A stretch of 64,000 nucleotides of DNA from Pseudobutyrivibrio sp. GTDB taxonomy: Bacteria; Bacillota; Clostridia; Lachnospirales; Lachnospiraceae. The DNA is taken from positions 1 to 64,000 of the forward strand of contig JAILGH010000106.1 in assembly GCA_024697025.1 (NCBI GenBank). The letters are read 5' to 3'. A model generated the notes under the pieces. The model saw nothing but the letters and a program-made list of their open reading frames with translations, searched no databases and was not told the origin of the DNA. A program made the translations under genes and the position numbers. This document shows positions 1 through 64,000 of this stretch, piece by piece (the stretch's first letter is position 1; each line of letters starts with the position of its first letter).

Positions 1-92
1 TTGCTACGCAAAACTCCAGCAGTGCGAGGCGACATTTGCTGTAAGCAAATAAATTCTTCTGTCGCCGAGACACATATTTCACACGAAGTGTG

Positions 93-141
93 TTTTTTAC
101 CTTATAGGAGATTGCAAAGCAATTTCCTATAAGGTAAAAAA
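93..141. repeat. Near-perfect long hairpin (ttttttaccttataggagattgc-aaa-gcaatttcctataaggtaaaaaa)
   Basis: Self-complementary arms of about 23 nt read directly; 3' of the CPBP gene. Confidence 0.8.
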
Positions 142-182
142 TCCTCCCACCATCCGCAATTTTGCGGATAGTGGAAGGATTT
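140..182 (-). terminator. Hairpin downstream of CPBP gene (aatcctcccaccatccgcaattttgcggatagtggaaggatt)
   Basis: Inverted repeat followed by T-rich sequence on the minus strand. Confidence 0.6.
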
Positions 183-223
183 ATCTAAAATAAGCAGCAC
201 AAATAATGAGATTATTTATAAAA

Positions 224-1288
224 TTATTCAACCACTTCAACCTGCTCCATAGTAGCCTTTTTCTTTTTGCCATAGATTGGAGCAAATATAAACACTATAA
301 GGACAATATCACAAATAAGAGCCGCTGGAATATCAGACCATTTCAACTCCATATTTGTGATTCCACTTCCATCTTCGCTAATTAAAGGTGTTATCATCTG
401 AAGTAATCCATCCCAAAGAAAATGCATCAGCGTAACTAGCCAAATATTATTAGTCTTCATGTAAACATATCCTAGGAAGATTGCTATGCCAATACAGCCA
501 ACGATTTGATTTACAAGCATCTGTGGACCAGATGTTCTTGTGTAAAACATAAAGTCTAACCCAGCATGCCATAATCCCCAAACAACGCCTAAAATTAAGA
601 TGCCTAATCTTTTACCAAATTTATTCTGCAAAATTGGTTGCAAATAATATCTCCATCCATACTCTTCGCCAAAAATTGTAAAAAAGCTTATAAAGAATGA
701 AGCTGCAATGATTGCTACCGCCCTCCAAAGATAGATATTTGTGAATAAATCATTATAAGTTGCTATTAGTTCTGAGCTATTATCACTTACTAAACCAGAA
801 ATGTAAAATCTTGCTATAAATACAACTAAAAATAATACTAAAAGTCCTATGCTTAAACCTACTTTGTTACGGCTTAATCCAGCATTTGCTCTCTTTTCCT
901 TGCCGCATACCCAAGAAAGAATGTAGACTACCACACTAGCTGCGTAGATTATATATAAAAAGCAAACCGATAACAGTGGAGCCTCACTCGAAGCAGTCTT
1001 TATCATAGTAGGTTCAACAAAAAGATTTACGATGCTGACTAGTAACATGATTGCTGAAAAAGCAATATATGTTATAAAAAATGCTTTTGGCATTTTCTTA
1101 TCCTTGTTTCCATACAACAACAGGCCTAATATTACGCCGCATGCTGGCGTAGTCATCTGCGTTTGTACTAACAACGATGAATCCCTTCCCGCCTGTATTC
1201 CAAAATACATTAATACGTTTAGTACGATAGTCACTCCATAAGCTATCGCCAAAAACACAACCAACCTTTTCTTCTCATTTTTCTCCAT
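224..1288 (-). CDS. CPBP family intramembrane glutamic endopeptidase (CAAX protease-like)
   Basis: Multi-TM protein with EEYGWRYYLQ, GLWHAGLD and LMHFLWD motifs. Confidence 0.85.
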   Translation of the reverse strand: MEKNEKKRLVVFLAIAYGVTIVLNVLMYFGIQAGRDSSLLVQTQMTTPACGVILGLLLYGNKDKKMPKAFFITYIAFSAIMLLVSIVNLFVEPTMIKTASSEAPLLSVCFLYIIYAASVVVYILSWVCGKEKRANAGLSRNKVGLSIGLLVLFLVVFIARFYISGLVSDNSSELIATYNDLFTNIYLWRAVAIIAASFFISFFTIFGEEYGWRYYLQPILQNKFGKRLGILILGVVWGLWHAGLDFMFYTRTSGPQMLVNQIVGCIGIAIFLGYVYMKTNNIWLVTLMHFLWDGLLQMITPLISEDGSGITNMELKWSDIPAALICDIVLIVFIFAPIYGKKKKATMEQVEVVE

Positions 1289-1320
1289 GAGATACCTCCA
1301 TTATTTTTTTAATAACTCCT

Positions 1321-2103
1321 CTACTCTCTTCCCTTATTTTTATATTTATACGTTGCCCTAAAATATATAATGGTTTCAGCCAACCATGATAAGCAAATCA
1401 GGATGACTGCCATAATACCTGTTTCAAAAAATCTATTGCCAAAGTTCGCTACTAAAAAAGCTACAGCATTTATCCAAACAAGACTCTTATATACCTCATA
1501 AGCTGACTTATATATAATCATCTTTTGGCCTTCATCTTTGCCTTCAAACATTCTTTTGTAAAAGCCAAAATCCAACACATTAGCATAGCAGTCTTGCTTT
1601 AACTCATATTCAAGTGAAACTACTCTACCCTGTAGTGCAGTTGTCCAAATTATCGTAAACATAATAGCAATAATACCTATTACTGTACTAGCCACATGGG
1701 ATGCAGCCTCAAATCCAACACAAGAGTTTAATCCAGCAAATAATAAAATTAGTACTACCGTTATATTACTTATAGCATTTACTAAAAACAAATCATGCTC
1801 TAGCTTATCAATAGTGATTTCATCCTCTCCATCCCATTTCTTAGCAAGTTTGCTGCTTTTAGCATAAAGATACAGGCAAACCAGAAAAACTAGACAACTA
1901 CAAGTCAAGATTGCTACAGGTAACCATGTTAGTAATGCACCTTTAAATGTGGTTGCTATATTATCTTTAATCCCGTAATAATTTATTACGTAAAAGATCA
2001 CTCCCAAAATTGCAGATGCGAACATAATTGCAAATATGACTGCAACAAATGTGACTATAACCTCTGAATTGTATTTTTTATTTTTTAAACTTTCCATCTT
2101 CAT
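1321..2103 (-). CDS. DUF3169-like membrane protein
   Basis: Multi-TM 260-aa ORF next to a small XRE regulator, the usual DUF3169 context; family recalled, not searched. Confidence 0.6.
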   Translation of the reverse strand: MKMESLKNKKYNSEVIVTFVAVIFAIMFASAILGVIFYVINYYGIKDNIATTFKGALLTWLPVAILTCSCLVFLVCLYLYAKSSKLAKKWDGEDEITIDKLEHDLFLVNAISNITVVLILLFAGLNSCVGFEAASHVASTVIGIIAIMFTIIWTTALQGRVVSLEYELKQDCYANVLDFGFYKRMFEGKDEGQKMIIYKSAYEVYKSLVWINAVAFLVANFGNRFFETGIMAVILICLSWLAETIIYFRATYKYKNKGRE

Positions 2104-2138
2104 CCCTCACTTTCAAAAATATTAATCCAACTCTTATG

Positions 2139-2342
2139 CTATTCTTCAACATATTCAAAAATATCTTCCACTCTAACATTGCACTTCTTGGCAATCTTTA
2201 ATGCTAGAGTAACTGATGGCGAGTAATCTCCTCGCTCAATCTGACTAATTGTCTGACGGCTAGTGCCAACAAGAGCACCCATCTCCTGCTGATTAACCCC
2301 CAGGCGAGCACGTTGCTCCTTGAGATGATTAATTAGTGGCAT
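2139..2342 (-). CDS. XRE/YozG-like HTH transcriptional regulator
   Basis: 67 aa; RLGVNQQEMGALVGTSRQTISQIERGDYSPSVTLALKIAKKCNVRVEDIF HTH_3 signature. Confidence 0.95.
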   Translation of the reverse strand: MPLINHLKEQRARLGVNQQEMGALVGTSRQTISQIERGDYSPSVTLALKIAKKCNVRVEDIFEYVEE

Positions 2343-2358
2343 ATCAATACTCCTTTCA

Positions 2359-2449
2359 TGACAACTATATATGTCACTTTGACAAGAATACTTGTCATCC
2401 TCCGATACCCATAATACAATATGACAAGAATAGTTGTCAAGTATTGTAT
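2359..2449. promoter_or_regulatory. Three TGACAA-N6-TTGTCA-type operators overlapping the XRE promoter
   Basis: tgacaactatatatgtca (2359-2376), tgacaagaatacttgtca (2380-2397), tgacaagaatagttgtca (2422-2439); the last overlaps a minus-strand -35 TTGACA (2435-2440). Confidence 0.8.
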
Positions 2450-2500
2450 GCTCATCTTTGCCGTGGTAACATTAATCCAGCTAATATAAAGAGGTGACAT

Positions 2501-3538
2501 ATGATTTACAGAACTCAAAAGGATTATCGCAACTTCAAATGTATCGCAGATAAATGCCCTAAAAGCTGCTGCGTTGGTTGGCAGATTATGATTGACGATA
2601 ACAGCATCGACAAATATTTAAAGACCACTGGGGATTTTGCAGATAGATTAAAATCTTCCATTGATTATAATGAGGATTGCTTTTTGCAAAACAATCACAG
2701 ATGCAGCATGTTAAATGACAACGGCCTTTGCGATTTGCACTCCACTCTCGGGGAGGATTATTTGTGCGATACCTGCAGATTATATCCTCGCCATATAGAG
2801 GAGTTTCAGGACATTAGAGAGTACTCTCTATCTCTTTCCTGTCCAGAGGCTACACGGATGTTGCTTGAGCTCGAATATGATTTTGCAATAGATGAAACTG
2901 AGGATGATAGGATAGATAATCCTGATGAATTTGAGGATTTTGACTTTATTGTCTTTGATAAATTAGAGTACGCTAGGGATAAGATGCATGAAATTGCATG
3001 CGACCATTCTATCCCTTTACAAAAGCGTATGGATTACATTGCGACTGCAGCCTTAAAGCTTCAGGAGCTTTATGATGAAGGTGATATATTTGAAATGGAT
3101 TCTATCAGCTACGATGATGACAGCCTTCAACTATCCTTTGAATATTGCATAGAAAGCCTTGATGCTTTGATAAATATGGAAGTACTTGAGGAATCTTGGA
3201 CTAAGTCCATTAGAGACGCTAAGGAATATTGGAAAGCCTTTTCTGAAAGTAGCAATCAATGGCGTCTTGCCATGTATCCAGATAAAGATTTAGAGTTTGT
3301 TTTTGAGAAAATATTGAAGTGTCTTTTGTTTTCGTATTTTTGCGGTGCAGTTTACGACGGGCAGATCTATGCCCGTGCAATGATAGCAGTGCAGAGCACT
3401 AGGTGGCTTATGATGCTTTACCATGCTAACTCTACACAGTCTCTTAATTCAACCATTTATCTCTATTCTAGAGAGGTTGAACACTCAGATGTTAACGTAA
3501 ATACGTTAATATCATTTTTTGAAGATGAACTTACTTAA
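2501..3538 (+). CDS. fliB: Flagellin lysine-N-methylase-like protein (FliB family, Cys-rich)
   Basis: CIADKCPKSCCVGW...CDLHSTLGEDYLCDTCRLYPRH Cys motif typical of FliB. Confidence 0.8.
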   Translation: MIYRTQKDYRNFKCIADKCPKSCCVGWQIMIDDNSIDKYLKTTGDFADRLKSSIDYNEDCFLQNNHRCSMLNDNGLCDLHSTLGEDYLCDTCRLYPRHIEEFQDIREYSLSLSCPEATRMLLELEYDFAIDETEDDRIDNPDEFEDFDFIVFDKLEYARDKMHEIACDHSIPLQKRMDYIATAALKLQELYDEGDIFEMDSISYDDDSLQLSFEYCIESLDALINMEVLEESWTKSIRDAKEYWKAFSESSNQWRLAMYPDKDLEFVFEKILKCLLFSYFCGAVYDGQIYARAMIAVQSTRWLMMLYHANSTQSLNSTIYLYSREVEHSDVNVNTLISFFEDELT

Positions 3539-3707
3539 ACTGGTTCTTCTCCGGATTATAGTGATAATCAATAGAGGCAAGTCTGGCGATGATATCATCG
3601 CCATCTACCTCGTTATCTTCTACAAGCTCCTCAAAGCTTTTATAATAATCTCTAAGTGCAGTGTTTACTACAGAAAGTAGCATCACTGGGTCCTTTGGGA
3701 AATTCAT
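3531..3707 (-). CDS. DUF4250-like small protein (58 aa, absent from the ORF track)
   Basis: Translation MNFPKDPVMLLSVVNTALRDYYKSFEELVEDNEVDGDDIIARLASIDYHYNPEKNQFK; TAATG overlap with the upstream CPBP stop. Confidence 0.8.
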   Translation of the reverse strand: MNFPKDPVMLLSVVNTALRDYYKSFEELVEDNEVDGDDIIARLASIDYHYNPEKNQFK

Positions 3708-4609
3708 TATTCTGTCTCCTCTGTTGTCCCCTTTACATCCCCTTCTTGAATTGGTGCCTCGCTAGTCTCTGGAAAATTACCTTCATTTCTTGCTATAGCA
3801 TTAATTACCATTCTGGATAAGAAGAATGAGCCAATAGAAAGCACGCCAAAGAATACTAATGAAGTAACCATACTACTCTGATTTGCCCTTCCCTGCTCAG
3901 CTAGCTCAGCCAAATTGCCACCCATCTGGGATACAAATCTTGATACGCAATATAGTAACAATAGATTTCCGCCATTAGTAAGCATATGCATGATAATGGA
4001 TGTAAAAATACTGCCACTGGCGTTGTTTGCATAAACAAATATTATACCAAGCACAAATGCGTAGAAAGCCTGATTAATATTCAAATGTAAAATTGCAAAT
4101 AGCAAAGCAGAAACTATCGCTGTGGCCAAAAGAGGCATATATCTTCTAAGTCTATTTGCAAAAAATCCTCTACAGATAATCTCTTCAGCAATTGGTGCAA
4201 TTATCGCAGTTGCAACAAATGACATTAAAAAGTTAGAACCTAAAATATCGTCTGATGCCTGTAGTACTGTATTTGGAACAAACATCTGAGATAAAAGGTT
4301 TGCAAACGTCACCATTGGTCCAGAAACTATAGTAAGTAAAACAGTAAAAAAAACTGTGCTTGCCTTAATCTTTTTAAAACCAAGACTTGGCAGGAACTTT
4401 TCGCCCTTTATAGATGTATAAACAAGGGTTGTTGCAATTAACAAAGCATAAATTACTACTGAAATGGTCAACATTGAGATACTCTTGTTGGATGTGGTCT
4501 CCAATACTTGCACTACAACAGTAGTACCAATCATTATACATATCTCTATGGCAAACACCAGCAGTAGTTTAACCACTTCACATTTAGCATTAATCTTTTT
4601 TTCGTTCAT
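3707..4609 (-). CDS. CPBP family intramembrane metalloprotease
   Basis: IIAPIAEEIICRGFFANRLRRY motif; start moved to MNEKK because ggaggagaa SD lies immediately upstream (ORF track start 4672). Confidence 0.85.
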   Translation of the reverse strand: MNEKKINAKCEVVKLLLVFAIEICIMIGTTVVVQVLETTSNKSISMLTISVVIYALLIATTLVYTSIKGEKFLPSLGFKKIKASTVFFTVLLTIVSGPMVTFANLLSQMFVPNTVLQASDDILGSNFLMSFVATAIIAPIAEEIICRGFFANRLRRYMPLLATAIVSALLFAILHLNINQAFYAFVLGIIFVYANNASGSIFTSIIMHMLTNGGNLLLLYCVSRFVSQMGGNLAELAEQGRANQSSMVTSLVFFGVLSIGSFFLSRMVINAIARNEGNFPETSEAPIQEGDVKGTTEETE

Positions 4610-4697
4610 AACATTCTCCTCCTTTTTAAACATTCCAAGTAAAATTATACCTAAACAAAACATTGATGACAATAATTTAATACTGTCTATAAGCTAC

Positions 4698-5369
4698 CTA
4701 CCAGTTCTTTTCAAAGCCATCTGACAAAAATATATAATCGTCAGATTTGCCATCTGTGGATATGAAAAGTTCTGCTATTGCGCAGTTATTAAAATCCACA
4801 TCCCAGTAGGCGGACCTAGGTGTATTTTTGATGTATTCAAAAATGCCGTGACTCAGCGCCCCATGACTTACAAGCATTATAATTGCATCCTTTGAAAACT
4901 CTCTTGCATTTATTCGCTGGCGCAAATTCTCAATTACATTTTTAGCTCTAGCAACCACATCATCGTAGCACTCGCCCTGCTCCGGTGGCTTATACCCCTC
5001 AGGATGGTCAAAGCATTCATGTAAAAATGCGGGATTAACTTCGTTCATATTTTGCTGCTCATATATACCAAAGGCCATTTCAATAAGGTTTTCGTCTACC
5101 TCAATTTCCTTAGGCGCGTTAGTTTCAACAAGCTCCACTCCATCAGGTAAATCTACTTTAATCCCTGCCGCCAAACAAGCAGTCTCGATGGCTCTTCCAA
5201 GAGGGCTGGAAATGATTTTATCTGGAATCAATCCAAGCTCCACTAGTAAATCGTGAGTCTGTCTTGCCTGCTGCCTACCTCTATCATTTAATGGGATTTC
5301 TGAGCTTCCCTGTAATCTCTTTTGTACATTAAGGTCTGTCTGACCATGTCTTAATAAAATAATTCTCAT
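4698..5369 (-). CDS. Histidine phosphatase family protein (phosphoglycerate mutase-like)
   Basis: MRIILLRHGQTDLNVQKRLQG...MLVSHGALS. Confidence 0.9.
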   Translation of the reverse strand: MRIILLRHGQTDLNVQKRLQGSSEIPLNDRGRQQARQTHDLLVELGLIPDKIISSPLGRAIETACLAAGIKVDLPDGVELVETNAPKEIEVDENLIEMAFGIYEQQNMNEVNPAFLHECFDHPEGYKPPEQGECYDDVVARAKNVIENLRQRINAREFSKDAIIMLVSHGALSHGIFEYIKNTPRSAYWDVDFNNCAIAELFISTDGKSDDYIFLSDGFEKNW

Positions 5370-5384
5370 TTCTATTCCAATTCT

Positions 5385-6077
5385 CTAAAAAAATGTTGCA
5401 AATATCGGTGCTAAAATCACGGTAAACACACCTGCCACCGCAATTGATAATCCGCTCATAGCTCCTTCTACCTCGCCTATTTCCATAGCGCGAGCTGTAC
5501 CGATAGCGTGAGTTGCTGTTCCAAAAGCAAGCCCCTTTGCAATTGGCTCTTTGATTCTAAACAATTTGCAGATAGCCTCTCCAAATACATTGCCAAGAAC
5601 ACCTGTAATAGCTATTACTGATACTGTGATAATCACATATCCTCCAAGCTCTTCCGACAACCCCATTCCCATGGCAACTGTAATGGATTTTGGAAGCAAG
5701 GTAACATACTGCTTGTGATTTAATCCCAACAATACTGACAGCACCAATATAGTCACAAGACTTGTGATTACGCCTGAAAGGATGCCAAAAACAACCGCCT
5801 TAACATTGGCCTTTAACAACTCCCACTCCTCATAAAGAGGTATGGCAAGGCTGACTGTTGCTGGGGTTAAAAACCAAGTTAGCACCTGTGCGCCACCCTT
5901 GTATGTCTCGTAATCCACTTTTACCGCAAGCAAAAATGCAATTGTACACAATATAGAAATAAGCAGTGGATTAAGTAATCCTAGCTTGAATTTGCGCTTG
6001 AGCCAGCTTCCAAAACTATAGGCTATCAGGCTTACTGCCACTGCAATATATGCAGATTCTTTAAAAAACTCAGCCAT
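5385..6077 (-). CDS. lrgB: LrgB family protein
   Basis: LLNPLLISI...KSITVAMGMGLSEELGG...FGTATHAIGTARAMEIGEVEGAMSGL. Confidence 0.92.
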   Translation of the reverse strand: MAEFFKESAYIAVAVSLIAYSFGSWLKRKFKLGLLNPLLISILCTIAFLLAVKVDYETYKGGAQVLTWFLTPATVSLAIPLYEEWELLKANVKAVVFGILSGVITSLVTILVLSVLLGLNHKQYVTLLPKSITVAMGMGLSEELGGYVIITVSVIAITGVLGNVFGEAICKLFRIKEPIAKGLAFGTATHAIGTARAMEIGEVEGAMSGLSIAVAGVFTVILAPIFATFF

Positions 6078-6432
6078 TTAATCTCTCCTTATCTCGTCTA
6101 ATAATCCACTGCGAAACAACTCCAGTTGCGCCCATTACCGTAATTACGGTAACTACAGTTATCACTGCAACCGGAATCAAAATAGGCTGCAAATCTCCCC
6201 AGGATACCATCAAACCGACACCTGAAGGAATAAACATTACTGGCATAATCTCTATTAAAAATTTGCCCGCATCCCTCACCTGATCTAGCTTGATTACTTT
6301 GGTTACTAGGCAGATGAACAGAATTACCATGCCATAAATACTTGCTGGCACTGGCAAAGGCAAAACTGCCTTTAAAGCTTCGCCTATCAAAGATATTAAT
6401 AGGATGATTAAAAACTGTTTTAAAAATTTCAT
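6070..6432 (-). CDS. lrgA: CidA/LrgA family protein
   Basis: LPLPVPASIYGMVILF...LIEIMPVMFIPSGVGLM; start at MKFLKQF chosen over the ORF start 6468. Confidence 0.9.
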   Translation of the reverse strand: MKFLKQFLIILLISLIGEALKAVLPLPVPASIYGMVILFICLVTKVIKLDQVRDAGKFLIEIMPVMFIPSGVGLMVSWGDLQPILIPVAVITVVTVITVMGATGVVSQWIIRRDKERLNG

Positions 6433-6447
6433 TTCTTTTCCCCACTT

Positions 6448-6475
6448 AATTGCGAAAGACTGAGGCAAATAGCCT
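6448..6475 (-). terminator. Hairpin aagactgaggc...gcctcagtctt
   Basis: Inverted repeat with T-rich flank between purD and lrgA. Confidence 0.6.
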
Positions 6476-6508
6476 CAGTCTTGTTATTGTTAAAGGATTG
6501 CGTTAGGT

Positions 6509-6545
6509 ATGCCATCCCTTTAACTTTCTTGTTAAAGGATGGCAT
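6509..6545 (-). terminator. 15-16 bp hairpin overlapping the purD stop codon
   Basis: atgccatccctttaac...gttaaaggatggcat. Confidence 0.6.
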
Positions 6546-7797
6546 TAGCGATGTCATGTCGCATATATTTATTCTCAAATTCAATCCACTCTGTGGCCTC
6601 GTAAGCCTTTGCTCTAGCTTCCTTAAGAGTCTTACCAAGCGCTGTGATTCCAAGAACACGTCCACCATTGGTAACAATCTCACCCTTGTCATTGAAAGCT
6701 GTTCCAGCGTGGAAGCAGAAATAATCCTTGTTGTTAAACTTATCAAAGCCTGTAATAGGAAATCCCTTTTCGTACGCTACAGGATAGCCATCAGAAGCAA
6801 GGACTACACATACAGCTGCCTCGTCAGAGAACTTTAAATCTATCTTATCTAAAGTACCATCTATACAAGCTTCCATAACATCGATTACATCGTTCTGGAG
6901 CCTTGGTAAAACAACCTGTGCCTCAGGGTCACCAAATCTCGCATTGTACTCAAGTACCTTAGGACCTTCGTCTGTAAGCATAAGACCAAAGAAGATTACC
7001 CCCTTGAACTCTCTGCCTTCTGCCTTCATAGCATCTACAGTAGCCTGGAAAATATTCTTCTGGCAGAACTCCTCTATCTCTTTTGTGAAGAATGGAGATG
7101 GAGAGAAGTTACCCATACCACCTGTGTTAAGACCTGTATCTCCATCACCTGCACGCTTGTGATCTTGAGCAGAAGACATAATCTTAACTGTGTTACCATC
7201 TACAAACGAAAGAACAGAAACCTCGCGGCCTGTCATAAACTCTTCGATAACCATTGTGTTACCTGCGTCACCAAACTTCTTGTCCTGCATGATTTCAGCA
7301 ACGCCTGCAACTGCCTGCTCGTGATTCTCGCAGATAAGAACACCCTTGCCAAGAGCAAGTCCATCAGCCTTTAAAACGATTGGATACTTTGCTGTCTCAA
7401 GATACTTAAGAGCTGCTTCTGGGTCTGTGAAGTTCTCATATCCTGCAGTTGGAATGTTGTACTTCTTCATCAAATCCTTTGAGAATGCCTTTGAGCCCTC
7501 GATGATTGCTGCGTTCTTTCTAGGACCAAAGCAACGAAGACCTGCTTCCTCAAACTTATCTACGACACCACCTACAAGTGGGTCATCCATACCAATGATA
7601 GTAAAGTCGATAGCCTTTTCCTTTGCAAATGCAACAAGCTTATCGAACTCCATAGCCTTGATATCTACACACTCAGCAAGCTCTGCAATACCTGCATTGC
7701 CTGGTGCACAATAAATTTTATCTACTCTTTTGCTGCGTGAAACTGCAAGAGCAATTGCATGTTCACGACCGCCACTACCTACAATTAAAACCTTCAT
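6532..7797 (-). CDS. purD: Phosphoribosylamine-glycine ligase
   Basis: MKVLIVGSGGREHAIA, ATP-grasp domain, GDPEAQVVLPRL. Confidence 0.98.
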   Translation of the reverse strand: MKVLIVGSGGREHAIALAVSRSKRVDKIYCAPGNAGIAELAECVDIKAMEFDKLVAFAKEKAIDFTIIGMDDPLVGGVVDKFEEAGLRCFGPRKNAAIIEGSKAFSKDLMKKYNIPTAGYENFTDPEAALKYLETAKYPIVLKADGLALGKGVLICENHEQAVAGVAEIMQDKKFGDAGNTMVIEEFMTGREVSVLSFVDGNTVKIMSSAQDHKRAGDGDTGLNTGGMGNFSPSPFFTKEIEEFCQKNIFQATVDAMKAEGREFKGVIFFGLMLTDEGPKVLEYNARFGDPEAQVVLPRLQNDVIDVMEACIDGTLDKIDLKFSDEAAVCVVLASDGYPVAYEKGFPITGFDKFNNKDYFCFHAGTAFNDKGEIVTNGGRVLGITALGKTLKEARAKAYEATEWIEFENKYMRHDIANAIL

Positions 7798-7835
7798 TAA
7801 ACCTTATCCTCCTAATGTAGTTCACTAGTTACGCT

Positions 7836-8459
7836 TTACTCCGTAATTACGGTCTTGCCATCTACCACCGTGACACATCCACGTGCTATAAGGTCAATTG
7901 CGCGGGGCATTATGACCCACTCGGCCTCTTCCATGACACGACGCTGCAATACCTCTGGTGTGTCTCCATCTAATACCTCTACCGCCTTTTGAAGGATGAT
8001 TGGGCCTGTATCTGTGCCCTCATCTACAAAGTGACATGTGGCACCTGTGACTTTAACACCACGAGCCAAAGCACCTTCGTGAACCTTCAGGCCATAGTAG
8101 CCTGTACCACAGAAGCTTGGAATCAATGATGGATGTATATTTATAATTCTGTTTCTGTACTGGCGAATCATCTCCTCTGGGATTACAACCAAAAATCCCG
8201 CCAACACAACCAAATCCACATTGTAAGAATTAAGCTTATCCAAGAAAGCCTTGTTGAACTCTGCTCTTGAAGCATAATCCTTTGGACTTATGCAAACACC
8301 CTCGATACCGGCCTTTGCAGCACGCTCTAGGGCATAAGCATTTTTGTTGTTGGAAATAACAACTGCAATCTCAGTGTTATGAATTTCGCCTGATTCAATC
8401 TTGTCAATTATCGCCTGAAGGTTAGTTCCGCCTCCAGATACACATACAGCTATTTTCAT
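7836..8459 (-). CDS. purN: Phosphoribosylglycinamide formyltransferase
   Basis: CVSGGGTNLQAII; IINIHPSLIPSFCG; GATCHFVDEGTDTGPII. Confidence 0.98.
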   Translation of the reverse strand: MKIAVCVSGGGTNLQAIIDKIESGEIHNTEIAVVISNNKNAYALERAAKAGIEGVCISPKDYASRAEFNKAFLDKLNSYNVDLVVLAGFLVVIPEEMIRQYRNRIINIHPSLIPSFCGTGYYGLKVHEGALARGVKVTGATCHFVDEGTDTGPIILQKAVEVLDGDTPEVLQRRVMEEAEWVIMPRAIDLIARGCVTVVDGKTVITE

Positions 8460-8521
8460 CTCTTATTCCTATCCAGATATTTCCCCTCATCAGTCAGCTT
8501 TGCTGACAGGGAATCCAACAT

Positions 8522-9547
8522 CTATACTAAATCTACGCCCTTTTCGCCGTCTACAATCTTACCAACTACGTAAGGTGTATCGCCTGCAGAACGCATAGCT
8601 TCCATTGTCTTATCAACATCAGCTGGGTCAACAGCAACAATCATACCAAGACCCATATTGTATGTGTTGTACATCATCTGCTCAGACACATTGCCCTTTG
8701 CGGCCATAAGCTTAAAGATTGCTGGAATCTCGTAAGAATCCTTCTCAACTACAGCACGCTTACCCTCTGGAAGCATACGTGGAATATTCTCGTAGAATCC
8801 ACCACCTGTAATATGTGAGCAAGCCTTTACCTTAACGCCTGCATCCTTAACAGCCTTGAGCGCCTTTACGTAAATACGTGTTGGAGCAATGAGAGCCTCA
8901 CCGAGTGTAGTGCCAAGCTCATTATAATATGTATCAAGACTTTCCTTTGTCATTTCGAAAATCTTACGAACAAGAGAGAAACCATTTGAATGTACACCTG
9001 TAGAAGCCATACCAATGAGAACGTCTCCATCCTTAAGCTCCTTACCTGTGATTATATCCTTTTTATCTACGATACCTACTGCAAAACCTGCAAGATCGTA
9101 CTCTTCCTCTGGCATAAGGCCTGGGTGCTCTGCTGTCTCGCCACCTACAAGGGCGCAGCCAGACTGCTTACATCCTTCTGCAACACCGCTTACGATTGTT
9201 GCAATCTTCTCTGGTATATTCTTGCCGCAAGCAATGTAGTCTAAGAAGAAAAGTGGCTCACCACCTGCACATGCAACGTCGTTAACACACATTGCAACTG
9301 CATCAATACCGATTGTGTCATGCTTGTCCATAAGAAAAGCAAGCTTAACCTTAGTACCGCAGCCATCAGTTCCTGAAAGAAGGACTGGCTCATCCATGTT
9401 TTTGATTGCGCTTAAATCAAATGCGCCTGAAAATCCGCCAAGGCCACCAAGTACCTCTGGTCTCATTGTACCCTTAACAAATTTCTTCATGAGCTCCACT
9501 GACTCATATCCTGCTTCGATATCTACTCCTGAACTCTTGTAATCCAT
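8522..9547 (-). CDS. purM: Phosphoribosylformylglycinamidine cyclo-ligase
   Basis: LLSGTDGCGTKVKLAF; MCVNDVACAGGEPLFFLDYIA; GGGFYENIPRMLP. Confidence 0.98.
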   Translation of the reverse strand: MDYKSSGVDIEAGYESVELMKKFVKGTMRPEVLGGLGGFSGAFDLSAIKNMDEPVLLSGTDGCGTKVKLAFLMDKHDTIGIDAVAMCVNDVACAGGEPLFFLDYIACGKNIPEKIATIVSGVAEGCKQSGCALVGGETAEHPGLMPEEEYDLAGFAVGIVDKKDIITGKELKDGDVLIGMASTGVHSNGFSLVRKIFEMTKESLDTYYNELGTTLGEALIAPTRIYVKALKAVKDAGVKVKACSHITGGGFYENIPRMLPEGKRAVVEKDSYEIPAIFKLMAAKGNVSEQMMYNTYNMGLGMIVAVDPADVDKTMEAMRSAGDTPYVVGKIVDGEKGVDLV

Positions 9548-9583
9548 GTTTCTCTCCTTTTAATAACCATTTATTGGAATCTT

Positions 9584-10087
9584 TTATAGAAAGGCTTTGT
9601 AGCCTTCACCTTGTAATTTTGCATCCTTAGATTCCACCTGTTCCTTTTGGTCAACAATGAAATCATGGAGTTTAGCTGCAAGAGCAGCATCTGCCATAGC
9701 AAGCATCTTGATTGCAAGGAGGCCTGCGTTTGCACCGCCATTAATTGCTACTGTAGCAACTGGCACACCTGTTGGCATCTGAACTATTGAATAAAGTGAA
9801 TCCACTCCACCAAGATCGCTAGTCTTCATTGGAATACCGATAACTGGTCCCTCAAAACAAGCTGCACACATTCCTGGTAAATGAGCTGCCTTGCCTGCTC
9901 CAGCTATGATGCACTGAACACCTCTATCCTTAGCGCCCTTTGCATACTCAAAGAAAATATCTGGCTCACGATGTGCTGAGATAATTCTCATCTCATAATC
10001 TACACCAAACTTTTCGAGAATCTCTACAGCCTTTGCCATTACAGGCATGTCACTGTCACTTCCCATAACAATAGAAACTTTTGCCAT
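9584..10087 (-). CDS. purE: 5-(carboxyamino)imidazole ribonucleotide mutase
   Basis: VSIVMGSDSDMPVM; ISAHREPD; GAGKAAHLPGM. Confidence 0.98.
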   Translation of the reverse strand: MAKVSIVMGSDSDMPVMAKAVEILEKFGVDYEMRIISAHREPDIFFEYAKGAKDRGVQCIIAGAGKAAHLPGMCAACFEGPVIGIPMKTSDLGGVDSLYSIVQMPTGVPVATVAINGGANAGLLAIKMLAMADAALAAKLHDFIVDQKEQVESKDAKLQGEGYKAFL

Positions 10088-10111
10088 TACTAATCCTCCA
10101 TTTTATATCTC

Positions 10112-10224
10112 GCTAGTTACGGCTACAAGTATTAACTTACTGTACTCTAGCTTGTTACACTCTCAAGCAAGGCTTGATAGCTACAAGCTAATTTAATTGA
10201 TTGTAATGCTTGATGCCTACTAGC
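10112..10224. repeat. Nested imperfect palindrome upstream of purE
   Basis: Outer arms gctagttacggctacaagtatt/aatgcttgatgcctactagc; inner arms tagcttgttacactctcaagc/gcttgatagctacaagcta (10148-10190). Confidence 0.75.
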
Positions 10225-10256
10225 TATTTTTAGACTCCAAAATAATTAATAATATT

Positions 10257-12314
10257 CTAGAAGTTTTGATCCAGAACAAGATTAAGTTCTTCCGTACCTG
10301 GTACTACGAAACGTCCTTCTACGATGATTGGTAATTCCTTCCCATCCGCTGTAATTACGGTGATATCACCAAGCTCATAGTACGGAATAGTTATATCTGT
10401 ATGGCAGTTGAAATATGCCTTAGAAATATCTGTCTTGCGAAGAATTGAGCATGAATTATCTCTTGCCACGCATTCCTTTCCATCCGGGTTGTACATAGGT
10501 ACATCCTCAGCATGAGAATAACAAGTATCACCCACTGCAAAGTGTGGACCTGTCTTTTCTGCAATGAGAATTGGGAGCTTGTCAGCAATGTCATACTTCT
10601 GTCCCATTACAAAAGCTCTTGTGTTGGTTCCAATGGCAAACTCACCGATTGGAAGAGTCTCATGCTTGAATAAAACATTATCAAAGATGTATTTTTTGTT
10701 TTCTTCCTCTGTAGGGAAGTTGCTACATGTATAGTCTACAATCTTTCCATCCTCAAACTTCATTTCAAGATTGCGATAACCAAGCTCGTTTAAATAAACC
10801 TGTGTGACATGAAGTACGCCATTTGTGCCCTCCAAGACTGGGCTTGTGAATACCTCTCCAACAGGTATATTTACATCTGCAACGCAGTTCTCAAAGTTAG
10901 TCTGCTTTGCTGGGTTGTCAAGGTGATGAAGCTGAACAGTAATATCTGTGTGATTGTCGCCTCGTCCTGTAACGTGGACCTTTTCGCCTTGGTCAAGCAC
11001 ATCGATTATGTGCTGCTGAATGCTCTTGTAAAGTTCATAATCCATTGTGTTGATAGCGATTGTCTCGTTGAAAATCTCCTGAAACTTGTCGCCTATCTCT
11101 GGGATTGGATAAGCAATAATCGTAAAGCTGCGCTCCTCACCCTTAATATACTGATTGGTAATCTGCCCATTCTGGCTCATGAAATATACGTTGAGTTCAT
11201 CCTGCTTATCAGTGTATTTAGCATTGGCTTCCTTGTTGACTGGCTCAAAAGGTTTCTCGCCAAATGTCTCTATAACTGCTGGGCCACCAAAGACGGCCGC
11301 CTCTTCTTTGTGTTTTTCAAATGTGTTCCTAGTAACCTCAAGAGTCCTATCCGCCAAGCCCTTATCCCATACGTATGCCTTGTCATACTTGTGGTCATAT
11401 ACACACTGCTTGTTTGGCACTGACGAATAAATATCACGAGAAGTCGTGCCACCAAAACGAGTAGACGCTGCAAGGCCTGCCTCGTCAAATAGTCTAATAG
11501 CCTCTCTTGTCATAAGCTCAAATCCAACTGGAGCCTCAATAAGAACCGTATCCTTGATAGAAATATCCTTGCCAGACATCTCGAAGCCCTTGATATAACC
11601 CTCAACATAAGTGCGAGCCATAGCTACCACATCCTCATGTGGAATACTGCGTAAGTGTGCAGCTATTTTCTTTTCATTTTCCCCAACATACATACCATAC
11701 TGATAAAGGTACTTGTCGTTAGTTAAGTCGGATTTTTTGATGATATTTGTATAGAAATCGTACTCTGGGTCGATCATTGAGATGATTCTCTCAGATACGA
11801 ATAATTGACAATAGTCATGCTCAAAAGAATAGAGTGCCTCTACAACACCCTGACGGCGATACTTGTCCTCTGTCTCCATCTGACACTCGCCATAAATCTG
11901 AACGAAAAGCTCGCAATAAATAGTAAAAATATCTACGCGCCCTGCGAAAGCAGCACGGATAATATCTGTCATTTTGTAGAAAATGGCAGATAACGGCCCA
12001 CCTAGCTTTTGACCAAGCTCAGCCACCGCATAAGTAGGACAAAGAAAACTCTGCTGATAAGCAGAATCCTTAAAAATGCCAAAGATGCTATCAGCATCCT
12101 TTTGACACTCCTCTAAAGAGCGGGCATCAAGCTGCCCCTTAGCAGCCTTGTTCATAATAGGTAAAACAGACATAACAAAATCTGCTACCTCATTGAAAAA
12201 TCCCTGAATGTTTGCTGGAAGCTCTGAGTCTTCCTTTATTGTAGAGATACGCTCAGTAACAAGCTCAAAGCGTTCGAGCATATCATCTGTTTCCTTGTAA
12301 AATGTTTTACCCAT
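10257..12314 (-). CDS. Aminopeptidase (M29/leucyl aminopeptidase-like C-terminal half)
   Basis: C-terminal ...HVTGRGDNHTDITVQL...FTSPVLEGTNGVLHV...IGEFAIGTNTRAF...GPHFAVGDTCYSHAED resembles M29 aminopeptidases. Confidence 0.7.
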   Translation of the reverse strand: MGKTFYKETDDMLERFELVTERISTIKEDSELPANIQGFFNEVADFVMSVLPIMNKAAKGQLDARSLEECQKDADSIFGIFKDSAYQQSFLCPTYAVAELGQKLGGPLSAIFYKMTDIIRAAFAGRVDIFTIYCELFVQIYGECQMETEDKYRRQGVVEALYSFEHDYCQLFVSERIISMIDPEYDFYTNIIKKSDLTNDKYLYQYGMYVGENEKKIAAHLRSIPHEDVVAMARTYVEGYIKGFEMSGKDISIKDTVLIEAPVGFELMTREAIRLFDEAGLAASTRFGGTTSRDIYSSVPNKQCVYDHKYDKAYVWDKGLADRTLEVTRNTFEKHKEEAAVFGGPAVIETFGEKPFEPVNKEANAKYTDKQDELNVYFMSQNGQITNQYIKGEERSFTIIAYPIPEIGDKFQEIFNETIAINTMDYELYKSIQQHIIDVLDQGEKVHVTGRGDNHTDITVQLHHLDNPAKQTNFENCVADVNIPVGEVFTSPVLEGTNGVLHVTQVYLNELGYRNLEMKFEDGKIVDYTCSNFPTEEENKKYIFDNVLFKHETLPIGEFAIGTNTRAFVMGQKYDIADKLPILIAEKTGPHFAVGDTCYSHAEDVPMYNPDGKECVARDNSCSILRKTDISKAYFNCHTDITIPYYELGDITVITADGKELPIIVEGRFVVPGTEELNLVLDQNF

Positions 12315-12332
12315 AATCTCTTCCTTATTTGA

Positions 12333-12665
12333 TTATTTAACCATCCCTATGATAATTGTGACTGTCCAGACTACCATCGCCACAAAACTAATGGCCATGC
12401 AGGCAATACGATACTTTAGCTCTGTCTTGGTCTTCATCTGGCCAATGTTATAAACGAAGGCAGCAATAGCAGCACAGTATCCCAAGAAGGCTATGCCCCC
12501 TAACCATTTAGGGGTCTCACCTGCAAGATATACTGAGGCTATAATGATTGCTATATATACAATTATAGAAAAAAGCGAAACTCCTGCTGCATGCATGGCC
12601 TCTATAGGCAATGCCTTTGACTGACTCTTATAGGAGTTGTGCCTATGTCTATAAACTCTTGCCAT
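12333..12665 (-). CDS. Small conserved membrane protein (possibly DUF6142-like)
   Basis: 110 aa, three TM segments; abuts pyrE. Confidence 0.5.
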   Translation of the reverse strand: MARVYRHRHNSYKSQSKALPIEAMHAAGVSLFSIIVYIAIIIASVYLAGETPKWLGGIAFLGYCAAIAAFVYNIGQMKTKTELKYRIACMAISFVAMVVWTVTIIIGMVK

Positions 12666-13351
12666 TAGTTTACTCCATACTCCTTGTAATAAGCATCGAT
12701 GCGTGACTTCATCTCGTCATCGATAACAACCTTACCCTGACACTGTCTGTTATAAAGGTGCTCTACTACCTCGTCCATTGAAACAATCGCACTTGTCTTG
12801 AAACCGTAAGTATCTGCAACCTCATCTAAAGCGGTCTTAGATCTATCTCCTGAAAGACCGAACTCCTGACGATTGAGGGAAACCATAAGGCCTACGATAG
12901 TAACATCACCCTGGGCTCTAACGATAGGTACTGTCTCTTCCATACTCTTGCCCGAAGTTGTAACATCCTCAATCATGACAACTCTATCGCCGTCCTGAAT
13001 CTTGTAACCAAGAATGGCGCCCTTGTCAGCACCGTGGTCCTTCTCCTCCTTGCGGTTGCTGCAGTACTTAATCTCCTTGCCATAAAGCTTATAAAATGCC
13101 TCGCAAGTAATAACTGCAAGAGGGATTCCCTTGTATGCTGGCCCAAAGAGAACATCAAAATCCTCTCCATAAGCATCGTGAATAGCCTTGGCATAATACT
13201 CGCCAAGACGCATAAGCTGGCTACCTGTAACATAGGCACCTGCATTCATAAAAAAAGGAGACTTACGCCCACTCTTCAATGTAAAATCACCGAATTTGAG
13301 GACATCAGACTCCACCATAAACTCTATAAATTCTGACTTGTAGCTTTCCAT
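12665..13351 (-). CDS. pyrE: Orotate phosphoribosyltransferase
   Basis: FTLKSGRKSPFFMNAG; FGPAYKGIPLA; VVMIEDVTTSGKSMEETV; start at MESYKS preferred over 13399. Confidence 0.97.
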   Translation of the reverse strand: MESYKSEFIEFMVESDVLKFGDFTLKSGRKSPFFMNAGAYVTGSQLMRLGEYYAKAIHDAYGEDFDVLFGPAYKGIPLAVITCEAFYKLYGKEIKYCSNRKEEKDHGADKGAILGYKIQDGDRVVMIEDVTTSGKSMEETVPIVRAQGDVTIVGLMVSLNRQEFGLSGDRSKTALDEVADTYGFKTSAIVSMDEVVEHLYNRQCQGKVVIDDEMKSRIDAYYKEYGVN

Positions 13352-13437
13352 AATAGTTCTCCTACCTGTAAACTTTCGAAACCTCTCAGATTGTAACATA
13401 GAAGTTTTAGCTTTTCAAATCGTTAGAAAAACTTTGG

Positions 13438-13488
13438 CACTATTCACATTCCGGATTTAGATATGGCTATTTCCACTGTGAATAGTGT
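13438..13488. terminator. 11-bp stem cactattcaca...tgtgaatagtg between YibE/F and pyrE
   Basis: Inverted repeat read directly. Confidence 0.45.
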
Positions 13489-13497
13489 CAGTATTTG

Positions 13498-14634
13498 TCA
13501 TGATCTGCGACTGTAAAGATAGGCTCCTACTGCTGCCACACAAGGCACTGTACCAATGATGCCCACTGAGCCTGCTATAGCTCTAATAATTTCGATTGCC
13601 ACAAAGTCTGTATTTACAAGCTGAATAAATGATACTCCATAAGAATGGATGAGAATCATCATATTGAGAGCGCCGCCTACATAAGCGAGAACCAAGGTGT
13701 TAGCCATTGTGCCCATGGCATCCTTACCTATGTTCATGCCCGACTTAAAAAGCTTTGCAAAATCAGCCTTGTTATTTGCCAGATGTATCTCCTCTATGGC
13801 TGAGGCTATGGACATAGCTATATCCATCACTGCACCCATTGCTGCTATCAAAATTCCGCTGATAAATAGTCCCGATAGCTGGATTTTGCTTGTTGACTTA
13901 ACAATCAACAATGCTTCTGCTTCGTTCATCTGAAATGTATTGACCCCACCAAGCTTTGCTGATACTGCAGCAAGAAGGGCTGCAATAACAACTCCCGCCA
14001 AAGAACCTATAGCTGCCGCAACAGTCTTTTTGCAAACTCCTCCAATTAGTAGGAAGCAAACTGCCGAGGTTACAAATACAATAGCTATAGTGATTGGAAT
14101 AGCAGAAAAGCCCTTGTATATAAGTGGTAGTAATACAAAGAAAATAACAACCACAGTATAAACAAGTCCTGCAAAAGCCTTTAGCCCCTGCTTGCCACCT
14201 AACAGCACTAAAACCAATAGGAACACTAGCACCAATCCAATCACTAGTGGAACTCTATTGTAATTGTAAATGCTTATATCATAGGTATGCTCTGCTGATG
14301 TGTCGATTCGTACACTAACAGTGTCCCCTTCCTTAACATCCACATTGTAAAGGGCACTATAATAATTGATTACTTCACATACGTCACCCTTGTACCTGCC
14401 AGAAAGCAACTCCACCTTAAGCTTAGTGCTACCCTTCTTTTGATTTTCTACAGTTTCATCTACAGTAGTATCGTCCTCCAAAACAGAAAGAACTCTAGCA
14501 GTCTCATATTCGACGCCAGAGCTCTCTGTGATTGAGTATTTAGGCCTATCCACATTGGCATAGATAACTATGCCAACGCTTAAGGCTATAAACACAAGGA
14601 CTGATACTATTTTAATTATCAGTTCTTTTTTCAT
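13498..14634 (-). CDS. YibE/F family membrane protein
   Basis: Multi-TM protein with GAVMDIAMSIASAIEEI...NIGKDAMGTMANTLVLAYVGG. Confidence 0.92.
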   Translation of the reverse strand: MKKELIIKIVSVLVFIALSVGIVIYANVDRPKYSITESSGVEYETARVLSVLEDDTTVDETVENQKKGSTKLKVELLSGRYKGDVCEVINYYSALYNVDVKEGDTVSVRIDTSAEHTYDISIYNYNRVPLVIGLVLVFLLVLVLLGGKQGLKAFAGLVYTVVVIFFVLLPLIYKGFSAIPITIAIVFVTSAVCFLLIGGVCKKTVAAAIGSLAGVVIAALLAAVSAKLGGVNTFQMNEAEALLIVKSTSKIQLSGLFISGILIAAMGAVMDIAMSIASAIEEIHLANNKADFAKLFKSGMNIGKDAMGTMANTLVLAYVGGALNMMILIHSYGVSFIQLVNTDFVAIEIIRAIAGSVGIIGTVPCVAAVGAYLYSRRS

Positions 14635-14637
14635 ATT

Positions 14638-17600
14638 TTACTTTCCAAATAAGCTTTTAATCTTTGCAATGATGCTTGCAAGCTTGCCACCTGATACAAC
14701 TGAAGCACCTAAAGAAAGTTTAATCACTACTGCGCCAACAACTATTATACCAAATCCAACTGCAACAGGCACTACTGGGAATTTAGTCTTGCCATTAGTA
14801 TCTATAGCAGACTGCTCGTTATTGCCATTGTTGTCCTGAATCTTAGTATCATCAGTCTGGCTAGGTGTATCTGTATTTACGATATCATCACTATTTCCGT
14901 TATCAGCCGTCTGACCATTTCCACCATTGCCACCATTTCCATGGTTATTATGACCATGGCCTGTTCCGGTCTGACTTGTGATGTCCTGATTTCCTGTTGT
15001 GTTAATATCATCCGGAGTAGTTTCATCCTCTACGACAGTACCTGAAGTAACTGCCGCACCAGTTCCATTGCCTGAGCTTGATGAACCACTTCCACCTGAA
15101 GTTTGTCCTCCGCCTGAAGCTTGTCCACCGTTTGAACCGCTAATTTCATCGGCTGTAGCAAGTCTAATATCATCACAGTTGCGAACTCTAAATACAGGTA
15201 CAGAAACATCTGAATCACCTTCTGGATGCATGTAAAGCACACCAGCAGCTGTCACCTTGGCACCTACCTTTACAAAGTCTCCAACGGTGTTTTGACCTGT
15301 TGTACCAGACTTGATGTAACCATCAATAAAGATTGCTGCCTCTGCTCCCGTAGAATCCTTGAGCCAGAACTCTTCTACAGTTCCATCAGCGTTGAACGTT
15401 ACGCGAGTAACCTGACCTGTTGTCTGCAATAGCTGCCCACCGAGATTCTCATAATCCATAGCTGTCTTGGTATCCACAACCTTTGGCTCCCAAATCTTTG
15501 GCTCATCCTCAAGTATCTTGGTAGACAATACCTTTAACTCAAGATCACCCTGATACTTGGCAAGGAAACCAACCACGCGAACCTTGGTACCAATCTTAAG
15601 TCCAGGAGTTGCATATGGGAATATATCCATTCCACCTGTCTCATCCTGAATGTAAATAGTATCAAAGAATGTTGTATCCTGATTTTCAGTACCGGATGTT
15701 ACATAACCTTCCACTGCAAATACATCATTCATATTGCCTTTTCTTGCCTCAGCAATAGTAGTTGTAGGAAGCTGTACTTCTGTCTCCTCTAAAAGGTTAT
15801 TTACAATTGTATGGTTTGCATAAGGAAGAGAATCGTTGTTATCCATCTCTGCCTTTATTTCAAAGTCTGAAATGAACACGCCACCTGCAACAATAATCTG
15901 GCCACCTGCCTTAGTCTTTTGACGAGCAAGGAATACAATATCTCCTTGATTATCATTCTTTGCACCCTTCACACCATTTGGCAAAACTCCTGATATAGCA
16001 TTTCCTGAAGCATCCTTGCAATCTACTGAGTATGTAGTATCAAAGCCTCTTACTAACCATTCTGCTTCATCAACAAAATCAGTAGCTGTAGCACTTGAAA
16101 TATCTACAGAACAGCCTGAATACTGACTGTACTTCTGTCCTTCCTTAAAGCCCTTTAAGTATGGTGAATCCAAATTAACATTGGTTGGATACATTCTGTA
16201 TACCTGACCGCCGTTGTTTGTGTCATCACATACCTCATCAGAGCCCATGCGAATAGTTGCACCAATCGCTGAAAGAAGCTTGTTCTGCTCTGTAGCAGTC
16301 TGGCAATTTGTGGAATCAGAGTAATCCGCCAAACCACAGACGATTACCGAGCCACCACTTTCAACGTATGCTTTAACCATATCAAGGAATTCATCACTAT
16401 AGTGAGAAACACTATAGTCGCCTGCTGTAGCTGTACCTGATTTCTTAGCTGGTGCTGAAAGTACAAGCAACTTGCAGTCCTCGAGCATTTCTGGTGTTAT
16501 CTCTTCTTTTTCAACAAGTGCACGGATATTTTTCTTTGCACATAGACTAACAAACGCATTTACGTTACCACCATAGTAACCTGTGACATAGTCGCCATAG
16601 TGAGTACCATCAATGATTACATTTGCAACCATATTTGGTACAGCGTAGTTTACGTACAGCTTATCTGTGTATGTCTTTTTAACTCCATTTAAAGTAGCAT
16701 CAACTGTCACCTCATAGGTAACCTGTCCTGCCTGATTGTAAACAAAGTTAGTTGTATATGTAGCAGTAGAATTTGAAGCAATCTGTTTTACCTTTGCATC
16801 TGCGCCTGATACATTAACAACATTTGTCTTTTTGCCGTCAACATCACTAGCAACGATATTAATGTTATCGATTGTAAGTGGTGTCTTTTCGTTGTTGTAG
16901 AACTCTACATTTACATCAAGGTCTTCTCCTTGTACTGGAAGAACTGTGTTGGTATATGTATCGTTGATACCACAGGCTTCTACCTCGCCTACCCATACAG
17001 GAGCTGTAACTGCTATATCCTTATCTCCCTCAGTGATTTTCAAATAGTAATATGAATAATCAGCTGGGACATTAAATGTAACAGTCGCCTGAGCCTTATC
17101 AACGTTTTTATAATCTATAACACGACCACCGTTTACAACAACCTCAACCTTTCCAATTGCAGAATCAGTTGGGTCTTTGATATCAGCCTTGAGTTCTACT
17201 GTGTCATCCACATCATCCTTTTCAAGGATAGAACCCATTACATATCCATCTAATGTGTAGTAGATAGAAAGGTCGTTATCCTCAGTTGCGTATATACGAT
17301 AATTTCTCATGGCATCGTATATAGCCTCTTCGTCATTTGTATCTGCCAACATTACTGTACGTCCTGTGTTGGCGTCTCCCCATTTACCCTTGTGATTATC
17401 CTGGTTGTTTGTAGGAGCTACGTGCCAGCCCTTATCAAGAGCTCTTGTGTAGTACTCGTAAGAAGGGAAGTAACCTGAAGAGCCAATTGCTCCCTCACCG
17501 TTACCAACCTCAATCATTGTAATTAATGCATCGTTCTCCTCAGAGAAATATGCGAAATCTTGGAAATCACCGAAAGTTGTACCTGGGTGATTGAACTGGC

Positions 17601-20600
17601 TGATTGAATCAGGCACAGTTCTAAGTGCAGCATAGTATTTGTTAAGTGCTGTATCGTATGTAGAAAACTCTTTTTGCGTACGGCTCTGGAAACCTGGTGT
17701 GTTAAAAGTATTCATGTGACCAAGGCCATTAGACCAAGTCATCTCATAACCATAACCGCAAGTGAAATCATCTGTAGTATATTGCTTTGCAAGATTGTGG
17801 GCATATGTCCACTCATCCGAATCAGACTTATCAACGTTTTCTGTAATTTTTGAATCAGCTTCATTATCGATTGAATTAGAGTGGTCGGTAATGAAAATGA
17901 AATCCAAATTATCTACCTTTGAAGCATATCTAAAAGCATCTTCTAGTGTACCTGCACCATCTGAAATACTTGTATGTGCATGAATCTGACCAAAGTAAAT
18001 GTTCTCTCGCTCATTGTTTTTCTTAGTAAACTTGAGAGTAGAAACAACACTATCAAGGTATCCTTCCTTAACAGCCTTTACCTGTATCTGAGCTGGAAGC
18101 TCCTCAAGCTCAAATGGGCCTGTATATTCAGCCCAGTCATTATGAACTTCATCTGATGAGCTATCATCCGAATCCTGTTGAGATGAAGTTGTCTTGTCCT
18201 TAGCAATCTCTGCTTTAGTCCTGTATCTGTAAAGGATTGTTGCCCCTTCTGTCTTGGTGCTTAAAGTAATCTTTTGGTTGGCTGCAACTGCTCCACCGTT
18301 TGGCTTTGCCTTAACTGGAGCAACCTGACACTGGTTATACTGATATACACAGTCAACACTGTTCTGAAGACCATCCTTCTTTGCATAAGCACGTATAATT
18401 GCTGGGAACTCATTTAAAGTAACCTTCTTGCTAGGGTCGTACTTAACCTCTTCGCCACCGTTAAGTGAATAGAAGATTTCTGCACCTTCTGTTTTAGAAG
18501 AAAGTGTCACCTTGGTTCCAAGTGCTACCTCTCCACTAGCTGGATTTGCAACAACATGTCCACATATACTATCTGAAACAATTGGATGTCCCATTACTTT
18601 TACAGAATCAATTCTATTTACACCTTCAGCAGATGCATTGCCATCTCCTTTGGCAGATTTATCTGTGCAAGGAACAAGTCTAACGTATACTTTTTCCTTG
18701 TTGTTAGCTGCTGCAGGAATTTCAAAATCAAAGGATACGTACTCTGCTGGAGCAAAAGATGTTTTTGCAACACCATCAGAGATTGCGCCATTGTCTGCTT
18801 TCTCCTCAGACTTACCATTTACCCAAACTGTCTTCTTATAGCTATATGAGCCCTTGGTAAAGTTCTTAAACGTACCTGCTTCATCCTTTGTAGAATACTG
18901 AAGCTGATATGCTCCTGCCGCAGTATTTGATGAACGTATACGGAAGCTCATCTGCATATCCGCATATCCAAGGGTAGGAAATTCCATCTGAATGTAATCA
19001 TTATCCTTTACTACACCCTTAGAACCCATGTAATAATTTGTCGAACCTGTCTGCGAAGAAGTTGTCGATGTATAAGGCTTTGACGGGTTACCGCCTACAA
19101 CAACCTGATATTTGGACTTAGTGTCCTTTAAATCGTTGGTCTCATAACGATCACCGTAAATATATAAATCAGTATTGTTTGAATCAGATTTGGCATCCTT
19201 ATAGTTGGCATTACCTGCCCACTGAGCCACAATAAGCTCAGTTGTTGGGTCGCTTTCAAGCTTCTCCACCTTCTCCCCTTCCTTAAGGGCGTAGAAGTTG
19301 AAGAAGAACTTGCTGTCATCATACTTGTTAATGCCATAGCTAGTAAATCCTGAAAAGTACTCAAGTGCTAATGGATAAGAACCGTTCTTAGAATTTACAT
19401 TTTCAAGAATATAATTACCAGTCTTATTTTCATCTGCTGCCTTCACCGCCCAAAGGCTAGCTTCAGTTAAATCTTTTGAAAGAGCCAATCCACATTGAGT
19501 GCTTTTTCGACCGTTGTTTTCCACTTGGGTCAAAGTAGCTGTAAGGTAATTCTGTTCAGAGTCTTGGAGCTTTAAATTTCCATTTTCATCTACAGAAACC
19601 TTAAGCACTAAGGCATTTTTATCCTTGACATCAATAGTTTCTTCTGATGTTGGCTCTGCATCAACAGCAGTATATTTTCCGCCGTTTTTCTCAGAAGTCA
19701 TTAGCTTTTTATCCTTAGGATAATAAACGACAATCTCATCACCTGGATACAACTCACGCTTTAAAAGCTTTGCTACAGTATTTTCCTTTGGTACTTCAGG
19801 CTCCTCTTCCTCACCGTCCAGCGCTACGTAGGCTGAAAGAATAAAGTCTGCCTTTTTCGCTTCTTTGTAGCTATAAGTAGTAAAACGACGATTACCGTTG
19901 CTCTCGTAGTATTCAATATACTGTGGTAAGTCTGCATTGACATTCTTATCATGATAAACGGCCTTAACATTCTTAAAGAGGAAATCTCCGTCCTCTTCTA
20001 TTACTGTCCACTGTCCAAGCTCTGTCTTTTCCTTGCTAAGAGAAAGGGAATTGCCAGTTGCTGTGGTTGTCAAATATTCTGTAACCTCATTTGAATCTGC
20101 GTCTATATAGGTTCTTGAGATATAGAACTCATCATCTTTATCTTCAACCTTTTCAAGCTTTAACGAACCGAGCTTTGCAGACTCGTCCATTAATGCAAGG
20201 ACACCCTCATTTACTTCCACGTCTATCGAAGAAAGGTATTTGCCGTTTGCCTCGTAAGATAAGGCATTCTTAGCATCTCGAACAATAGAAAACTCTACCC
20301 CTGCCTTGAGGCCTTCTAAGTCAGTAATCTTGGTACCCTTTTTAAGAGTGTATTCAAATGTTACGTGATTACTTTCCTGACCATCTTTGGCTGCATATGC
20401 ATAGATAGTTGTAGCATTTGTAATCTTGATTGGCTCACTGTAAGGACTGTAGTTTTCAGTACCGTTAGTATTGTAATAAATGTCAGCACCTTCAGTGTCA
20501 CAAGTAAGCTCAATCTCGGTGCCATAAGCTACGTCCCCTTCCTCTATAGAGGCTATTGGTTCAGCTATGGCGCTTGCATTTGCAGACTGACTAGTAAGCT

Positions 20601-21621
20601 TGTAAAAAGCTAGAGTCTGACCGGAAATATTTCTGTGTACATCTGCATTTTCAGGCTTTACATATGCTCTGAAATCCTGAGAATTATATACTCCAAGCTG
20701 TCTGATTGCACCTTGAGAATCCTCAGTAGCAAGATATCCATTATTTATCTTCCACTTAGCACCAACTTCATTTTCTGGCTTTGAGCCAACTCTAGTACCA
20801 TTGTTTGCTGCTGTAGTGTACAGATAGTTAGAACCAGAAGTGATAGTATAGTACTCCTCTGTAACTGTAGTCTCATCATCAGCCGGGTCATTAGCCGAAG
20901 TATCAGGGTCCGCTCCATCTGGATCTGTTACATCGGGATCTGTCCCATTAGCATTAGTTACATCTGGGTCTGCTCCATCGCCAGTCGTAGAGTTGTCAGC
21001 ATTCTGATTGTTACCATCATTGGTAGTTCCCAAATTACCAGTATTTCCATTATTATCAGTAGACTGATTGTTTCCTGTCTGGGCAGAGTTATCCCCTGAT
21101 TGATTTCCACCAGTAGTACTGTCGCCTGTTCCTGACTGATTGCTGTTATCGTCTCCTGAATTATTAGAAGAACCGGAGTTATTTGAATCGCCAAAACCAG
21201 TACTGCCCTGATTTCCAGAATCATTTCCAGAGACACTGCCAAGTGTTAAGTCATCGCCATCAGTAGCACTGTTATTGACCTGATTATTCTTAACAGTCTT
21301 GGTAATAGTATTTTTAGTGATTTTCCAAACGTAATCACTATCACTGCCCTCTGAAATTGTAAGCTTACCATCCTTTACAGTACCCACTTGTACAGGTGGT
21401 ACTTTGGACGAAGCCTTACTTGGCAACACATAAGTTGTGCCATCCTTTGTCATTGTAATAGCAATGGAATCATCAGCTTTGATATCGCTTAAGCTAACTT
21501 TAGTCCAGATATGATTTGTTTCCTCCGCATTGGAAACGGAAAAATCAAAGAAAAATACAGAAAATGTCATTAAAAATGACATCACTAAAGAGAGCCCTTG
21601 TCGAGCCAATTTTTTCATCAT
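14638..21621 (-). CDS. Giant secreted/membrane-anchored multidomain protein: chitobiase-C-like repeats, PHP/CehA-type metallophosphoesterase, ThuA/IFT52-like region, two OB-fold-like domains, C-terminal TM
   Basis: Signal peptide; Asn/Gly/Ser/Thr/Asp linker; GQIHAHTSISDGAGTLEDAF...FIFITDHSNS...QFNHPGTTFGDF...NNQDNHKGKWG; C-terminal hydrophobic segment. Confidence 0.85.
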   Translation of the reverse strand: MMKKLARQGLSLVMSFLMTFSVFFFDFSVSNAEETNHIWTKVSLSDIKADDSIAITMTKDGTTYVLPSKASSKVPPVQVGTVKDGKLTISEGSDSDYVWKITKNTITKTVKNNQVNNSATDGDDLTLGSVSGNDSGNQGSTGFGDSNNSGSSNNSGDDNSNQSGTGDSTTGGNQSGDNSAQTGNNQSTDNNGNTGNLGTTNDGNNQNADNSTTGDGADPDVTNANGTDPDVTDPDGADPDTSANDPADDETTVTEEYYTITSGSNYLYTTAANNGTRVGSKPENEVGAKWKINNGYLATEDSQGAIRQLGVYNSQDFRAYVKPENADVHRNISGQTLAFYKLTSQSANASAIAEPIASIEEGDVAYGTEIELTCDTEGADIYYNTNGTENYSPYSEPIKITNATTIYAYAAKDGQESNHVTFEYTLKKGTKITDLEGLKAGVEFSIVRDAKNALSYEANGKYLSSIDVEVNEGVLALMDESAKLGSLKLEKVEDKDDEFYISRTYIDADSNEVTEYLTTTATGNSLSLSKEKTELGQWTVIEEDGDFLFKNVKAVYHDKNVNADLPQYIEYYESNGNRRFTTYSYKEAKKADFILSAYVALDGEEEEPEVPKENTVAKLLKRELYPGDEIVVYYPKDKKLMTSEKNGGKYTAVDAEPTSEETIDVKDKNALVLKVSVDENGNLKLQDSEQNYLTATLTQVENNGRKSTQCGLALSKDLTEASLWAVKAADENKTGNYILENVNSKNGSYPLALEYFSGFTSYGINKYDDSKFFFNFYALKEGEKVEKLESDPTTELIVAQWAGNANYKDAKSDSNNTDLYIYGDRYETNDLKDTKSKYQVVVGGNPSKPYTSTTSSQTGSTNYYMGSKGVVKDNDYIQMEFPTLGYADMQMSFRIRSSNTAAGAYQLQYSTKDEAGTFKNFTKGSYSYKKTVWVNGKSEEKADNGAISDGVAKTSFAPAEYVSFDFEIPAAANNKEKVYVRLVPCTDKSAKGDGNASAEGVNRIDSVKVMGHPIVSDSICGHVVANPASGEVALGTKVTLSSKTEGAEIFYSLNGGEEVKYDPSKKVTLNEFPAIIRAYAKKDGLQNSVDCVYQYNQCQVAPVKAKPNGGAVAANQKITLSTKTEGATILYRYRTKAEIAKDKTTSSQQDSDDSSSDEVHNDWAEYTGPFELEELPAQIQVKAVKEGYLDSVVSTLKFTKKNNERENIYFGQIHAHTSISDGAGTLEDAFRYASKVDNLDFIFITDHSNSIDNEADSKITENVDKSDSDEWTYAHNLAKQYTTDDFTCGYGYEMTWSNGLGHMNTFNTPGFQSRTQKEFSTYDTALNKYYAALRTVPDSISQFNHPGTTFGDFQDFAYFSEENDALITMIEVGNGEGAIGSSGYFPSYEYYTRALDKGWHVAPTNNQDNHKGKWGDANTGRTVMLADTNDEEAIYDAMRNYRIYATEDNDLSIYYTLDGYVMGSILEKDDVDDTVELKADIKDPTDSAIGKVEVVVNGGRVIDYKNVDKAQATVTFNVPADYSYYYLKITEGDKDIAVTAPVWVGEVEACGINDTYTNTVLPVQGEDLDVNVEFYNNEKTPLTIDNINIVASDVDGKKTNVVNVSGADAKVKQIASNSTATYTTNFVYNQAGQVTYEVTVDATLNGVKKTYTDKLYVNYAVPNMVANVIIDGTHYGDYVTGYYGGNVNAFVSLCAKKNIRALVEKEEITPEMLEDCKLLVLSAPAKKSGTATAGDYSVSHYSDEFLDMVKAYVESGGSVIVCGLADYSDSTNCQTATEQNKLLSAIGATIRMGSDEVCDDTNNGGQVYRMYPTNVNLDSPYLKGFKEGQKYSQYSGCSVDISSATATDFVDEAEWLVRGFDTTYSVDCKDASGNAISGVLPNGVKGAKNDNQGDIVFLARQKTKAGGQIIVAGGVFISDFEIKAEMDNNDSLPYANHTIVNNLLEETEVQLPTTTIAEARKGNMNDVFAVEGYVTSGTENQDTTFFDTIYIQDETGGMDIFPYATPGLKIGTKVRVVGFLAKYQGDLELKVLSTKILEDEPKIWEPKVVDTKTAMDYENLGGQLLQTTGQVTRVTFNADGTVEEFWLKDSTGAEAAIFIDGYIKSGTTGQNTVGDFVKVGAKVTAAGVLYMHPEGDSDVSVPVFRVRNCDDIRLATADEISGSNGGQASGGGQTSGGSGSSSSGNGTGAAVTSGTVVEDETTPDDINTTGNQDITSQTGTGHGHNNHGNGGNGGNGQTADNGNSDDIVNTDTPSQTDDTKIQDNNGNNEQSAIDTNGKTKFPVVPVAVGFGIIVVGAVVIKLSLGASVVSGGKLASIIAKIKSLFGK

Positions 21622-21656
21622 CTATTCTCCTCCTTATAATTTATTCCGCATAGAGA

Positions 21657-21717
21657 CAAAAAAAGACCTATAAACATTCACCAAAATATCTAAATGAATA
21701 TGCTTATAGATCGTCTC
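21657..21717 (-). promoter_or_regulatory. 5' leader hairpin followed by U7: putative intrinsic terminator/attenuator of the 2327-aa gene
   Basis: Minus strand atctataagcatattc...gaatgtttataggtctttttttgtctc upstream of the SD. Confidence 0.6.
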
Positions 21718-21744
21718 TTACACCCGGTTACATCGCATAACGAA

Positions 21745-21782
21745 AGATTATCATTTATACTCACGCGAGTCAATGCTATTAT
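21745..21782. promoter_or_regulatory. Overlapping divergent promoters for nth (+) and the giant gene (-)
   Basis: Minus: TTGACT (21768-21773), 17-bp spacer, TAATCT (21745-21750). Plus: TTTATA, 17-bp spacer, TATTAT (21777-21782). Confidence 0.45.
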
Positions 21783-21788
21783 ATCTGT

Positions 21789-22421
21789 ATGAGAAAAAAA
21801 GAATTAGCATTAATTGTAATTGAAAGATTAAAAAAGGAATATCCAGCAAGCGACTGCACACTAAATTACGACGATGCATGGAAGCTGTTAGTCTCTGTGC
21901 GCTTAGCAGCCCAGTGCACAGACGCAAGAGTTAACGAAATAGTCCCATCTTTATATGAGAAATTTCCGACCATCAACGCTATAGCTGATGCTGATGTGGC
22001 TGATGTGGAAGCAATCGTTCGTCCATGCGGACTTGGCAAATCCAAGGCAAGAGATATAGTTGCCTGCATGAAAATGCTTAGGGATGTGTACGACTGCAAA
22101 GTTCCTGAAACCATGGAAGAACTCTTGGCACTTCCAGGAGTAGGACGTAAATCAGCAAACCTAATTCTTGGCGATGTATTTGGCAAGCCTGCCATAGTAA
22201 CAGATACTCACGCCATCCGCCTTTCAAACCGCATTGGACTTGTTGACAACATCAAGGACCCAACCAAGGTTGAGATGGCTTTGCGCAAAATAATACCACC
22301 AGAAGAAGGCAATGATTTGTGCCATCGTCTGGTGGATCATGGTCGTGCTATATGTACCGCTAGAACAACACCTTTCTGCGATAAGTGCTGCCTAGAGGAT
22401 GTGTGCAAGAAAAGGATTTAA
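21789..22421 (+). CDS. nth: Endonuclease III
   Basis: LPGVGRKSANLILGDVFGKPAIVTDTHAIRLSNRIGL, C-terminal CX6CX2CX5C Fe-S motif (CTARTTPFCDKCCLEDVC). Confidence 0.97.
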   Translation: MRKKELALIVIERLKKEYPASDCTLNYDDAWKLLVSVRLAAQCTDARVNEIVPSLYEKFPTINAIADADVADVEAIVRPCGLGKSKARDIVACMKMLRDVYDCKVPETMEELLALPGVGRKSANLILGDVFGKPAIVTDTHAIRLSNRIGLVDNIKDPTKVEMALRKIIPPEEGNDLCHRLVDHGRAICTARTTPFCDKCCLEDVCKKRI

Positions 22422-22427
22422 ACCATC

Positions 22428-23426
22428 CTAACATGGCAAAGTATAAAGTTTCACCACTTTGCCACCTGAAACTACAAAATAAAGTTCTGGTGGCTCTGTG
22501 TCAACAGTCCAAGCTGATACAGATTTTACAATATCATCTATACTACAGTTGGCTTCGCGATTTGCATAGTCACCACTTCCATCTGCATCATATTTTCCGC
22601 AAGTAATTTCTCCCACGTTAACACTTATTGTCATATATGGAGCAAAGGCATATCCCTCATCTAAATCTGCATACATGGCTCCAGGGATTTCACCCTCTTC
22701 AGCAAAAACTTGCTTACATTCAACAGTTACTACATCATCATTTAAGCTGATATTGCTGATGCTGTTAAAGTCCGAACTATAAACCCCATCTGGAAAACTT
22801 GTAATATCAAAAGATGCCTCTCTTAGCTTCTTGTCCAAAGTACTATAAAAGCAATCTGTAAAGCTTGTAGCCAGTGGAGTAATATCGTAGTCACCTAAGT
22901 CTTTGGCCGAAACTATTAACGCATAAAGATAACTCTTGCCATCTGAATAGTAATCCCAGCTTGCCACTTCGTAGCTTAAATCATCGACGGCATATCTGTC
23001 CTCTATAAACATGCACACTTCATCAGAATAATCCATAAAAAATCTCTTATAATGGGCAGATGTGTGCTCGCTTTTAATCTCTTTCGCTGGGTCCATTCCT
23101 GAGATGTCTTCGTTAATATCGTCAGACTGCTTGATTCTTATCAGATATTGATTTCCAGTAGTATCTCCAGACACATCAAAGGTAATCTCAGAAATTTGGT
23201 CACCATCAGTCTTCAATCTATACTGGACATTTTCCAAATTTTCAGGTAAAGGAATTGCATCACCGTAAACCTTATAAAACTCCTCGGCGGAAACAATCTT
23301 GTAACCATCCTCTGTAGTTTCTGCTGCATTTTCCGTTGACTCTACATCCGTTCCTTTAACGTCTTTGCCGGCGCATCCCATCAATAATAAAGATGCCAAG
23401 GCAAGTGTGAATAGTTTCTTTTTCAT
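22428..23426 (-). CDS. Uncharacterised lipoprotein
   Basis: MKKKLFTLALASLLLMGCAGK lipobox. Confidence 0.75.
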   Translation of the reverse strand: MKKKLFTLALASLLLMGCAGKDVKGTDVESTENAAETTEDGYKIVSAEEFYKVYGDAIPLPENLENVQYRLKTDGDQISEITFDVSGDTTGNQYLIRIKQSDDINEDISGMDPAKEIKSEHTSAHYKRFFMDYSDEVCMFIEDRYAVDDLSYEVASWDYYSDGKSYLYALIVSAKDLGDYDITPLATSFTDCFYSTLDKKLREASFDITSFPDGVYSSDFNSISNISLNDDVVTVECKQVFAEEGEIPGAMYADLDEGYAFAPYMTISVNVGEITCGKYDADGSGDYANREANCSIDDIVKSVSAWTVDTEPPELYFVVSGGKVVKLYTLPC

Positions 23427-23612
23427 TTTTCTCCCTTCTTTTTTACTATGCTTAAATTAATACCCGCAACAAAAATTATGTCACAAACCTCTATTAATTT
23501 TCAATCTCAAATATTTATATTCTAGATATTTTTTCCTAATTATGGAAAAAAATGTCTATTTTTTTTGAAATATAGATAAGAACATTAAAAATAGTTAAAA
23601 AGGAGTATTTTT

Positions 23613-24176
23613 ATGAGTATTTTTAAACGAGGTAATGATGGACAACTGTACTTTTCATTACCAAAATATGCAGTTATTTTGAATAAATTACAAAACAATG
23701 TTAGATATGGGCCGAGAACACCCGTAGATCCAAACAGACTCAAAACATTTTTAGAAACTGTGAGACCTAAACAAATAAAAGAATTAACTATTGATTATTT
23801 TCGTGAGAAACCTAATGCAAATTATGAATACTGGCAAAGATGGATTACTAGCATAAATGAAATGTGTGAGTATTTTGATTTCAAAAACAACCCAATTTCA
23901 CAGTTGGAAGATGAATATTTTGACCGTCCAGAATATTCTCTGGCAGAAAGAATATGTTCTGGAATTTGCTACGAGGCATCCGTAAATTTGATTTTTGTAG
24001 ACGAAACTCCATCATTAAATTATACTGAAAAACCTGTATCGGATAGCGAAGACGAACTAGGATTATTTCAACCAGCTCGATTAAATACCAATTATCCTGC
24101 ACCTACATCTAGTACTAGAGGAGCCATAAACATCCCTCGAACCAATAGTAATTCATCATTAGCACGAAATATGTAA
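23613..24176 (+). CDS. Hypothetical protein, 187 aa, no family recognised
   Basis: Uninterrupted ORF with aaaggag SD upstream and its own terminator. Confidence 0.7.
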   Translation: MSIFKRGNDGQLYFSLPKYAVILNKLQNNVRYGPRTPVDPNRLKTFLETVRPKQIKELTIDYFREKPNANYEYWQRWITSINEMCEYFDFKNNPISQLEDEYFDRPEYSLAERICSGICYEASVNLIFVDETPSLNYTEKPVSDSEDELGLFQPARLNTNYPAPTSSTRGAINIPRTNSNSSLARNM

Positions 24177-24196
24177 TAGAAAAGGAGCTGAAATCA

Positions 24197-24246
24197 AAAA
24201 AGCAGGTCTAGTTTTCTTGTAACTAGAACCTGCTCCTCATTTTTTA
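24197..24246 (+). terminator. Hairpin aaaagcaggtctagttttcttgtaactagaacctgctcctcattttttatt
   Basis: Stem plus T-tract. Confidence 0.8.
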
Positions 24247-24250
24247 TTCT

Positions 24251-24463
24251 TTAGCTAAATAGCCCGCCTGCAATATCCTTAATTTCTTTCATGTCCAGCT
24301 TGCCATCAGCGAGAGCTTCCTTAACTTTTTTGACATCAGAATCATCAACCTTGATTCCTGCTTTGTTAAGCAAATCCTTGGCCTGGCTGATGTCGGCCCC
24401 CTTAAGCTTCTCAAGTAAATCCTTGTTGCCTGCCACCTTTGTTATGATGTCCTTTAAATCCAT
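24251..24463 (-). CDS. Small conserved protein, 70 aa
   Basis: SD aggagga upstream; soluble helical, Lys/Asp-rich; co-directional with the AI-2E gene. Confidence 0.65.
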   Translation of the reverse strand: MDLKDIITKVAGNKDLLEKLKGADISQAKDLLNKAGIKVDDSDVKKVKEALADGKLDMKEIKDIAGGLFS

Positions 24464-24475
24464 AAATCTCTCCTC

Positions 24476-25576
24476 CTATCTTTTCTCTAAAAATGGTAAC
24501 AAAAACTCATGGTATAACATGTCCAAAATTGCAACCACAGGAATAGCTAACAAGATTCCACCTACGCCAAACATCTTTCCTCCTGCAACAATTCCGATGA
24601 GAATCCAAAGTCCCGAAACACCAAGGGAATCTCCAAAAATCTTTGGCTTCAAAATATAACCATCTATTGTCTGAAGGATAGCAGTGAAAATCAAGAATGC
24701 TCCTGCATACCATGGCTGTACTAATAAAAGTAAAAATCCACCCAAAACCGCACCAATCATTGGACCAAATGTAGGAATAATATTCATCACACCAACTATT
24801 ACTGATACAAGTCCCACATAAGGCATTCTAGCTATTGTCATAAATATCGCATTTACGATACCAATGATAACTGAATCTAAAAGATTGTAAACGATATATC
24901 TATTTAAAATCTTATCACTCTTTTTGATTATGTATGCAACGCTATCAAACTTATCCTTGAAGATTGCCTTGAGGAATCTCTTGCCGTCACTCTTAAGCTT
25001 ATCCTTTTCAGCAAGGAAGTAGAACGATAGTAAAAGTCCTATGAAAAACTGCGCGATGGACTTTCCAATATCTGCAGTAGCATTCATAATTGTGTAAAAA
25101 TTATCTGATGCGTAGTCTGCAATTGTATCAATGATATCGTTTGAAGATTTGACAAAGCTTCTCAAGTCAATCATTGAACTTGTGACGCCGATTGATTCCA
25201 ATGTGTTTTGAAGACTCTTCACATAGCCGTTGAAGTTGCTAGCAAATGTAGATATTCCATCAACAAGCTGTGGAACCACAAGAACTATTACAAAAGTCAG
25301 AAATACAATTACCGACAAAAAAGCAACTGCATTTGCAAGACCTGCTCTTAGGCCTTCATTTTTAATCTTTCCAAATACCTTGCTGCGATATAGCATCGCC
25401 AAGGGATTGACAATGTATGCAATTACGGCACCTAAAATTACTGCCGAGAAATATCCAATAAATGTTCCAATACCATCTAAAATACTGGTAATCCTTATTA
25501 ACACTACGTACAGCACCACACCAATACATATAGCAACTGCAAGGGAATACCATGGCTTATCCTTAAGAGATTTCAT
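24476..25576 (-). CDS. AI-2E family transporter
   Basis: Multi-TM; GVMNIIPTFGPMIGA...QTIDGYILKPKIFGDSLGVSGLWILIG. Confidence 0.92.
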   Translation of the reverse strand: MKSLKDKPWYSLAVAICIGVVLYVVLIRITSILDGIGTFIGYFSAVILGAVIAYIVNPLAMLYRSKVFGKIKNEGLRAGLANAVAFLSVIVFLTFVIVLVVPQLVDGISTFASNFNGYVKSLQNTLESIGVTSSMIDLRSFVKSSNDIIDTIADYASDNFYTIMNATADIGKSIAQFFIGLLLSFYFLAEKDKLKSDGKRFLKAIFKDKFDSVAYIIKKSDKILNRYIVYNLLDSVIIGIVNAIFMTIARMPYVGLVSVIVGVMNIIPTFGPMIGAVLGGFLLLLVQPWYAGAFLIFTAILQTIDGYILKPKIFGDSLGVSGLWILIGIVAGGKMFGVGGILLAIPVVAILDMLYHEFLLPFLEKR

Positions 25577-25795
25577 AGTTTACTCCTTTTCTTTCATGCT
25601 AATTCTAATATGTCAAAAAACTGCCCCAGAATCAATAGATTAAGTATAAAAATTTTATTAAGTGTTGCTTTATATATTAATTAATGATATCTTATGGATG
25701 TCTTTTTTCGATTATATGCAAATTCTTTTGTATATAATTCTATTCTTTATTATTATCCCATTTTTTAAACAAATTTAATATGATAGGAGATTAAG

Positions 25796-26623
25796 ATGAG
25801 AAAGACAAAAACATCTTTATCTGAGACAGGTAATCTCATTATTCCAATGACAAATGATTACCTTTTTAAAGCATTACTTCAAGAAAACGAACACGTTTTA
25901 AGGGGACTTCTCTGTTCACTTCTCCATCTAAGGGCTGATGAAATAGACTCTACAGAAATAACTAATAGTATTGTTCTAGGTGAATCATTTACCGAAAAAA
26001 CCTTTATGCTTGATGTAATAATTAACTTAAATAATAATAAAATCATTAATCTAGAAATGCAGGTTATAAATAATAAAAATTGGCCAGAACGTTCTCTAGC
26101 TTATTTAGGTAGAGAATTTTCAAAAATTCAAAGAGGGAACCAATATGGAAATGTTACTCCTGTTCACCAAATTGGAATCTTGAATTATACGTTATTTGAA
26201 GAGTGTCCCACTTTTTATTCAACATATATGATGCAAGATACCCATAGTCACCACATATATAGTGACAAATTTGCCATCTCCGTGTTAAACTTGAATCAGA
26301 TAGAAAGGGCAACTGACGAGGATAAATCATATAAAATTGATTACTGGGCTCGTCTTTTTAACGCAAAAACCTGGGAGGATTTAAATATGTTAGCAAAAGA
26401 GAATCCACTTATGGCTGAAGCCGCAGATACATTTCGAAAATTAACTGAAGAAGACGCTATTCTCGATGCATGCTATAGGCGTGATTTGCAATTGGCATAT
26501 GAAGCTAGCGTTGAACGTAAGTTAGCTACTCAAGCGGCAGAACTCAAAGAAAAATCTGAAACCATTTCACAATTAACAAATGAAATTGCGGAACTAAAGC
26601 GTCAGCTCAATAACAAAAATTAG
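25796..26623 (+). CDS. Rpn family recombination-promoting nuclease (PD-(D/E)XK-like)
   Basis: MTNDYLFKALL...LDVIINLNNNKIINLEMQV...WPERSLAYLGREFS. Confidence 0.9.
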   Translation: MRKTKTSLSETGNLIIPMTNDYLFKALLQENEHVLRGLLCSLLHLRADEIDSTEITNSIVLGESFTEKTFMLDVIINLNNNKIINLEMQVINNKNWPERSLAYLGREFSKIQRGNQYGNVTPVHQIGILNYTLFEECPTFYSTYMMQDTHSHHIYSDKFAISVLNLNQIERATDEDKSYKIDYWARLFNAKTWEDLNMLAKENPLMAEAADTFRKLTEEDAILDACYRRDLQLAYEASVERKLATQAAELKEKSETISQLTNEIAELKRQLNNKN

Positions 26624-26631
26624 TTTACAAA

Positions 26632-26660
26632 AGGACCCATGCTTGGCATGGGTCCCTTTC
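26632..26660. terminator. Bidirectional hairpin aaaggacccatgcttggcatgggtcccttt
   Basis: Perfect inverted repeat between convergent genes. Confidence 0.85.
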
Positions 26661-26688
26661 TTACTATCTCCCGGGGAGAAATCTCATT

Positions 26689-27999
26689 TTATTCATATCG
26701 TAATGCATCAATAGGATTAAGCTTAGCAGCTCTATTAGCTGGGCTGTAACCTGCGATGATACCTACTGCAACAGAAATCAATACTGATATGATGATTCCA
26801 GTAGCATCGATAGCTGGCTCTAAGTCCATAGGAAGCAAGTTCAACAAGGCTGTACCTGCTGTGATACCTAGGAATACACCAACCGCTCCACCGATAAAGC
26901 AGATAACAATTGCTTCTGTAATAAACTGCAATCTAATTGACTTGTTGGTTGCTCCAAGAGCCTTTCTAGTACCAATCTCTTTGGTACGCTCGGTAACTGA
27001 TACAAGCATGATATTAGTAACACCGATACTACCAACGAGAAGTGATATAGCTGCAACACCAAGGAATGCAATTTTGACCATATCAAACATGCTAGTGAAC
27101 TCCTGTACCTGGTCTGCCATGGAAATAACCACAACATTGTATGCATCATTCTTTGCGTAATACTTTACATTGAAATAGTCTCTTATTTCAGGAGCAAAGG
27201 CTTGACCATCAACTTCTGAATCTACTACTACATCAATATACTGCGTACCTTCATTTTGTGCATGGTTTGCAATTCTGGCTGTTTCATAAGGAATCCTAAT
27301 CTCTGTAGTAGGATTATCTGGATCAGAGGTAGTACCACCGATATCAATTCCATCTCTGGCATATTCGTATATACCAACTATATGATAGGTATAATATACG
27401 CCATTCATATTGACTTCGATTTCAGAGCCAATAGCAGCATCTTTATCTCCTCGAAATGCTCTTTCTACCAGCTTATCTGCCACAAGACATACCCTTTTTC
27501 CTTCGGCATAATCTCTATCTAAAAAGCCTCTACCTTGAACCATCTTGGTTCTGTTGCCAAAATATTTATAATAGTCTTTGCTATAGCCTCGAATCTGCAC
27601 CTTAGACACTACATTGTCCCTTGTAACGGTGCCTTTTCCATCCATAGAATCTCCATAAACGCTTTCAGCCTGAACAAGACCTACTACCTTGTCCTTGTAT
27701 TCTTCTTTGAACTGATTAAGCATGTCTTTAGTGATAAGATCCTTTTCATTCATTTCTCTGACATTATCATCTATGTTGTAAAGGTTCTTAGTGTTCTTAG
27801 GTAAGACCACAACCTCAATAGTGTCTGCACCGGCCTCTGTCAATATCTTGCTAAAGCCTTTAGTCACCGAGTTACCAACGATAAAAATAATGATAACTGA
27901 GGTAATACCAATAATAATACCAAGCATAGTCAGCAACGAACGCATCTTATTGGCTTTGAGTCCTGCTATAGCAACGGAGATATTTTCAAAAAATAACAT
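26689..27999 (-). CDS. MacB-type ABC transporter permease (FtsX domain)
   Basis: AGLKANKMRSLLTMLGIIIGITSVI...SVTERTKEIGTRKALGATNKSI...GYSPANRAAKLNPIDALRYE. Confidence 0.95.
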   Translation of the reverse strand: MLFFENISVAIAGLKANKMRSLLTMLGIIIGITSVIIIFIVGNSVTKGFSKILTEAGADTIEVVVLPKNTKNLYNIDDNVREMNEKDLITKDMLNQFKEEYKDKVVGLVQAESVYGDSMDGKGTVTRDNVVSKVQIRGYSKDYYKYFGNRTKMVQGRGFLDRDYAEGKRVCLVADKLVERAFRGDKDAAIGSEIEVNMNGVYYTYHIVGIYEYARDGIDIGGTTSDPDNPTTEIRIPYETARIANHAQNEGTQYIDVVVDSEVDGQAFAPEIRDYFNVKYYAKNDAYNVVVISMADQVQEFTSMFDMVKIAFLGVAAISLLVGSIGVTNIMLVSVTERTKEIGTRKALGATNKSIRLQFITEAIVICFIGGAVGVFLGITAGTALLNLLPMDLEPAIDATGIIISVLISVAVGIIAGYSPANRAAKLNPIDALRYE

Positions 28000-28728
28000 T
28001 TACTTTACCTCCTTTGCTTGTAAACCTTGCCAAGTACCTTTAGACTCTCCAGTGATGCTACCATCCTTGAGAGTGATGATTCTCTCTGTCTCCATTGATA
28101 GCTCAGGAGAGTGAGTGATGAGAACGATTGTCTTGCCCTGCTCCTCATGTAGCTTGTGAAAGATATCCATAATCAATCTTCCGGTAGCAGAATCAAGAGC
28201 ACCGGTAGGCTCATCCGCCAAAATGATAGCTGGGTCGTTTGCCATAGCGCGTGCAATTGCCACACGCTGCTTTTGACCACCAGAAAGCTCATCTGGCTTG
28301 TGCATCATTCTATCGCTCATTCCAACCGATTCAAGAAGCTCTTTTGCTCTTTCATTTCGAGCTCGTCTCCCCATTCCTGCATACATCATAGGAAGCTCAA
28401 CATTCTTAAGAGCTGATGTTCTTGCAATCAGATTGTATGTCTGAAATACGAATCCTATTTTTTTGTTTCTAAGAGCTGAAAGCTCATGATCCTTTGCCTT
28501 CTCGATATCCACTCCATCAAGGGTGTATTCTCCGGCTGTAGGTTGGTCCAAGGCTCCGATAATGTTCATCAGTGTAGACTTACCTGAACCGGACTGACCA
28601 ACAATGGAAACAAATTCCCCTTCTTTAACTGTAAAGTTAACACCATGTAGTACTTCAAATTCATTTGGAGTGCCGATGAAGAAACTCTTGTGAATATCAC
28701 GAAGGTCTAATATTGTCTTTCCTTCCAA
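28000..28728 (-). CDS. ABC transporter ATP-binding protein (MacB/LolD type)
   Basis: GQSGSGKSTLMNIIGALD; LSGGQKQRVAIARAMANDPAIILADEPTGALD. Confidence 0.97.
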   Translation of the reverse strand: MEGKTILDLRDIHKSFFIGTPNEFEVLHGVNFTVKEGEFVSIVGQSGSGKSTLMNIIGALDQPTAGEYTLDGVDIEKAKDHELSALRNKKIGFVFQTYNLIARTSALKNVELPMMYAGMGRRARNERAKELLESVGMSDRMMHKPDELSGGQKQRVAIARAMANDPAIILADEPTGALDSATGRLIMDIFHKLHEEQGKTIVLITHSPELSMETERIITLKDGSITGESKGTWQGLQAKEVK

Positions 28729-28745
28729 TTTATATTCCTCCGTAA

Positions 28746-30236
28746 TTACTCCTCGTATTGCATAAGGTCCATACTGTTTGTTGATGAAGCATCTGTAACT
28801 ACAGCCTCAACATTCATACCCTTCTTAAGGCCTGTGCCCTTAACCTCTACATAATACTCACTCTCAAGACCTGTTGTAACTACAACATTGTCCTTAGTTC
28901 CATCATCATTTACTACTGCGACAAACTTGCTTCCATCCTCTGCGGTCTGAATACAGTCATAAGGAAGTGCTAAAACATTGTCAGCTGAGTTGAATACCAA
29001 GCTTGCCTTTCCTGTCATACCAACGCGAAGTCTCTCATCTGTTCCATCAAGCTTAATCTTAACCTTGTACTTTGCTGTAGTACCAGCTGATGAAGTGCCT
29101 GTAGCTGCGGCAGCTGACGAAGTACCAGATGAACTTGCCACTGAATCATCTGAAGCTACAGATACAAATGATACTGTACCCTTGAACTCGTCTTCTCCTG
29201 TAGCATCAAACTTAACAACTGCTGGCAATCCCTCGTATACCTTGGCAATGTCATACTCGTTAACCTTTGCCTCAACTATAAATCCACTTGTATCAGCAAT
29301 AACAAATACGTTGTTACCCTGTGTATAGTTGTTGCCCTTTTCAACATTCATTGCAAGAATGTAACCTGACATAGGAGCAACTACCTTAGTCTTGTCGATG
29401 CTCTCATATACATCGTTGTAAGCATCTACCTGTGTATAAGATGCATCGTAATTCTGCTGCATCTGTGCAAGTGTAATCTTGTTCTGTGTCTGTCTGATTG
29501 TTTCCTTTAATGTATCGATTTCCTTCTCTGCTGCCTCGTAGCCTTCAATTGAAACTGGCTCAGCAAGTGCCATAGCCGCACCCGACTCTTTTGCCCATCT
29601 ATTTGCAACCGATGGATCAGTATCCTTATACTTCTCGTACTTTTCAAAAGCATCCTTTAAGTTGTTGTAGATGTTCTTGTTGTCATCCAACCACTTTTGC
29701 TTTTCATCAATCTGCTTTTGAGTCTCCTCGATTGACTTTTGCAAATCCTCGATATTCATACCACTTTGGGTGTTAGAAATGTCATACTGCGCCTTTAACT
29801 CTGCAATCTTACGGTTGTAATCATCGCCATCAAACTCAACAACTACATCACCCTGCTTTACAAAATCACCAACCTCGAAATTAACAGCCTTAACCTTGAC
29901 ACCAGTAATACCTGTACCGCCAAGTGTTGATGTAACAGCTGTTGTCTCGTTAGCTGTAAGTGTACCTGTAATACTAATTGAATCCTTAAGATTCATCTGC
30001 TCAACCTGTACAGTGTATGGCTGATTTGCTTGCTCCTCCATCATCTGCTGAGCAACCTTAGCGTTGTGACGGAAATACAAAACAACTGCTAAGATAATTA
30101 CCAAAATGATAATTAACTTGATATGCTTCTTGATAAATCTACCAATAGCTTTGAAAAACCCTTTTACCTTAGAATCACTCTTTTCAGTGTTCTCGCCGAT
30201 GACCTTAGGCTCATCTTTTTTCTTGAACAACTTCAT
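28746..30236 (-). CDS. Efflux periplasmic adaptor-like subunit (HlyD/MacA family)
   Basis: N-terminal TM, coiled coil, VVAPMSGYILAMNVEKGNNYTQGNNVFVIAD lipoyl-like half-motif. Confidence 0.92.
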   Translation of the reverse strand: MKLFKKKDEPKVIGENTEKSDSKVKGFFKAIGRFIKKHIKLIIILVIILAVVLYFRHNAKVAQQMMEEQANQPYTVQVEQMNLKDSISITGTLTANETTAVTSTLGGTGITGVKVKAVNFEVGDFVKQGDVVVEFDGDDYNRKIAELKAQYDISNTQSGMNIEDLQKSIEETQKQIDEKQKWLDDNKNIYNNLKDAFEKYEKYKDTDPSVANRWAKESGAAMALAEPVSIEGYEAAEKEIDTLKETIRQTQNKITLAQMQQNYDASYTQVDAYNDVYESIDKTKVVAPMSGYILAMNVEKGNNYTQGNNVFVIADTSGFIVEAKVNEYDIAKVYEGLPAVVKFDATGEDEFKGTVSFVSVASDDSVASSSGTSSAAAATGTSSAGTTAKYKVKIKLDGTDERLRVGMTGKASLVFNSADNVLALPYDCIQTAEDGSKFVAVVNDDGTKDNVVVTTGLESEYYVEVKGTGLKKGMNVEAVVTDASSTNSMDLMQYEE

Positions 30237-30271
30237 TTTTAATAACTTCCTCCATTTTATTTAATTGTAAA

Positions 30272-30499
30272 CTATACAGAATCCTCTTCTGCTGTTTCAT
30301 CGTACTTTAATATGTCGCCGGGCTCACAGTCCAAGGCTTTGCATATTCCTGCCAACGTAGAAAATCGCACCGCATTGACCTTATTGTTTTTAATCTTGGA
30401 CATGTTAACATTTGTAATGCCGACCTGTTGAGCTAATTCATTTAAAGAAATATGTCTCTTTGCCATCATTACATCCAGCTCTAGAAAAATCTTTCCCAT
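30272..30499 (-). CDS. Cro/CI-type HTH regulator (YozG-like)
   Basis: ISLNELAQQVGITNVNMSKIKNNKVNAVRFSTLAGICKALDCEPGDIL; start at MGKIF with upstream ggagtg. Confidence 0.93.
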   Translation of the reverse strand: MGKIFLELDVMMAKRHISLNELAQQVGITNVNMSKIKNNKVNAVRFSTLAGICKALDCEPGDILKYDETAEEDSV

Positions 30500-30560
30500 A
30501 CTTACACTCCATATACATACGGCCAAATTTTTGTAACTTCCCCTTTATATAACCCGTCCA

Positions 30561-30605
30561 TCATAGATGTCTGTCAAAAATAAACTTAATTAACCCGCTG
30601 TTCAT
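30561..30605 (-). CDS. Putative 14-aa leader peptide MNSGLIKFIFDRHL
   Basis: ATG preceded by strong SD aaggaggtt, between the promoter and the HTH gene. Confidence 0.35.
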   Translation of the reverse strand: MNSGLIKFIFDRHL

Positions 30606-30653
30606 AACCTCCTTATCTCAAACACATAATATTTATCATTAACAAATTATCGT

Positions 30654-30712
30654 TTATCGATAATCATATTAATACACCTATATTCGATTGTCAACAATAA
30701 TTTATCGATAAA
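30654..30712 (-). promoter_or_regulatory. Sigma-A-like promoter bracketed by two TTATCGATAA palindromes
   Basis: -35 TTGACA (30689-30694), 17-bp spacer, -10 TAATAT (30666-30671); palindromes at 30654-30663 and 30701-30712. Confidence 0.75.
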
Positions 30713-30717
30713 CATTA

Positions 30718-30748
30718 AAAAAGCTCTTTGGAATAATCCAAAGAGCTA
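30718..30748 (-). terminator. Hairpin aaaaagctctttggaataatccaaagagct
   Basis: Stem-loop with T-tract on the minus strand after the SBP gene. Confidence 0.8.
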
Positions 30749-30786
30749 AATTTACTTGAAAAAATAATATTTTTCCTATCAACCTA

Positions 30787-31824
30787 TTACTGATATTTAC
30801 TTACGTTGCTAGCATCAACTGGTACAAATGGAACCCAGATATATTTCAGATCCTTTGATGCACCATCAATATCTGAGATAGACTGATTCTTTGCCATCTT
30901 GGCACAAGCCTCTACTGCTGCTGTACCCTGTCCATCAGCATCCTGCAAAACAGTCATGTACATGTCGCCTGATTTAACTAATTTGCACCCTTCAGCTGTA
31001 GCATCTACACCAACAACTGGACAGTCAGCCGGGTTGTAGCCGTTATCCTTTAACCATCTAACTGCACCTTCTGCCATGGTGTCGTTGTTACAAAAAATAC
31101 AATCAAAGTTCTGCTTTGTATTTTTGAACATTTCTAGCTTTTCATAGGCACCCTCAGCAGTCCACTTAGCATAATCCATGAAGACTATATTTGCATCTAC
31201 GCCATTATCTAAAAAGAAATATTTAACTGCCTTAGTTCGACCAATAGTTCCGGAATGTCCCTCAGCGCCTTCAAGGATTACTATATCAAGACTTCTAGGC
31301 TTTCCAAGCTTATTCCATACATACTCTGCCTGATATGTACCAGCATCCTCCTCGTATGAGCCAGCATATACATACTTATCAGCATTTAAATAATCAGCCG
31401 ATGGCTCGTTATTAATAAATACAACTGGCAAATCTCCTGCTGCAATCTCAATCTGAAGTGCAGTAGAAATATCTACAAGTCTACAGATAATAGCGTCGTA
31501 ATCACCTGAAGCTGCTGCAGCCTCAATCTTTTCAACCTGCTTTACAACGCTCTCGCCACAGAAATCAACTGTCACGTAAGCTCCTACTGTACCTGCTGCT
31601 TTAACAACACCATCCGCAAGAGCCTTTCTGTATGGCTGGTCCACGTCTGTCATCAAAAAATAAATTCTCACACCACTCTTTGCTGCACTCTCTTCACCTG
31701 CGTTTACAAATGAATCAATACTGCCGCAAGCTGTCATTGTGCTTAGACTCATCACAATAATCAGAGCCATCAAAATAGCTTTCTTAATCCAACTGTTCTT
31801 AAATGTCATAGTCTCGTCTCCCAT
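30787..31824 (-). CDS. Sugar-binding periplasmic-type lipoprotein (type I PBP, galactose/ribose-like)
   Basis: Lipobox MSLSTMTACGS; DVDQPYRKALADGV...IFCNNDTMAEGAVRWLKDNGY...VVGVDATAEG. Confidence 0.88.
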   Translation of the reverse strand: MGDETMTFKNSWIKKAILMALIIVMSLSTMTACGSIDSFVNAGEESAAKSGVRIYFLMTDVDQPYRKALADGVVKAAGTVGAYVTVDFCGESVVKQVEKIEAAAASGDYDAIICRLVDISTALQIEIAAGDLPVVFINNEPSADYLNADKYVYAGSYEEDAGTYQAEYVWNKLGKPRSLDIVILEGAEGHSGTIGRTKAVKYFFLDNGVDANIVFMDYAKWTAEGAYEKLEMFKNTKQNFDCIFCNNDTMAEGAVRWLKDNGYNPADCPVVGVDATAEGCKLVKSGDMYMTVLQDADGQGTAAVEACAKMAKNQSISDIDGASKDLKYIWVPFVPVDASNVSKYQ

Positions 31825-31833
31825 AATATATAA

Positions 31834-31929
31834 TTACGCGTTCTTCTTGTCTAAACAGTTTAGAGTAAAAAGAAACAAGCCATCAAATCCTAGTATAACT
31901 GCAAGCATCATCAAAATAACCATTTTCAT
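31834..31929 (-). CDS. 31-aa single-TM microprotein MKMVILMMLAVILGFDGLFLFTLNCLDKKNA
   Basis: ggaggt SD upstream; 9-nt gap to the SBP ORF; not in the ORF track. Confidence 0.55.
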   Translation of the reverse strand: MKMVILMMLAVILGFDGLFLFTLNCLDKKNA

Positions 31930-31975
31930 AATATTACCTCCTTACTAACGAATTAATAACTTTTAGGCAAAACAA

Positions 31976-32007
31976 AACCCTAGTAAACATTGTATTACTA
32001 GGGTTAC
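31976..32007 (-). terminator. Hairpin aaaccctagtaa...ttactagggtt downstream of tRNA-Leu
   Basis: Inverted repeat, A-rich flank (U-tract on minus). Confidence 0.7.
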
Positions 32008-32032
32008 CTTTATCTAGCCATTCAGTTAAAAA

Positions 32033-32112
32033 TGCGGGTGACAGGACTTGAACCTGCACGGTCGCCCACTAGAACCTAAATCTAGCGCGTCTGCCAATTC
32101 CGCCACACCCGC
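32033..32112 (-). tRNA. tRNA-Leu (anticodon UAG)
   Basis: gcgggtgtggcggaattggcagacgcgctagatttaggttctagtgggcgaccgtgcaggttcaagtcctgtcacccgca: acceptor, D, anticodon and T arms all present. Confidence 0.95.
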
Positions 32113-32255
32113 ATATATAATAAATGCCTGTCAAAAAAATGCCTTCGGCAACTGACAGTTTAAGGCAATAGCCATCTAACGCTTAGCCTAGATGACTATT
32201 ACTTGTCGGCTCATCGACTTGTCTAATATATCACAACCAAATTCCTTACGCAAGA

Positions 32256-32300
32256 AAAAAGTATGACTTTCATATATCTCTGAAAGTCATACTCTAATTT
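32256..32300 (-). terminator. atp operon terminator (agtatgactttca...tgaaagtcatact)
   Basis: 13-bp stem with A-tract (U-tract on minus). Confidence 0.85.
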
Positions 32301-32319
32301 TTGGGTTTCCCCTCATCAG

Positions 32320-32730
32320 TTAGCTACGCTTAGCGCCCTTAAGTCGCGCCATAGCGCGGGCGAGATTTGCATTTGAAATCTCGTATTCTATGCGGCTCTG
32401 CTTTTGCTGTAGCTGCTCTTGGGCACGTTCAAGTGCCTCTTGAGCACGGAAGGTATCAATATCCTCAGGTCTTTCACAAGAATATGAAAGCACTGTAACG
32501 GAGCCATCTGGATAAACAGACACAAGTCCATCAGAAATAACGGCCTTCTGCCACTGTCCATCTGGCTTCTTGAAGCGGATTTCTCCAACCTCCACTACGC
32601 CGGTCATCTTTTCATGGTGGTTCATGATTGCAAATTCGCCATCCGCACCAGGGATAACAATTATCTCACTCTGACCATCATAAAAGACACCGTCGCAGGC
32701 TATTATTTTTAGATTAAAAAATGATGCCAT
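32320..32730 (-). CDS. atpC: ATP synthase F1 subunit epsilon
   Basis: ACDGVFYDGQSEIIVIPGADGEFAIMNHHEKM; downstream of atpD. Confidence 0.96.
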   Translation of the reverse strand: MASFFNLKIIACDGVFYDGQSEIIVIPGADGEFAIMNHHEKMTGVVEVGEIRFKKPDGQWQKAVISDGLVSVYPDGSVTVLSYSCERPEDIDTFRAQEALERAQEQLQQKQSRIEYEISNANLARAMARLKGAKRS

Positions 32731-32733
32731 AAG

Positions 32734-34137
<1,404 letters not shown>

Positions 34138-35148
34138 TTACCTCTTTGCCTTCTTTTTCTTCAGCGCCTTTGCTCCACCGATTACCTCTGTGATTTCCTG
34201 AGTAATCTGAGCCTGACGCACTCTGTTGTATTCAATAGATAATTCATGAAGAATTGCCTCGGCATTGTCTGTAGCTGATTGCATAGCCATCATTCGGGCA
34301 TTTTCCTCGCTGGCAGAACACTCTACCAAAGCTCCGTAAATAAAGGCTGTAAAGTGATTGTGTACCAATCTCTCCAAAACTGTTGAAAGGGATGGATAGA
34401 ATGGATACCAGGAATCACCGCCCTGGGTGAAAGCCTCAAGCTCGTAACTGTTAATTGAATGTACATGCTTTACGCCTTGTTTTAACTCAGTCGCAGCCTT
34501 ACTAACGCCCTCTGCATCTGCCTCGATTTCCTGCACTTGCTCCTTGATAAACTTGTGAGTCTTAAGAGGGAGCAAACGCTCAACGCAGGTTTCTTCTGTC
34601 ACCGAATTGAGCATCTTGGTATAGATGACATCAATGTGGTCTAGTTCCTCCTTGTTGTACAAATCAATCAGATACTCTGACATGATGCGCGCTCTATGCA
34701 TAGATGGATTGTTTGATGAATATACAAAATTCGTATCTACGTTATAGCCATTGTTTATAAAGAAAGCTCTGCCGACCTCACCTACTACAAATAGCTTATA
34801 TTCATCCTTTGACATACCAGCGATTCGTTCAACTGCTAGCTTGATGGCGTTGTGGTTGTATGCACCTGCCATTCCCTTATCGCCAGTAAACACTACAAAG
34901 CCTCGCCTCTTAATTGTCTCATGCTCATCCTCAACACGATTATCAAAATAGATATGTCGCATATCTGGCATACGCACAAGATTTTCAGCAATGCCTCGTT
35001 GTGTCGCCTCAAAGAAAGGCTCAGTATCAGCAAGCTTTGCCTTGGCCTTTCGAAGCTTCATAGAAGACATCATGTACATGGCTCTTGTAATCTTCATTGT
35101 ATCCTGAATACTATTTATTCTATTAAGGATTTCCTTTGTACTTGCCAT
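34138..35148 (-). CDS. atpG: ATP synthase F1 subunit gamma
   Basis: N-terminal RINSIQDTMKITRAMYMMSSMKLRKA; C-terminal EYNRVRQAQITQEITEVIGGAKAL. Confidence 0.97.
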   Translation of the reverse strand: MASTKEILNRINSIQDTMKITRAMYMMSSMKLRKAKAKLADTEPFFEATQRGIAENLVRMPDMRHIYFDNRVEDEHETIKRRGFVVFTGDKGMAGAYNHNAIKLAVERIAGMSKDEYKLFVVGEVGRAFFINNGYNVDTNFVYSSNNPSMHRARIMSEYLIDLYNKEELDHIDVIYTKMLNSVTEETCVERLLPLKTHKFIKEQVQEIEADAEGVSKAATELKQGVKHVHSINSYELEAFTQGGDSWYPFYPSLSTVLERLVHNHFTAFIYGALVECSASEENARMMAMQSATDNAEAILHELSIEYNRVRQAQITQEITEVIGGAKALKKKKAKR

Positions 35149-35151
35149 GAC

Positions 35152-37167
35152 TTACTCCTGACTCTTTTTGAACTCCATAGCTGCATCAACAATAGCTGCC
35201 TTGATATCCTCTGATAAATCCTTTGAAGATTCTAACTGGCTGATAATACCACTTTGTTCTGCAGCAAAGTAACCAAGCATATCTGCTCTAAACTTTTTGA
35301 GGTTTGAAATCTCAATATCACTAAATACATGAGCATTTGCAGCAACCAAAATGATTACCTGCTCTGCCATTGTAAATGGTCTGTTAAGTGGCTGCTTCAA
35401 AAGTTCCATAAGGGCACGACCGTGAGCGAGCTGCTTTTTAGTTGCATCATCCAAATCAGATGAGAACTGAGTAAAGACTTCCATTTCACGGTACTGAGCC
35501 AAATCGATTCGGATAGAACCGGCAGCCTTTTTCATTGCCTTAGTCTGGGCAGCACCACCTACACGGGATACTGAAAGGCCAACGTTTACGGCTGGTCGCT
35601 GGCCTGCATTGAAAAGCTCTGACTCAAGGAAAATCTGACCATCAGTAATAGAGATAACATTCGTAGGAATGTATGCTGAAAGGTCACCGGCCTGAGTCTC
35701 GATAATTGGTAAGGCAGTGATTGAACCGCCACCAACCTCTGGTGCAATTCTAGCTGAACGCTCAAGAAGTCTTGAGTGCAAGTAGAATACGTCACCTGGG
35801 TATGCCTCACGTCCTGGAGAACGCTCAAGCAAAAGTGAAATTGCTCTGTATGCAACAGCGTGCTTTGACAAATCGTCATATACGATAAGAACATCCTTGC
35901 CGGAATACATAAAGTACTCAGCAAGTGCTGTACCTGCATAAGGAGCGATATATTGAAGTGGTGCTGGATCAGAAGCTGTAGCGCTGACAATGATTGTGTA
36001 GTCCATCGCACCATTTTCTTTTAATGTGTTAACAAGCTTTGCAATGGTAGATGCTTTCTGGCCGATTGCAACGTAAACACAGACAACATCTTTACCCTTC
36101 TGGTTGATGATTGTGTCTGTTGCAATAGAAGTCTTACCAGTCTGTCTATCACCGATGATAAGCTCACGCTGACCTCTACCAATTGGGAACATTGAATCAA
36201 TTGAAAGAAGACCTGTCTCCATTGGTTGGCTAACAGACTTTCTATCAACGATGCTTGGAGCTGGACACTCCACTGGACGGAAGCCATCTGCATCGATTTC
36301 TCCAGCACCATCAAGTGGTGAACCAAGAGCATCAACAATTCGACCAAGGAATGCCTCGCCTACTGGAAGACCTGCCATCTTGCCAGTACGAACCACCTTG
36401 GAACCTTCTTTAATCTCTGTATCACGGCCAAAAAGGATAACACCGATTTCGTCACGGCGAACATCCTGTACCATACCCTTTACACCGCAGTCAAATATAA
36501 CAATCTCGCCATAGAAAGCATGGTCGATACCGTCTACGTTGGCAATACCATCACCAACCCAGTTTACGATACCAACTTCTCTTTCCTGAGCTTGAAGGTT
36601 AAAGTCCTCAACGCTAGTCTTTAAGATAGAAAGAATGCTCTCCTCTACAGCAGATACTCCAACTGCCTTGTTGATTTTGGTTGCGAACTGCTCAATACGG
36701 CCCTGTTCGCTCCAATCATATTCCTTTGTGCCCACTGAAAGAATGAAACCACTCTTGAGTGAGGCATCCTGAACCAAGTCGATGGAAATATCATCATTTC
36801 CAAACTCCTTAGCTAAAAATCTCTTGATACCTGAAAGCTGCTCATCTGAAGGTGCAGTAACATAGCGAAGCTTTGCTGTCTCAACCTTCTCCACCTTTGT
36901 CTCAAGGGAATCTTTTAATGCAGCTCTAATATCATCTAATAATTCAAAATCTCCGTTGTCACATAGCAACTTAAAGAAATTGCGGACCTCGTGAGGGAAG
37001 ATGCTATCAATTACCAAATGCTTCTTAGCTATGGCAACTGTAGGATCTGCTAACTCCTCACCAATTGCAGGTACAGCCTCTAGGATAGAAGCGGCAGACT
37101 GCAAATGTGCCTGGGCATTCTCTATGCTACGCAAATCACGGGCATAATTTAATGATTTCTCTGTCAC
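35152..37167 (-). CDS. atpA: ATP synthase F1 delta-alpha fusion (AtpH about aa 1-169, AtpA about aa 170-671)
   Basis: N-terminal delta-like ...FFKLLCDNGDFELLDDIRAALKDSL...RYVTAPSDEQLSGIKRFLAKEFG...LVQDASLKSGFILSVGTKEYDWS; then alpha with GDRQTGKTSIATDTIINQKG; one uninterrupted ORF. Confidence 0.93.
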   Translation of the reverse strand: MTEKSLNYARDLRSIENAQAHLQSAASILEAVPAIGEELADPTVAIAKKHLVIDSIFPHEVRNFFKLLCDNGDFELLDDIRAALKDSLETKVEKVETAKLRYVTAPSDEQLSGIKRFLAKEFGNDDISIDLVQDASLKSGFILSVGTKEYDWSEQGRIEQFATKINKAVGVSAVEESILSILKTSVEDFNLQAQEREVGIVNWVGDGIANVDGIDHAFYGEIVIFDCGVKGMVQDVRRDEIGVILFGRDTEIKEGSKVVRTGKMAGLPVGEAFLGRIVDALGSPLDGAGEIDADGFRPVECPAPSIVDRKSVSQPMETGLLSIDSMFPIGRGQRELIIGDRQTGKTSIATDTIINQKGKDVVCVYVAIGQKASTIAKLVNTLKENGAMDYTIIVSATASDPAPLQYIAPYAGTALAEYFMYSGKDVLIVYDDLSKHAVAYRAISLLLERSPGREAYPGDVFYLHSRLLERSARIAPEVGGGSITALPIIETQAGDLSAYIPTNVISITDGQIFLESELFNAGQRPAVNVGLSVSRVGGAAQTKAMKKAAGSIRIDLAQYREMEVFTQFSSDLDDATKKQLAHGRALMELLKQPLNRPFTMAEQVIILVAANAHVFSDIEISNLKKFRADMLGYFAAEQSGIISQLESSKDLSEDIKAAIVDAAMEFKKSQE

Positions 37168-37169
37168 TT

Positions 37170-37652
37170 TTATTCACCTGCTTTACCTAAGAATTCGTCA
37201 AACAGTTTGCTGTCAATATCAGCTCCTGTCTTGCTACCTACAACCTTTCTGGTTGCATCTAATACGATATCTGCAATTTCCTTCTTTGCACTGGCAATAA
37301 TCTGGCTCTTCTCATGGTTCGCCTCAGCGATAGCTGTGTCGTGAATGCTCTTAGCATCCTCCTTTGCATCAGCAACTATCTTCTGGTACTGACCATCAGC
37401 GCTCTTTCTTGCCTCAGCAATAATCTGCTTCTTTTCTGCCTCTGCCTGTGCTACCTTTTCCTCGTACTGCTTTGCAAGCTCGTTAGCTTCATTTTCCTTT
37501 GATGTAGCCTTTGCATAAACCTCGTCAGCCTCTTCCTGGCGCTTTGCAATGATTTTTGCAATAGGCTTAAAGAAAAATATTCTAAAGGCAACCACAAGGA
37601 TAAGCAGATTCATTATTGTGAAAAATATATTCCAAAAAGAAACGTTAATCAT
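37170..37652 (-). CDS. atpF: ATP synthase Fo subunit b
   Basis: N-terminal TM then long charged helix; position in operon. Confidence 0.95.
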   Translation of the reverse strand: MINVSFWNIFFTIMNLLILVVAFRIFFFKPIAKIIAKRQEEADEVYAKATSKENEANELAKQYEEKVAQAEAEKKQIIAEARKSADGQYQKIVADAKEDAKSIHDTAIAEANHEKSQIIASAKKEIADIVLDATRKVVGSKTGADIDSKLFDEFLGKAGE

Positions 37653-37705
37653 ATCTTTTACCTATCCTCTATATTTCAAAAATTAATTGTCGGCTCCGCC
37701 AATTC

Positions 37706-38107
<402 letters not shown>

Positions 38108-38258
38108 ATCTAAATTTGATAAAACTAAAAATCTCTTCTGCAAAGCACGAATAAAAATAAATTATGACCATATTTATTCTAAGCATAATTCGTGTTTACG
38201 ATAATATTTGCAATAATGAAAAATCCTTCCCATTATTTATTCACATTGCAAGGTGTGC

Positions 38259-38945
38259 TTACTCTATTGCTTCCTTTAGGTACAATGAAGTAAGGAACAC
38301 AAATACGTATGCCTGAAGTAATCCGTCGAATAAGTCAAAATAGAGACTGAATACAGCAGGTATAACTGGTGGAACTACTATCTTAAGTAACTCCATGATT
38401 ACAAATGCACCAAGTACATTACCAAAAAGTCGCATGCACAATGACAATGGTCTTGTGAATACATCCAAAATGTTAAATGGTGTGACGATTGGAACTGGCT
38501 CGATGAAAGAGTGAAGCCATTTCTTGACGCCCTTTTGATAAATGCCAGCTGCCTCAACTAAAACAATACTCATAAGAGCAAGAGCCGCCGTGACATTTAC
38601 GTCCTTGGTTGGCGATTTGAATCCAAACAAACCAATGATGTTGGATAATCCAATGTATAAAAGGATTGTTACAAGGTAGGTAGTATACGCCTTTCCTTCT
38701 TCGCCTAGTGTTCCGCCAACAATGGTGGTCAGCTTATCGTAAATAAGCTCGGCAAATGCCTGCTTTTTACTGATATTTTGTGTCTTCAATCCTGTGGTCA
38801 AAAATATGGCCAGAAGAATTAGCACTGCCATTACGATCCAGGTTACAACAACCGATTCCATTACAGGGATTTCTAGCCCTCCTAAATGGATGGTGAATAC
38901 CGTTTCGCAATTGAGCTCTTCTACAAGCTTTTCTGCTAAACTCAC
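38259..38945 (-). CDS. atpB: ATP synthase Fo subunit a
   Basis: FNILDVFTRPLSLCMRLFGNVLGAFVIMELL; PAVFSLYFDLFDGLLQAYVFVFLTSLYLKEAIE. Confidence 0.97.
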   Translation of the reverse strand: MSLAEKLVEELNCETVFTIHLGGLEIPVMESVVVTWIVMAVLILLAIFLTTGLKTQNISKKQAFAELIYDKLTTIVGGTLGEEGKAYTTYLVTILLYIGLSNIIGLFGFKSPTKDVNVTAALALMSIVLVEAAGIYQKGVKKWLHSFIEPVPIVTPFNILDVFTRPLSLCMRLFGNVLGAFVIMELLKIVVPPVIPAVFSLYFDLFDGLLQAYVFVFLTSLYLKEAIE

Positions 38946-39205
38946 GAAAACACCTCCTATTCCTTTTTTTGAAAATCAAGATTCGTATATACCATAATTT
39001 AATGCCTAAAAAACGTAGACAAAATCCCATGGCACCATACATTCTATACTTTTCGCACAAAATTATAAGCTACATGTTGGTTGTTTTGTATATATAATAT
39101 GAACAAAAAAACGCATCTATACCTTTGTAACTCTAGCACTCTTTTGTGAAACAAATGTGCAGGTATGATGAAATATCAAGCGTGGCAGGAATTTACGCAT
39201 ACTAA

Positions 39206-39233
39206 AAGCGCCCGGCCAAAGCCAAGCGCTTTA
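39206..39233 (-). terminator. Hairpin aaagcgcccggccaaagccaagcgcttt
   Basis: Inverted repeat just after the GGDEF gene. Confidence 0.6.
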
Positions 39234-39241
39234 TATCATCT

Positions 39242-40558
39242 TTATATCATTGTAACCATATTTCTACCATTTTCTTTAGACAAATACATTGCTCTATCCA
39301 TACGGTTAAATGCATTCTCTACATTGTCCTCATCCTTAACCTGGGTGACGCCGATGGAACAGGTCATCTGACCAACCTTATCAAAGGTTGTGTTCTCTAC
39401 CTTTTTCCTAAGCTCATCAGCAAGAGCCTTTAACTCTTCACCTGTCTTTCCATTGTAGACAATTACAAATTCCTCGCCGCCCCATCTTCCAACAGCGGCA
39501 TCTGCCTCTTTTGCAAATTCCTTTAAGATATCACCGAACTTAATGAGAACCAAATCACCCGCCGAATGTCCAAAAGTATCATTAACTCGTTTGAAAAAGT
39601 CCAAATCCAGCATCATCATAGAAACTGGTATGCCTTCCTTGTGCTGCTTTTCGATGCTGTTATTAATCTCTGTTAAGATGCTTCCATGGTTAAGCAAATC
39701 TGTAAGGGCATCATTTTGCGCAAGTCTTTCGTATTTCTTAAGCTCTGACAAAAGCTCCACAGAGCTTTCATGAATATTTTGAACCATAAACACAAATCTG
39801 AAATCATCTTCACTTCCTGTCATGGCACGGCTAAATATAAGCTTTACCCATATAAACTTGCCCTCGAGATTTTGCATCTGGCAATCAAAAGATGTGGTTC
39901 GGCCTCTGACAAGATTACTCTTCAAATAATCAGGGTCTGTTATCTTTAAAAATTGCTCCTTGTCCTCTGGCCATATCATATTTACAATCATAAGACGCCA
40001 GTCGGTATACTTAAGATCTGCGTTTATTACATCCTCAGAAACCTCTGTTACACTAATACTGTTAACAGTGTCCTTATTTAAATCAACATACATTGAAAAC
40101 AGGAATGTATTTTGAATAGTAGTGTTTAATTTACCACTTGTCATGTAATCTTGGACGTACTCATCGTATAATTCATCCATCACATAAACATACTTGGTAG
40201 TATCCTTGATAGGATAAACAGTCAACTGAAGAATGGTAGGATTGCTATTATCTTTCCCGGCAAGCTTTATCTTCCTACTGTATGTGCCTTTAAACTCTCC
40301 ATAATAAGGTGTAAAAGCATTGTATTCATCTGAAACTTTAACGTTGGAATCAGAAATATGAAACCATAGAGTATGAATCAGGTCATCGACTGTACCTGTT
40401 TCATCAAGATATTCTGCGATATTCTTGCCTTGAATTAGAATCCTGTACTTGTTAATGGCAGTATCCACCAATATTATTGCTGCCACATTGTCTTTAAACA
40501 GTTCAAATACATCCTGAATAGTATAGCTTTCTAGCGACTTATTTATCATACAACTCAC
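39242..40558 (-). CDS. Diguanylate cyclase (GGDEF domain, PAS-like N-terminus)
   Basis: AVGRWGGEEFVIVYNG; DLDFFKRVNDTFGHSAGD. Confidence 0.93.
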   Translation of the reverse strand: MSCMINKSLESYTIQDVFELFKDNVAAIILVDTAINKYRILIQGKNIAEYLDETGTVDDLIHTLWFHISDSNVKVSDEYNAFTPYYGEFKGTYSRKIKLAGKDNSNPTILQLTVYPIKDTTKYVYVMDELYDEYVQDYMTSGKLNTTIQNTFLFSMYVDLNKDTVNSISVTEVSEDVINADLKYTDWRLMIVNMIWPEDKEQFLKITDPDYLKSNLVRGRTTSFDCQMQNLEGKFIWVKLIFSRAMTGSEDDFRFVFMVQNIHESSVELLSELKKYERLAQNDALTDLLNHGSILTEINNSIEKQHKEGIPVSMMMLDLDFFKRVNDTFGHSAGDLVLIKFGDILKEFAKEADAAVGRWGGEEFVIVYNGKTGEELKALADELRKKVENTTFDKVGQMTCSIGVTQVKDEDNVENAFNRMDRAMYLSKENGRNMVTMI

Positions 40559-40714
40559 CTACTAATAGCAATTTGATGTAAACGTCATCACTGCTATTAT
40601 ACTTCTAAAAACTACCTCTTTTATTATTTTCACAAAATAATAACATTATTTCAAGATTGAATTTCAATTTGAACAACATGGATATAAGTGTTAGACTTTA
40701 ATTCGGTGAAAGAA

Positions 40715-41173
40715 ATGGAAAATAGAAACGATTTATTAACTCATATTAAAAACATCATATCGATATTTGTAGATTATGTTAAAGCATCTTTTATAGACAG
40801 CTTTGTAGTGGGCATCCTCAATTTTATTTTTATGGCAGTTATGGAAATGCCCCTAAAAATACTGATTTCGATTTTAATGGCAATTGCCAATCTCATTCCA
40901 AGCATTGGCCCTGTAATTGGAGCTTTAGTGTGTGGCGGCATCCTTGCGTTTTATGACGCCAAGCAGTCGTTGTACTTCCTTATTTTCACACTTGTGCTTC
41001 AGGTTATTGATGGCCTTATAATCAAGCCTAAGATATTCGGCGATAAATTTGGAATCTCAGGCATAATTATGCTAATTGGAATGATTATCGGCAGTGCCTT
41101 ATTTGGAATACCAGGCCTACTTTTGGTAGTGCCTGCCATCGCAATAGTTCGTTATTTTATAAAATTGCGCTAA
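40715..41173 (+). CDS. Half-length AI-2E family membrane protein (C-terminal half only)
   Basis: IANLIPSIGPVIGALVCGG...LQVIDGLIIKPKIFGDKFGISGIIMLIGMIIG aligns with the C-terminal half of the ORF at 24476-25576. Confidence 0.8.
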   Translation: MENRNDLLTHIKNIISIFVDYVKASFIDSFVVGILNFIFMAVMEMPLKILISILMAIANLIPSIGPVIGALVCGGILAFYDAKQSLYFLIFTLVLQVIDGLIIKPKIFGDKFGISGIIMLIGMIIGSALFGIPGLLLVVPAIAIVRYFIKLR

Positions 41174-42449
41174 AGACTTTCTTGCCTTTGACAAACTTGT
41201 CCTTGATGATAGCATCGGCATCGTTGTAGCACATTCTCTCGATACGCTCTCTGATGGACATATCTCGCATAGAAAACATCTTGCTGTCGTCAATTACAAC
41301 TGCGTCAAAATCATATCCATCTTTGAAGGTACCCACATTACCAAAATACTTGCCTCCACCGGCTGTTGCAAGGTAGAATACCTCTTCAAATGTAAGAGGC
41401 TTTACCTTTTCGTCCACAAGGCGATAATACATCTTGGATGCTTGCAAAGTAATAAGCATTGTCTTGACCATATTCATGGAAGAACCAGCTGCCACATCGG
41501 TACCAAGTCCCACATTGACACCTGCATCTAAAAATCTCCTAACTGGGGCAATTCCTGATGTAAGATTCATATTGGAGTCTGCACAGTGAGCAATATACGC
41601 TCCATGCTTTTTAAGAATTGCTATCTCTCTATCGTCTGAATGTACGCAGTGGGCCATAATCGTAGGTCTATCTACTGTGCCCATTGTATTAAACATTTCA
41701 TAAGCATTTGCATAGCAAGTTGACTCTGGGACAAGGTCCTTAACCCATGCTATTTCAGAATGATTCTCCGACAAATGAGATTGAATACGAAGATTCTTCT
41801 CCTCTGCTAATTTACCTATTCCTGTCATCAACTCATCTGAGCAGGATGGAATAAATCTAGGAGTTAAGATAGGTTTCGTATTTACGTATTTGTCCTGCAC
41901 CTGGTCGAGCCATTCTATGGTTGATGAAAGAGATGCTTCTGCGCTCTCCTCTTGGAGATTCTCTCCACCATTTCTATCCATATTGACCTTACCAACATAA
42001 GTGATTACACCAGTTCTTTCAAGCTGATTCATAAGCTCAATTGTAGCCTCATTGTGCAGCGTTCCAAAAACAACTGCACGGGTAGTAAAGCATCTGCGCA
42101 AATCCTCTGTAAAATACTGATAAGCTTTACGAGCATACTCCATGTCAGCATACTTTGCTTCCTCTGGAAATGTGTAGGTACTGAGCCACTCTAAAAGCTC
42201 AGCATCCATTCCTATTCCTCGGAAAGTATACTGAGGAGCATGGACGTGCAAATCTGTCATACCAGGAATAATCAGACGCTCGCCATAATCATATAGCTGA
42301 AGTGCCTTATACTTGCTAGGCAGCTCAACAAAAGCGCCCTTGCACACACCATCCATACATACTACATAACCTCTGTAGTAAGTCACTATGCTGTTAGGAC
42401 CATCTGAGAAGGCTATGCCTCCTCGCAAAACAAAACTATCGTTAGTCAT
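41157..42449 (-). CDS. guaD: Guanine deaminase/amidohydrolase
   Basis: IPGMTDLHVHAPQYTFRGIGMDAELLEWLSTYTFPEE; HLSENHSEIAWV; AHCVHSDDREI; GLGTDVAAGSS. Confidence 0.93.
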   Translation of the reverse strand: MTNDSFVLRGGIAFSDGPNSIVTYYRGYVVCMDGVCKGAFVELPSKYKALQLYDYGERLIIPGMTDLHVHAPQYTFRGIGMDAELLEWLSTYTFPEEAKYADMEYARKAYQYFTEDLRRCFTTRAVVFGTLHNEATIELMNQLERTGVITYVGKVNMDRNGGENLQEESAEASLSSTIEWLDQVQDKYVNTKPILTPRFIPSCSDELMTGIGKLAEEKNLRIQSHLSENHSEIAWVKDLVPESTCYANAYEMFNTMGTVDRPTIMAHCVHSDDREIAILKKHGAYIAHCADSNMNLTSGIAPVRRFLDAGVNVGLGTDVAAGSSMNMVKTMLITLQASKMYYRLVDEKVKPLTFEEVFYLATAGGGKYFGNVGTFKDGYDFDAVVIDDSKMFSMRDMSIRERIERMCYNDADAIIKDKFVKGKKVFSAIL

Positions 42450-42478
42450 ATCTTAAATACTTATTTTTCTCCCGTCTC

Positions 42479-42745
42479 CTATCCTTGGAGACCTCTAGCC
42501 TGTCTATCCATATCTTCGATCACTATGTCATAGATTTCGCCAAGAGTTCTGCAATATTCCAAAACCTTCCATGGCTCATTTGTATGATAGTGAATCTTGA
42601 TAAGCTCCTCATCACCAACTGCAAGAAGGCTATCACCTACAAAGTTCTCGATGATGTAATCGTTGATTTCATCCTCGTCAAGATTCTCGCCTTCAATAAG
42701 AAGCTGTGTGTCATATCTAAACTCAATTGACTGTTCTGGTAACAT
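42479..42745 (-). CDS. Standalone FakA/YloV C-terminal-like domain (88 aa)
   Basis: YDTQLLIEGENLDEDEINDYIIENFVGDSLLAVGDEELIKIHYHTNEPWKVLEYCRTLGEIYDIVIEDMDRQ resembles the C-terminal region of DAK2/FakA proteins. Confidence 0.8.
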   Translation of the reverse strand: MLPEQSIEFRYDTQLLIEGENLDEDEINDYIIENFVGDSLLAVGDEELIKIHYHTNEPWKVLEYCRTLGEIYDIVIEDMDRQARGLQG

Positions 42746-42958
42746 ATTATTTCCTCCGTTTTCCTTGTCTAATCAGATACACTTTATCATAAATCGCCTA
42801 AAAAGGCGAGTAAGTTTTGACTAACCACCCTTAAGCAAGATAAAAAAGGGCATTACAAGTTTTTTCACAATTTGATGATAATATGTAGGTATTAAAAAAC
42901 GTCAAGCTTATTTATTAATGAAACAGCGTTCTTTCTAGTTTCTTTAGGGGGGTATTTT

Positions 42959-43114
42959 ATGGCAGACCAATTTAAACCAGATTTAATAGATGATTCGGGT
43001 GTCCATAATAATGTAAAGATACGTCAGACTCAGATATTTGTATTTATGTGCCGTGTCTTAACAGTAATTCTTGGCATCCTTGGTGTGTTAGCGTTGATAA
43101 AGGGAAACATGTAG
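42959..43114 (+). CDS. 51-aa single-TM microprotein MADQFKPDLIDDSGVHNNVKIRQTQIFVFMCRVLTVILGILGVLALIKGNM
   Basis: tttaggggggt SD upstream; 10 nt before the K+ channel ORF; not in the ORF track. Confidence 0.7.
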   Translation: MADQFKPDLIDDSGVHNNVKIRQTQIFVFMCRVLTVILGILGVLALIKGNM

Positions 43115-43124
43115 GGGAAGAGTT

Positions 43125-43853
43125 ATGTACAATATTAAACAAAGGGTTTACGAAGTTCTTGAAGTATCAAGCATTGGCGACAGATCCAGCCGCGCCTATG
43201 ACGTGCTTATGACGGCGGCAGTTATCGTTGGATTGCTGCCAATGACATTAAAATCAGAAAATATATTTACGCATTGTATCGAACTGGTAACTAGCTTGAT
43301 TTTTATCTGCGACTACATTGCCAGAGTTTGGACTGCAGATTATAAGATGGGTTATCGCAACTACAGAGCTTACATCGCTTATGTTCTTACACCACTTGCA
43401 ATCTTTGATTTGCTTTCCATTTTGCCTGTTATTTATCTTTTCGTTCACGTAACCAGTCGAATTACCTTGCTTAGACTTTTTAGATTCTTTAGAGTCTTTA
43501 AGCTTGTGAGATATTCCAAGACCATGGTTGTCATTTCAAATGTTGTTCGAAAGGTTAAAAAACAACTTTTAGCAGTGTTGATTCTTATTATCGTTTACAT
43601 TTTTGTATCAGCAATGCTAGTGTTCCAATTGGAACCGGATTTGTTTAATACATTTTTTGATGCACTATATTGGGCAACTATTTCAATTACCACTATCGGC
43701 TACGGTGACATATCTCCTGTCACAGGAGTAGGTCGACTAATCACAATGGTTTCAGCCTTGATGGGTATGGCTGTTATTGCACTTCCAACTGGTATCATAA
43801 CCGCAGCCTACATGAATGAAATAACCAAGAAAAAGACTAAATACGAACTTTGA
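43125..43853 (+). CDS. Voltage-gated-like potassium channel (6TM)
   Basis: TISITTIGYGDISPVTG selectivity filter; S4-like LLRLFRFFRVFKLVRYSK. Confidence 0.95.
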   Translation: MYNIKQRVYEVLEVSSIGDRSSRAYDVLMTAAVIVGLLPMTLKSENIFTHCIELVTSLIFICDYIARVWTADYKMGYRNYRAYIAYVLTPLAIFDLLSILPVIYLFVHVTSRITLLRLFRFFRVFKLVRYSKTMVVISNVVRKVKKQLLAVLILIIVYIFVSAMLVFQLEPDLFNTFFDALYWATISITTIGYGDISPVTGVGRLITMVSALMGMAVIALPTGIITAAYMNEITKKKTKYEL

Positions 43854-43880
43854 GCCAACCAGCTGACGCTAGTTGGCTCA
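43852..43880. terminator. Hairpin gagccaaccagctgacgctagttggctc
   Basis: Inverted repeat between convergent genes. Confidence 0.7.
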
Positions 43881-43898
43881 ATTATATTATTGGTTTAT

Positions 43899-44657
43899 TT
43901 ACTTTTGTGTGAAATAACTCTCAATCCCTGCAGCGATTCCTTCTGCTATCTCCTCCTGATACTCATCAGTTACAAGCAACTCCTCATCTGCTGAATTTGC
44001 AAGAGAACCAACCTCAATGATTGTAGTTGGTACGATGCTCCAGTTTATGATTGGTCTGTTATCATCTTCAATCACGTCACCTTTGCTGTTGCCTGTTGAC
44101 TGAACTATTGAGCCTAGCACTGCATCTGAAAGCAATCTTGCTCTGCCATAGTTTCCATAATTATATGGATTGTCTTCTGACTGACAGATAATTTCTACTC
44201 CATTATCTGTCAACGAGCCGTCACTATTTGCCGTAATTCCAACCATGATATCTGCCTCAGCAGTGTTAGCCATCATAGCTCTTCCGCTATCGCTAATATT
44301 TACGTCACTGCTATATCTTGTAAGGATAACTGTATAACCTTTATCCTCCAAAATATTTTCTAGCTTGCGAGCAATATCAAGATTCATCTCGTACTCAGCG
44401 TACTGAGTCTCCTCCCCAATATTTCCACTAATAACACCACTAGTTGTTTTGAAAGCGCCAGGGCCAACTGGCTCTTTTCCATTGGCGGCCTTCTGTTGAT
44501 ACCCAGGGTCAATTGCTATAACCTTTGGCTCATCAGAAGCTTTCGTCGACTGTTTTGCCTCAACCACATTAGCTGAACTAAGCCATCCAATGATCAGGAG
44601 CGACAGAATCAGATATCCTCTCAGTATTCTTTTAAATGTTTCTCTCATCTGAATCAC
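43899..44657 (-). CDS. N-acetylmuramoyl-L-alanine amidase (Amidase_3)
   Basis: IAIDPGYQQKAANG...LDIARKLENILEDKGYTVILTR...IIEVGSLANSADE. Confidence 0.88.
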   Translation of the reverse strand: MIQMRETFKRILRGYLILSLLIIGWLSSANVVEAKQSTKASDEPKVIAIDPGYQQKAANGKEPVGPGAFKTTSGVISGNIGEETQYAEYEMNLDIARKLENILEDKGYTVILTRYSSDVNISDSGRAMMANTAEADIMVGITANSDGSLTDNGVEIICQSEDNPYNYGNYGRARLLSDAVLGSIVQSTGNSKGDVIEDDNRPIINWSIVPTTIIEVGSLANSADEELLVTDEYQEEIAEGIAAGIESYFTQK

Positions 44658-44777
44658 ACTCCTTCCTACATTTTCTCTACATTAATCATTATCGGATAGT
44701 TGTGTGAATATTTTATGTCTTTTTCGGCGTTTTTTGTCAATTTCTCAGCATTTTAAATAATTTTGTTACTAATTCCA

Positions 44778-47342
44778 CTAGTGTATTCCACAATATTCGT
44801 ATCCGGCGCCCTCGACTGCAGCCTTGATATCATTTTCGGCTACATCCTGAGTAGTCTTAATAACAACAAGATTAGCCTCATGATTTGCAGTAGCTTCCTC
44901 TACGCCTGCAATCTTTTCTAATGCTTCCTTCACATGTGCCTCGCAGTGCTGACACATCATTCCCTTAACTGTAATTTCCATCGTACGTTCCACCTCCTTA
45001 GGCTCTACAATACTTGTAGTAATTTGATTTTTAATTCTTTTATCTTTTCTAACACTTAGTATGTTAAACAAATTTAGTCTCAAAGCGTTTGTAACAACGC
45101 AAAAGCTTGATAAGCTCATTGCCGCTGCGCCAATCATAGGATTGAGGGTCCAACCAAAGGCATGTATATATGCCCCTGCCGCAAGGGGTATTCCTATCGC
45201 ATTATAGAAGAATGCCCAAAACAGATTCTGCTTTATGTTAGTTAATGTCGCTCGACTAAGTCGTATTGCTGCTGCTACATCTGTAAGTCTGCTCTTCATC
45301 AAAACAACATCAGCAGCATCTATAGCCACATCCGTTCCCGCGCCAATAGCGATTCCCATGTCGGCTCTTGTAAGAGCAGGGGCGTCATTTATTCCATCCC
45401 CTACCATTGCCACCTTGCCATGCTCCTGCAGCTTTTGGATAATCGCTTCCTTGCCATCAGGCTTTACTCCGGCAATCACCTCATCTACTCCTGCATCCTC
45501 GGCGATAGCTCTGGCTGTCTTTTCATTATCTCCTGTAAGCATCACCACGTGGATACCCATATTTTTAAGCTGCTTTACAGCCTCTGAAGAATCATCCTTT
45601 ATGATATCCGCAACGGATATAATTCCAAGAAATCTATCCTGATTTGCAAAGAAAATTGGAGTCTCTCCATTTTCAGAAAGTCTATCCGACAGGCTAATTG
45701 CTTTTTGTGGAACTGTAACGTAGCTAGTTATCAACTCCAAATTGCCTCCATAAATCTTTTGGCCATCAAGAGAAGCTGTCACTCCACTGCCTGATAGTGA
45801 CTGGAAGCTTTCAACCTCCGAAGGCTCCAATCCCAAGCTATAACCATACTCCACTATGGCTTTTGCCAGAGGATGACTGGATTTCGCCTCAAGGGCAAAG
45901 GCCACTCTAAGCAAATCAATGTCCTCCACTCCATCATCTTGAAAAGTGCCAAGAACCTTGGGTTCTCCTTTTGTGATTGTGCCTGTTTTATCCAGCGCCA
46001 CTATCTGTACCTTTCCAGTTTGCTCTAGTGATACCGCAGTTTTAAACATGATGCCATGCTTAGCACCCATGCCATTTCCTACCATAATTGCCACCGGAGT
46101 GGCAAGGCCCAAAGCACAAGGGCAACTGATTACTAAAACTGAAATTGCTCTTGCCAAGGCAAATCCAAATGTTTGTCCGACTAAAAGCCATATGGCAAAT
46201 GTGATTATCGCAATTACGATAACTACCGGTACAAATACCCCAGAAACCTTATCTGCAATTTTAGCTATAGGTGCTTTGGTGGCTGCCGCATCACTTACCA
46301 TCTGAATAATCTGAGAAAGTGTTGTATCCTTTCCAACTCTAGTGGCTTCGCATATTAAGTATCCACTTTCGTTGATGGTTGCAGCTGAAACTGAATCACC
46401 AACAGCCTTGTCCACAGGGATGCTTTCTCCAGTAAGGGCTGATTCATTAACTGCACCATCACCTTCAACAACGACTCCATCGACAGGAATGTTGTCGCCA
46501 GCTTTTACTACAAATCTATCGCCTATCTTTACCTGCTGAATCGGTACTACAACCTCAACTCCGTCCTTAATCAAAACTGCCGTTTTAGGTGCAAGCTTCA
46601 TCAGTTCCTTAAGTGCATTTGTGGTGCGACCTTTAGAAATTGATTCTAAAAGTTTGCCAACAGTAATTAGCGTAAGAATCATTGCCGCAGATTCAAAATA
46701 TAGGTCATGAAAAGCCTTATGAAGACTTGTTGAATCTCCATTCAACTGATATATGGTCATTGCAAACAAGCCGTAGACGCTATAAATATATGATGCAGCT
46801 GAGCCTAACGCCACCAAAGTATCCATATTAGGAGCTTTATGAATAAGACCTCTAAAACCACTTATAAAAAACTTTTGGTTTATGACCATGATAAGTCCAG
46901 CTAAAATTAACTGGTAGATTCCTGAACCAACTGGATTATTTTCTAAAAATCCCGGTACAGGCCATCCAAACATGCCATGTCCCATGCTCACATACATAAG
47001 TGGCAGTAGTAAAATTAATGACGCTACAAGCCTCTTTTTTATAACTGGTGTCTCCAAATCTTTTAGCTCATTATCATAGTTTGGAATAGTACTGTATTCT
47101 CCATTCATTGAATTAGCCACACCACCATCTTGAATGAGAGAACTATTTTTCAAGCTAGCTCCATAACCAGCTGCCTCAATAGCTTTTATTATTTCTTCTG
47201 GAGCAGCACTTCCCTCCACTCCCATGGAATTGGTTAGAAGGCTAACCGCGCAGCTATCAACTCCAGGCACAGCAGAAACCGCCTTTTCAACTCTGGCCTG
47301 ACAGGCTGCACAGCTCATTCCTGTAACATTGTATTGTTCCAT
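44778..47342 (-). CDS. copA: Copper-translocating P-type ATPase with N- and C-terminal HMA domains
   Basis: GMSCAACQARVEKAV; SCPCALGLATPVA; DKTGTITKG; C-terminal GMMCQHCEAHVKEAL. Confidence 0.96.
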   Translation of the reverse strand: MEQYNVTGMSCAACQARVEKAVSAVPGVDSCAVSLLTNSMGVEGSAAPEEIIKAIEAAGYGASLKNSSLIQDGGVANSMNGEYSTIPNYDNELKDLETPVIKKRLVASLILLLPLMYVSMGHGMFGWPVPGFLENNPVGSGIYQLILAGLIMVINQKFFISGFRGLIHKAPNMDTLVALGSAASYIYSVYGLFAMTIYQLNGDSTSLHKAFHDLYFESAAMILTLITVGKLLESISKGRTTNALKELMKLAPKTAVLIKDGVEVVVPIQQVKIGDRFVVKAGDNIPVDGVVVEGDGAVNESALTGESIPVDKAVGDSVSAATINESGYLICEATRVGKDTTLSQIIQMVSDAAATKAPIAKIADKVSGVFVPVVIVIAIITFAIWLLVGQTFGFALARAISVLVISCPCALGLATPVAIMVGNGMGAKHGIMFKTAVSLEQTGKVQIVALDKTGTITKGEPKVLGTFQDDGVEDIDLLRVAFALEAKSSHPLAKAIVEYGYSLGLEPSEVESFQSLSGSGVTASLDGQKIYGGNLELITSYVTVPQKAISLSDRLSENGETPIFFANQDRFLGIISVADIIKDDSSEAVKQLKNMGIHVVMLTGDNEKTARAIAEDAGVDEVIAGVKPDGKEAIIQKLQEHGKVAMVGDGINDAPALTRADMGIAIGAGTDVAIDAADVVLMKSRLTDVAAAIRLSRATLTNIKQNLFWAFFYNAIGIPLAAGAYIHAFGWTLNPMIGAAAMSLSSFCVVTNALRLNLFNILSVRKDKRIKNQITTSIVEPKEVERTMEITVKGMMCQHCEAHVKEALEKIAGVEEATANHEANLVVIKTTQDVAENDIKAAVEGAGYEYCGIH

Positions 47343-47356
47343 ATTGATACCTCATA

Positions 47357-47719
47357 TTACTTCATCAATTTTTGAAGAGCCTTGGCTAGCTCATCTACAA
47401 TCTCTTCGTTGCCAGCCTTAATATTGTCTGCAACACAGGTCTTGAGATGATTCGAAAGAAGCACCTTGTTAAAGCTATTTAAGGCGCTAGTAATAGCAGA
47501 CACTTGCATGAGAATATCTATACAGTAGCAGTCATTCTCAAGCATCCCCTCTACTCCTCGCACCTGACCCTCGATTCGCTTCAAGCGATTCATAAGGTCT
47601 TTCTTTTCCTTATCATCTCTATCCTTGTGCTTTCCCGTGCCACAACAATCACACTGCTCCATGCCAGTGGTAAGCATCTGCTCTTGCTGATTTTGGCTCT
47701 TATCCTTCTTATTTCCCAT
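47357..47719 (-). CDS. csoR: CsoR-family metal-sensing repressor
   Basis: LMNRLKRIEGQVRGVEGMLENDCYCIDILMQ...LLSNHLKTCV. Confidence 0.93.
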   Translation of the reverse strand: MGNKKDKSQNQQEQMLTTGMEQCDCCGTGKHKDRDDKEKKDLMNRLKRIEGQVRGVEGMLENDCYCIDILMQVSAITSALNSFNKVLLSNHLKTCVADNIKAGNEEIVDELAKALQKLMK

Positions 47720-47750
47720 GCTATTAAACTCCATAAAACAAAAAACAGCA

Positions 47751-47800
47751 TACCCCCTGCGGGTATATTTACTATCTGTAATATATACCCCCTATGGGTA
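47751..47800. promoter_or_regulatory. Two CsoR-type operators TACCCCCTGCGGGTA and TACCCCCTATGGGTA
   Basis: Copies at 47751-47765 and 47786-47800, upstream of csoR-copA. Confidence 0.9.
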
Positions 47801-47828
47801 TGCTGTCAATATTAATTTTTATTAACTA

Positions 47829-48935
47829 TCACTTGTACTCTTCCCACCAAGTCTCGTTAAATGAAGCTATATCTTCAAATTTAACTGTTTGACCGATGCG
47901 GGGAGTTGCAATATTTAAATTATTTTCTCTAGCTGCTTTAGTGACTCTAATAATTGGGTCATCCCAAGCGTGATTGCAAATGCAAAATGTTCCCCAATGT
48001 ACAGGAATCATCCACTTAGCTTCTGTATCTATTGTTGCCTGAGCCACCTCCTCTGGCATCATGTGCACGTATGCCCATGAAGGATCATACTGACCACACT
48101 CAGAAAGCATTAAGTCCGGAGCACCAAGTTGCGCTTTTACCTTCTTGAAAACTCCGTTGTACCCTCCATCACCTGTGTAGTAAACCTTATGTATCCCATT
48201 ATCCAAATAGTAGCCGCCCCATAAGGTACTATTCGACTTAAGAGGATTACGACCAGTGAAATGTTGAGATGGGGTTAACGTATATGTAATATTATCTATT
48301 TCAATGTTTTCCCACCATGCTAGGGTATGGATCTTCTCTGGCTCAACGCCCCAATCTTCTAATATAATCTCCACTCCAAGTGGAACTATGTATTCTTCTA
48401 CCTTGGAATCTAAAGACTTAATAGTATCATAATCCAAGTGGTCATAGTGATCATGAGACAACAACAGTACATCAACCTCTGGCATTTGCGAGGCAGTAAG
48501 TGGTACATCTGAAAATCGTCTTGGTCCCGCAAATGAAACCGGAGAACTTCTTTCGCTAAGCACTGGGTCTACTAGGATATTTTTAGTTCCATACTGAAGC
48601 AAAAATGATGAGTGACCAATCCATGTAAAGGCCAAATCTTCATCTGTTCTTTCAGACAGAAGTTCCGGCTGCTCAGCCTTAATCCGCGTAGTTGGAGTAC
48701 GCCTTGTATCTCGCGCGTATGCCTCTCCAGTCATAAGGCTAGTTTCCATTTCATTGTGGAATTTGCCATCGTAGTACTGCGCTGTTCTCTTGCCGTAGGA
48801 TTCACCTCGTTTTTCATCTGGCGATCTGCCTACGGAAGGATAAAATTTCAAAAACAACAAGCCTACTATGACTATCGCCAAAATGATAATACATAGCACC
48901 AATATTATTTTGCCTATAATCTTAAATATTGTCAT
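47829..48935 (-). CDS. MBL-fold metallohydrolase (NAPE-PLD/UlaG-like)
   Basis: FTWIGHSSFLLQYGTKNILVDPVLSERSSP; LLLSHDHYDHLDY; YYTGDGGYNGVF. Confidence 0.92.
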   Translation of the reverse strand: MTIFKIIGKIILVLCIIILAIVIVGLLFLKFYPSVGRSPDEKRGESYGKRTAQYYDGKFHNEMETSLMTGEAYARDTRRTPTTRIKAEQPELLSERTDEDLAFTWIGHSSFLLQYGTKNILVDPVLSERSSPVSFAGPRRFSDVPLTASQMPEVDVLLLSHDHYDHLDYDTIKSLDSKVEEYIVPLGVEIILEDWGVEPEKIHTLAWWENIEIDNITYTLTPSQHFTGRNPLKSNSTLWGGYYLDNGIHKVYYTGDGGYNGVFKKVKAQLGAPDLMLSECGQYDPSWAYVHMMPEEVAQATIDTEAKWMIPVHWGTFCICNHAWDDPIIRVTKAARENNLNIATPRIGQTVKFEDIASFNETWWEEYK

Positions 48936-48938
48936 ACG

Positions 48939-49634
48939 TTAGTTCTGTCCGTAGTATGCATTTGCACCGTGCTTGCGATTGAAGTGCTTATCGCGTATGC
49001 AATCTGGTGCAGGTGCAACCTGTGGATTAACCTGCTCTGTGAAGAGTGCCATCTTGGCAACTTCCTCAAGAACTACTGCATTGTAAACTGCCTGGTCTGC
49101 GTCCTTGCCCCAAGTAAATGGACCATGGTTCTTGCAGATAACCCCTGGCACATACTTTGTGTTAATGTCTCGCTCTTCAAAGGTCTCGATGATAACCTTG
49201 CCAGTGTTAACCTCATAGGCTTCATCAATTTCCTCTGGAGTGAGGTTCCTAGTACATGGAATAGTACCGCAGAAATAGTCTGCATGAGTTGTACCATACA
49301 ATGGGATATCACGACCAGCCTGAGCCCAAGCTACTGCATAAGTAGAATGAGTGTGAACTACGCCGCCGATGTTATCGTACTTTTTGTAAAGCTCGCAATG
49401 AGTAGCTGTATCTGAGCTAGGTCTATACTTGCCCTCAACAACCTCGCCATCAAGATTTACAAGTACCATATCCTCTGGCTTAAGGTCTTCGTATTCAACA
49501 CCTGATGGCTTGATGGCAAAGATTCCGCTTTCGCGGTCAATGCCTGAAACATTTCCCCAAGTGTATGTTACTAACCCTCTTTTTGGGAGCTCCATGTTTG
49601 CTTCGTATACCTGCTTCTTAAGTTCCTCTAACAT
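48939..49634 (-). CDS. araD: L-ribulose-5-phosphate 4-epimerase
   Basis: [55 protein letters not shown]. Confidence 0.97.
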
Positions 49635-49663
49635 ATTTAATTCTCCTAATCTTTACGTTAGCC

Positions 49664-49751
49664 CGCTCGTTACGCTCTCAATCCTGAGTATTACTTCCAG
49701 TCACTAACATGTGACTTTCAGTAACACTCAGAGATTTATAGCTACGAGCTC
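49664..49751. repeat. Palindromic intergenic element between araD and the kinase
   Basis: gctcgttacgctctcaatcctgagt.../...actcagagatttatagctacgagc. Confidence 0.7.
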
Positions 49752-49846
49752 ACTTAAACTCAAAAATCTCCTAGTTATTTCTCGGCCTTAGTAGCCTAAG
49801 CAGCCTCAACTGTACAGACTTGAATAAACCTGCAATTGTAACCAAC

Positions 49847-49904
49847 AAGCTCTGAGTGTTATCTAAGGTAACATTTTTAGTTACCGGAGACAATATCTCA
49901 GGCT
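49847..49904. repeat. Second palindromic element in the same gap
   Basis: aagctctgagtgttatctaaggtaac/gttaccggagacaatatctcaggctt. Confidence 0.7.
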
Positions 49905-49930
49905 TGAGAGTGTAACAAATTTCAGTAGTA

Positions 49931-51526
49931 TTACTTCCAGTTTGTTACAGCTGCAGCTTCTGCAGCCAAAGCCTTCTTGTAACCTTCAATATATTCGTCG
50001 TAGCCACGTACCATATCCGGATCTGGCTCCATAGTTGTAGACTCCTGGCCAGCAAATACCTTTTCATCAAGATACTGCTGCATTTTCATGGTCTTGTCAT
50101 CTCTAATACAGAAGTTGGCAAGCACTGCCATACCCCAAGCACCGCCTTCGCCTGCAGTAGACATAACAGTGATTGGTGCATTTAAAGCCGCCGCTAAAAC
50201 AGACTGACCAACGCCCTTTGTCTTAAAGAATCCACCGTGACCTGTGATTGATTTAACCTTAACATTCTCCTTCTTTAAGAGGATATCATTGCCGACCTTA
50301 AGTACTGCCAATGCTCCGTAAAGATTAGAACGCATGAAGTTGGCAAGTGTAAACTTGGCATCTGGCTGTCTAACAATCATTGGACGACCCTCGTTTACTC
50401 CAACTACCGGCTCACCACCAAAGAAGTTGTATGATAACACACCGCCGCAGTTGGCATCCTCTGTAAGAGCCTTGCGATAAAGAGTACCATAGATATCATT
50501 CATTGAAATCTCCACACCAAAAGTGTCAGCGAATTCCTTGAAGATTCCAATCCATGAGTTCAAATCTGATGTACAGTTGTTGCAGTGAACCATAGCTACG
50601 TCCTCACCAGTTGGAGTTGTAACCATGTCAATTTCCTCATAAGGCTTTGACAAAGGCTTATCCATAACAACCATCGAAAATACTGAAGTACCTGCTGAAA
50701 CATTACCTGTTCCAACTGAAACAGCATTGGTAGCCACCATACCTGTACCTGCATCACCTTCTGGTGGAGCAAGTGGACAACCGGCTTCAAGCTCACCTGT
50801 TGGGTCAAGAAGCTTGGCACCTGAAGCTGTAAGTGTGCCCGCATCATCACCTGCTACAAGTACCTGAGGCATTAAGTCCTCAACGTTTGTTGTGATTCCG
50901 TGAGCTGCTGCCAACTTATTGAACTTATCGATCATAGTCTTGTCAAACTTACAAGTCTTTGAATCGATAGGGAACATACCCGATGCTTCTCCTACGCCGG
51001 CAACCTTCTTGCCAGTCATCTTGTAGTGCACATAGCAAGCAAGTGTCATGAAATATGCCACATTCTTAACATGTGGCTCTTTATTTAAAATGCACTGATA
51101 GTAATGAGAAATACTCCATCGCTGTGGCATGTTGAAGTTAAGCTCCTTAGAAAGCTCTGCAGCTGCTTGCCCAGTGATAGTGTTTCTCCATGTTCTAAAT
51201 GGAACTAAAAGGTTGTCATCCTTATCAAATGCAAGATAACCATGCATCATACCAGAAAAACCAATAGCTCCAACCTTGCTAAGCTTAACGTCATACTTAT
51301 CATTAACATCAAGCTTTAACTTGGCATAGCAGTCCTGAAGACCTGACCATATCTCCTCAACTGGGTATGTCCAAATACCATTGTAAAGGTGATTCTCCCA
51401 CTCATGGTCTCCCTGTGCTATAACCTTGTTGTCTTCATCTACAAGTACTGCTTTTATACGTGTAGATCCAAACTCGATACCAAGAGCAGTCTTCTTGCCC
51501 TCAGTGATAATTTCATTCATGTTCAT
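49931..51526 (-). CDS. FGGY-family carbohydrate kinase (probable ribulokinase)
   Basis: ALGIEFGSTRIKAVLVDEDNKV; IGFSGMMHGYLAF; SITGHGGFFKTKGVGQSVLAAALNAPI; sits in ara gene block. Confidence 0.88.
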   Translation of the reverse strand: MNMNEIITEGKKTALGIEFGSTRIKAVLVDEDNKVIAQGDHEWENHLYNGIWTYPVEEIWSGLQDCYAKLKLDVNDKYDVKLSKVGAIGFSGMMHGYLAFDKDDNLLVPFRTWRNTITGQAAAELSKELNFNMPQRWSISHYYQCILNKEPHVKNVAYFMTLACYVHYKMTGKKVAGVGEASGMFPIDSKTCKFDKTMIDKFNKLAAAHGITTNVEDLMPQVLVAGDDAGTLTASGAKLLDPTGELEAGCPLAPPEGDAGTGMVATNAVSVGTGNVSAGTSVFSMVVMDKPLSKPYEEIDMVTTPTGEDVAMVHCNNCTSDLNSWIGIFKEFADTFGVEISMNDIYGTLYRKALTEDANCGGVLSYNFFGGEPVVGVNEGRPMIVRQPDAKFTLANFMRSNLYGALAVLKVGNDILLKKENVKVKSITGHGGFFKTKGVGQSVLAAALNAPITVMSTAGEGGAWGMAVLANFCIRDDKTMKMQQYLDEKVFAGQESTTMEPDPDMVRGYDEYIEGYKKALAAEAAAVTNWK

Positions 51527-51627
51527 AAATTAGACCCCCATTAAAAAAATACGTTATTACATAAAAGCGCCTTAATCTACATTGAGATCGTAACCAGCGA
51601 GCCTCAAACTAGTGTAAGCCGCTAGTT

Positions 51628-52284
51628 TTATTCTCCAAATACTGCAATGTAATCCTTCTGGAACTTTTCAATACCTGCATCAGTAAGAGGATGCTTAGAC
51701 ATTGTCTCGATTACTGAATATGGTACTGTAGCAATATCTGCTCCAGCAAGTGCACACTGATGCACGTGAATTGGATTACGAATTGAAGCTGCAATAATCT
51801 CTGTTGAATAACCATAGATATCAAAAATATCTGCGATATCCTGGATAAGCTCAATACCTGGCTGATTGATATCGTCAAGTCTGCCAAGGAATGGTGATAC
51901 ATAAGTAGCACCGGCATTTGCAGCAAGAATAGCCTGGTTAGCTGTGAAAATTAAAGTTACGTTAGTCTTGATGCCCTCAGCTGAAAGAACCTTTACTGCC
52001 TTGAGACCTTCAAGTGTCATAGGAATCTTTACAATCATGTTTGGATGAAGAGCTGCGATTTCACGACCTTCTTTAATCATACCTTCTGCATCAACTGTTG
52101 TAGCCTTTACCTCGCCAGAGATTGGTCCATCAACGATAGAAGCGATTTCCTTGAGGATTTCTTCCTGGCTGCGGCCGCCTTCTTTAGCGATAAGAGATGG
52201 GTTTGTAGTAACACCACAAATCACGCCAAGATCGTTTGCCTTCTTAATGTCCTCGATTTTTCCTGTGTCAACAAATAACTTCAT
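51628..52284 (-). CDS. Fructose-6-phosphate aldolase/TalC-type transaldolase
   Basis: [36 protein letters not shown]. Confidence 0.94.
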
Positions 52285-52438
52285 TTTAAATCTCCTTTTC
52301 TAACCTTGCCTTGATGAAGGGTCCCCCCAAGTCAAAGCCGTACCTTTATTTTTCAACGCGATATTCATTCACGTTAAAATTGATTTTAATTCTAAACTGC
52401 AAATACCACAATCCCTTTTATTACCTGATGATGTAATA

Positions 52439-53938
52439 TTATTTACCATAAACGAGATTTCCAAGAGCAAGGTCTCTCTTGAAATCGCGAATCTTAGTGT
52501 CTTTGTCAATGAAGACAGCTTCGATTCCCATGGCTGCAGCCCAGTCGCCCATCTGCTCAGCAGTAAGATCATAAGAAAATGCTGTGTGATGAGCACCACC
52601 TGCAAGAAGCCAAGCCTCTGTACCTGTATAGAAATCTGGCTGTGGTGTCCAGAAATTAATAGCTGTAGGAAGCTTTGGAAGTGGCTTTTCAACCTTCTTG
52701 CAATCCACATCCTGAATAATGAGACGGAAGCGTGTTCCCAAATCAATAAGAGAAGTTGCAACACCCTTGCCTTCCTTTGACTGGAATACTAAGCGTGCTG
52801 GGTCCTCTCTGTCGCCCATTGAAAGAGGCTGTACCTTGATTTGGATTGGTCCCTGAGAAATAGATGGGCAAATCTCCAACATGTGTGCCTGGATGATTCC
52901 TTCCTTGCCCTTAACAAGATTGTATGTGTAGTCCTCCAACATTGAAGTACCCTTTGCGTCCTTCATGCCAGCAGACATTATCTTCATAAGGCGCACCATA
53001 GCAGCAACCTTCCAGTCACCCTCTGCGCCAAAACCGTAGCCTTTTTCCATAAGACGCTGAATAGCAAGACCTGGAAGCTGCTTGAGACCGCCTAAATCAC
53101 CAAAGTGAGTAACGATTGCCTGATAATTCTTCTCCTCAAGGAATCTTTCAAATCCAAGCTCAATCTGAGCCTGAACAGCAACATGCTTTTTGAACTCCTC
53201 TGGATCTCTTCCCTCTAGGCAAATTTCATACTTATCATAGTATTCATCTAAAAGAGCGTTTACATCTGATTGAGAAACAGCATCAACTGCCTCAGTAATT
53301 TCATTTACTGGGTATGCATCAATCTCCCAACCAAACTTAAGCTGTGCCTCAACCTTGTCGCCTTCTGTAACTGCAACATTTCTCATGTTGTCGGCAACTC
53401 TCATAACTCGAATGTGGCTAGACTCTAAAATACCGATTGCTGTGCGCATCCAAGATGCTAACTTATCCTGCACCTCGGCATCCTGCCAGTAGCCAACGAT
53501 AGTCTTACGCTCAACTCCCATACGTGAAAGAATGTGAGCATACTCTCTGTCACCATGAGCAGCCTGATTTTCATTCATGAAATCCATATCCATTGTCTCA
53601 TAAGGAATCTCACGATTGTACTGAGTGTGAAGATGACATAAAGGCTTTCTAAGCTCCTGATGTCCAAGAATCCAAGACTTTGCAGGTGAGAATGTGTGCA
53701 TCCATGTGATAACACCTGCACAAGATCTGTCATTGTTTGCTTCGTTAAATGTCTTTCTGATTACTTCGTTTGTAATCATAGTTGGCTTCCATACAACCTC
53801 AAATGGAAGACGTCCTGACTTGTTCAATGTCTCAACGATTTCTTTTGAGTGCGCAGCAACATGTGCTAAACACTCATCCCCATAAAGATCCTGAGAGCCT
53901 GTGCAAAACCAAAACTTGTAATTTTCCTGTGTCTTCAT
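52439..53938 (-). CDS. araA: L-arabinose isomerase
   Basis: FWFCTGSQDLYGDECL; GVITWMHTFSPAKSWILG; GAEGDWKVAAMVRLMK. Confidence 0.98.
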   Translation of the reverse strand: MKTQENYKFWFCTGSQDLYGDECLAHVAAHSKEIVETLNKSGRLPFEVVWKPTMITNEVIRKTFNEANNDRSCAGVITWMHTFSPAKSWILGHQELRKPLCHLHTQYNREIPYETMDMDFMNENQAAHGDREYAHILSRMGVERKTIVGYWQDAEVQDKLASWMRTAIGILESSHIRVMRVADNMRNVAVTEGDKVEAQLKFGWEIDAYPVNEITEAVDAVSQSDVNALLDEYYDKYEICLEGRDPEEFKKHVAVQAQIELGFERFLEEKNYQAIVTHFGDLGGLKQLPGLAIQRLMEKGYGFGAEGDWKVAAMVRLMKIMSAGMKDAKGTSMLEDYTYNLVKGKEGIIQAHMLEICPSISQGPIQIKVQPLSMGDREDPARLVFQSKEGKGVATSLIDLGTRFRLIIQDVDCKKVEKPLPKLPTAINFWTPQPDFYTGTEAWLLAGGAHHTAFSYDLTAEQMGDWAAAMGIEAVFIDKDTKIRDFKRDLALGNLVYGK

Positions 53939-54175
53939 AATTGATTACCTCCCAATCAATAAAAATACCCCGACCTCCGCTTTAGATTCTAGATTACCAT
54001 CCATTTCCTTTGCAGAACGTCATTAACAACTATTATAAGGATACAACTTGTATGTTTAATAGCTCAAGTTGTATTTATTTAGGAGTGTTTGTTGTAAATT
54101 GGGGATTTTTCAAAATGTACAAGTTGATTTTTGGTGTACAAGTTGGCATGAAAATCATTGGGCCGAGAAAAAGTT

Positions 54176-54208
54176 AAAGAGCCCACAGCATGCTGTGAGC
54201 TCTTTTGA
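54176..54208 (-). terminator. Hairpin aaagagcccacagcatgctgtgagctcttt
   Basis: Near-perfect inverted repeat with A/T flanks. Confidence 0.85.
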
Positions 54209-54305
54209 AAAAATTATAGAGAATAAAATGAAGAAAGTAAAAATATATTTACTTCGCAATTAGAATGGTACAAAAGCCGAAAGAAATCTTTCAACTCATG
54301 TATCA

Positions 54306-55487
54306 TTATTTAACTGCGTTCTTCTTGTTATTAAGAATCTCGAATACTACTGCTCCAAGTAAAACGACGCCCTTTACAACCTTCTGCCAGTTAGCATCAA
54401 TACCCATGAGGGACATACCAAGATTGATAACACCGATAAGAGTAGCACCGATAATCATTCCAAATACTGTACCTGAACCACCGTAAGCAGAAACGCCACC
54501 AACTACGCAGGCTGAAATAGCATCCATCTCGTAGTTTGTACCAGCTGTTGAGTTAGCAGCCTGGAAACGTCCCATTGTAAGGAATGCAGATACAACTGTA
54601 AGTACTGCCATGTTAAGGTAAGCAATGAACATAATCTTCTTGGTATCAATACCTGAAAGACGAGTTGCCTCAGCATTGCCACCGATTGTGTAGAAGTAAC
54701 GACCAAAGTCAGTCATTGATGTAATAAAGCTGTATATTACAACGATTGCTGCCACCCAAAGGAGTGCAAATGGAATACCGCCTGCAAGTGAAAGCTTATA
54801 TGCAAACAACATAATTGCTGCTGTTATAACTACACACTTAACAACTACTGAAAGTAAGCTGTCTGCCTGATATCCCTTCTTAAGCTTTGTAGCACGTCCC
54901 TTTAAGAGGAGGAATACTGCTACGATACTGATGATGATACCTACAACAATACTTGTCATATTGTATTGCACACCGCCAATTACTGGTCCACCAAGCAAGT
55001 CGTTAAGCTTTCCTGTAAAAGCAGTGCTGAAAGATACTGGAAGTGGGCTGATGTTAGATGCACCATTCATAAGTGCTACACCCCATCCTCTAAGTGCAAG
55101 GAAACCTGCCAAGGTTGCAATCCATGGTGGAATATTAACATAAGCAATAATAGCACCAAGTAAGGCTCCATAGATAACACCTACAATAAGCATTACTAGA
55201 ACACCTACAATAACTGGCATTTGCTTTTCTACCATTACCTTTGCACCAATAACACCTACTAAACATACGAATGAACCGCAAGAAAGATCGATGTTACCAC
55301 CAGTAAGCATACACATTAACATACCGGTTGCAAGTACATATACATAAGCATTTTGTGTGATTAATGCATTGAACTGACTAGGCTGAAGCATCATTCCTTT
55401 AGTTGTGAAATTAAAGAAGAGGACAACTGCAACTAGTACAATGAGCATTGTATTTTCTTTTAAAACTTTTAAAACTTTGTCTCCCAT
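54306..55487 (-). CDS. Sugar ABC transporter permease (GguB/XylH-like), copy 2
   Basis: YVYVLATGMLMCMLTGGNIDLSCGSFVCLVGVIGA. Confidence 0.92.
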   Translation of the reverse strand: MGDKVLKVLKENTMLIVLVAVVLFFNFTTKGMMLQPSQFNALITQNAYVYVLATGMLMCMLTGGNIDLSCGSFVCLVGVIGAKVMVEKQMPVIVGVLVMLIVGVIYGALLGAIIAYVNIPPWIATLAGFLALRGWGVALMNGASNISPLPVSFSTAFTGKLNDLLGGPVIGGVQYNMTSIVVGIIISIVAVFLLLKGRATKLKKGYQADSLLSVVVKCVVITAAIMLFAYKLSLAGGIPFALLWVAAIVVIYSFITSMTDFGRYFYTIGGNAEATRLSGIDTKKIMFIAYLNMAVLTVVSAFLTMGRFQAANSTAGTNYEMDAISACVVGGVSAYGGSGTVFGMIIGATLIGVINLGMSLMGIDANWQKVVKGVVLLGAVVFEILNNKKNAVK

Positions 55488-55501
55488 TTTGCTCCTCCTT
55501 C

Positions 55502-56668
55502 CTACTTCTTTTCTCTCTTAGATACAACGTCGAAGATTACTGCAAATAAAAGTACAAGACCTTTTACTACCTTCTGATAGTTGGCATCAACACCCATGAT
55601 AGACATACCCTGGTTGATAACACCCATAAGAAGGGCACCGACGATTGCTCCAAATACAGAACCTGTTCCACCGTAAGCTGATGCGCCACCGATGAAGCAA
55701 GCACCGATTGCATCCATTTCATAGAACATACCATAAGTAGGCTGAGCATTTGTTGCACGAGCAACTGTAAGGATACCAGCAATTGCTGTTAAGAATCCCA
55801 TGTTTGTATAAGCAAAGAAGTAAACCTTCTTTGTATTGATACCTGAAAGCTGTGTAGCCTTTTCATTACCACCGACAGCGTACAAGTAACGTCCCATTGT
55901 AGTCTTGGTTGTAAAATAGTGATAAGCTAATACAACTACAATAATCCAGATAAGTGATGTTGGAATACCCTTGTATCCTGCAAGCTTGAAAGCCATGTAA
56001 AGTACAACAACTGATACCAATACAAGCTTTACGATAAAGGCAACTGAGCTTGTTGTTGAGTATCCTTTTCTCTTGGCAGAGATACGAGCTCTAAGCTCGT
56101 TGATAACAAATATTGCTACTCCAATGACACCTGCAAGCATACATGTAATGTTGAAGTTTCCGCCGCCAAAGAAATCTGGGATATAGCAGTCAGCGCCACC
56201 ACCAAATACATTAAGGAAGGTTGTATTAGAAATAGCAACTACGTGACCATCAAGGATAACATTTGATAATCCCCTGAAAGCGTACATACCAGCAAGAGTT
56301 GCGATAAATGGTGGAACATTTATATAAGCAACCCAGAAAGCCTGCCATGCTCCAATAAGTATTCCGCAGATAAGCATCGCAATAACTGCAATAACTACAT
56401 TATAGCCCTTGCTCATTAATAGCGCGCCAAGGCCACCGACGAAACATACAACCGAACCAACAGAAAGGTCGATGTTACCACCTGTTAAAATACAAAGCAA
56501 CATACCTGTTGCAAGAATGAATACGTAAGCATTCTGCGAAAGCAAATTGTTGACATTCTGTGGTAAAAGGATTGTTCCTTCTGTACCGATATAGAAAATT
56601 CCAACAATAACCACCAGGGCGATTACCATGGTGTATTTTTTTAATGTGTTTCCTATGTTTGAACCCAT
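55502..56668 (-). CDS. Sugar ABC transporter permease (GguB/XylH-like), copy 1
   Basis: YVFILATGMLLCILTGGNIDLSVGSVVCFVGGLGA; start at MGSNIG preferred over 56701. Confidence 0.92.
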   Translation of the reverse strand: MGSNIGNTLKKYTMVIALVVIVGIFYIGTEGTILLPQNVNNLLSQNAYVFILATGMLLCILTGGNIDLSVGSVVCFVGGLGALLMSKGYNVVIAVIAMLICGILIGAWQAFWVAYINVPPFIATLAGMYAFRGLSNVILDGHVVAISNTTFLNVFGGGADCYIPDFFGGGNFNITCMLAGVIGVAIFVINELRARISAKRKGYSTTSSVAFIVKLVLVSVVVLYMAFKLAGYKGIPTSLIWIIVVVLAYHYFTTKTTMGRYLYAVGGNEKATQLSGINTKKVYFFAYTNMGFLTAIAGILTVARATNAQPTYGMFYEMDAIGACFIGGASAYGGTGSVFGAIVGALLMGVINQGMSIMGVDANYQKVVKGLVLLFAVIFDVVSKREKK

Positions 56669-56682
56669 GTTTTCTCTCCCTT

Positions 56683-58209
56683 CTATGATTTCAAGATGCA
56701 AGACATGATGCTTTCCTGAGAAGCCTCAGCTCCTGACATCTCTCCAACCATCTTGCCCTCATTCATTACATAAATTCTATCTGACATACCAAGTACCTCT
56801 GGAAGTTCTGAAGAAATCATAATAACTGACTTTCCAGCTGCTACAAGGTCATTGATGATGCAGTAAATCTCGTACTTAGCACCAACGTCGATACCACGAG
56901 TTGGCTCATCCAAGATAAGTACATCTGGATTTGCAAACATCCATTTTGCAAGAAGAACCTTCTGCTGATTACCACCTGAAAGGTTACCAACATTCTGCTC
57001 TACTGTAGGACATTTTGTCTTTAACTTGTCTCTGTAATCCTCTGCAACTAAGTACTCCTTATCCTTATCGATTACTCGATGGCTTGTAAGTGAACTTAGG
57101 TTTGCAAGAGTAGTATTAACCTTGATTGGATTAGATAGGATAAGACCATTACCCTTTCTATCCTCAGTAACATAAGCAAGCTTATGCTTGATAGCATCCT
57201 TGATGTTTTTAAGCTGTACTTCCTGTCCATTCAAGAAGAGCTGACCAGAAATGTTTGTACCATAAGCCTTACCAAAGATACTCATTGCAAGTTCAGTACG
57301 GCCAGCACCCATAAGACCTGCAATACCAACTACCTCGCCCTTGCGAACATTCATTGATACGCCGTCAACCACCTTACGTTCTGAGAACTGTGGATGGTAT
57401 ACTGTCCAGTCCTTAACTTCCATAGCGATATCGCCAATATGAACATCATTACGCTTAGGGAAACGGTCTGTCATTTCACGACCAACCATTCCTTTGATAA
57501 TTCTATCCTCTGAAATATCATCTACATTCTTATCAAGTGTTTCGATTGTAGAACCATCACGGATAACTGTGATTTTATCTGCTACGTAAGAAACCTCATT
57601 AAGCTTATGTGAAATGATTATAGAAGTCATTCCCTCCTGCTTAAACTTAAGTAACAAATCAAGAAGTGCCTTTGAATCAGTCTCGTTAAGAGATGATGTA
57701 GGCTCATCAAGAATTAATAGTTTTGCATGTTTAGCCAAAGCCTTGGCAATTTCAACAAGCTGCTGTTTACCAACACCAATGTCCTTTATAAGTGTTCGGC
57801 TGCTTTCTGAAAGACCAACCATTCTTAAATACTTATCAGCCTCTGCATATGTCTTATCCCAATCAATGGCAGATTTACGTCCCTGCTCGTTTCCAAGGAA
57901 CATATTTTCACCTATTGACATATAAGGTATTAAAGCAAGCTCCTGATGTATAATTACAATTCCTTTTTCCTCAGAATCCTTAATCTTCTGAAACTGACAA
58001 ACCTCACCATTATAAACAATATCACCAGTGTAAGATCCAAATGGATAAATACCACTTAAAACGTTCATAAGGGTAGATTTACCTGCACCATTTTCGCCAA
58101 CAAGTGCATGAATCTCCCCTTCTTCTACCTGAAGATTAACGTTATCAAGGGCCTTTACTCCTGGGAACTCTTTAGTGATGCTTTTCATTTCAAGTAATAT
58201 CTTTCCCAA
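56683..58209 (-). CDS. Sugar ABC transporter ATP-binding protein (two ABC domains)
   Basis: [55 protein letters not shown]. Confidence 0.96.
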
Positions 58210-58287
58210 TTAAGTCTCCCTCCTTTTCTTTATTTCACTAAAAGAACAAATAGCAATTTATTCTCTTAAAAACATTCTCTTCTTTAA

Positions 58288-58316
58288 AATAGGGCAGGTT
58301 CCCCTGCCCTATCTAA
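58288..58316 (-). terminator. Hairpin atagggcaggttcccctgccctat between SBP and ATPase genes
   Basis: Perfect inverted repeat. Confidence 0.75.
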
Positions 58317-58367
58317 TTCCCTTCTGATATCTGCTTTCCGTATTTACGATAGGAAAATCAGATGATT

Positions 58368-59507
58368 TTACTGAAGCTGATCCTCTGTATAGTAACCAGA
58401 ATCAATAAGGATTTCCTTGTAGTTGCTTGCATCTGCGAATACAGGATCGCAAAGGTATGAAGGAACAACTCCGTTACCATTGTCATATGTCTCTGTATCG
58501 TTAACATCAACTGTTTCACCGTTAAGGATCTGACCTACCATCTTAACAACCTGTGAAGCAAGAGTACGTGTATCCTTGAAAACTGACATAGACTGCTTAC
58601 CAGCGATCATGTTCTTTGTATTCTCAATATCACAATCCTGACCAGTTACGATTGGATAATCTCCATTGTAGTTTGCTGCAAGTGCGTTCTCAACACCAAG
58701 TGCTGTAGAGTCATTTGAGCAAAGGCAAATGTCAAGGTTTGTACCATCAGCATAGTAAGAAGAAAGAATATTCTCCATACGTGACTGAGCTGTCTCTGTT
58801 GCCCACTGTGCTGTAGCAACCTCTGAGAATTCTATCTGACCAGACTTAACTTCGATTGTTCCATTATCAATGTATGGCTGAAGAACATCCATAGCACCCT
58901 GATAGAAGAAACCAGCGTTGTTATCACCAGGATCACCAGCTGTGATTTCCATTGTGTATGTGTCTGTTGCGTTAGCAAGATCAAGCTGCTCTTCGATGTA
59001 TTCACCCTGAACAGTACCAACCTTGTAGTTATCGAATGTTGCGTAGTATGAAACAGCATCTGTGTTCATAATCAAACGGTCATAAGCGATAACAGGAATA
59101 CCTGCTTCTGAAGCCATGTCCATAGCCTCACCAAGTGAAGAAGCTTCGATAGCAGCAACAACAAGAACGTTGCAACCTGAGTTAATCATGTTCTCAATCT
59201 GAGAAATCTGTGTCTGTGTATCGTTTGAAGCGTACTGTAAATCTACTTCGTAGCCAGCTGCCTCAAGCTCTGCCTGCATATTAGCACCATCCTGATTCCA
59301 TCTCTGGAGATCCTTTGTAGGCATTGCTACACCAACCTTTGTTCCTGTAGCTGCAGTTGTTGTACCTGCATCCTCTGTTGTTTCTGTAGCTGCAGTATCT
59401 GTTGTTGCAGCACTTGTGTCTGTTGTCTCTGTACTAGTGCCACATCCTACAAACATTGAAGCTGCAAGAGCACCTGTCATAAGAACACTTAATAACTTTC
59501 TTTTCAT
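58368..59507 (-). CDS. Multiple-monosaccharide ABC transporter substrate-binding lipoprotein (ChvE-like)
   Basis: Lipobox MFVGCGTS; VGVAMPTKDLQRWNQDGANMQAELEAAGYEVDLQYASND. Confidence 0.94.
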   Translation of the reverse strand: MKRKLLSVLMTGALAASMFVGCGTSTETTDTSAATTDTAATETTEDAGTTTAATGTKVGVAMPTKDLQRWNQDGANMQAELEAAGYEVDLQYASNDTQTQISQIENMINSGCNVLVVAAIEASSLGEAMDMASEAGIPVIAYDRLIMNTDAVSYYATFDNYKVGTVQGEYIEEQLDLANATDTYTMEITAGDPGDNNAGFFYQGAMDVLQPYIDNGTIEVKSGQIEFSEVATAQWATETAQSRMENILSSYYADGTNLDICLCSNDSTALGVENALAANYNGDYPIVTGQDCDIENTKNMIAGKQSMSVFKDTRTLASQVVKMVGQILNGETVDVNDTETYDNGNGVVPSYLCDPVFADASNYKEILIDSGYYTEDQLQ

Positions 59508-59628
59508 TCTTGAAAAACCTCCCTTTCCCTTTAGGTGTGTTTGTTACTGTAATTACGATATCATGTAACCATCTGAAAATGGTTGTTACTTTCTTCACAT
59601 TTTTGTTGGAATTTATTAACAGATAAAA

Positions 59629-59664
59629 AAGGGATTAGCACATTTTTGTGCTAATCCCTTCTAA
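59629..59664 (-). terminator. Hairpin aaagggattagcacatttttgtgctaatccctt
   Basis: Perfect stem; A6 upstream on + is U6 on minus. Confidence 0.9.
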
Positions 59665-59680
59665 AAATTGCAAATATTTG

Positions 59681-60724
59681 CTATTCACTTACATTCATAT
59701 ATACGTCTTCATGGGAATGGAACCCGCTGTCTATAATGATTTCATCAATATTCTCACTATTTACTGCTACAGGCTCAACAGCTATATAAGGAATTTCATT
59801 TTGTCCATCATTTATAACTGTTTCTACATCAATACTTTCATTATTAGCCAGCTTAAATGCAAAACTTGCGGCCTGTTCTGCTAATTTATCAACCGGCTTA
59901 TAGACCGTCATAAGCTGGGTGCCTTCTACAATATGCTGACATGCAGGAAGATCTGCATCTTGTCCCACTACTGGTTTAACTCCTGCAAGCTGGGAAACAG
60001 CGAGAGCCCTGATAACTGACGATGCCACATCATCATTTCCGCACATGATTGCATCGGCCTGCTCAACAATATCCATGTTGTCATATACATAGGCTCCACC
60101 TAATTCTGCCTTCCAGCCTTCGCAGTAATAGGTGTCAAGAACTTCTATATTGTTCTTTTCCATCACGTCATAAAAACCAGAATTTACCATTGGTACATTA
60201 CCGTCGGTAAGAGGTCCACATATCATAACTACAGAATTAATATCTGATGATACCAGAGCTTCTCCAAGCATTTCACCTACCATGTAATTATCAAAGGAAA
60301 TATATAATTCCGTATTTGCGTTAGGAATAATTCTGTCATATGAAACAACAGGAATATCTTTTTCCTTTGCCTCTTTTACCACATCCGTCAAAGCTTCTCC
60401 GTCCACCGGAATTATAACCAGGCAGTCTACTCCTTTGTCTATAAGGTACTGGATTTGTTCTATCTGCTTTTCAGTATCTCCATTAGCATTTTGCACATTT
60501 ACTGTGGCACCTAATGAAGTGGCTGTGTCCACAAATACATCCCTGTCCCTTTCCCATCTTTCAATAACAAAGGAATCAAAACATATTCCTATTTCAATTT
60601 CATCTTCTTCCCCATTTTCTTTTTGGCTGACTTCTGTGCTATCACTGCTACACCCAGTAAGTAAAACTATCGTTGTAAGCAGTGCAGTCAACGCTCCAAT
60701 TAGTCTTATGAAAAGTCCTTTCAT
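59681..60724 (-). CDS. Xylose-type substrate-binding lipoprotein (XylF-like)
   Basis: Lipobox VLLTGCSSD; EIGICFDSFVIERWERDRDVFVDTATSLGATVNVQNANGD; VVSYDRII. Confidence 0.92.
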   Translation of the reverse strand: MKGLFIRLIGALTALLTTIVLLTGCSSDSTEVSQKENGEEDEIEIGICFDSFVIERWERDRDVFVDTATSLGATVNVQNANGDTEKQIEQIQYLIDKGVDCLVIIPVDGEALTDVVKEAKEKDIPVVSYDRIIPNANTELYISFDNYMVGEMLGEALVSSDINSVVMICGPLTDGNVPMVNSGFYDVMEKNNIEVLDTYYCEGWKAELGGAYVYDNMDIVEQADAIMCGNDDVASSVIRALAVSQLAGVKPVVGQDADLPACQHIVEGTQLMTVYKPVDKLAEQAASFAFKLANNESIDVETVINDGQNEIPYIAVEPVAVNSENIDEIIIDSGFHSHEDVYMNVSE

Positions 60725-60746
60725 ATATATTCACCCCATAATATAT

Positions 60747-62339
60747 TTAGTTACATTTTGAGTAATCAGTAGGTGTCTTACCTGTATATTTCTTAAAGTT
60801 TCTTGAGAAATAGTTAGGATCTGTATATCCTACCTCCGCTGATATTTCCTTCATGGATTTATTTGTGGTCTTGAGAAGTTTTTTAGCGGCTTCAATTCTA
60901 AGCTTTGTCAAATAATCTATGAAATTTTCCCCGGTCTCTTCTTTAAAGACTTTTGAAAAATAATATGAACTTATATTAACAACCCTCGATACATCATCCA
61001 AAGTTAATTCCTTCATATAATTTTCGTCTATATATTGTTTTGCTTTGTTGACAGCACTCATAGACTGCTCTTCATGTTTGTTGGAAACCCACATTGAGCT
61101 TTCTTTGATTTTGTCCACAAACCATAATTTTATTTCTGTAAGGCTGCTAAGATTAAGTAATATTGAAAGATAGTTTGCTCTGCTTTTGAACTCATACATT
61201 CTACCTGTCTTCTCGTAAGATAAATGTTCAGCCCAAAGTACAAATTCAAGGCATTTTAATCTGATACTGTCAGTGTCGTTGGCATAGTTTTCTTCCATCC
61301 ACTCAAAGAATGTCTGAGCCAAGGCAACAGATTCATTTACATTTCCAAGGGATATTTCGTCAAAGAGCCTTTTTTCTAATTCCATTGGATAGTTTTCTTC
61401 GTACTGACATGCTACAGGCATATCATCCACATGGGCCACATGGCTTGTAGTGGAAATTAAAACCGCATTTGCCTCCTCATAGGATTCAGACATTCTATTT
61501 AAAGGTTTCACTGAACCAAAACCAATTCTAAAATCCATGTCGAACCTGTCAGATAACTTTCTGCACAAAGCCCTGGCACTTTCTACCACTTCATTACGTT
61601 CATTATAGGAAAGAGTACTACTATCAGTCGGAATCAAAATTGGGATTTTGTTGGACATTACCGCTCCCATTATTCCTTTTATATAATCCTCTGTAATAGT
61701 ATGAATCTCTCTATATGCTTTTTGTGCCTGGATAGATACTGCAACAGCACTGGTCATGTAGTTGCCTACCAGCTCTCTACCAAAAACCATGGATGCCATA
61801 TACCCATATTCAGAGTCAATTCCAAGAAGAGTTTTATAATTATCAATATCCTCTTTGAAAAACTCTTTGAATAATAAATCCTGAATAAGTCCATTTTCGA
61901 TTATGGGTACAACAGTCTCAAGCTTTTCTCGAACCTTAAGATCATTACTTCTTTTTGTTCTCTCCTTATCAAGCTGATTCATTGCCTTTTTAAGAATATC
62001 AATGATTGATTCCCTGCTTACAGGCTTGTTCAAATAGTCCAATACCCCTAGTGAAATTGCTTCTTTGGCATAATCAAACTTGTCATAGGCAGTCATTACT
62101 ATAAAAACTATGTGGTTATTAGTTTTTCGAATCTCCCTCATAGCTTCTATGCCATTGATACCTGGCATTTGAATATCCATAAAAGCAATGTCCGGCTGAA
62201 ATTCCTCCGCCACTTCTATAACTTGTCTGCCTGTTTTTGCAATTCTGATATCACACTGGCTGCCAAATTCCTTTTCAATTATAAATTTAAGGGAGTCAAT
62301 TACTATACCTTCATCATCCGCTAACAATACTTTATACAT
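60747..62339 (-). CDS. YesN-like response regulator (REC + AraC HTH)
   Basis: KVLLADDEGIVIDSL; DIAFMDIQMPGINGIEAM; C-terminal AraC ISSYYFSKVFKEETGENFIDYLTKLRIEAAK. Confidence 0.96.
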   Translation of the reverse strand: MYKVLLADDEGIVIDSLKFIIEKEFGSQCDIRIAKTGRQVIEVAEEFQPDIAFMDIQMPGINGIEAMREIRKTNNHIVFIVMTAYDKFDYAKEAISLGVLDYLNKPVSRESIIDILKKAMNQLDKERTKRSNDLKVREKLETVVPIIENGLIQDLLFKEFFKEDIDNYKTLLGIDSEYGYMASMVFGRELVGNYMTSAVAVSIQAQKAYREIHTITEDYIKGIMGAVMSNKIPILIPTDSSTLSYNERNEVVESARALCRKLSDRFDMDFRIGFGSVKPLNRMSESYEEANAVLISTTSHVAHVDDMPVACQYEENYPMELEKRLFDEISLGNVNESVALAQTFFEWMEENYANDTDSIRLKCLEFVLWAEHLSYEKTGRMYEFKSRANYLSILLNLSSLTEIKLWFVDKIKESSMWVSNKHEEQSMSAVNKAKQYIDENYMKELTLDDVSRVVNISSYYFSKVFKEETGENFIDYLTKLRIEAAKKLLKTTNKSMKEISAEVGYTDPNYFSRNFKKYTGKTPTDYSKCN

Positions 62340-62349
62340 AACCTATTCC

Positions 62350-63843
62350 TTACTCACTTTTCTTAATGAAATCTTTTGGAAGATATAAAATAGTCTCAGT
62401 TCCTTTATTTTTTCCTTCTGATATAATATCAAGAACCTCATCCCTTTCATAGAAAATATTTAACCTTTCTATGCAATTATTTAGTCCAATTCCATTGGAA
62501 CCTGACTTTTTAGGGTCACTTTTATAGCTTCCATTTAAAACTTCATCTATAGTTTCCTGAGACATTCCTATTCCATTGTCTTTTATACTTACGCAAATAT
62601 ATTCTCCAAGTTCATATACGGCCAATTCTATCTTTTTGGTCCAATCTATGTTCCTTAAACCTGAGTTGATACTATTCTCAACTATCGGCTGCAAAATCAT
62701 ACTTGGGATTTTCACCTCCAACAGGCTTTCATCGATTTCTTTTTTAAATTGTATTTCTCCGGCAAAACGAACATTCAATATGTAGATATAAATATCAACC
62801 AACTGAATCTCATCTTTTAGAGTAACAACATCCTTATTTTTTTGGATATTGTATCTGAAGAAGTCTGCTACACGCTGAATGTAATTGCTGGTTCTGTCTG
62901 CCCCTTCCATCATGGCAAGTTGTGCACCAGCATTTAATGTATTAAATAAAAAATGGGGATTAATCTGGGATTGCAGATATTTAAGTTCCGCATCCTTAAT
63001 ATGGTTCTCCATAATAAGCTCATTTTCTCTAAGCTTACGTTCAACCTCCATAGATTCTGTAAGTTTTGCAATATACTCCCTTAAAGAAACTACCATTTTA
63101 TTAAAAGCTTTTGTAACAACACCAACTTCATCATTATTCTTTACAGACAAAAGCGGAACATTGAAATCCCCCATTGATACACTGTTTGCTGCAGTTGCAA
63201 GCTTAACTAAAGGATTAGTAATTGTAGCTGCTATTAAAACAACAAAAAGCACATTGGCAAATCCAATAACCACAAGGGTTAAAATGTTAAGCTGCTCTAA
63301 TGTCTGTAATGCCGACATCATTGCACCGTAGGATTTAGAGTTATTAATAAACTGCTGATTATTAAGTCTAACAATTGTTGCATCAATATATCCGTAGGTT
63401 CTGGTTGCCTCTTCATAGATACTTTTATATTTTTCAACATTACCGCCTCTTTTACTTTCCACAGCCTGATTAACAAGCTCCAGATAGTTAACCGACATTC
63501 TCTTAATATTTCTTTCCATTACACGATTTTCATTATCATCATTGTTGTCATCAATGTCTGATAATAAATTCATGTATTCCTGCTCTTTAATATAATATTG
63601 TTCCAAAGCATCACTGGTTTTGGTATTAAGATATCCCTCAGTGGCACTTTGTAAAGCCTCAAGTCCTATGCTAAGTTCATTTAATGAATTGTTACTTTCA
63701 TAAATTACATCCAATGAATTCAGCATCCTGGTAGTGCCTGTATACAAAATCATGTTTACCAGCAAAAGAAGGATTGTAGGCAGGCAAAAATAAATAATCA
63801 TTTTTTTACGAATGGAAATGGATTTAAATATATCTCTACTCAT
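62350..63843 (-). CDS. YesM/LytS-like sensor histidine kinase (HAMP + His_kinase)
   Basis: YLQSQINPHFLFNTLNA; IKDNGIGMSQETID; GIGLNNCIERLN; start at MSRDIF with caggaggtgg SD (ORF start 63867). Confidence 0.95.
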   Translation of the reverse strand: MSRDIFKSISIRKKMIIYFCLPTILLLLVNMILYTGTTRMLNSLDVIYESNNSLNELSIGLEALQSATEGYLNTKTSDALEQYYIKEQEYMNLLSDIDDNNDDNENRVMERNIKRMSVNYLELVNQAVESKRGGNVEKYKSIYEEATRTYGYIDATIVRLNNQQFINNSKSYGAMMSALQTLEQLNILTLVVIGFANVLFVVLIAATITNPLVKLATAANSVSMGDFNVPLLSVKNNDEVGVVTKAFNKMVVSLREYIAKLTESMEVERKLRENELIMENHIKDAELKYLQSQINPHFLFNTLNAGAQLAMMEGADRTSNYIQRVADFFRYNIQKNKDVVTLKDEIQLVDIYIYILNVRFAGEIQFKKEIDESLLEVKIPSMILQPIVENSINSGLRNIDWTKKIELAVYELGEYICVSIKDNGIGMSQETIDEVLNGSYKSDPKKSGSNGIGLNNCIERLNIFYERDEVLDIISEGKNKGTETILYLPKDFIKKSE

Positions 63844-64000
63844 CTTCCACCTCCTGTAAAAATTCATCTACATTAGATTCATCTATTATATTTGCCTCAA
63901 CACTTATGTAATCAGAAACATAGCCATTATCTCTGTATTCAATAAAGGCCTTTGCAGCTTCCTCTCCTAATTTTTCAGAATCAACATAAACGCTACCAAT
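63836..64000 (-). CDS. C-terminal fragment of a third substrate-binding protein (runs off the window)
   Basis: IGSVYVDSEKLGEEAAKAFIEYRDNGYVSDYISVEANIIDESNVDEFLQEVEDE; type I PBP C-terminal pattern; overlaps the HK start by 8 nt. Confidence 0.7.
   Translation of the reverse strand: MGSVYVDSEKLGEEAAKAFIEYRDNGYVSDYISVEANIIDESNVDEFLQEVEDE

Follow-up and report, generated by a model that had tools for sequence, protein, structure and literature searches.

Putative operators of an AyrR-type repressor, spaced in 21-bp steps, at the promoter of an XRE–DUF3169–CPBP operon in Pseudobutyrivibrio

The stretch of DNA analyzed here (hereafter, the window) comprises 64 000 nucleotides of a Pseudobutyrivibrio sp. 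contig and contains, at the promoter of a three-gene operon, three dyads of the form TGACAA-N6-TTGTCA. Comparative sequence analysis indicates that these dyads are very probably the operators of the adjacent 67-aa AyrR/CylR2-type XRE protein, through which this protein would repress its own XRE–DUF3169–CPBP operon. Autorepression by this CylR2-like protein is well supported by the conservation of the array, its exclusivity to the XRE gene, the overlap with the −35 element and the 21-bp steps between sites. With this array, AyrR and the DUF3169 protein, a pair of regulators that is widespread but has received little study, gain a precise operator code that is open to testing, and rumen and gut Clostridia are linked to the characterized case in Staphylococcus aureus.

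Predicted operator sites and operon layout

The features of the module and its immediate surroundings are as follows, with the operator sequences read in the direction of the operon.

139..182, minus strand: intrinsic terminator-like hairpin at the operon end, a 20-pair stem followed by a T run
224..1288, minus strand: CPBP (Rce1-like) intramembrane protease, 354 aa (PF02517, 4.8e-19), candidate effector of the operon
1321..2103, minus strand: AyrA-like DUF3169 membrane protein, 260 aa (PF11368, 1.4e-30), predicted to relay a signal to the repressor
2139..2342, minus strand: XRE/Cro-type repressor, 67 aa, AyrR-like and CylR2-like (Pfam HTH_3, 1.6e-15; CylR2 1utx, E 1e-12)
2359..2376, minus strand: putative operator O3, TGACATATATAGTTGTCA, one mismatch, in the left half; 21 bp past O2
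2380..2397, minus strand: putative operator O2, TGACAAGTATTCTTGTCA, exact dyad just 3' of the predicted transcription start
2411..2416, minus strand: −10 element TATTAT, with an 18-bp spacer; transcription probably starts near 2404
2422..2439, minus strand: putative operator O1, TGACAACTATTCTTGTCA, exact dyad covering the promoter spacer and part of the −35 hexamer
2435..2440, minus strand: −35 element TTGACA, sharing TGACA with O1; T precedes TGACAA in 97% of 65 aligned loci
2464..2472, plus strand: extended −10 TGGTAACAT of the divergent fliB promoter, predicted by sequence comparison; outside the module

The three dyads start at 2359, 2380 and 2422, i.e. 21 and 42 bp apart, exactly as in the original prediction, and they are real, well past the chance expectation: first-order Markov sequences of 64 kb contain, on average, 0.33 sites with at most one mismatch, and none of the 60 runs produced two sites within 90 bp of each other. 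Of the promoter-like sequences in the region, TTGACA-18-TATTAT at 2440–2411 on the minus strand matches best (11/12), and the XRE, DUF3169 and CPBP genes follow in this order on the same strand, with gaps of ~35 bp and 32 bp. The copy at 2422, which had been described as promoter-proximal, does overlap the −35 element but is the copy with the greatest distance to the XRE start codon; the other two follow the predicted transcription start and precede the ribosome-binding site. The longer dyad that had been noted at 2414–2449 is likewise there in the letters, with one outer arm overlapping the −10 element, but its outer arms are not kept in relatives. The genome search that had been proposed for TGACAA-N6-TTGTCA returned exactly two exact sites in the 2.7-Mb draft genome, both at this array; the remaining one-mismatch sites (n = 11) all fall within ORFs that are 248 codons or longer, so that the XRE regulator has no visible second target.

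Conservation of the array with the XRE gene

By sequence comparison, the predicted operators are both conserved with the XRE regulator and exclusive to it. The search with the XRE protein yielded 80 loci, one per species-level genome, mostly from gut and rumen bacteria, with XRE proteins 79–93% identical. When the window is added to these relatives, 80 of the 81 loci have exact operators ahead of the XRE operon, the sole exception (L038) being cut off by the contig end. In 44 of the 80 relatives, the dyads lie no more than 250 bp from the XRE start; in most of the others, the array is separated from the XRE gene by a longer leader or by an extra gene, ahead of which it lies. The DUF3169 gene directly follows the XRE gene in 74 of the 80 relatives.

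Proteins of ~190–300 aa are encoded between the array and the XRE gene in L027, L029, L036, L043, L058 and about 18 other loci. These proteins mostly belong to one family, with the consensus KGxxIxxxSKxxxxK ... GRVY, and nearly all of them lack a Pfam match, two matching DUF3267 and one, weakly, 3H.

The search in the opposite direction, with the paired-operator pattern, gave matches in 29 of 299 Lachnospiraceae genomes, and all 30 loci contain, within ~1.2 kb, an XRE gene that is 64–100% identical in all but one case; the reversed pattern, used as a control on the same 299 genomes, gave 0 matches. At the class level, all eight loci above the cut-off in the DUF3169 family search (the window counted) combine an XRE gene with at least one exact dyad. 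At the phylum level, the operator is kept by L184 and L188, and the TGACAA dyad is absent at the XRE–DUF3169 pairs L185 and L187; thus, this operator is not universal among DUF3169 partners, and a different one is expected at the latter two loci.

Spacing and helical phase

A site equivalent to O1, combined with TTGACA and a −10 element at a distance of 16–18 bp, is present at 69 of the 81 loci, with the distance equal to 17 bp in 58 of them; the T that precedes O1 in nearly all aligned cases (97%) makes the hexamer read TTGACA. Beyond O2, further sites are found at 21, 42 or 63 bp (47, 14 and 2 cases, respectively), so that all 63 steps are multiples of 21. In most of these sites, the right half matches TTGTCA perfectly and the left half is weaker, and a left-half-degenerate site 21 bp past O2, as O3 in the window, is the usual arrangement in the relatives. 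The distance between O1 and O2 is 30–35 bp in 52 loci and 39–44 bp in 15, with none at 36–38 bp; values of 33–35 bp (48 of 69 loci) are commoner than the 42 bp of the window. Where there is an extra site upstream, it is mostly 26 bp away, i.e. about half a turn out of phase. In the DUF3169 tree, with 71 labelled loci, there are six switches between the O1–O2 spacing classes, three of which are forced by well-supported branches.

The avoidance of 36–38 bp, together with the several switches between spacing classes, suggests some helical constraint, although the half-turn offset of the extra upstream sites implies that such a constraint would be soft. The earlier proposal that the bound dimers share one DNA face holds in part: the invariant two-turn step of 21 bp fits it, but the 42-bp gap is not general and the 26-bp upstream sites are off-phase. 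Given these sites and the commoner 33–35 bp between O1 and O2, strict placement of all sites on the same face is not a rule of the family.

Probable autorepression and the alternative explanations

In the cooperative autorepression by the adjacent XRE protein that had been predicted, the autorepression is strongly backed by the reciprocal phylogenetic footprinting, whereas cooperative contact across O1 and O2 is no more than possible, because the spacing between them varies and the 26-bp sites are out of phase. For binding, cooperativity, signal and the effector role of the CPBP protein alike, we infer the following scheme. A dimer of the XRE protein on O1 would cover the −35 element and the spacer and block RNA polymerase; further dimers would fill O2 and O3, on the same face, two helical turns apart and just past the start, tightening the repression, with the degenerate O3 probably occupied through contacts with its neighbor. 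The repressor would be dedicated to its own operon, no other credible site being found in the genome. If the pair works like AyrR/AyrA of S. aureus, the DUF3169 protein would sense membrane stress, that is, unprocessed secretory proteins piling up, and free the repressor, and this release would induce the downstream CPBP protease.

That the dyads act in the 5' leader as RNA hairpins, by attenuation or RNA–protein regulation, rather than as DNA operators, is highly improbable: the leader RNA, as predicted, does include O2 and O3, and a 7-bp hairpin could form from some copies, but the best-conserved copy, O1, is upstream of the −10 element and hence untranscribed, and of 163 exact sites only 29 are complementary at the inner positions 7/12 and only 23 at 8/11, below the chance rate, which argues that a longer stem is not being kept. 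The hairpin reading was rejected on these two grounds. Inverted repeats of this type serve many dimeric regulators, and another, global regulator could be imagined to bind the dyads, with the XRE gene merely one of its targets; however, apart from the two exact sites of the array, the genome offers one-mismatch sites within genes, and across the 299 genomes paired sites occur near this XRE gene only. With the exact genome sites confined to this array, a genome-wide regulon was rejected, and such a regulator is hardly credible. A third possibility is that the operators mainly co-regulate, along with the module, the divergent neighbor of the XRE operon, fliB, which encodes a flagellin lysine-N-methylase (flagellin methylation). 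O1 ends 25 bp from the extended −10 of fliB, so that the promoter of fliB overlaps that of the module, which leaves room for steric effects at this locus. Nevertheless, this arrangement is an unlikely purpose of the array: fliB is nearly universal in the genus (27 of 29 genomes), but the module is missing from the 28 congeners, with DUF3169 found in 0 of the 28 searched; of 24 fliB loci outside the genome of the window, L123 is truncated and none of the rest carries a dyad upstream; and fliB adjoins no relative of the module. A motif like the extended −10 of the window recurs ahead of fliB in several congeners. The predicted influence of the array on fliB is thus unsupported, and co-regulation was rejected as a conserved feature across the genus and the relatives of the module; the possible effect on fliB is, at most, a local steric one in this genome. 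Since DUF3169 is absent from the congeners and the dyads from their fliB loci, the module appears to have been acquired and inserted beside fliB.

The remaining alternative accepts autorepression and concerns the signal: the XRE–DUF3169 pair might be triggered by envelope stress, such as that from antimicrobial peptides, in the way that CylR2/CylR1 is by its lantibiotic signal, and not by unprocessed secretory proteins. CylR2 is the nearest solved structure to the XRE protein of the window (1utx; phmmer E 1e-12 over residues 3–65), CylR1 is likewise a membrane partner (PMC3709268), and a Macrococcoides plasmid carries an XRE–DUF3169 pair divergent from lanM. On the other side, three membrane helices are predicted for CylR1 (PMC3709268), which is not described as a DUF3169 protein, and AyrA, the one DUF3169 protein with a tested function that was found, relays secretion stress (PMC5727409). 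An envelope-stress signal accordingly appears rather doubtful, and an AyrA-like signal relay by the DUF3169 protein, based on the analogy with the staphylococcal system, is probable.

A CPBP protease as the possible effector

Beyond autorepression, the most interesting point of the module is the presence of a CPBP protease in the effector position. Among the ORFs downstream of DUF3169 in the relatives, ABC ATPases (20/111 versus 6/330 elsewhere) and CPBP proteases (9/111 versus 2/330, p = 1e-4) are enriched, both comparisons being uncorrected for relatedness. This enrichment marks the CPBP protease as a recurrent alternative partner, and suggests such proteases as a second output class of the AyrR–DUF3169 switch. 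In the window, the protease would be the effector of a secretion-stress response; tentatively, it can be proposed that, in an AyrR–AyrA switch of gut Clostridia, the CPBP protease can replace AyrBC and acts on unprocessed preproteins anchored in the membrane, which it clears or cleaves, and the conserved 21-bp operator ladder tunes the repressor. Cleavage of the proteins that S. aureus releases through AyrBC takes place within the signal peptide (PMC5727409, PMC5013292); if the alternative effector is indeed a protease, this would bear on how such cleavage works.

A second CPBP gene is located at 3707–4609 of the window, across fliB from the operon, and is close kin to the CPBP gene located immediately after DUF3169 in L026 and L048, which suggests that the operon has been rearranged.

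Comparison with characterized systems

Compared by protein and gene layout, Enterococcus faecalis CylR2 is the same kind of small Cro-type repressor (66 aa, against 67 aa in the window; 48% identity) and is likewise paired with a membrane protein, CylR1. The two systems differ in that CylR2 governs a divergent cytolysin operon, whereas the divergent gene in the window is fliB, and in that the partner of the repressor in the window is a DUF3169 protein, which CylR1, with its three predicted helices, is not; neither a CylR1 partner nor a divergent cytolysin operon was found at the window locus. On the Macrococcoides canis plasmid pB8 (L205), the lanM gene divergent from the XRE–DUF3169 pair encodes a lanthipeptide synthetase, and the operator there is degenerate.

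The gene pair of the window is shared by a characterized system, the ayrRABC operon of S. aureus (cro/cI, SAUSA300_0350-0353). The AyrR protein of S. aureus (67 aa) represses the operon that encodes it, and its loss derepresses this operon; a point mutation 62 bp upstream (−62) acts like an operator mutation and derepresses it as well (PMC5013292); AyrA, a DUF3169 protein, is needed for induction by signal-peptidase inhibition, and ayrA nearly always follows ayrR, ayrBC being often absent in other species (PMC5727409). In both systems, a 67-aa XRE repressor gene directly precedes the gene for a DUF3169 protein with a D-E-(A/G) motif (in the window, with a 35-bp gap and matches to HTH_3 and PF11368), and the repressor acts, or in the window is predicted to act, upstream of its own gene. 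The DUF3169 protein of the window is modeled with six long helices and carries the motif between the fourth and the fifth; the motif reads D-E-G-Q, compared with D-E-(A/G)-E, so that the last residue differs, and the DE is invariant in 28 homologues. The fold search of the PDB with this protein gave no match (best E 0.32), and structure thus offers no hint of its mechanism. The third gene of the window operon is a CPBP protease, followed by the terminator, where ayrRABC has the AyrBC ABC transporter; the window operon, which lacks AyrBC, is therefore an AyrRA pair and not an ayrRABC operon, and a role in secretion stress would follow by analogy only. For the operators, the ayrRABC type was represented by the S. 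epidermidis sequence, standing in for S. aureus: this operon (XRE–DUF3169–ABC–ABC2), the regulator of which is 54% identical to the XRE protein of the window, carries TGACTAATATACTTGTCA with weaker copies exactly 21 bp to each side, an operator of the same type. The XRE–DUF3169 module of the window is a further case of the AyrR–AyrA kind, characterized in staphylococci.
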